IMG/VR virus record: IMGVR_UViG_3300042922_000971
Span: 1 to 24,856 of that record
Direction: 5' to 3' (one strand)
Length of the DNA: 24,856 nucleotides
DNA from: a virus
A model generated the notes under the pieces. That model did no database searches, was not told where the DNA came from, and saw only the letters and a program-made list of their open reading frames with translations. Made by a program: the position numbers and the translations under genes. Below, in pieces: positions 1-24,856 of this stretch. Positions within the stretch are counted from its first letter, which is position 1; each line of letters begins with the position of its first letter.

Positions 1-13
1 ATCTATTAGTCGC

Positions 14-86
14 GGGCCATTAGCTCAGGGGATAGAGTGGCAGACTTCGAATCTGTTCGTCGGGGGTTCGAATCCCTCATGGCTCA
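14..86 (+). tRNA. tRNA-Arg, anticodon UCG (reads CGA)
   Basis: A full cloverleaf can be drawn. The acceptor stem GGGCCAT pairs with ATGGCTC (one G-T pair), the D stem is GCTC/GAGT, the anticodon stem GCAGA pairs with TCTGT, and the T stem GGGGG pairs with CCCTC around TTCGAAT. The seven-base anticodon loop CTTCGAA gives anticodon TCG. The discriminator base is A86 and CCA is not encoded. It is the only RNA gene seen. Its position beside the lysis end of the prophage makes it a plausible phage attachment site, but no second copy of its 3' end is present in the window. Confidence 0.95.
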
Positions 87-164
87 CTAATTGCAATGAG
101 TATAGCTGTTATTTTAAGGTTTAAGAAACTGAATTAACATAAAATTAACATAATGTCATTGCTC

Positions 165-205
165 AAAGAGCAGCTAAGATTTTCTTAGTGGCTCTTTTAT
201 TTTTT
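165..205 (+). terminator. Intrinsic terminator downstream of tRNA-Arg
   Basis: AAAGAGC (165-171) pairs with GCTCTTT (191-197), continued inward by CTAAGA/TCTTAG with one mismatch and a G-T pair, around a three-base T loop. A T-rich run to 205 follows. It would end tRNA transcription and insulate the next gene. Confidence 0.85.
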
Positions 206-213
206 AAGAACTG

Positions 214-222
214 TGATATAAT
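214..222 (+). promoter_or_regulatory. Extended -10 promoter for the 79-aa gene
   Basis: TGATATAAT is a perfect extended -10 (TGnTATAAT) 41 bases before the start codon of the 264-503 gene. No good -35 is seen at the usual distance, which is common for extended -10 promoters. It lies directly after the tRNA terminator. Confidence 0.6.
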
Positions 223-263
223 AATCGTAAAATTCGAACGCATGTTCATTTGTAGGTGATAAT

Positions 264-503
264 ATGAAGATTATAAATGAACCTATTAAAGTTATAGCTA
301 TATTTAATAAGGATGGAAAAATTGAGCCGGTAAAGTTCTGGTACGAAGATGAGACAGTAATAGTTGAAAAAATTCTCAAAACTTATGAAGATAAGAGCTT
401 TGGAAATAACAATATAATGTTTGTGTGCCAACACAAAGGAAGCTCCATTTATGAATTAAAATATGACTTTAAGAGTAACATCTGGTACATGTACAAAAAA
501 TAA
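264..503 (+). CDS. Small conserved-looking protein of unknown function (79 aa)
   Basis: An ATG start follows AGGTG at 254-258. The protein opens MKIINEPIKVIAIF and alternates short beta-strand-like stretches with charged turns; there is no signal peptide or membrane segment. It resembles small clostridial proteins that begin with a similar MKxINxPI stretch and end in an ELKY/W motif, a family I know only as uncharacterised. It is the only plus-strand gene on the left side, has its own extended -10 promoter, and is followed by a hairpin at 505-525. It could be a host gene next to the tRNA or a prophage end cassette; the sequence does not decide. Coding confidence is high, function unknown. Confidence 0.8.
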   Translation: MKIINEPIKVIAIFNKDGKIEPVKFWYEDETVIVEKILKTYEDKSFGNNNIMFVCQHKGSSIYELKYDFKSNIWYMYKK

Positions 504-504
504 A

Positions 505-525
505 GCCAGGATATTCAGTCCTGGC
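505..525 (-). terminator. Terminator between convergent genes
   Basis: GCCAGGA (505-511) and TCCTGGC (519-525) form a perfect 7-bp stem. Read on the minus strand it is followed by TTTATTTTTT, a strong intrinsic terminator for the 581-1393 gene and any phage read-through. On the plus strand only a weak T run follows, so it may serve both directions unequally. Confidence 0.85.
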
Positions 526-580
526 ATCCTTGAAATTTGGAATTAAATTAAGCATATATAGCATTCTAATTTATAAGCAT

Positions 581-1393
581 CTATTCAAAATAGTAATAAA
601 TTAAAACTACTAAAAAAAGAACTACACAACTTTCTAAACTTATTAATCCTTTATTATTTTTTAATTTATCAAAAACTGTCTTTTCTTTACATTCTTTAAA
701 ACTGTCCTTGATTTTTTCACCAATATAGAAAACTATTATGAAGATAAAAGCAATAAAATTATTTCTATGACTATATAATTTATATTCAAACAACATATAT
801 GAAAAATAATTAAACCATATTATACATGTGAAAATTAATACTATCTGAAACAAATCATATAAAGTCACACCATAATCACTTTCATCAATTTGCCTTGATA
901 GTATATTTAAGATATCTTTTGTCTCTTGAACCTCTGTTTCAGTTTTATTTATCAATATATTAACTTTACTAAGTTTTTCATCTAATTCTTCTTTAATTTT
1001 TATGTTTTCTAAGCAATCAATACTATCAAGTCCTTCAATTTCCTTGATAAGTGATTTAGATTCCTGCTTATTTTTTTTTAGAATACTTTCACATTTGTTT
1101 AATTCGGTTTTAGCCTCATAATACTCTTTTTTTAGCTTATTAATATCACTGCTTTTTATACTATTTACAAAAATAACGAAAACAAAGACAGCCATTAAAA
1201 ATACCGAATTTAAGAATAAACAAAAGAATATAAGTTTAGTAAACTCTAAATTAAAAAACAACTCTCTATTATAAATAAATACGTATGAAGTGCTTGGGAT
1301 AATTAAAATAAATATTCCCATTACTATTTTTAAAATTGTACCATAATCTCGATCATTTATGACTTCTATCATTGTTTTTATTAAATCTTGCAT
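581..1393 (-). CDS. Membrane protein with central coiled coil, unknown function (270 aa); candidate lysogenic-conversion gene
   Basis: I do not recognise a family. The layout is clear: two membrane segments (about residues 18-40 and 53-78), a long charged heptad-rich coiled coil (about 82-168), two more hydrophobic segments (about 179-203 and 211-225), and a C-terminal one (about 250-268) ending in a short aromatic tail. It starts at ATG with GGAGTG just upstream. It has its own consensus promoter (1428-1456) and a strong terminator (505-525), so it is a self-contained unit placed after the lysis genes at the edge of the element. That placement and build are typical of phage cargo expressed from the prophage, such as superinfection exclusion or other envelope-modifying functions. 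This role is inference; no catalytic motif is seen. Confidence 0.8.
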   Translation of the reverse strand: MQDLIKTMIEVINDRDYGTILKIVMGIFILIIPSTSYVFIYNRELFFNLEFTKLIFFCLFLNSVFLMAVFVFVIFVNSIKSSDINKLKKEYYEAKTELNKCESILKKNKQESKSLIKEIEGLDSIDCLENIKIKEELDEKLSKVNILINKTETEVQETKDILNILSRQIDESDYGVTLYDLFQIVLIFTCIIWFNYFSYMLFEYKLYSHRNNFIAFIFIIVFYIGEKIKDSFKECKEKTVFDKLKNNKGLISLESCVVLFLVVLIYYYFE

Positions 1394-1427
1394 TTTTCAC
1401 TCCAAGGATAAAACATTTTATAGAAAT

Positions 1428-1456
1428 ATATTACAATATATTGCATTATTTGTCAA
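1428..1456 (-). promoter_or_regulatory. Sigma-A promoter of the 270-aa membrane protein gene
   Basis: On the minus strand TTGACA (1451-1456), a 17-base spacer, then TAATAT (1428-1433). The -35 is perfect and the -10 matches at four of six positions. The start codon is 35 bases downstream of the -10. It overlaps the T-run of the preceding lysis-operon terminator, so the gene is uncoupled from late transcription. Confidence 0.85.
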
Positions 1457-1489
1457 AAAATAAAAAAAGACCGGACATATTAGCCCGGT
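1455..1489 (-). terminator. Terminator of the lysis/late operon
   Basis: On the minus strand ACCGGGC (1483-1489) pairs with GTCCGGT (1470-1476), one G-T pair, six-base loop, followed by a run of Ts down to 1455. The holin stop codon lies in the loop. It marks the end of the phage late transcript. Confidence 0.9.
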
Positions 1490-1824
1490 TCTTCTTCTTG
1501 ATTTGCAAGATCTTCAAATAACAAATTCTTTGATCTATTCAATTCATATACAGCTGCTTCGATCAAGGCATCAAGTTCTTCATCCGTAATAGTAATGCCT
1601 TTTCCCTTTAGAAACTCCATAACATAAGTCTTCTTACTGGGGCCGCTTTCAGGCACTTTGAAGATCTGTTCGGCAGCGGCCACTGCAGCATTTACCCACA
1701 TCTCAATAACTGAGAGTTTCTCATTGCCTATTTTGGCTCTAAGCCAAGGCACTACAAAGTATGTCAACACTAAAGTGATAACCGTTAAAACGGCCATTAA
1801 GATTTGATAAATTGCATTTTCCAT
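1480..1824 (-). CDS. Phage holin, LLH family (114 aa)
   Basis: One hydrophobic segment near the N-terminus (about residues 5-28) is followed by WLRAKIGNEKL, an alanine-rich helix containing AVAAAEQIF, and an acidic tail. This matches the phage LL-H type holin family (Holin_LLH). Holins permeabilise the cytoplasmic membrane at the end of infection and release or activate the endolysin. Its ATG overlaps the stop of the upstream peptidase (TAATG), with GGATG ahead, so the two are translationally coupled. It is the last gene of the lysis operon, directly before a strong terminator. A second holin-type gene lies two genes upstream. Confidence 0.85.
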   Translation of the reverse strand: MENAIYQILMAVLTVITLVLTYFVVPWLRAKIGNEKLSVIEMWVNAAVAAAEQIFKVPESGPSKKTYVMEFLKGKGITITDEELDALIEAAVYELNRSKNLLFEDLANQEEEPG

Positions 1825-2426
1825 TAACTCATCATCCTTTCACATATTATTATTGTTCTGATCATATCCTCCGATAAATCAAGTTCTCCAGAGCTGTTGC
1901 CTTTGATATAACCTTTATCAACCCAACCCATTACATACGCCTGCATCCATTCAGGCATGTCCTTTATGTTTTTGTACCTTTTTACTTCTGCCACTATCAA
2001 ATCAACCTCTCTTTCTTCTAAAATTGTGAAGTAATTCTGCGGATCTATTGATACGCCCTGAGCATTTCTCACTTCAAAATGCAAATGACTACCGAAGCTA
2101 TAGCCTGTCTGCCCTTCTACACCGACAGCCTGTCCCTTTTTTACCTTCTGTCCCTTGGCCAGTAGGCGCTTTGATAAATGGCAATAATGAGGATAGTAAC
2201 CATGGCCATCATCAAGCTTAATGTAGTTCCCCCACTCCCAAGTTGCGTTTGTTTTATCCAGGATGATTTGTGAACTGACAACCGTTGCATCACATAATGC
2301 TAATACATTTTTGGAAGTCAAGCCAACACAATCTATCCCCTTATGTGTCCTGGTATCTCCATTTGCCAGTGTTCGCGGACCAAACCAAGATGTTACTTTA
2401 TACTCTCCGTCATATAGTTTCATCAT
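1824..2426 (-). CDS. Endolysin: M23 zinc endopeptidase with C-terminal SLH-like domain
   Basis: The N-terminal domain carries the M23 (LytM/lysostaphin) signature. Numbered from an upstream TTG, the zinc ligands are H31 and D35 in HKGID and H119 in HLH, with H86 in the PHYCHLS stretch as the catalytic histidine. The enzyme would cut peptide cross-links of peptidoglycan. Residues about 155-203 (MPEWMQAYVMGWVDKGYIKG, then LDLSEDMIRT) resemble the S-layer-homology-like module seen in clostridial phage lysins and are probably for wall binding. I place the start at the ATG at 2426, nine bases after GGGAG; the in-frame TTG at 2435 is jammed against the ribosome site. There is no signal peptide, so export depends on the holins. 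It overlaps both neighbouring holin genes. Confidence 0.9.
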   Translation of the reverse strand: MMKLYDGEYKVTSWFGPRTLANGDTRTHKGIDCVGLTSKNVLALCDATVVSSQIILDKTNATWEWGNYIKLDDGHGYYPHYCHLSKRLLAKGQKVKKGQAVGVEGQTGYSFGSHLHFEVRNAQGVSIDPQNYFTILEEREVDLIVAEVKRYKNIKDMPEWMQAYVMGWVDKGYIKGNSSGELDLSEDMIRTIIICERMMS

Positions 2427-2904
2427 CTTTAGCAACTCCCTCCTCTTCCAATATTTTTTCTTTCCTATGTTTGACTATTGCCAGCAGCCACTTTACATCA
2501 CTGCCTGCATCATCAAGATTCTCAAGTATTGATTGGCACTCTCTTAAAAATAAAATAGAGTAAACAACCGTTCCGAGAAATGCTGCTACTCCGGCAACCG
2601 GTGATACCCTATAACTTAAGCCAACCATTATGAAAATTATCAGATATGCAAATATTTTTCTTGATGTTCCCACCCACATACTATTACTGTTTATATATTT
2701 GCCTTTTATGCTTTTCCATAGCCCGCCATGATGGACAGCAATTGAGTAATACTTTGTAATGATGTCTAGCACCATAACACCTACTACTGCACAAAATGCC
2801 GTCAAATATGAGCTCTCTGGAAATAGAACGTACATTACAGCGCTTAAAAATATTGCTGCAATTGGCTGCACGTTCTCAAATGCATTTTTTAAATACTCAT
2901 TCAA
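2410..2904 (-). CDS. Phage holin, phi-holin 4 / TcdE-UtxA type (about 164 aa)
   Basis: Three to four hydrophobic segments are visible, including IAAIFLSAVMYVLF, LTAFCAVVGVMVLDIITKYY and two more around IFAYLIIFIMVGL and VAAFLGTVVYSIL. The order, the LDIITKYYS motif after the second helix and the S-R-K stretch before the third match the bacteriophage holin 4 family, which includes TcdE of Clostridioides. The tail is acidic. The start is probably the TTG at 2904 with AGGTG five bases upstream; an in-frame TTG at 2919 lacks a ribosome site. Its 3' end overlaps the endolysin gene. A terminator at 2939-2964 separates it from the upstream acyltransferase gene. Confidence 0.85.
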   Translation of the reverse strand: MNEYLKNAFENVQPIAAIFLSAVMYVLFPESSYLTAFCAVVGVMVLDIITKYYSIAVHHGGLWKSIKGKYINSNSMWVGTSRKIFAYLIIFIMVGLSYRVSPVAGVAAFLGTVVYSILFLRECQSILENLDDAGSDVKWLLAIVKHRKEKILEEEGVAKDDETI

Positions 2905-2938
2905 TCCAACACCTCTCAAATTTAATTTTTAAATATAA

Positions 2939-2964
2939 AAAGGACCTCCGGAAGAGATCCCTTT
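2939..2964 (-). terminator. Terminator after the acyltransferase gene
   Basis: On the minus strand AAAGG, a bulged G and ATCTC pair with GAGGT and CCTTT around a five-base loop, followed by TTTATATTT. It closes the acyltransferase unit. The holin start codon is only about 35 bases further on with no visible promoter, so lysis genes need read-through. Confidence 0.75.
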
Positions 2965-3003
2965 AGGACACGAAATTTTTCTTTTGTTGCCTAATTTTGT
3001 TTC

Positions 3004-4008
3004 TTATATCTTCTTATTATAATCACGTATACCTAATAAAGTATTGTATAATTTGTCCATATAAAATATCTTTGAAACTTTCCGAATTAATAATAGTAAC
3101 CCAGCATTAAATATCAAAATAATTATTGGATTTAAAAATTCAAATATTGGGCTTTCAATAAAAAATCTTCTAATTGGAAAAACCATAAAATGAGTTAAGT
3201 ATATACTAAATGTGAGGTCTGATAAATTGTGAAAAACAGGCTTATTAAATATTTCCATTGTTGATAAAGTAAAAATGAAAATCATACCCGCAAGTTGCAT
3301 TGGTATTGCTAATTTAGAAAAATATCCACCTGCATTCGGCTCTATTAAAAATACTATAAATAATAAAATAATATAGCTTGGAATGATATAAAATACTTTT
3401 GTTTTTAGGAAAGAAAAAAAGTCTTCTAACCTTCCTTTTGCTATAACACCAATAGAAAAATAACCTATCCAATTAAACACATTTAAATAATTATTTACTT
3501 TTATTCCTAAAATTTCTGCGAGGTAATCAATTAATCCAAAGCTTGTTAATATAAGCGATAATATGTTTATGATTATAAATATTTTCAAGAATAACTCTCT
3601 TCGTACTAAACACATAAAGCAATAGCATAGCATGAGCACTGATAAATACCATAAATACGTTCCATTTCCCAATAGCCAATTTGCCAAATTTAGAATACTG
3701 AAATTTATAAAATTTGTTTTAAATTGATTATAAAAATATAGAATGCTTCCAGTAAATACCCAAGGTACTAAAATTGTTAAGAATTTTTTATGCCAGAATT
3801 TTTTTATTTCAACACTATTATTAATATTAAAATAATACCCAGAAATAAAAAGAAAAACGGGTACACCAACAGCACCAATACGTTCAGTAATATTTCCTAC
3901 AAAATAATAATCAGCATTACGTGAATGTGCAAATATTACTGATAAAATAGCAAAAACCTTAGCTATTTTCATTACATAGCTTACATTAACATTCGAATTG
4001 TTTACCAC
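3004..4008 (-). CDS. Membrane acyltransferase, acyltransferase-3 family (334 aa)
   Basis: Ten or so hydrophobic segments and three family motifs are visible: the catalytic-type histidine H28 in VIFAHSR, the VPVFLFISGYYF stretch at 49-60, and LWYLS near 120, with SIYLTHF near the C-terminus. Proteins of this family transfer acetyl or other acyl groups onto cell-surface sugars from the inner side of the membrane. In prophages they typically alter surface polysaccharide and block related phages (serotype conversion). The start is GTG with AGAGGAGA nine bases ahead. The gene has its own promoter with repeated operator-like elements and its own terminator, and interrupts the tail-fibre to lysis order, all marks of a later-acquired moron. 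The exact acyl acceptor cannot be told. Confidence 0.88.
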   Translation of the reverse strand: MVNNSNVNVSYVMKIAKVFAILSVIFAHSRNADYYFVGNITERIGAVGVPVFLFISGYYFNINNSVEIKKFWHKKFLTILVPWVFTGSILYFYNQFKTNFINFSILNLANWLLGNGTYLWYLSVLMLCYCFMCLVRRELFLKIFIIINILSLILTSFGLIDYLAEILGIKVNNYLNVFNWIGYFSIGVIAKGRLEDFFSFLKTKVFYIIPSYIILLFIVFLIEPNAGGYFSKLAIPMQLAGMIFIFTLSTMEIFNKPVFHNLSDLTFSIYLTHFMVFPIRRFFIESPIFEFLNPIIILIFNAGLLLLIRKVSKIFYMDKLYNTLLGIRDYNKKI

Positions 4009-4031
4009 AACAAATTTCTCCTCTTTAAGTA

Positions 4032-4090
4032 TTGAATACCTAATTATTATATCATATACTAATTAGGTATTCAAACCTAATTAGTATATG
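4032..4090. repeat. Three copies of a 15-bp element forming two overlapping inverted repeats
   Basis: The element CCTAATTA(T/G)TATAT(C/G) occurs at 4039-4053 and 4076-4090 on the plus strand and inverted at 4053-4067. The middle copy pairs with either neighbour: 4032-4046 with 4060-4074 (15 bp, 13-base spacer) or 4053-4067 with 4076-4090 (15 bp, 8-base spacer). The two palindromes are mutually exclusive as hairpins. They cover the region upstream of the -35, the spacer and the start region of the acyltransferase promoter, so they look like operators or a structural switch. Confidence 0.9.
4046..4074 (-). promoter_or_regulatory. Promoter of the acyltransferase gene
   Basis: On the minus strand TTGAAT (4069-4074), 17 bases, then TATAAT (4046-4051) preceded by TG to give an extended -10. 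The expected start is near 4039, giving a short leader of about 30 bases before the GTG. One copy of the 15-bp element fills the spacer and the others flank -35 and the start point. Confidence 0.8.
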
Positions 4091-4131
4091 TCCTAAGCTA
4101 CATTAATATTGTAATTGTCCTGTATATAATA

Positions 4132-4281
4132 CTATAATGTAACTATTTCGTTAATAATTTCTTGTTTTTCATCAACTGTTAATGCAGGATAATCTTGCAA
4201 TATTACTTCAACTGTTATTTGTTCTGCTTCAATTCTTGCTTTTATTGCTCTTACAAATATTCTTAATTTCCATCCTGGCAT
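4132..4281 (-). CDS. Small phage protein of unknown function (49 aa)
   Basis: The reading frame starts at ATG 4281, overlapping the stop of the preceding gene (TAATG), with a very strong GGAGGAGG site eight bases ahead, and stops with TAG at 4132. The protein begins MPGWKLRIFVRAIKARIEAE and continues with a short amphipathic stretch containing YPALTVDEKQ. It is highly charged, helical in character and has no membrane segment. It lies in the tail-fibre accessory position, where PBSX-like phages carry very short proteins such as XkdX, but it does not show the XkdX sequence pattern. Function unknown; coding status is well supported by the ribosome site and coupling. Confidence 0.75.
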   Translation of the reverse strand: MPGWKLRIFVRAIKARIEAEQITVEVILQDYPALTVDEKQEIINEIVTL

Positions 4282-4610
4282 TATAAACCTCCTCCTAATA
4301 TTTCGGCTATAGCCATCTCTAAGTCTAAAAACCTTTGTTCTTCAGTCGTTGGTCTTTTCGGTATGTTGTTTATAATGTTTATTTCATTTTGAATTTTTTC
4401 GTCAGTTTTAACTACTATCTGTCCATCAAACATATATAAATATATACCTTGAATATCTGATAAATTTGGATTGACTTCTCCAAACAATTCAAAATGCCTT
4501 TGACCATTTTCATTAACACAAATATCGGTTTCCAACGGAGTTTCAAATGCATCTGAAAAACCTTTTATAATATTGTTGTTTATATCTAATCTTATATAGT
4601 GTTTATTCAT
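4281..4610 (-). CDS. Tail-fibre accessory protein, unknown function (109 aa)
   Basis: ATG start, nine bases after the tail-fibre gene ends. The N-terminal half reads like a small beta-rich domain (YIRLDINNNIIKGFSDAFE, then IYLYMFDGQIVV), and the C-terminal part is helical (RPTTEEQRFLDLEMAIAEIL) and could form a coiled coil. Similar short proteins follow tail-fibre genes in many Firmicutes phages and are thought to be fibre chaperones or tip proteins, but I cannot assign a family. It is coupled to the 49-aa gene by a TAATG overlap. Confidence 0.75.
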   Translation of the reverse strand: MNKHYIRLDINNNIIKGFSDAFETPLETDICVNENGQRHFELFGEVNPNLSDIQGIYLYMFDGQIVVKTDEKIQNEINIINNIPKRPTTEEQRFLDLEMAIAEILGGGL

Positions 4611-4619
4611 TTAAGCCTC

Positions 4620-5480
4620 CTATATTTCCGCATCTGCTGTGTAATGATAATACGCATTAGCATTTGATACTCCACTCGTTATATTAATTACGCCAAACCC
4701 ATTTAATCCAACCAAAACAGCTTCAGCCGACTTATCGCCGCTGTTTGCAATTTTATCGATAGCACCTGATGTTGAATAAATTTTCACGGTAGGAGTTGTT
4801 CTTTTGGATACTTTAAAAATTGTGCCGGACATTTGACCGGCACTTGGTCTGACTGCAAATTCAATTATAGAACCTATTTCTGTTGCTGTTCCCGGAGCAA
4901 CATCAACATTCCAAGTTTTTTCGAAGTATCTTTGACATAACAATAATTCTAATCCTATAGGTCTTTCCTCGTATGCTGTTGCTTTTAATCCTGTTTCTAA
5001 TTGTACTTTAATTGCTGTAGCAGGCACTATAACACTCGTGTTTCCTGCTGTAACCGTTGCTGTTATAGGTGATACTGCTGTTGTACCTCCAAACGTGCCT
5101 GTGCCACCACCTAGCCATGATAATGTATAAGTTTCTGCTGGCAAAGCTTCGATGACTTGTTCAAGTCCGTTCGCGTGACCTTTCCATCTATCATAACCAT
5201 ATACACCTACTGATTGAGCTTTTGCAGATGCAACCCTCTGATTGACTGTAAAATCACCATTGATAATTTTATTTTTTAAGGCTCCCAAAGAGTTATTTTG
5301 TTCCTTAACTTCATTGACTGCTGCTACTAAATTCGTCTTGTCAGTTGTTACTAGATTTGCTAATTTTCCCACAGCCCCATCTATTGTAGCATTATCTTCT
5401 ACAAAGTCTAGTCTCTTGGGATATTCATTACCGGCCCATTGGTTAAGACCTAAATTCGTTGTTTTATTTACACTCGGCAT
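4620..5480 (-). CDS. Tail fibre / receptor-binding-region protein (286 aa)
   Basis: The N-terminus TTNLGLNQWAGNEYPKRLDF matches the attachment segment common to clostridial phage tail fibres, followed by a coiled-coil-like stretch (about 40-70). The motif KNKIINGDFTVNQR and the later YEERPIGLELLLCQRYFEK stretch are also typical of phage fibre C-terminal domains. The C-terminal half is rich in G, T, S and A, as in beta-structured fibres. It would attach to the baseplate and contact the cell surface. The ATG overlaps the stop of the YmfQ-type gene (TAATG). Fibre genes of this kind diverge quickly, so receptor specificity cannot be inferred. Its closeness to a surface-modifying acyltransferase gene is suggestive. 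Confidence 0.85.
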   Translation of the reverse strand: MPSVNKTTNLGLNQWAGNEYPKRLDFVEDNATIDGAVGKLANLVTTDKTNLVAAVNEVKEQNNSLGALKNKIINGDFTVNQRVASAKAQSVGVYGYDRWKGHANGLEQVIEALPAETYTLSWLGGGTGTFGGTTAVSPITATVTAGNTSVIVPATAIKVQLETGLKATAYEERPIGLELLLCQRYFEKTWNVDVAPGTATEIGSIIEFAVRPSAGQMSGTIFKVSKRTTPTVKIYSTSGAIDKIANSGDKSAEAVLVGLNGFGVINITSGVSNANAYYHYTADAEI

Positions 5481-6031
5481 TATACAACCTCCTTGTATAC
5501 TTCAAATTCATCCCAGGTAAGATTGAGTGTATCCCAGGTGTCAAAAGTCTTGTTATAACCGTCAAATTCATCCCATGTAATATAGGAGTATTCAAAAGTA
5601 AAAGTTAAATGAGCCGGCTTTATTTCTTCGATTGTAAGTGTCAAATCTGCCATGTTAGCCGGTACCCCTTTAACCCCTACAAACTTAATTTTAAAGCTAT
5701 AGTTGGCCGGATCTTCGATAACATCAACTTCACCATTGCTGAAAGATGCCGCTGTATCTATGATCATCTTCTTTGTTACTGTTCCAATCCCCCTTATTTT
5801 CGCTCTAATACGTTCTCGCCTGAATTCGTCTGATTTGTTTACATCAACTTGTATTCCATATATATATTCATACCTGGACAATAAAGCTGAAGCTGTATTA
5901 ACAAAGCACTCAGCAATCGTATCATCGAGTTTGCTGGCCAAAGAGTTTATATCCGTACTCAGGATTTCTTGAAGCTCTTCCATGGCAAGATTACCTTTAT
6001 AGTAATCCGGAAGTAATGTTATGAGGTCCAA
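5480..6031 (-). CDS. xkdU: Baseplate/tail protein, YmfQ (DUF2313) family, XkdU-like (183 aa)
   Basis: The protein opens with LITLLPDYYKGN, then a helical section LASKLDDTIAECFVNTASA, the conserved RRERIRAKIRGIGTVTK motif and a C-terminal beta section. This is the pattern of the YmfQ/Mu gp48 family of baseplate wedge-end proteins, and the position directly after baseplate J fits. Start is TTG with GGAGGTGG eight bases upstream. The tail ends in two near-repeats of TWD(E/T)xxxxxxTWD, an unusual repetitive C-terminus (about residues 152-178) that may connect to the fibre. Confidence 0.88.
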   Translation of the reverse strand: MDLITLLPDYYKGNLAMEELQEILSTDINSLASKLDDTIAECFVNTASALLSRYEYIYGIQVDVNKSDEFRRERIRAKIRGIGTVTKKMIIDTAASFSNGEVDVIEDPANYSFKIKFVGVKGVPANMADLTLTIEEIKPAHLTFTFEYSYITWDEFDGYNKTFDTWDTLNLTWDEFEVYKEVV

Positions 6032-7052
6032 CTATACCACCTCCGTAAGTGTAACTATTCCTGCTATTGGCATTTCCTCATTGTCTATTGTTATGTTTGC
6101 TGTACCACCGTTGACAAGTAAGGAATTGTAATCCTGTACTCCGGCTGTTGCCAGCAGTATACTACCTATTTTGGCATAACTTACACTGTAAGTCTCAAAT
6201 ACGGTATCTTTTAAGTATTCAGTCAATGCTGCTATGAATGCTGTCTGCACATCTGCCAGAAGCTGAGTTCCGTCAAGTATTACGTTAGCAGTGGGTACCT
6301 ATTGTCTGACTTGTAGGACTGCCAACAGTAACGGCAGCACCTATTGGCCTGACTGTTTCAATGTAAGCTGCTACAATAGCAGGTAATGCTGCGTCAATGG
6401 CCATATTACTGTCCACAACAAGAACTTTTACAGTTCCTGCGCCACTCCATAGTGGAAATACCTTTGCGTCCCCTACTCCGGGTACTTCCAAGGCCCATTC
6501 CTTATAATTGTCAGCATTTCCGGATGTGCTTGGTGATTGTATCTGAGCATAGAATCGGGCACGTAGATTGTCATCTGTTTCTTCATCGGCTCCAGAGATA
6601 AGTATAGAAGTTAAAGTAGCTGTAATGCCTGCTACATTGTCGATATTATCTAAAGTTCCGGAAAACTGATTACCTATCACACCAAGCTGTTCACATTGAG
6701 CTTTATAAACATTTGTTGACACCAGTTCAGTAATTACATAAGTAGTATCCTCTAAGCCCCACCTTGTACCTATTGCAACAACACCGGTTGTATCAACCTG
6801 TCTTATTGCATAAGTAGCGGCTTTTCTTGTGATACCATAGTCAGCAACTACTCTGTCGAGATATTCATCAACAGCTGTATCACCGCTTACCAGATCTATA
6901 AAGTTATTCAATAAAAAATAAGCTTGTGCCAATTGGTAAGCACATGGAGCCAGCGCGTCATATATGATAGAGCCTTCACGCTTGTCTACATCACTTGTAA
7001 CTCTGCTTAACATATCAGCAAGAATATTTTCATATGTCATTGTTTCGAACAT
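6032..7052 (-). pseudogene. xkdT: Baseplate J-like protein (XkdT), interrupted by a one-base frameshift
   Basis: The first frame (7052 down to 6285, 255 aa) has the baseplate J/gp47 pattern: DVDKREGSIIYDALAPCAYQ at the start, a SGADEETDDNLRARFY segment and a GNADNYKEWALEVPGVGDAKV segment. It stops with THC-TAA. The family continuation is found in the other frame: ANVILDGTQLLADVQTAF leading into KDTVFETYSVSYAKIGSILL and NGGTANITIDNEEMP, ending at 6032. Removing one C from the CCC run at 6293-6295 (minus strand) restores a continuous protein of about 339 aa, the normal length for XkdT. The wedge protein is essential for baseplate assembly in myoviruses, so as written the tail would be defective. 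A sequencing error in the short run is the main alternative. Confidence 0.85.
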
Positions 7053-7447
7053 TATACGTTCACTTCCTTCGTTATCTCTATTTCGCCATATATACTTACC
7101 ACGTCAAATGCGCATAGCACTTCATCACCTGTAATGGTGAATTTAAAGTTCTCGACACTTGTAATCCGGTTATCCTGGAGTAAGCAATCTTTTATTCTTC
7201 TTTTAAGCTCTACTTTTACATATGCAGGATCTCTGCCAATCAGACTTTCAAGCTCAATTCCGAAGTTAAACGAATAAATCGGAAATTCATATTTTTCAGT
7301 ACTTAGCGCTTTATATACATGCTGTTCCAGAGCTCCTAAATCATCTGTAAAGCCTTGAATATTTGTTTCTGATAGTTTATATGTTCTTGTTTGTTCAATT
7401 GTATCCTGAATGGTTAATTCGACATCTATTAGCCCTTTTGGTATCAT
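7052..7447 (-). CDS. xkdS: Baseplate protein, DUF2634, XkdS-like (131 aa)
   Basis: The sequence shows the DUF2634/XkdS pattern: TYKLSETNIQGFTDDLGALEQ, then IYSFNFGIELESLIGRD, LKRRIKDCLLQDNRITSV and a terminal beta strand. XkdS-like proteins are related to T4 gp25-type baseplate wedge proteins that nucleate sheath attachment. Start is ATG. It overlaps the XkdR gene by four bases and shares one base with the XkdT gene, so translation is coupled along the baseplate block. Confidence 0.9.
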   Translation of the reverse strand: MIPKGLIDVELTIQDTIEQTRTYKLSETNIQGFTDDLGALEQHVYKALSTEKYEFPIYSFNFGIELESLIGRDPAYVKVELKRRIKDCLLQDNRITSVENFKFTITGDEVLCAFDVVSIYGEIEITKEVNV

Positions 7448-7677
7448 TCAGATATCACCTCCAGGATAAAGAATTGTTGTCCTCCATGATTCCTTAAAAG
7501 TCTTACTTTACGGCCAGCAACCAGCGAACCCTTTAAATTGCCATAGACAAGCTCTAAGGGTATTGTAAGTTTGTCACTCACCTTTATTCCTTCGCTTGTC
7601 ACTGTGCCAATAAAAAAACTACATAGCTTTTCATTGCTCAGGTAGTTTTGCACTATGGTTTTAATCTCATTTATCAT
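7444..7677 (-). CDS. xkdR: Baseplate protein, DUF2577, XkdR-like (77 aa)
   Basis: A short protein between XkdQ and XkdS with the DUF2577 pattern: a helical start (MINEIKTIVQNYLSNEK), then a beta barrel-like section with GTVTSEGIKVSDKLTIPLEL and VRLLRNHGGQQFFILEVI. The GGQQFFILE ending is characteristic. It is thought to be a baseplate hub accessory. It overlaps both neighbours by four bases. Confidence 0.88.
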   Translation of the reverse strand: MINEIKTIVQNYLSNEKLCSFFIGTVTSEGIKVSDKLTIPLELVYGNLKGSLVAGRKVRLLRNHGGQQFFILEVISE

Positions 7678-8612
7678 ATTGCCACCTCCACAGTCATTGT
7701 GTGAACGGGTAAGAATTCATGTGTTACTGATTTGACTAGGAGCCGCTTATTGAGGCCCACATCTTCAATAGATGCGTAAAAACTTGTCCCGGCTCTCACC
7801 CTTGTATCTCCCAGGCAATTCAAAGTCAATGTTTCTGTTTCTCTATTGTAAAGACTTAATAACATGTCTGCTTTTGCTTTTGCCTGTGATGGATTACCGT
7901 TCTTGTCAAGCACTTCGAAATACTGCAGAAGCCCAAATTTAGCAATGGAGTTGTTGTCCTTTGACATATATACATCTCGTTTGCCTGTTGTTTCATTGTC
8001 GCTAACAAGCTTAATCACGTTGTAAAAATCATCATCTATAGACTTTTGGTATTCGAAGTCATAGCACAAACTTTCATCGCCTAAAACTAAATCCAGCCTT
8101 AAATCCTCAAGGTCCCTTATAGCCACACTCCCGAACTCATCTCGAAGTGCGTACCATTTACCTTTATTCATCAGTGTATCGCTAAGAGCCTTGTAAATGA
8201 TATCAAGCCAGGTCTTGTCGTCCTGGACACTAGTAGCAAGCTTATATACCGTGTCGGTTAATAATCCGATTGGCAATCCGAAATAATTGCACATCTTATT
8301 AACAAGGGTAGTCACTGTGTCATTTTTTACCACTATAGTGTCCTTTGACTTGCAGTATCTTAGTTGATCATAAGCTGTTATTGAAATTGCTTTTCTTTTG
8401 TTCTGGCCATGTTTAAACGCATAGCCATAAAAGATATTTGTATCATCGTATTTGAATCTTATGATACTGCCATTTTCAAGCTTTAAATTATCATCTACAT
8501 AGGAAAATTCAAACTTGCTGCAGCCATCATTTAGCTTATCCGTAAATGAAACAGACTTCGCAAGTTCACTTATTTCATATATCTGGTCAGTCTCAACTAA
8601 AAACTCCATCAT
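7674..8612 (-). CDS. xkdQ: Baseplate hub protein, XkdQ/YqbQ family (312 aa)
   Basis: The protein matches the XkdQ/YqbQ family, structurally akin to T4 gp27/phage P2 gpD hub proteins. Visible blocks are LAKSVSFTDKLNDGCSKFEF near residue 20, GYAFKHGQNKRKAISITAYD near 75, LRYCKSKDTIV with a following small domain, and the late ADMLLSLYNRETETLTLNCL and LLVKSVTHEF segments. It forms the central tail hub through which DNA passes. The start is ATG-ATG; the upstream XkdP gene overlaps by four bases. Confidence 0.9.
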   Translation of the reverse strand: MMEFLVETDQIYEISELAKSVSFTDKLNDGCSKFEFSYVDDNLKLENGSIIRFKYDDTNIFYGYAFKHGQNKRKAISITAYDQLRYCKSKDTIVVKNDTVTTLVNKMCNYFGLPIGLLTDTVYKLATSVQDDKTWLDIIYKALSDTLMNKGKWYALRDEFGSVAIRDLEDLRLDLVLGDESLCYDFEYQKSIDDDFYNVIKLVSDNETTGKRDVYMSKDNNSIAKFGLLQYFEVLDKNGNPSQAKAKADMLLSLYNRETETLTLNCLGDTRVRAGTSFYASIEDVGLNKRLLVKSVTHEFLPVHTMTVEVAI

Positions 8613-9274
8613 GATAGAATCACCAACTTCTGTCCTGGATAAATCAGGTTAGGGTTTTTAATGGCGTTTTCAGTGACAATTTTATTGTACTTGGAGCCGT
8701 CCCCATAGTATTTCTTTGCAATTGCCCAGAGGCTGTCTCCGCTTACTACTGTATAGCTACCTGTGCTTTTTGGATTTACTGCAACCGGAACTTCAACTTT
8801 TGCTGTGCTTGCTACCGCGGTCCCGGATTGCTGTACCACAACAGACTTTTTACCATATTTCTTGTATTCGAGCAGTTTGAAGCTGATATATTTGTCCCCC
8901 TCTTCTCCTGCCTTTTCAACTTCTTTTAACTCCTCGATAAGAACAAGCAAATTGATATCATCACCGATACCATTACTTGCTATAAACCTGACATGCGCCA
9001 AGTCGTTTCTCCATTTGCTGAACAAATTCAAATAGTAATCTGCATCCTTGAAGTTTCCAGAGGTCTCAACGTAATGTAAGGCTTCATGAGGAAATTCAAC
9101 TTCAAAACTGTATTCTGTCAGTTCCATATGTGTTGGTATAGCTATCTGTCCTAGCTTTAATATCTGATATCTTTCTATAGCTTGAACAGAGCTTTTGTTC
9201 AACTCTTCAGGATTCACTGGGAGTCTATATGTTTTATTATCATAATCAAAAAATATAGCATAATCAGACATCAT
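8609..9274 (-). CDS. xkdP: Tail/baseplate protein with C-terminal LysM domain, XkdP-like (221 aa)
   Basis: The N-terminal 130 residues match the XkdP/YqbP tail protein pattern (LPVNPEELNKSS, FPHEALHYVET, KWRNDLAHVRFIA). The last 47 residues are a LysM peptidoglycan-binding domain (YTVVSGDSLWAIAKKYYGDG, then NPNLIYPGQKLVIL). It probably sits at the tail tip or hub and anchors it to the cell wall during injection. I place the start at ATG 9274 or the next ATG at 9271, with GAGGGGG upstream; the longer frame to 9298 has no ribosome site. It overlaps the tape-measure gene end by about ten bases. Confidence 0.9.
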   Translation of the reverse strand: MMSDYAIFFDYDNKTYRLPVNPEELNKSSVQAIERYQILKLGQIAIPTHMELTEYSFEVEFPHEALHYVETSGNFKDADYYLNLFSKWRNDLAHVRFIASNGIGDDINLLVLIEELKEVEKAGEEGDKYISFKLLEYKKYGKKSVVVQQSGTAVASTAKVEVPVAVNPKSTGSYTVVSGDSLWAIAKKYYGDGSKYNKIVTENAIKNPNLIYPGQKLVILS

Positions 9275-10982
9275 AAACCCCCTCTGCAGCTGTTGCAATT
9301 TCTTCCTGAAGTATTAATTTAAGTCTACCGGTTACCTTATCAATATCCGCTTCCTCATGAACATCTCCAAATGTTACTGTAATATTTGGAGCCAATGTTG
9401 CCGTGCTGAATTTATTTATATAATCCCTTTCAGCTATATCTCGAAGGTATTGAATATTCTCGTCCGACATATCAACTTCGACGGATCCGTTTGCTCCGGT
9501 TCCTTCTATTGTTAACGGATTGTTTGATGTTCCAAAGTCAGCCATATCAAAACTTGATGATCCTTTATCCAATGCTGCTTGCGCATCCGCAATTTTAGAT
9601 TGTCTCAAGCTTGAATTCAACCTGGTATCATACTTCATATTCTTCAAGATTTCAGCCCTTCCGGCTTTACTTGCCTCATATTCAATCTTTGCTGTAGCAC
9701 CAAATGTAACATTATCGATAGTGTCAAAGGCAATTCCAGGAATCTTATTTGCAGCTGTTATAAATTGATTAATAAGATCAATTCCACCGTTTACCATTTC
9801 CTGTGTCGTGCTCAAGAAGTCCGCTTTCATACCTTCTGCAAAATCAACAATGGCAAAAGTAGCTGTAGCAAAACCAATACCTAACCAATCAAGTCCAGTA
9901 AGCATCTTATCAACGGCAATCTGCCAAGCTATATCAATACCTCCTACAGATTGTACCCATTTGGCAATTACCGCAACAATAATACCTATTAAAAGAGCGA
10001 CCCACATTAAAGGATTCGACAATAATGTTGCCTTCAATCCTTTGTTTGCTATATCTGCCTGGATAGCAGCAATTTTCATTATTCCTAATCCAAAAGCATA
10101 GGCGCCTACAGCTATAGCCGCCCCGTAGAAAATAGGCTCTAGGCTATCCCAATTGTCACCTATCCACTGGCCTCCTTCTGCAATCTTCTGAATAACCGGA
10201 AGAAATTGTTGCAGAAGTGTATTTTGAATAACGGTCCATGCCTGGCTGAATGTCATAGGTATATCAGCAAACTTGGCATTAACTTCGTCTGCTGCACTGA
10301 ACATTGCAGTCTTTATTACATTTGATGTGATAAGTCCGTCAGCAGCCATTTCCCTTAGTTCACCGGTTGACTTACCCAAACTCTTAGCTATTGCCTGTGC
10401 AAGCATAGGCGCATTTTCCATAATGGACCTAAATTCATCTCCTTGAAGCCTGCCTGCTGCCATTGCCTGGGTCAACTGATACATAGCATTAGTGGACTCA
10501 CTTAATGAGGATCCTGACACTTTGGCCATCTTCTGGAATATCTCAGTAAAAGCTATTATTTCTTTGTTACTATCGAATGAATCTTTAGCCAAAAGAACAA
10601 GCTTAGCAACTGATGAAGCTGTGCTTGCATATTCGCCTCTTGCGCGCTGTGCCGAAGCAAACACCATATCCTGCAGCTTAGCTGTTGTCTGAAGCCCATC
10701 ATTGACCAGGTCAAGTCTCGCTGACGTGAGAGTCATTTCATCTGCTAGATTTAATGTTTTCTGAACTGCTGCAAGGCTGACCACTGTTCCGACCAATTTC
10801 CCAAGTCCTGAACTTGCTAAGCTCGCATTCTTGTTCATTCCATTTAACTTATTATTAAATGAGTCAGCACTCTTGCTGGCTCCCATGAGCTTGCTTGAAG
10901 CAGCATCTGTCTTAGCCATTACCTTATCTACTGTTCTTGAATAGCCATCAGTCAGTTTGAATATAGAGTTCAACGTCGCCAT
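9264..10982 (-). CDS. Tail tape measure protein (572 aa)
   Basis: A helical N-terminal part with the tape-measure core domain (GYSRTVDKVMAKTDAASSKL, then MYQLTQAMAAGRLQGDEFRS and NAPMLAQAIAKSLGKSTGEL) is followed by strongly hydrophobic segments (IFYGAAIAVGAYAFGLGIM and LMWVALLIGIIVAVIAKW). It sets tail length and is ejected with the DNA. At 572 aa it is short for the class and predicts a short tail, by the usual rule of about 0.15 nm per residue. Its ATG overlaps the stop of the frameshifted chaperone product (TAATG), the classic arrangement. Confidence 0.92.
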   Translation of the reverse strand: MATLNSIFKLTDGYSRTVDKVMAKTDAASSKLMGASKSADSFNNKLNGMNKNASLASSGLGKLVGTVVSLAAVQKTLNLADEMTLTSARLDLVNDGLQTTAKLQDMVFASAQRARGEYASTASSVAKLVLLAKDSFDSNKEIIAFTEIFQKMAKVSGSSLSESTNAMYQLTQAMAAGRLQGDEFRSIMENAPMLAQAIAKSLGKSTGELREMAADGLITSNVIKTAMFSAADEVNAKFADIPMTFSQAWTVIQNTLLQQFLPVIQKIAEGGQWIGDNWDSLEPIFYGAAIAVGAYAFGLGIMKIAAIQADIANKGLKATLLSNPLMWVALLIGIIVAVIAKWVQSVGGIDIAWQIAVDKMLTGLDWLGIGFATATFAIVDFAEGMKADFLSTTQEMVNGGIDLINQFITAANKIPGIAFDTIDNVTFGATAKIEYEASKAGRAEILKNMKYDTRLNSSLRQSKIADAQAALDKGSSSFDMADFGTSNNPLTIEGTGANGSVEVDMSDENIQYLRDIAERDYINKFSTATLAPNITVTFGDVHEEADIDKVTGRLKLILQEEIATAAEGVYDV

Positions 10983-11565
10983 TATCGCCTACCTCCTTTC
11001 GCTTTATTTACTTGTTTTTTCTCTTCCTCTACCCTCAGCTGAGTGCTTGCATATAGAAAAGCTTTTTCTTTTTCACTCATGTTTGCAATAACTGAAGGCA
11101 GTATATGTAACTTCTGAAGTGCAAAATGAGCCAGATTAAACTCAGGATCATTTTGCTTTATTCGTTTTTTACTTCTTCAATATCCTCGTTTATGTCGCCA
11201 TCCAATCCGGATAATTCAGTGACTGCCTGTGACAGAGTCGCAAACTCTCCTATGTTGAGCATAACCCCCAACAATGAAGTTTCACCTAATACTCCATAAG
11301 CGTTCTGCAGTTCCGCATTTTTCAAGTCAGGAAATATGACAGCACTTGCAACAAGCGCATGAGAATATTCTGTTCTGTCCAGCCTTTCCTGGCCTGTTTT
11401 CTTGTCTGTCTTGGTATATTTCTTGATTAACTGAGCATTCTCTTTTTCAGATATTGGTCTGATTACAAACGGAACAGGCTTGCCATCTTCTACAAATCTA
11501 TTTGATATTACCACTTCTTTATTTTCAATTTTTACTGGGTTTAAAAATGCTTTTAATGAACTCAT
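10982..11565 (-). CDS. Tail assembly chaperone, -1 frameshift product (XkdN-like, about 194 aa)
   Basis: This is the long form made when ribosomes slip back one base at 11164-11170 near the end of the XkdN-like frame. The added 60 residues run RIKQNDPEFNLAHFALQKLH through a lysine/glutamate-rich helix (NMSEKEKAFLYASTQLRVEE) and stop with TAA at 10982, one base into the tape-measure ATG. No other start is needed or available for this stretch, which would otherwise be a 175-base gap. The pair of short and long products corresponds to lambda gpG and gpGT: the extension recruits tail tube protein to the tape measure. Evidence is the slip site, stem-loop, open frame and exact end. Confidence 0.85.
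11121..11170 (-). promoter_or_regulatory. Programmed -1 frameshift signal (slippery heptamer plus stem-loop)
   Basis: On the minus strand the in-frame heptamer A AAA AAC lies at 11170-11164, two codons before the zero-frame stop. Seven bases further on, GCAAAATGA (11156-11148) pairs perfectly with TCATTTTGC (11129-11121), with CC/GG able to extend it. Heptamer, spacer and stem match the standard recoding layout. Confidence 0.88.
11158..11565 (-). CDS. xkdN: Tail assembly chaperone, short form (XkdN-like, 135 aa)
   Basis: The zero-frame product matches phage XkdN-like tail assembly chaperones: FVEDGKPVPFVIRPISEKEN near the N-terminus, KKYTKTDKKTGQERLDRTEY, ALVASAVIFPDLKNAELQ and GEFATLSQAVTELSG. 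It is not part of the virion but binds tail tube and tape-measure proteins during assembly. The ATG follows AGAGG by eight bases. It lies after the tail tube gene, separated by an intrinsic terminator, and before the tape measure. Its 3' end carries the -1 frameshift signal giving the 194-aa form. Confidence 0.9.
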   Translation of the reverse strand: MSSLKAFLNPVKIENKEVVISNRFVEDGKPVPFVIRPISEKENAQLIKKYTKTDKKTGQERLDRTEYSHALVASAVIFPDLKNAELQNAYGVLGETSLLGVMLNIGEFATLSQAVTELSGLDGDINEDIEEVKNE

Positions 11566-11591
11566 TTAATTTACCTCTTTCTGTTAATATT

Positions 11592-11612
11592 AAAAAGGGA
11601 GCTCGCGCTCCC
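11592..11612 (-). terminator. Intrinsic terminator after the tail tube gene
   Basis: On the minus strand GGGAGC and GCTCCC (11607-11612 with 11597-11602) close a four-base loop, followed by TTTTT. It sits between the highly expressed tail tube gene and the chaperone gene, with no promoter after it, so it probably reduces downstream expression. Confidence 0.85.
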
Positions 11613-11614
11613 GA

Positions 11615-12085
11615 TTATCTGTAATTTTCCGGCAAAACAAAACTTTCAAGGTTTTCAATTCCATCATAGGTAAAGTCGCTGTCAAAAGTAATCGGATCAT
11701 CCGACTCCTCCACTGCCGCAACAGGAATGTTGTTAAAAATTACATTTGTCATAACTACTTCCTGTCTTCCGGTGGTTGACTGCGCGTCTTCGTTTACTAC
11801 CTGCAGCTTAATAGGGCTTCTCACTCCATTTTTTAGGAATGCTATAGCATGATTAAGCTGTTGGCTATTCATAAAATATAATGTTGCGGAGCCGGTCCCG
11901 GTTGCCCCTACGACTTTATGTTGAGTCATCTTATTGCCCAGCATACGTCTTGCCTGGACAATCAATTCAAGCTGAGCCCTAAGGCTCTGTGTTTCAAACA
12001 ATTCTCTATTGGCACCATCCATTGTTACATAGGCTTTGCCTTCACTTGAAGCAACGGTATCGCTTAATTGTACGTAATTATCCAT
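11615..12085 (-). CDS. xkdM: Tail tube protein, XkdM family (156 aa)
   Basis: The protein matches the XkdM (DUF2001) tail tube family: SSEGKAYVTMDGANRELFE near the start, LIVQARRMLGNKMTQHK in the middle and VIFNNIPVAAVEESDDP with SDFTYDGIENLESF at the end. It forms the inner tube of the contractile tail. It is placed directly after the sheath gene and before an intrinsic terminator, as expected for one of the most abundant products. Confidence 0.92.
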   Translation of the reverse strand: MDNYVQLSDTVASSEGKAYVTMDGANRELFETQSLRAQLELIVQARRMLGNKMTQHKVVGATGTGSATLYFMNSQQLNHAIAFLKNGVRSPIKLQVVNEDAQSTTGRQEVVMTNVIFNNIPVAAVEESDDPITFDSDFTYDGIENLESFVLPENYR

Positions 12086-12102
12086 ATTTTGAGCCTCCTT
12101 TC

Positions 12103-13149
12103 TTATGACAAGTTAACAGTGATGTAAATCTTTTCAACACTGTCAACCGGCTTAATATAGCAATCAATTAAAACTGCATCAGAAGCAATTCCTGCTGAAA
12201 CAGTTACGTCTTCAGGAGTAAATTCCTGTATAGCTCCAAGTCTTTGAAGTTCATTGAAATACTCAATCAAAGAAGCTCTTAAGAGAGATCTTCCATCAGC
12301 ATTGTTATTTACCTTGCCAATGTAATTCGATTCAAATATTTCAGTGATGTCATTGTTAATACCATCTATTGTTCTTATTACACGGTTTTTCTTGAACATT
12401 GCGCCCTTATCAACTGTAATTGTAGTCAAAGAGTTAATGTCATATACAGCTGACACGTTCTGAGCCGTATCAACCTTGAAAATGAATTTGCCGGCAGTTA
12501 TTGCGGCTTCCATCTCCGTCTTTGTCATTCTTGGGGAGACATCAATAGCACCTACATACTTCTTGCCAGTGTTAGACTGATATATGTTTGCTCCTGCTGT
12601 GACTCCTGCCACCCATGCTGCTGTCTGTTCAGATGTCAAGGTTGTTCCATCAGATAATTTTACTCCCTGTGCAACATTTATAATTGCTTCACTGTCTGCA
12701 ACATAGTCTGCTAGCACGCCCTGAATTTTAATTCCTTCGTCATCACGCATTGATTCAATCCATGTAGCGATAGACAGTTGATTAGCTGAATATGTTGCTG
12801 CCGGATACGGATAACAAATAACGTTAAAGTCAACAGTTTTCAGTGCTGCCAAAGCCGCAGTAATTACTCCTGCTGTGTGAGCTGCTCCCAGGTTGTAAAG
12901 TATAACTTTACTTGCGTTTTTCAATATTTCATTTATAAGCAGTTTATCAGCATCAGTTACACCCACAGGATATTCGCTTATATCAGTTGGTGTAATTTCG
13001 TACATTTCTCCTGCAGCTCCAACGCTAACTTCCTGCAATAAAACCACTATTCCCCTATCACCAAGGGTAATAGACAATGGTGCATTGGTAAGAAAATTAA
13101 AGTAGGCTCCTGGAAGCACTTTATTTTGACTGGTCCATGTTCCACCCAT
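12103..13149 (-). CDS. xkdK: Tail sheath protein, XkdK family (348 aa)
   Basis: The N-terminus MGGTWTSQNKVLPGAYFNF and GDRGIVVLLQEVSVG, the YPVGVTDADKLLINEILKNA segment, the AKFIFKVDTAQN-like late domain and the RSLLRASLIEYFNELQRLGAI block are characteristic of the contractile sheath family (subtilisin-like fold core). Its presence shows that the particle has a contractile tail. Length is slightly short compared with XkdK but within the range for the family. It precedes the tube gene by 18 bases. Confidence 0.93.
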   Translation of the reverse strand: MGGTWTSQNKVLPGAYFNFLTNAPLSITLGDRGIVVLLQEVSVGAAGEMYEITPTDISEYPVGVTDADKLLINEILKNASKVILYNLGAAHTAGVITAALAALKTVDFNVICYPYPAATYSANQLSIATWIESMRDDEGIKIQGVLADYVADSEAIINVAQGVKLSDGTTLTSEQTAAWVAGVTAGANIYQSNTGKKYVGAIDVSPRMTKTEMEAAITAGKFIFKVDTAQNVSAVYDINSLTTITVDKGAMFKKNRVIRTIDGINNDITEIFESNYIGKVNNNADGRSLLRASLIEYFNELQRLGAIQEFTPEDVTVSAGIASDAVLIDCYIKPVDSVEKIYITVNLS

Positions 13150-13161
13150 ATTTTCACTCCT

Positions 13162-13569
13162 TTATATATTTGTATTTGTTGTTTCTGTTTGCATCGGTAC
13201 TCCAATTTCAGTTTTGATTTCAGAGTAAATAACGTCAAATGTGAGATGCAGCACATTATCAGTTGTAATTGTCTTTTTATTTAGCACCCTGAAGGTACCT
13301 ATTAAATCAAAAGCCCTTAGAAAATTAAGCTGCATGCTTTGACAATCCGTGTTAATCTCCGCTTTTGATTTGTCGCTGAAGTATGCAATATCAAATGACA
13401 ACTTGCTTTTATACTTGACATTCAACCTTTTGCCATAATCCTGATCGGTAAGCGCGATTAAAAAAGAAGGTTTACTAAACCCCTGAGGAACATCTTCATC
13501 ATAAATTGTAGCACCTGGATAAATCTCCAAAAGCTTGTTTACTATTGCTTGCTTAACACTACTTATCAT
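13162..13569 (-). CDS. Tail terminator-like protein, XkdJ position (135 aa)
   Basis: A small alpha/beta protein: helical start VKQAIVNKLLEIYP, then IYDEDVPQGFSKPSFLIAL, a YKSKLSFDIAYFSD strand pair and LHLTFDVIYSEI near the end. The pattern and location between the gp10-like protein and the sheath fit the phage tail terminator family of PBSX-like elements. It would cap the tail and join it to the head. It overlaps the upstream gene by eleven bases and precedes the sheath by 12 bases. Confidence 0.8.
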   Translation of the reverse strand: MISSVKQAIVNKLLEIYPGATIYDEDVPQGFSKPSFLIALTDQDYGKRLNVKYKSKLSFDIAYFSDKSKAEINTDCQSMQLNFLRAFDLIGTFRVLNKKTITTDNVLHLTFDVIYSEIKTEIGVPMQTETTNTNI

Positions 13570-13972
13570 GTCGTTTATTCACCCTTTCTACCTCTTTTTT
13601 AAACTCTCTTACCAGAGCCTTGTCAACCTTGTTTATTGCTTTTTCAAGCATAAATTGACCTTTTACCCATCCGATTGTTTCACCGGATCTATTCACAATT
13701 CTATGGCCGTAGTTTACATATGAGCTGTAGTCCATGCTGTTTACTAATACCTTTGTTACGCCCTTTGTGGATTTAACTGCAGGAGTCGATCTCCAGCTTT
13801 TCTTCATCCACCCTGTGACTGTGTTTGTATTACTCTTGGCATCAGCAACGCCCTCATTTACAGCCCTATTCAATACTTTGACATCAATGTCTACTATATC
13901 ACCAAGCATGGCTTCAAGCTCTTTTCTAAACTTCTTGATAGCAGCCTGATTATACTTTTGATTGCTGTTCAT
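13559..13972 (-). CDS. HK97 gp10-like head-tail joining protein, XkdI-like (137 aa)
   Basis: The motif TVTGWMKKSWRSTP followed by VLVNSMDYSSYVNYGHRI and GWVKGQFMLEKAIN is the signature of the HK97 gp10 family, with the YxxYVxYGH segment clearly visible. The N-terminus is helical. These proteins form part of the neck. It overlaps the genes on both sides, four bases upstream and eleven downstream. Confidence 0.9.
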   Translation of the reverse strand: MNSNQKYNQAAIKKFRKELEAMLGDIVDIDVKVLNRAVNEGVADAKSNTNTVTGWMKKSWRSTPAVKSTKGVTKVLVNSMDYSSYVNYGHRIVNRSGETIGWVKGQFMLEKAINKVDKALVREFKKEVERVNKRHDK

Positions 13973-14310
13973 GCTGTATCATCTCGCTTAGCACTGAATT
14001 CCTGATGGCTTTTGTACGGAATTCCTTCTCCAATGTCAAGTGTTCTCGTCTTTCCGTCTTTCATCGTGACAATTATACGGTCTCCCTCTTTTAAATCAGT
14101 TTCTAAAGCACAAAATAATATATAGGAGTTAATTATCGATGGGGCACCTTCCATGCCTGTATCAGTCAATTTTGGTTTGCTAAGGTGACACTTGACATCA
14201 CTGTATAGTGGCACAGCAGGAAGTGTATTCTTGGTAATGCCATTAACTATGGATTTTTCCCATCTATAAACTGACATCTTATCTTTCCAAAGTCTCTCTA
14301 AGGCGCTCAT
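13969..14310 (-). CDS. Head closure/minor capsid protein, YqbH/XkdH-like (113 aa)
   Basis: The segment LWKDKMSVYRWEKSI, a central CHLSKPKL, LKEGDRIIVTMKDGKTRTLDIGEG and the ending SHQEFSAKRDD match the YqbH/XkdH family between the head-tail connector and gp10-like proteins. It probably plugs the portal ring after packaging. It overlaps both neighbours by four bases. Confidence 0.82.
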   Translation of the reverse strand: MSALERLWKDKMSVYRWEKSIVNGITKNTLPAVPLYSDVKCHLSKPKLTDTGMEGAPSIINSYILFCALETDLKEGDRIIVTMKDGKTRTLDIGEGIPYKSHQEFSAKRDDTA

Positions 14311-14708
14311 TTTCGCGTCCTCCTGAAAGCTTTAAGATTGCTTTTATCGCTGTCAGAGAGGCCATAAGTTGTCTCTTTTGAGTTATTCGAATCGACATTA
14401 TATGTTATTTTGGTATCACCTTCATCAATCGATTTAACATCGAATACAGCCGTCGTACCGTTCTCAGTTTCATAGTTGATTATAGACTTAACTTTCTTCC
14501 GGATAAATGGCTCCAGCTCTGCTGGTATTTCAACCTGAGAATAAACTTCTTCAAGAGTTATTTCCTGCATAGCAGCCAGAACTTCAAGAGGATATTTTGT
14601 CAGATTACAATAATTCATAACATTCTGGATAACATCCCCGATTATTAAATCTTTGTCATTAATATTCAGGTTGCTTTTTACTTTCGCAATTAAAGCACTT
14701 ATAAGCAC
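14307..14708 (-). CDS. Head-tail connector protein, YqbG/DUF3199 type (133 aa)
   Basis: A mostly helical N-terminal domain (LISALIAKVKSNLNINDKDL, then VMNYCNLTKYPLE and an EPFIRKKVKSIINYE helix) followed by a polar tail with GDTKITYNVD and KSNLKAFRRTRK is the pattern of connector proteins related to gp15 of SPP1 and gp6 of HK97. Start is GTG with AAGGAG eight bases ahead. A terminator lies immediately upstream of the ribosome site, so transcription of this gene and all tail genes must read through it. Confidence 0.82.
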   Translation of the reverse strand: MLISALIAKVKSNLNINDKDLIIGDVIQNVMNYCNLTKYPLEVLAAMQEITLEEVYSQVEIPAELEPFIRKKVKSIINYETENGTTAVFDVKSIDEGDTKITYNVDSNNSKETTYGLSDSDKSNLKAFRRTRK

Positions 14709-14722
14709 TGTATCAACTCCTT

Positions 14723-14750
14723 AAAAAAGGGAGCTGACTACTCAGCACCC
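14723..14750 (-). terminator. Intrinsic terminator after the capsid gene block
   Basis: On the minus strand GGGTGCTGA (14750-14742) pairs with TCAGCTCCC (14737-14729), with one T-T mismatch, followed by six Ts. It overlaps the end of the SAP-type gene and lies 15 bases before the next start codon, separating head from connector and tail genes. Confidence 0.8.
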
Positions 14751-15067
14751 TCTATATTTTTATTTTCTTCGTCTTCTCCAAGATCATAAATATCAGCAGC
14801 TTCATCGGCCTTTTTAATTGCTTCGAGAAGTTTGGCCTTTGTCATAGCTTCAAAGCCCTCAATACCTTTTTCCTTGGCGATTTCTTTTAAATCTGCAACC
14901 TTCAAAAGTTCCAGCGGCTTAGGCACTTCTTCATCGAAGGCATATCCTCTGACTTTTAATATTTCCACGGTCCTTTTGTCTTCCGTTTCAAGTTCCCCTT
15001 TTTCAAATGCACATAAAGGACGGTTGTTTTCACCGTCCCATACTATGCCGTGTCCTTTAAATTTCAT
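14738..15067 (-). CDS. Capsid-region accessory protein with SAP/Rho-N-like segment (109 aa)
   Basis: The N-terminal half (GHGIVWDGENNRPLCAFEKG, TVEILKVRGYAF) is a small beta domain seen in many Firmicutes phage proteins next to the major capsid gene. Residues about 54-90 (LKVADLKEIAKEKGIEGFEA then MTKAKLLEAIKK) form a helix-extended-helix of the SAP or Rho N-terminal type, which often binds nucleic acid. The C-terminus is very acidic. ATG follows GGAGG by six bases. It may bind DNA or the capsid lattice; exact role unknown. Confidence 0.8.
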   Translation of the reverse strand: MKFKGHGIVWDGENNRPLCAFEKGELETEDKRTVEILKVRGYAFDEEVPKPLELLKVADLKEIAKEKGIEGFEAMTKAKLLEAIKKADEAADIYDLGEDEENKNIEGAE

Positions 15068-15077
15068 CTAGCGCCTC

Positions 15078-15254
15078 CTATTCTAGTGCCATAAGGCCTG
15101 CTGCTCTTAATTTTGCAAGTAAAGCATTAAGATCAGTTACAGCACCAGCGGCATCAACAGCAACACTGTCAGCTTGATAAGCTAACTGTGCTCCATCTGG
15201 CTTTTTATCAAGTTCTATTCTTACTTCAGGTGCAATACCTACTCTTTCATCCAT
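15078..15254 (-). CDS. Head-fibre-like small protein (58 aa)
   Basis: The frame starts at ATG 15254, six bases after AAGGAGG, and ends with TAG at 15078. The N-terminal section contains VGIAPEVRIELDKKPDG, followed by QADSVAVDAAGAVTDLNALL and KLRAAGLMALE. The second half (AVTDLNALLAKLRAAGL) strongly resembles the C-terminal motif shared by phi29 gp8.5-like head fibre and related small capsid-decorating proteins. It lies 11 bases after the major capsid gene, a usual place for decoration proteins. Short length probably keeps it out of automatic calls. Confidence 0.8.
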   Translation of the reverse strand: MDERVGIAPEVRIELDKKPDGAQLAYQADSVAVDAAGAVTDLNALLAKLRAAGLMALE

Positions 15255-15265
15255 ATTGAACCTCC

Positions 15266-16213
15266 TTATTGTGTTGCTAATCCGGTAACAGTTCCATGCA
15301 TGAATGCTGGTCCATGATCAAGACCGAATTTACCATAAATTTGGCCATCTTCAGAGGCACCCACTTTTGAGAGTTCTTCATAGAAGAAGTTTCCTTTTTC
15401 AGGAACGGGCTGGAATACTGGTGCAAGTACTGACATTTCAGCAGCCAAAACAGAAGCTTGTGGCATGAATCTGTTTAAAGAAATACCGATGTTTCCAAAG
15501 TCGGTTTCAATCTGCTTTATGTTTGTTCCACCTATATTTCTATCTGTAGGAGCATATGAATATAGGCTTGTTATGACTTGTTTCTGGAAGCTGTTTACCC
15601 AAAGAACCATGTTGGAGAAGATAGCTCCATTATCATACATTTCTTTGAATAGCGATTGAAGCATAGCTTTTGTTAATGTTGCTGCGCCCCCTGCTACTGT
15701 ATTACCAGCTGAGCATAAAGCTATAAGTCCTCTTGTCTTGTTTGCCACATCAGCTGCAGTGGATTTCTGATATACCCCATTGATTAAGGTGTACTCAACA
15801 TCTCTCGCAATTTTCTTAAGAGCAGTCGCAATTTGAAAGTCTTTTTCGCTAGGTACATTGTTTGTCTGTCCCTGAGTATTAAGACCGCTTAATCTTCCGC
15901 CATTAGAGAGCTTCTCGTAAGAAATGGATACTTTCTCCTGGAAGATCTGAGTTACGTTTGTGCTTTGGTCTCTTACGAACCCTGTAGCTGCTGGAGCTGT
16001 CAATGATGCAGTTTCTGTTATAGCCGGTTGAGCTGCTGTAGGCATTGAATACTGAGAGTCTGTAGGAAATTCAAAATTATCTGTTTGTACGCCCCCAGTC
16101 ATCCCGCCTATAGCGGTTAAAATAGGTGTGTTTAATTCGTCTGCAGTATATAAGTCACCTGCATAGTTTGGTAAATTCCATACTGTTCCTTGTCCTGTTA
16201 CATTTACTGGCAT
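15266..16213 (-). CDS. Major capsid protein (315 aa)
   Basis: The protein resembles the SU10/DUF5309-type major capsid proteins (HK97 fold). Seen are the N-terminal NLPNYAGDLYTADELNTPIL, a TASLTAPAATGFVRDQSTNV strand region, QIFQEKVSISYEKLSNGGRL, ATALKKIARDVEYTLINGVY, and late NIKQIETDFGNIGISLNRFM with EELSKVGASEDGQIYGKFGL. The latter block (ASEDGQIYG) is typical of the family's C-terminal P-domain. Position between scaffold and decoration genes agrees. ATG follows GAGGAA. It assembles the icosahedral head. Confidence 0.9.
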   Translation of the reverse strand: MPVNVTGQGTVWNLPNYAGDLYTADELNTPILTAIGGMTGGVQTDNFEFPTDSQYSMPTAAQPAITETASLTAPAATGFVRDQSTNVTQIFQEKVSISYEKLSNGGRLSGLNTQGQTNNVPSEKDFQIATALKKIARDVEYTLINGVYQKSTAADVANKTRGLIALCSAGNTVAGGAATLTKAMLQSLFKEMYDNGAIFSNMVLWVNSFQKQVITSLYSYAPTDRNIGGTNIKQIETDFGNIGISLNRFMPQASVLAAEMSVLAPVFQPVPEKGNFFYEELSKVGASEDGQIYGKFGLDHGPAFMHGTVTGLATQ

Positions 16214-16216
16214 ATT

Positions 16217-16828
16217 TTATTCCTCACTTTCCTTTAGGTTGAATAATTGATTTTTAGCCGCCACTCTTTGAATAAATGGCGTTTTAGGATCATTTATAAT
16301 CGCTTCAAGTTCCTGCCTCTTACCTTTTGGCGGCTGACTGCCACCAGTATTGTTAGGCTGGCCACCTTTTACAGGCGGTACAAATAAATCCTTATATGTT
16401 TCTTTGATTGTTGTAAGCTGCTCATCGATACCAAGTACTGTTCCGTCAGCTGCAACCGATAACTTTGTCTTATCGAATTTAGTTGACAGTAAGTCCGGAT
16501 ATTTAGTATCAGTCAGCTTAGCCTGGATTGCAGAATTAATATTAATCTCTTTTATTTTGTTTTCATATTCTGTCTTTGTAGCTGTGTTTGCATCCTGCAG
16601 CTCTTTGATAGTCTTTTCGAGCTCCTCATTTCCTTTAACTTTTTTATTAAGTTCCGTCAACTGAGTATCTCTATCTTTAATCTGTTTTTCCAGGTCTTTC
16701 TTTGTTTCATTTACTTCATCAAATCTTATCTTAGGAATAAATCCCTTCAACTCTTCCAATGAAGCCTGTTCAACTTTTAAAGCCACAGCTTCTTCAAGTC
16801 CTAATGCTATTAATTCTTCTTTTTTCAT
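16217..16828 (-). CDS. Capsid scaffolding protein, phage minor structural GP20 type (203 aa)
   Basis: A long charged coiled coil (about residues 40-100, with repeated ELEKQIKDR-like heptads) is followed by INSAIQAKLTDTKYPDLLST, a conserved segment of GP20-type scaffolds, and a flexible proline/glycine linker (VPPVKGGQPNNTGGSQPP) before a short C-terminal helix that would bind the capsid protein. It guides head assembly and is then lost. The start is the ATG at 16828, nine bases after AAAGGA; an in-frame ATG at 16852 lacks a site. Confidence 0.9.
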   Translation of the reverse strand: MKKEELIALGLEEAVALKVEQASLEELKGFIPKIRFDEVNETKKDLEKQIKDRDTQLTELNKKVKGNEELEKTIKELQDANTATKTEYENKIKEININSAIQAKLTDTKYPDLLSTKFDKTKLSVAADGTVLGIDEQLTTIKETYKDLFVPPVKGGQPNNTGGSQPPKGKRQELEAIINDPKTPFIQRVAAKNQLFNLKESEE

Positions 16829-17022
16829 TTTCTTTCGTCCTTTCAAATACATTATTTTTTCGTGGTTCAGTCCACGTTATTTGTCTTATCAGTTAACGTC
16901 CGTAATACCAAAGTGACGAATCTTAAAGCATATAAATAAGGCCTTTACCCAAGCCTTCTGGGAGATAGAGGATCACCTAACCTTTCTGAATTATTTTCTT
17001 CATGATTAGTTAAAATCACCTC
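16829..17022. other. Non-coding gap between scaffold gene and HExxH gene
   Basis: About 190 bases with no convincing gene. On the minus strand a strong AGGAGGTGA at its right end is not followed by a start codon at normal distance; an ATG 15 bases on encodes only eight residues. A short hairpin, CGTGG/CCACG at 16861-16876, and an AAGGC/GCCTT pair near 16950 are present. No promoter with both boxes was seen. It may be a degraded gene or a structured leader of the scaffold mRNA. Confidence 0.5.
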
Positions 17023-17372
17023 CTACAAACAATTTGCATCTTGAAAAGCTCTTAACATTTTAGGGAACTGAATTGCAATCCAGTCAACCATTTCCTCGCA
17101 CTGTGACCATGCCCCTTCGTATTGCAGAGAATTTCCGGATAATCCGCTTTCATGTAAAAAAGCGTGAATTATTTCATGTCTCAATACTTTTTTATTGTAT
17201 TCGGCTAAATTATCTGTCATATTGTCTTTTTTTGTTCTTCTTCAGTATATTCTCTTACAACTAATGTTTTATTAGGGCTATCACAATAACCATCATAATC
17301 CTTTAAGACATCGTCATCTTTTAATAGTCTGAACTCTATTTTGTATTCTGTTCCTAAAATATTTACCGCCAA
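17023..17372 (-). pseudogene. HExxH-type putative metallopeptidase, split by a -1 frame change (116 aa if joined)
   Basis: The first frame starts at TTG 17372, seven bases after AGGAGG, and runs 51 residues (AVNILGTEYKIEFRLLKDDD, a DYDGYCDSPNKTLVV segment, EYTEEEQKK) to a TGA at 17217. The second frame continues from the same point: DNMTDNLAEYNKKVLRHEII, then HAFLHESGL, EEMVDWIAIQFPKMLRAF. The joined protein looks like a family of small phage proteins carrying a zinc-binding HEIIH motif. The join falls in a run of seven As containing the in-frame slippery heptamer A AAA AAG (17226-17232). It could be a lost A, a read error or true recoding. No substrate is known; it lies between the glycine-zipper gene and the scaffold gene. 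Confidence 0.75.
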
Positions 17373-17398
17373 TTTGACACCTCCTATATTATTGCAAT

Positions 17399-17422
17399 AA
17401 AAAACCCCGGATTACTCCGGAG
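17399..17422 (-). terminator. Intrinsic terminator after the glycine-zipper gene
   Basis: On the minus strand CTCCGGA (17422-17416) pairs with TCCGGGG (17411-17405), one G-T pair, loop GTAA, followed by TTTTTTATT. The next gene starts 27 bases further with no room for a promoter. Confidence 0.88.
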
Positions 17423-17479
17423 TCATACCTGGACTGTTACGCTTCAATGAGAGGCTTCGCAGGGACTATTCTTATTTAA

Positions 17480-17821
17480 TTAAAACATTGATTTTACTAA
17501 TGCTTTATAAACTTTATCATCAATTTCTAATAAACTTTTTTTACCGTCTTTGAATTGTATTGCCACCTGGTAGGTCCCTTTATTCTTGGCTGAAAGTGCA
17601 CCACCTATCAATCCTACTGGACCTAAAAGAGCCCCTCCAACTATTCCACGACCTATACCACCTGCTGCAGATTTCCTGTGTTCATCAGTTATAACTTCAT
17701 AAGTTTCTACGGAATTCTTATTTAATAGTAGTGGTTTAAATAAACTTACGGCTATACTGCACGCCCCAGCCGCTTGAACTACATTTTTACCATTATAATC
17801 CCTTGCAATTACCATATTCAT
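17480..17821 (-). CDS. Glycine-zipper protein of unknown function (113 aa)
   Basis: The centre (about residues 54-76: GGIGRGIVGGALLGPVGLIG) is a glycine-zipper hairpin that could insert in a membrane. It is flanked by a short N-terminal domain and a C-terminal beta segment YQVAIQFKDGKKSLLEIDDK. Similar small proteins with this zipper plus DGKKSLLEID ending occur in Firmicutes phages and genomes without known role. ATG follows GGGAGG by seven bases. It lies between the minor head protein and a strong terminator. Possible roles are membrane-associated exclusion or an ejected head protein; both are guesses. Confidence 0.75.
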   Translation of the reverse strand: MNMVIARDYNGKNVVQAAGACSIAVSLFKPLLLNKNSVETYEVITDEHRKSAAGGIGRGIVGGALLGPVGLIGGALSAKNKGTYQVAIQFKDGKKSLLEIDDKVYKALVKSMF

Positions 17822-17854
17822 AACATTACCTCCCTTTTGGTAATATTATATACA

Positions 17855-18868
17855 CTATTTGCTAAATTTTTCAAGCCATTCTTTATATTTTATATCTGCA
17901 GGAACTTTATAACCTTTACCATCACTTGCCCTGGCAACCCTTGATGTTCGTTCCATGTCATCATAGTAGGGTATAGTCGTTGTCCTGCAAAACTGATGAT
18001 AAGGAGGATAATTTTCACCAACAACTGCTTCATTGATGTTGTAGATCTCTCCGTCTTCATCCTGGCATATTTCTGAAGTTTTGCTGTCTAAAGTTGCAAG
18101 TATTTCATACTTTTCAACACCATCTTGCTTATATGCTTCAAGTGAGCCTTGCTCCGCAATAAAGGCCCCTTCTGTGTGAAGTAATCTGTAGGCTTCAAAC
18201 TCTCTTACATCGAATTTCTTAGCAAAATCGTAACTCAGTGCTGCTGGATTCTTGCCAGTAACGATCATTGTCGTTATGTTCTCCCTCAGCTGCTGAAGCA
18301 TATAATCTTTCTGCCTCCATAGTCTATCAGAAAAGTTTGCACCGTTAAACGGATAATTTATCAATTCTTCCACAGCTTTTGCATTTATCTGTGCAAATTC
18401 CTGATGGAATCCACTGTACAAATCAATATTATACCAGGTTCTATAATAGCTTTCAGAATAAACCCCTTTCAGTAGGTCCTCACCCTTTACCTGGTATTCT
18501 ATTGCATACAGCTGTTGAAGTATGGCGTCAATTTGTTTTTCTAGCGCCTGGTATCTGGTTATTCTGGCCCGGATGGACATGTTGTTGAGCTCCTGGTTGT
18601 ACTTGTTCATGTTTTCTTTAGCCAGAGCTATGAATGAATTTAGACCTCTTATTTCTTCCCGGCTCAACATCTGATGCGCAGCCGCCCAAGATACTTTATT
18701 CTCTCTTGCATACTTACCGTAAAACTCATTGATGGCTTGCTGCACTTCTTTCTTTGCCTGTTCAAAAGACCTCTTCAGTTCTTTATAATAAGCATTTACT
18801 TGCTTTTCTCCTGCAAGAAATTTCTGTTCCTGGCGTTTCTGCCAATATAATTTATCTTCTTTATTCAA
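17855..18868 (-). CDS. Minor head protein, SPP1 gp7 / Mu F-like (337 aa)
   Basis: A long helical N-terminal region is followed by the Mu F/SPP1 gp7 C-terminal domain: FDVREFEAYRLLHTEGAFIA, EKYEILATLDSKTSEICQDE and the YPPYHQFCRTTTIPY ending, which carries the conserved C, H and C residues. These proteins sit inside the capsid near the portal and take part in DNA ejection. Start is TTG with AGGTG about eight bases upstream. It follows the portal gene by ten bases. Confidence 0.9.
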   Translation of the reverse strand: MNKEDKLYWQKRQEQKFLAGEKQVNAYYKELKRSFEQAKKEVQQAINEFYGKYARENKVSWAAAHQMLSREEIRGLNSFIALAKENMNKYNQELNNMSIRARITRYQALEKQIDAILQQLYAIEYQVKGEDLLKGVYSESYYRTWYNIDLYSGFHQEFAQINAKAVEELINYPFNGANFSDRLWRQKDYMLQQLRENITTMIVTGKNPAALSYDFAKKFDVREFEAYRLLHTEGAFIAEQGSLEAYKQDGVEKYEILATLDSKTSEICQDEDGEIYNINEAVVGENYPPYHQFCRTTTIPYYDDMERTSRVARASDGKGYKVPADIKYKEWLEKFSK

Positions 18869-18878
18869 GGTTTATCAC

Positions 18879-20294
18879 CTACTCTTCAATATTGCCTGTG
18901 CCGCCAAGAAGCTTAACTTCAGTTGTTTTATTTTCCTCTTCAATTTGCTTTATCTCATCTTCAACATTGTCAACCCATGGGTGGTTTGTGATTATTGTCT
19001 TATCAGAAATAACACCTTTACTGTTTGCGCAGTCTTCAATTGCTTGAGATTCATTAATGGCAATGTCACGATTGAACACTATGTTTATTTCAGCATTTGA
19101 AGTTGATTGCTTTGTTATTTCCATGTACCTATTAACAAAATAAAGAAGTTGTTCGAATGCCCATTTAAAGCTATCCTCCAGAGCATTACATTTCAAGTCA
19201 AGCCCTGAATAAATGAACTTAAGAGCAATACCGGAAGGACTGTTTCCAAGTTTATCAGAATTCTTGTCCACTCCTTGCCCAAAATCAAAGATATCCTTTT
19301 TAAGTTGCTGGAAGTGTTTCTCTGCGGCATCGATATTTATGGTTGTTTCAATCTTATCAAGTCCAGCATTTTCATCGGCATCTAACTTCACAGCTCTATA
19401 ATAAGATAAGTCTCTCATGAATTCAGAAAGATTTTCTCCGCCATAGCCACGTAATGCCATTATAAAATTTTTGATATCTTCGATATCATTTGAAACATCG
19501 GACCTTGTTTTATCATAATCATCAACCAAAGTTTTCACAAACTGAAGATCCGGCAACTCAAAGTCATTGTTCTTGAATGGTATGAACGGAACTTTCCCCC
19601 AGCTCCCTGACTCATTTCCAATTATGAAATGCGGTATTATGTTGCTTTCATATTCAGCATCAAGATACATCTCAGAATCAAGTATAACCCGGCCATTTCC
19701 ATCAAGCATGTAATACGTAACACCTTCGACAGTGTGATACTCTATCTTAGTTATGTACTTTCTCTCTTTGCCTTCGTAGACCTCAACGTCATAATACCTG
19801 ATAAAAGCTTCAAGCTCCTCGTGATCATTGTCAATCCATATTGGTATACACTGTTCTGAAGACAACTTCAATGTTTTAAATTTCCCCATAACATTTATGT
19901 ATGGATGCAGCCAAGCGATTCCTTTGTTGCTAGCTTCTGTTCCTAACTGAATGAATTTTTTCTGAAATCTCTTGCCAAGAATATCTTGAGCATTTTTCAA
20001 GTAGGTTTCCTCTTTGCATTCTAATGAATATGGCTTAACGAGAAGATAATTCACTTTATCGTCAACCAAAGTATGCATGAAGCCATGCGCCAGCTTGTTG
20101 TTTGTTTTAGTGTCATCCTCAACCGGTTGCTCATTCTCATAACGATACATTTTACGATTGAGAACATCATTTTCAACCTTGTAATATTTCTCGCCTTTAA
20201 CCATGAGCTGACGCTCTTTAGATATATTGAAATCATCCAAGTATATTTTTATGAGTTCTTCTCTAGTTAGTATGTTAACATCATTTTTTATCAC
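18879..20294 (-). CDS. Portal protein, SPP1 gp6-like (471 aa)
   Basis: The protein matches the SPP1 Gp6-type portal family: KGEKYYKVENDVLNRKMYRY near residue 35, NNKLAHGFMHTLVDDKVNYL, GIAWLHPYINVMGKFK, VPFIPFKNNDFELPDLQFVK, LVDDYDKTRSDVSNDIEDIK and SPSGIALKFIYSGLDLKCNA. It forms the dodecameric ring at one capsid vertex through which DNA is packaged and ejected. Start is GTG with AGAGGTG upstream. Length is normal. Gene order TerS-TerL-portal-minor head is standard. Confidence 0.93.
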   Translation of the reverse strand: MIKNDVNILTREELIKIYLDDFNISKERQLMVKGEKYYKVENDVLNRKMYRYENEQPVEDDTKTNNKLAHGFMHTLVDDKVNYLLVKPYSLECKEETYLKNAQDILGKRFQKKFIQLGTEASNKGIAWLHPYINVMGKFKTLKLSSEQCIPIWIDNDHEELEAFIRYYDVEVYEGKERKYITKIEYHTVEGVTYYMLDGNGRVILDSEMYLDAEYESNIIPHFIIGNESGSWGKVPFIPFKNNDFELPDLQFVKTLVDDYDKTRSDVSNDIEDIKNFIMALRGYGGENLSEFMRDLSYYRAVKLDADENAGLDKIETTINIDAAEKHFQQLKKDIFDFGQGVDKNSDKLGNSPSGIALKFIYSGLDLKCNALEDSFKWAFEQLLYFVNRYMEITKQSTSNAEINIVFNRDIAINESQAIEDCANSKGVISDKTIITNHPWVDNVEDEIKQIEEENKTTEVKLLGGTGNIEE

Positions 20295-20306
20295 TATCTC
20301 ACCTCT

Positions 20307-21707
20307 TTATTTGAATACTTCCATACCTTTCTTGTCTATGTTTTCAGCAATTCCTGTTGTTGCGTCAGGACCGTCATCGTGTGGGTTCTTGCCTTCTTTT
20401 TGATACTTAGACATAGCCGAATAATATTCTGGCCACTTATCACGCCAGTTAATAGGGTAATAAATATGGTCCATAACCCAGGTGCTGTTTGAAAGAATCC
20501 TAGCAATCTTATTTTTACTTTGATGGAACCACTTAACTCTTGTTTTATTACTGCGAAATACATCTTTAAGTATTCGTTCAACAGCTCTGGCAAAACCACG
20601 TCCACCGTTATTTGATTCTATATCCGCAATGTTTACACCAAACTCATATAATCTTCTGGCCGTTTCTTTTTCAGTAACTTCCATAGGATCCTTTGTATAA
20701 TACACATCAAGAACGTAGGCTTCTTTATGGTACACACCATAAATAATATTACATAGATAATCGGAGCCTTCATCCGCTGTATCACAATAGGCCTTAATTG
20801 TTGTAAATAATAAATTGCCCTTATCATCCATAGGCAGCTTCGTATATGTTTTAAAACTTGTATATAATCGACCTTTAATGTCAATTGGCTCCTGCTGATA
20901 GTTGGCACTGAATATGTCAAGCCCCATAGCCTTTTTCTTATTCTCGGCAGATCTACGTGAGAGTATTTCAGGGCACAACATTGTTCCGTCATCCTGGATT
21001 GCTTTCATCGTTATATGTTTAATCTTTGCACCAATTTCAGTAAAGTGCTTTAAAGCTCTTCCGGCTAGATCTAAACTGTGCCACCTGGTCATTACAATGA
21101 GTATCTTGCCACCTTCTTCAAGACGAGATAACATTGTATTAGTGAACCATTCCCAGTGCTTTTCAAGCACATCAGCGTTGTTTGCTTCCAGAGCTGATTT
21201 TATTAAGTCATCTATGAGCATAAAGGTACAACCAAAACCTGTCGCAGTACCTGTCGGAGATGTGGCCAGGTAATTATTATAACCACCTTCCAAGCTCCAT
21301 AAGTTCATGGCTCCATCACCACGTTTTATCTTAGTGTCTGGGAAGATGTCAGAATAAACGATTTTATTCTCATCTGCTTTTTCTTCCTGGATGCTATTTC
21401 TAACATTCTTTGAAAACATAGTTGACAGAGTTTCATTGTATGATCCTGTCATTATTTTTTCTTCTTTATTTTTCCCTAGGATCCATTCAACTAACAGTCC
21501 AGCTGTTCTTGATTTACCGTGTCGAGGAGGTAAATTGATTATACCAACTTCATCATCGGATTCGTAAAAGTCCTGAAGATCATTACAGAATTCAATGAGG
21601 TATTTTCTATTATCTTTGTAAAACTCAGGTGCTTTAATATTGCAATAATAAAAGAACTCGCGTCTTGCAAGTTCTAAAGTAAATTGTTTTTCTAATTCAG
21701 GTGTCAT
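20307..21707 (-). CDS. terL: Terminase large subunit (466 aa)
   Basis: The ATPase domain shows a Walker A-like PPRHGKS at 60-66, a Walker B-like FMLIDDL with D166/D167 and the TRWHSLD coupling motif near 207. The nuclease domain has the acidic residues D309 (AYCDTAD), E364 (DIESNNGG) and the DDGPDA cluster at 444-449. All expected residues of a headful or cos-type packaging motor are present, so it looks functional. ATG overlaps the small subunit stop (ATGA). Confidence 0.95.
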   Translation of the reverse strand: MTPELEKQFTLELARREFFYYCNIKAPEFYKDNRKYLIEFCNDLQDFYESDDEVGIINLPPRHGKSRTAGLLVEWILGKNKEEKIMTGSYNETLSTMFSKNVRNSIQEEKADENKIVYSDIFPDTKIKRGDGAMNLWSLEGGYNNYLATSPTGTATGFGCTFMLIDDLIKSALEANNADVLEKHWEWFTNTMLSRLEEGGKILIVMTRWHSLDLAGRALKHFTEIGAKIKHITMKAIQDDGTMLCPEILSRRSAENKKKAMGLDIFSANYQQEPIDIKGRLYTSFKTYTKLPMDDKGNLLFTTIKAYCDTADEGSDYLCNIIYGVYHKEAYVLDVYYTKDPMEVTEKETARRLYEFGVNIADIESNNGGRGFARAVERILKDVFRSNKTRVKWFHQSKNKIARILSNSTWVMDHIYYPINWRDKWPEYYSAMSKYQKEGKNPHDDGPDATTGIAENIDKKGMEVFK

Positions 21708-22162
21708 TTCTTCCCCAACGCCTTTTTAATATCTTCTGTTGAAATTCCTTCGAATGGATTATTAATTTGCCCTGAGTGTTCTATTTGTTGTTTGTCTCTC
21801 CATAAATCAGGTCTTCTATTCTTTAACCAGAATATCTGTGCTGTTGTGTCTGGAATAACTTCTTTTATTGTTGTAGTAACCTTTTTACCATCTTTTTTAC
21901 TTACTTCAGTTTTAGTTTCAACATAAGCATATCCTAAAGCACGTTTTAACAATGCATTCTCAACCTGAATGTCAATTACATCCTTGCCCCTTTTTAAGGC
22001 CTCGCAAATCTCGCAATACTTTTCCTTGTATCTATATAAAGTTGCGACATTTATGTTCATATTCTGTGCTATTTGCTCATCAGTTAAACCGTTTCTTGCC
22101 CATGCTTCAAGCTTCAGCAAGCCTTCAGGTGTTAACCAATATTCATACTTGCCTTTGGCCAT
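21704..22162 (-). CDS. terS: Terminase small subunit (152 aa)
   Basis: A helix-turn-helix is visible near the N-terminus (GLTDEQIAQNMNINVATLYR, with WLTPEGLLKLEAWARN before it), followed by a helical oligomerisation stretch (VENALLKRALGYAYVETKTE) and the ending FWLKNRRPDLWRDKQQ typical of Firmicutes phage small terminases. It recognises the packaging site and loads the large subunit. I prefer the ATG at 22162, six bases after AGGTG; an upstream GTG at 22171 is inside that site. It is the first gene of the structural block, just after a terminator. Confidence 0.9.
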   Translation of the reverse strand: MAKGKYEYWLTPEGLLKLEAWARNGLTDEQIAQNMNINVATLYRYKEKYCEICEALKRGKDVIDIQVENALLKRALGYAYVETKTEVSKKDGKKVTTTIKEVIPDTTAQIFWLKNRRPDLWRDKQQIEHSGQINNPFEGISTEDIKKALGKK

Positions 22163-22183
22163 CCAGCTCACCTGCCTTTCATT

Positions 22184-22207
22184 AAAAAAGACACCCTATT
22201 GGATGTC
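22184..22207 (-). terminator. Intrinsic terminator upstream of the terminase genes
   Basis: On the minus strand GACATCC (22207-22201) pairs with GGGTGTC (22196-22190) using one G-U pair, loop AATA, followed by six Ts (22189-22184). It closes the 45-aa gene and lies 22 bases before the terminase start codon, so late genes must be read through it. Confidence 0.85.
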
Positions 22208-22217
22208 TTCAATTTAT

Positions 22218-22355
22218 TTATTTGTTTAACTTTTCTCTTAATTTATTGATAAATTTAGCGATTTCTTCTGCAGTTTCTTCATTGTCAGCACCACTATAAA
22301 GAAGTCCCTTCTCGATCATGGCTATTGTTATTTCTTTTATGTATTCATCATTCAT
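22218..22355 (-). CDS. Small acidic phage protein of unknown function (45 aa)
   Basis: The frame starts at ATG 22355, four bases after GGGGGAGAG, and stops with TAA at 22218. It begins MNDEYIKEITIAMIEKGLLY, continues with SGADNEETAEEIAKFINKLR and ends EKLNK: two short helices, acidic in the middle, basic at the end. Similar very small proteins occur upstream of terminase genes in clostridial phages without known role. It has a clear promoter (22394-22422) and a terminator, making it the first gene of the late transcript. Confidence 0.75.
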   Translation of the reverse strand: MNDEYIKEITIAMIEKGLLYSGADNEETAEEIAKFINKLREKLNK

Positions 22356-22393
22356 TTTTCTCTCCCCCTTTTTGTATGACGATAATTACCAAT

Positions 22394-22422
22394 ATTATAC
22401 CAAGGAAAACTATTTCAATCAA
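22394..22422 (-). promoter_or_regulatory. Promoter upstream of the 45-aa gene, likely entry to the late operon
   Basis: On the minus strand TTGATT (22417-22422), a 17-base spacer, then TATAAT (22394-22399) preceded by TGG, an extended -10. It is the only good promoter seen ahead of the 20-kb structural block. Confidence 0.8.
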
Positions 22423-22446
22423 CATTATTTTACAATTTATAGCAAT

Positions 22447-22492
22447 CTTTGCCCGCCCCTATCCCTATGCAGTTTAGTTTCACGATCTGCAT
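22447..22492. other. GC-rich non-coding block with short inverted repeat, candidate packaging site
   Basis: Between the terminator at 22505-22528 and the late promoter is a block with a run of C-rich pyrimidine sequence (22447-22466) unlike its AT-rich surroundings, next to ATGCAG (22467-22472) and its inverse CTGCAT (22487-22492). No gene with a ribosome site covers it. Cos and pac sites commonly lie just upstream of the small terminase gene, so this is a candidate; the assignment is inference only. Confidence 0.35.
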
Positions 22493-22504
22493 CATCACAA
22501 TAAA

Positions 22505-22528
22505 AAAGAACTCGGTTAAGAGTTCTTT
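22505..22528 (-). terminator. Intrinsic terminator after the 96-aa gene
   Basis: AAAGAACTC (22505-22513) and GAGTTCTTT (22520-22528) form a perfect 9-bp stem around GGTTAA. Minus-strand reading gives TTTTTTATT after the stem. The plus strand is also T-rich afterwards, so it could work both ways. Confidence 0.9.
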
Positions 22529-22537
22529 ATATATTTT

Positions 22538-22828
22538 TTATATTCCATTTTCTATAAAATTTTTAAGTGTATACACTAGTGCTTGTACGTTTTCAATCTT
22601 AGTATCGATATCATTAAAACTAAAATTATCTTTCCTCCTACAAGCATCTTCGTACTTATTTTTAAAAGTATCATTTCCTCGCATAACTTTTTTGTATAAA
22701 GTCATTTCGGCTTTTATCTTTTCATATTCAATTTCTAATTTTTCCTTTTCTTTCATTAAAACTTCTAAGTCAGCTTTCAAGTCCTCTAATAACTCATTAT
22801 AAGCAATTTCTTTATAATCTTTTCCCAT
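22538..22828 (-). CDS. Coiled-coil protein of unknown function (96 aa)
   Basis: ATG at 22828 lies ten bases after a run of Gs (GGGGGG). The protein is almost entirely charged helix: KDYKEIAYNELLEDLKADLE, then a heptad-rich EKEKLEIEYEKIKAEMTLYK, a basic RRKDNF stretch and a final helix VQALVYTLKNFIE. There is no membrane segment or known motif. It has a good promoter (22860-22888) and its own terminator (22505-22528). It lies between the IS element and the late promoter, so it may be a regulator, a cargo gene or a host gene at the border. A longer in-frame reading further upstream crosses into the promoter and is unlikely. Confidence 0.75.
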   Translation of the reverse strand: MGKDYKEIAYNELLEDLKADLEVLMKEKEKLEIEYEKIKAEMTLYKKVMRGNDTFKNKYEDACRRKDNFSFNDIDTKIENVQALVYTLKNFIENGI

Positions 22829-22859
22829 AGTAAAAATTCCCCCCATACATTTTTCTTTT

Positions 22860-22888
22860 ATTGTACTACGGAAAACATTACCATGCAA
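22860..22888 (-). promoter_or_regulatory. Promoter of the 96-aa coiled-coil gene
   Basis: On the minus strand TTGCAT (22883-22888), 17-base spacer, TACAAT (22860-22865). The gene starts about 32 bases downstream of the -10. The IS element begins 30 bases upstream of the -35. Confidence 0.75.
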
Positions 22889-22917
22889 TAGCTGAATAAA
22901 AAAAGGCCCCTTAAATC

Positions 22918-22949
22918 TGAACTGCTTCCCGTCAAGTAGACAGTTAAAA
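22918..22949 (+). repeat. Left terminal inverted repeat of the IS element
   Basis: Matches the right end at 30 of 32 positions, with differences at G22931/A and G22943/A. It starts TGAACTGC, immediately after a C-rich, A-run flank that looks like half a terminator. Confidence 0.92.
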
Positions 22950-22980
22950 TAATAAAACTGTTTAACTAGGAGGGAGCATT

Positions 22981-23658
22981 TTGTATAGAAACAAATATAC
23001 ACCAGAGGAGAAAATATTAATAGTTAAAAAAGTTATAGAAGGAAAGCATAGTATTAATTCTTTGGCAACATCTTATAGTTTAAGTTATACTACACTAAAA
23101 GAATGGGTTCGAAACTATCAATCTATTGGTTCTGATGCATTTTATACGATAGGTTGGGCAAATAGGACAATTGAAGAAAAAGAAGCTGCTGTTTTAGATT
23201 ATATTTCAGGTAAAGGATCATTAAGTGACATTTGCAAAAAATACAAAATTTCAGATACAAAAGCACTTCGCAGATGGATTTTGAAGTATAATAGTCATGA
23301 GAAGCTTAAAGCTTCTGGAAAAGGAGGAAGCACTATCATGACCAGAGGAAGAAAAACCACATTTGATGAACGAGTTGAAATCGTACAGTATTGTATTGCT
23401 AATAAACACAATTATGCTGAAACATCCAAAAAATTTCAGGTGTCGTATCAGCAAGCACGAAATTATACAGTAAAATATGAATTGGGCGGAGTTGAAGCTT
23501 TGGAGGATAATCGAGGCAAAAGAAAATCTGAGAATGAAATGTCTGAATTAGAACAACTTCGTGCTGAAAACAGGATTTTAAAAGCTGCAAAAGAATGTGC
23601 TGAGATGGAGGCATCATTCTTAAAAAAACTCGAGGAGATAGAAAGGAGGCGGGGATAA
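22981..23658 (+). CDS. IS3-family transposase OrfA (225 aa)
   Basis: Start is TTG, seven bases after AGGAGG. The protein has three successive helix-turn-helix-like units: YTPEEKILIVKKVIEGKHSI at about 6-45, a second near residues 70-105 (KKYKISDTKALRRWILKY) and a third near 122-165 (FDERVEIVQYCIANKHNYAE), then a leucine zipper (SELEQLRAENRILKAAKECA) from about 188. That order is typical of IS150-group OrfA, which binds the terminal repeats and, fused to OrfB, forms the transposase. A run of seven As at 23622-23628 near its end permits -1 slippage into orfB. Confidence 0.9.
   Translation: MYRNKYTPEEKILIVKKVIEGKHSINSLATSYSLSYTTLKEWVRNYQSIGSDAFYTIGWANRTIEEKEAAVLDYISGKGSLSDICKKYKISDTKALRRWILKYNSHEKLKASGKGGSTIMTRGRKTTFDERVEIVQYCIANKHNYAETSKKFQVSYQQARNYTVKYELGGVEALEDNRGKRKSENEMSELEQLRAENRILKAAKECAEMEASFLKKLEEIERRRG
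23622..23628 (+). promoter_or_regulatory. Slippery A-run for OrfA-OrfB -1 frameshifting
   Basis: In the OrfA frame the sequence reads TTA AAA AAA, so A AAA AAA is in slip position. The -1 frame is open from here through orfB. An AGGAGG at 23644-23649 lies downstream and could instead support entry into orfB, although that frame has no ATG nearby. Confidence 0.65.
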
Positions 23659-24557
23659 GCCTGATCCGTCATGAATACATATATCAGGCAATTAAAGAAG
23701 AAAATGAGGAACATCATTATCCAATAAGTGCACTTTGTAAGCTGGGAAAAGTATCTCGTGCTGCTTATTATAAATGGATACATAGAGATATTCCAGCGGG
23801 TGAACTTAAAAATCAATATATTGCTGATGAAATAGAGAAGATTCATGGAGATTCTCCAGATAAAGGATATCGTCGAATCAGAGATGATTTGGAACGATAT
23901 CATGATATAAAGGTCAATGATAAGAGGGTATTACGTATCTGTCGCAAAATGGATATAAAATCAACTATCAAATATGCAAACAATGGATGTACAAGACAAG
24001 CAGCTAATCCGAAGCATATAGCTGAAAACATCCTGAATAGGGAGTTTACAGCTGAAGCTCCAAATGAAAAGTGGCTTACTGATGTAACGGAATTTCATTT
24101 TTACATTGGAATTGAAAAGCATAAAGTCTATTTGAGTGCAATCCTAGACTTATATGATAGAAGAATCGTTTCTTACATCATCAATGATTCAAATAACAAT
24201 GCATTGGTTTTTGATACATTTGATGCTGCAGTTGACGCAAATCCGGATGCACATCCCATTTTTCATAGCGACAGAGGATATCAATATACAAACAGAATAT
24301 TTCACTTAAAACTTGAAGCTGCTGGAATGACACAGAGCATGTCAAGGGTAGCCAAATGTATTGATAATGGACCAATGGAAGGTTTCTGGGGGATCATTAA
24401 AAGAGAACGCTACTATGGAAAAAGATTTACCAGCAGAGAATCTGTTATTGAAATGATAGATAGTTACATCAAATACTATAATAACAAAAGATTACAAAGG
24501 AACTTGGGTGTGCTAACACCAATGGAAAAACATGAAATATACATGAAAGCAGCATAA
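23628..24557 (+). CDS. IS3-family transposase OrfB, DDE integrase (about 309 aa as the frameshift extension)
   Basis: The N-terminal part contains YPISALCKLGKVSRAAYYKW and DKGYRRIRDDLERYHDIKVN (the HTH_21 region), followed by the integrase core. The catalytic residues are all present: D in WLTDVTEF, D in FHSDRGYQYTN and E in MEGFWGIIKRE, with 35 residues between the second D and the E, the DD35E spacing of IS3. The end YYNNKRLQRNLGVLTPMEKH is also standard. No ATG with a ribosome site exists at its beginning, so it is expected as a fusion with OrfA through -1 slippage. It appears intact. Confidence 0.92.
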   Translation, partial: TRGDRKEAGISLIRHEYIYQAIKEENEEHHYPISALCKLGKVSRAAYYKWIHRDIPAGELKNQYIADEIEKIHGDSPDKGYRRIRDDLERYHDIKVNDKRVLRICRKMDIKSTIKYANNGCTRQAANPKHIAENILNREFTAEAPNEKWLTDVTEFHFYIGIEKHKVYLSAILDLYDRRIVSYIINDSNNNALVFDTFDAAVDANPDAHPIFHSDRGYQYTNRIFHLKLEAAGMTQSMSRVAKCIDNGPMEGFWGIIKRERYYGKRFTSRESVIEMIDSYIKYYNNKRLQRNLGVLTPMEKHEIYMKAA

Positions 24558-24560
24558 AAA

Positions 24561-24587
24561 CTGCCAGTAGGTATTACCAGCTGGCAG
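24561..24587 (+). terminator. Hairpin after orfB, likely IS terminator
   Basis: CTGCCAG (24561-24567) pairs with CTGGCAG (24581-24587), with GGT/ACC able to form inside. A T-rich stretch follows after a gap of eight bases, so termination may be partial. Confidence 0.6.
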
Positions 24588-24602
24588 AAAAGATTTATAT
24601 TT

Positions 24603-24634
24603 TTTTAATTGTCTACTTGATGGGAAGCAGTTCA
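24603..24634 (-). repeat. Right terminal inverted repeat of the IS element
   Basis: Inverse complement of 22918-22949 with two differences. It ends CA, followed by ATTTCTG. Confidence 0.92.
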
Positions 24635-24745
24635 ATTTCTGTAAAGGGTATTTGTATTTTGATGAAGCTGTAAGTAGTACATCGAAAGAAATTTCATGCT
24701 CTTAGACTTACCTATGCAACAAAATTATTTTTGTGGTTATGAAAA

Positions 24746-24856
24746 TCACACTTTTAATTTTGCAAGAACAAATCTAAACCATATAAATAATATTATTCCT
24801 TTTAGTATTGAGGATATACTAATGCTCCACCAAACACCGGATAATCCTAATACCGT
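24746..24856 (-). CDS. 3' end of a MATE-type multidrug transporter gene (partial)
   Basis: The minus strand is open from the window edge to a TGA at 24746, giving 36 residues: LGLSGVWWSISISSILKGII followed by LFIWFRFVLAKLKV. The pattern GLxGVWxSxxIS followed by a hydrophobic helix and a basic tail is what closes MATE (NorM/DinF-like) drug/sodium antiporters. Only the C-terminal helix is present, so the family call is moderate. An overlapping plus-strand frame (24696 to the edge) lacks a ribosome site and looks less protein-like. If right, this is host chromosome rather than phage, and the prophage has no early region here. Confidence 0.55.
   Translation of the reverse strand, partial: TVLGLSGVWWSISISSILKGIILFIWFRFVLAKLKV

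What the first reader, a model, noticed from the sequence alone, without database searches (positions are those of the whole stretch)
505..1456. Self-contained membrane/coiled-coil gene between lysis module and tRNA: candidate exclusion or defence gene
Seen: a 270-aa protein with two N-terminal membrane segments, an about 85-residue coiled coil, three C-terminal hydrophobic segments, a perfect TTGACA -35 with 17-base spacing, and a strong terminator. It follows the lysis operon terminator directly. Known: the slot between lysis genes and the attachment site commonly holds lysogenic conversion and anti-phage genes. No family is recognised. Inference: an uncharacterised prophage-encoded envelope-acting exclusion factor.
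Basis: partly seen in the sequence, partly recalled or inferred. Interest (0 to 1): 0.65.

Follow-up and report, generated by a model that had tools for sequence, protein, structure and literature searches.

The report
Prophage cargo gene, membrane protein
A dormant bacterial virus in a Clostridia host carries, right after its cell-bursting genes, an extra gene with its own on/off signals that makes a membrane protein of an undescribed family; genes in this spot often help the host cell, for instance against other viruses, but what this one does is not known.

Summary
The described gene is real: 581-1393 (-), 270 aa, with ribosome-binding site, own promoter (TTGACA-N17-TAATAT) and terminator, directly after the lysis-operon terminator. 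It is 22% G+C against 38-39% in the phage's late and lysis genes: a recently acquired moron. Relatives sharing the lysis module carry something different in the slot: a metallo-beta-lactamase-fold protein, an HATPase-like protein, a 203-aa single-TM protein, or a 93-aa ORF followed by a host NAD-kinase gene. In two of the four an integrase comes next. This supports a variable cargo slot at the prophage end; a tRNA attachment site is likely, not shown. The protein matches no curated family. Its marginal hit to the defence nuclease PD-lambda-1/SNIPE is an artefact: scrambled copies that keep the hydrophobic pattern hit as well. One distant relative was found: the N-terminal 90 residues (two membrane helices) match a 193-aa protein beside a serine recombinase in a Clostridiaceae genome (0 of 3000 scrambles as good). 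Exclusion or abortive infection is the best single guess, by position and build (compare PdpSau of S. aureus prophages), but nothing here tests it. Ordinary as a prophage moron; the family is undescribed.

The parts
581..1393 (-). Cargo (moron) gene: 270-aa membrane protein; TM1 about 20-42, TM2 51-77, charged helical stretch 78-172, TM3 178-203, TM4 212-231 (marginal), TM5 252-270
   Evidence: 22% G+C against 38-39% in late and lysis genes
1428..1456 (-). Its own sigma-70-type promoter TTGACA-N17-TAATAT
   Evidence: 0.2% of shuffles of the upstream region give an equal
1425..1442 (.). Perfect 8-bp inverted repeat AATATATT-N2-AATATATT overlapping the -10: possible operator (inference)
1400..1403 (-). 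Ribosome-binding site GGAG, 6 nt before the ATG
   Evidence: sequence
505..525 (-). Intrinsic terminator of the cargo gene (hairpin plus T-rich tail on the minus strand)
1470..1489 (-). Terminator of the lysis operon, ends 13 nt before the -35
1480..1824 (-). LLH-family holin, last gene of the lysis operon (upstream border of the slot)
   Evidence: Pfam Phage_holin_6_1 E 2.5e-19
1824..2435 (-). M23 peptidase endolysin
   Evidence: Pfam E 1.3e-21
2410..2919 (-). Holin of the Phage_holin_4_1 family
   Evidence: Pfam E 1.7e-9
264..503 (+). 79-aa ORF between the cargo gene and the tRNA, convergent with it; no family
14..87 (+). tRNA-Arg(TCG): probable host attachment site of the prophage (inference)
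   Evidence: body 97-98% identical to chromosomal tRNA-Arg in some Clostridia

Best explanation
It is a prophage moron: a horizontally acquired cargo gene with its own transcription signals in the variable slot between the lysis operon and the attachment end of a Clostridia myovirus-type prophage (this part about 0.9 likely). Its product is an integral membrane protein with an N-terminal two-helix module that is also found in a protein beside a serine recombinase in a Clostridiaceae genome. By the positive-inside tendency, its charged helical stretch lies in the cytoplasm. Most likely it is made in the lysogen from its own promoter and works at the cytoplasmic membrane to protect the lysogen from other phages, either by blocking DNA entry (exclusion) or by disturbing the membrane when an infection is sensed (abortive infection). 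Shown: gene, signals, position, variable slot, foreign composition, membrane helices, distant N-terminal relative. Inferred: expression in the lysogen, topology, anti-phage role. Not shown at all: what triggers it or what it touches.
For: Own promoter and terminator right after the lysis terminator. G+C 22% against 38-39%. Relatives with the same lysis module have different slot contents: L158 a 93-aa ORF then NAD kinase; L161 an MBL-fold protein then integrase; L002/L170 an HATPase-like protein; L172 a 70-aa and a 203-aa single-TM protein (25% G+C) then integrase. P0001 is absent from the L158, L161, L002 and L159 records (the tool warns that an empty answer is weak). Topology from charges: N-terminal stretch, helical stretch (18 K/R) and loop 4-5 on one side. 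Positional analogue: PdpSau, a 278-aa membrane-anchored protein always downstream of the amidase in the lysis module of S. aureus prophages, blocks kayviruses by abortive infection (PMC10127798). Prophage diversity hotspots elsewhere hold anti-phage systems (PMC9122126). Homology of residues 1-90 to the L180 protein: score 122 against at most 97 in 3000 pattern-preserving scrambles and 73 for the best of 8531 other frames.
Against: No defence family or motif is matched; the PD-lambda-1 match is an artefact. Slots of this kind also hold genes for other host benefits: the MBL-fold and 93-aa genes of the relatives are not known defence genes. No expression data. The relative L180 is not in an evident prophage and its neighbourhood is not a proven defence island. 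The structure model is poor, and its viral-library search gave no match at E <= 0.001.
Confidence: 0.4

Rival explanations
1. Lysogenic conversion of another sort: a moron membrane protein that changes host physiology or envelope (stress, surface, transport) with no anti-phage role.
For: Same anatomy; the slot in relatives holds an MBL-fold protein with a copper-amine-oxidase-N domain and an Ada-type metal-binding end (L161) and an HATPase-like protein (L002); an acyltransferase gene of 25% G+C sits upstream of the lysis genes in the window.
Against: No enzymatic or transport family is recognised in this protein.
Confidence: 0.3
2. Passenger or fast-decaying gene with no selected function in this prophage.
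For: Almost no relatives; absent from the closest relative record; strongly A+T-rich.
Against: Intact 270-codon frame with promoter, ribosome-binding site and terminator; N-terminal module conserved against a distant relative.
Confidence: 0.14
3. An accessory lysis-timing protein (antiholin or inhibitor) of the adjacent lysis operon.
For: Directly follows the holin gene, same strand, membrane protein.
Against: Separated by a strong terminator and driven by its own promoter; relatives with the same lysis genes lack it; size and five segments are unlike the holins.
Confidence: 0.08
4. An ordinary host gene beside the tRNA, outside the prophage.
For: The record starts 13 nt before a tRNA and the true prophage end is not shown; the 79-aa ORF could be host.
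Against: The gene lies between the lysis operon and the tRNA, so inside any prophage that ends at the tRNA. No full-length relative in the sampled Clostridia genomes, including those with the near-identical tRNA.
Confidence: 0.04
5. A shortened member of the PD-lambda-1/SNIPE family (membrane-bound nuclease that cuts injected phage DNA).
For: PADLOC PD-Lambda-1 E 0.002 and phrog_1847 E 4e-4 over residues 63-176.
Against: Pattern-preserving scrambles reach PD-Lambda-1 at E 0.0006 and 0.0039 and phrog_1847 at 0.02. No match to DUF4041 or a GIY-YIG nuclease, the two parts required for SNIPE defence (PMC13190303).
Confidence: 0.01

Closest known systems
L180 protein (193 aa, GTG start, beside a serine recombinase in a Clostridiaceae genome, G893)
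   Same: N-terminal about 90 residues align from the start of both proteins (31% identity, PSxxxxFxYNxELF motif), same two-TM module
   Different: After residue 90 no detectable similarity: it continues with two more TM helices and ends with a short coil, whereas P0001 has the long helical stretch between TM2 and TM3
PdpSau of Staphylococcus aureus prophages (PMC10127798)
   Same: Same slot (directly downstream of the lysis genes), accessory, similar size (278 aa), membrane-anchored
   Different: [quoted passage not shown] sequence comparison with P0001 not made
PD-lambda-1 / SNIPE (PMC13190303)
   Same: Membrane helix followed by a helical stretch
   Different: No DUF4041, no GIY-YIG nuclease; the HMM match is reproduced by scrambled sequence
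Prophage diversity hotspots of anti-phage systems (P2/P4-like and others; PMC9122126)
   Same: Small variable cargo locus between conserved phage genes
   Different: Different phage group and position; no known defence system in the window's slot

Membership tests
Prophage moron (autonomous cargo gene) | Own promoter and terminator between phage operons | tested here: met
   sequence signals only:
Prophage moron (autonomous cargo gene) | Nucleotide composition unlike the phage backbone | tested here: met
   22% against 38-39% G+C
Prophage moron (autonomous cargo gene) | Absent or replaced in otherwise related phages | tested here: met
Prophage moron (autonomous cargo gene) | Expressed in the lysogen | not testable with these tools
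   no RNA data
PD-lambda-1 / SNIPE | HMM match above what the TM-plus-helix pattern alone gives | tested here: not met
   real 0.002, scrambles 0.0006 and 0.0039
[quoted passage not shown]
   no Pfam match at E <= 1; the protein has hydrophobic segments there
PdpSau-type membrane abortive-infection protein | One N-terminal TM helix plus soluble positively charged C-terminal domain | tested here: not met
   five hydrophobic segments, the last at residues 252-270
Known defence families of PADLOC-DB | Specific HMM match | tested here: not met
Holin / antiholin | Match to holin families | tested here: not met
Superinfection exclusion protein (functional class) | Blocks infection by incoming phage without a change in adsorption | not testable with these tools
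   needs an infection assay

The most novel reading that the evidence does not exclude
The gene founds an undescribed family of clostridial mobile-element membrane proteins with a shared N-terminal two-helix module (motif PSxxxxFxYNxELF) and exchangeable C-terminal parts, which defend the lysogen at the membrane against incoming phages.
Probability: 0.22. Interest if true: 0.55.

Novelty: new member of a known kind. Interest (0 to 1): 0.3.

Why it matters
Variable slots at prophage ends are a source of new anti-phage and host-benefit genes, and in Clostridia they are poorly surveyed as far as I know. The holin and M23 endolysin of this lysis module are usable anchor genes: the slot after them held a different gene in each of the relatives found. 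The N-terminal module shared between the window's protein and a protein beside a recombinase gives a first handle on an undescribed membrane family that can be tested by simple expression and plating.

Tried and rejected
Homologue scans with the whole protein and with its two ends in viral contigs, and with the whole protein in genome contigs: nothing; these scans need nearly exact 8-residue words, so they reach close relatives only. tblastn in phages and plasmids: nothing. Weak hits in Clostridia genomes that I read or located were histidine kinases, NlpC/P60- or M23-type peptidases with coiled coils, or other helical stretches and were set aside; only L180 aligns over the N-terminal TM module. 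PD-lambda-1/SNIPE relation: rejected by pattern-preserving scrambles; simple local shuffles had not exposed this. Solved structures by sequence: nothing below E 0.1. The second structure job was not used, because the only relative (L180) was not fetched by a tool on that tool's list. Host identification by IS3 element and tRNA: best IS match 79% over part of the element, best tRNA matches 94-97% over the body only; host species not identified. Looking for 13-mers shared between the window's prophage end and L158, L161 or L002: none. Regions fetched downstream of other terminase relatives (L152-L156) did not carry the same lysis module.

Full report
What the window is. The window is a 24.9-kb virus record. 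From about 22.2 kb leftwards on the minus strand it carries the late genes of a contractile-tailed phage: terminase, portal, head, sheath, tape measure, baseplate and Mu gp48-like protein, tail fibre, holin, M23 endolysin and LLH holin. The closest terminases are mostly in Clostridia, up to 78% identity. A tRNA-Arg(TCG) lies at 14-87 and an IS3-type element at about 22.9-24.6 kb. The integrase and repressor end is not in the record.

The ORF at 581-1393 (-) encodes 270 aa. It is far longer than chance frames of this composition and has a GGAG ribosome-binding site. Its promoter TTGACA-N17-TAATAT starts 13 nt after the lysis-operon terminator, and its own terminator is at 525-505. The perfect -35 with an acceptable -10 appears in 0.2% of shuffles of the upstream stretch, while the number of promoter-like sites over the whole region is at chance level, so the call rests on position as well as on sequence. 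A perfect inverted repeat, AATATATT-N2-AATATATT, overlaps the -10 and could be an operator; this is inference.

The protein. Hydropathy gives segments at about 20-42, 51-77, 178-203, 212-231 (weak) and 252-270, with a charged helical stretch at 78-172. The single-sequence AlphaFold2 model is all-helical and of low confidence (pLDDT 62, pTM 0.38). Positive charges favour a cytoplasmic helical stretch (18 K/R) and loop 4-5 (6 K/R), with short outer loops; topology is inferred, not shown. The a/d pattern is only half hydrophobic, so 'coiled coil' should be read as 'long helical stretch'.

It is cargo. Its G+C is 22% against 39% for the lysis genes and 38% for the late region. Relatives sharing the lysis module were found by scanning viral contigs with the endolysin and holin. 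L158 is very close: 92-96% in several tail proteins, 87% in gp48, 96% in the first holin and 89% in the endolysin. It lacks the gene; its slot holds a 93-aa ORF and then a NAD-kinase gene, a host housekeeping gene, so there the prophage ends at the slot. In L161 the slot holds an MBL-fold protein followed by an integrase. In L002/L170 it holds an HATPase-like protein. In L172 it holds a 70-aa and a 203-aa single-TM protein (25% G+C) followed by a protein that looks like an integrase, called from its sequence and position, not by an HMM. In L161 and L172 the integrase follows the slot, so in an integrated prophage the slot should abut the host. That fits the tRNA at the window's end, but no attachment repeat could be shown.

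The tRNA. Its body (positions 21-78) is 97-98% identical to a chromosomal tRNA-Arg(TCG) found next to tRNA-Gly(GCC) in several Clostridia genomes; the acceptor stem differs, and those host copies encode CCA where the window has CTA. It is therefore a bona fide tRNA of a host-like type. Whether it belongs to the host or to the phage is open.

Homology. Close relatives are absent from viral contigs, genome contigs, phages and plasmids at the sensitivity of those tools. Family libraries gave only matches to the helical stretch. The most tempting one, PD-lambda-1 (SNIPE, a membrane-bound nuclease; PMC13190303), was tested with nine scrambled sequences that keep the hydrophobic pattern: two reach PD-lambda-1 at E 0.0006 and 0.0039, as good as the real 0.002. 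A first control with local shuffles had looked reassuring, which shows that such shuffles are too lenient for TM-plus-helix proteins. SNIPE membership is rejected.

A distant relative. Among 207 Clostridiaceae genomes one hit was different: L180 aligns with residues 2-90, the two N-terminal TM helices, from the very start of both proteins. The Smith-Waterman score is 122; 3000 pattern-preserving scrambles give mean 52, s.d. 11.7 and maximum 97, and the best of 8531 other frames in the held loci gives 73. I take this as real homology of the N-terminal module. The rest does not align above chance. The L180 gene (193 aa) sits near a serine recombinase (identified by eye from sequence), a DUF2806 protein and an ion-channel protein, in a stretch that looks like a genomic island (inference).

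Function. Position, autonomy, membrane location and foreign composition fit a gene that benefits the lysogen. The nearest documented parallel in position and build is PdpSau, a 278-aa membrane-anchored accessory protein always located downstream of the amidase in the lysis module of S. aureus prophages, which halts kayvirus replication and disturbs the membrane (PMC10127798). The domain architecture differs (one TM helix and an OB-fold-like part against five segments), so this is a parallel, not membership. I give about 0.4 to an anti-phage membrane role, 0.3 to another lysogenic-conversion role, and the rest to passenger, lysis accessory or host gene.

Verdict. As a thing it is a new member of a known kind (a prophage moron encoding a membrane protein), with an undescribed N-terminal module. 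Interest is modest.

Noticed in passing
3004-4008 (-): Acyltransferase_3 gene (O-acetyltransferase-like, PHROG 3333) of only 25% G+C between the tail-fibre genes and the lysis genes; the L158 relative seems to lack it. Probably a second moron (surface modification).
   Followed up: partly
about 22925-24640: IS3-type insertion element (transposase ORFs 22981-23658 and 23889-24557, inverted ends TGAACTGCTTCCC...) near the end of the record upstream of the terminase genes.
   Followed up: partly
14-87: tRNA-Arg(TCG) whose body is nearly identical to a chromosomal tRNA-Arg of several Clostridia, but with a different acceptor stem and CTA in place of the encoded CCA.
   Followed up: partly
264-503 (+): 79-aa ORF without relatives between the tRNA and the cargo gene, convergent with it, good ribosome-binding site.
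   Followed up: partly
22538-23002 (-): 154-aa ORF of 28% G+C without any family match, upstream of the terminase genes beside the IS element.
   Followed up: no
L161 about 8530-8560 and L158 about 7650-7680: Both relatives carry TTGACGGCAAAAAAACG(T/G)CAAA after the slot, near the integrase (L161) or the host junction (L158): possibly part of the attachment site. Not found in the window's prophage end.
   Followed up: partly
L158 7861-8664: A NAD-kinase gene follows the prophage end in the closest relative: probable host flank and a different integration site from the window's.
   Followed up: partly
L172 4883-5494: 203-aa single-TM protein of 25% G+C in the same slot before an integrase; no family. 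Another candidate cargo gene.
   Followed up: partly
L183 11355-16613: Near the distant relative: DUF2806 protein, an ion-channel protein with a TTGYGD filter and a 423-aa protein without family, near a serine recombinase: possible genomic island.
   Followed up: partly
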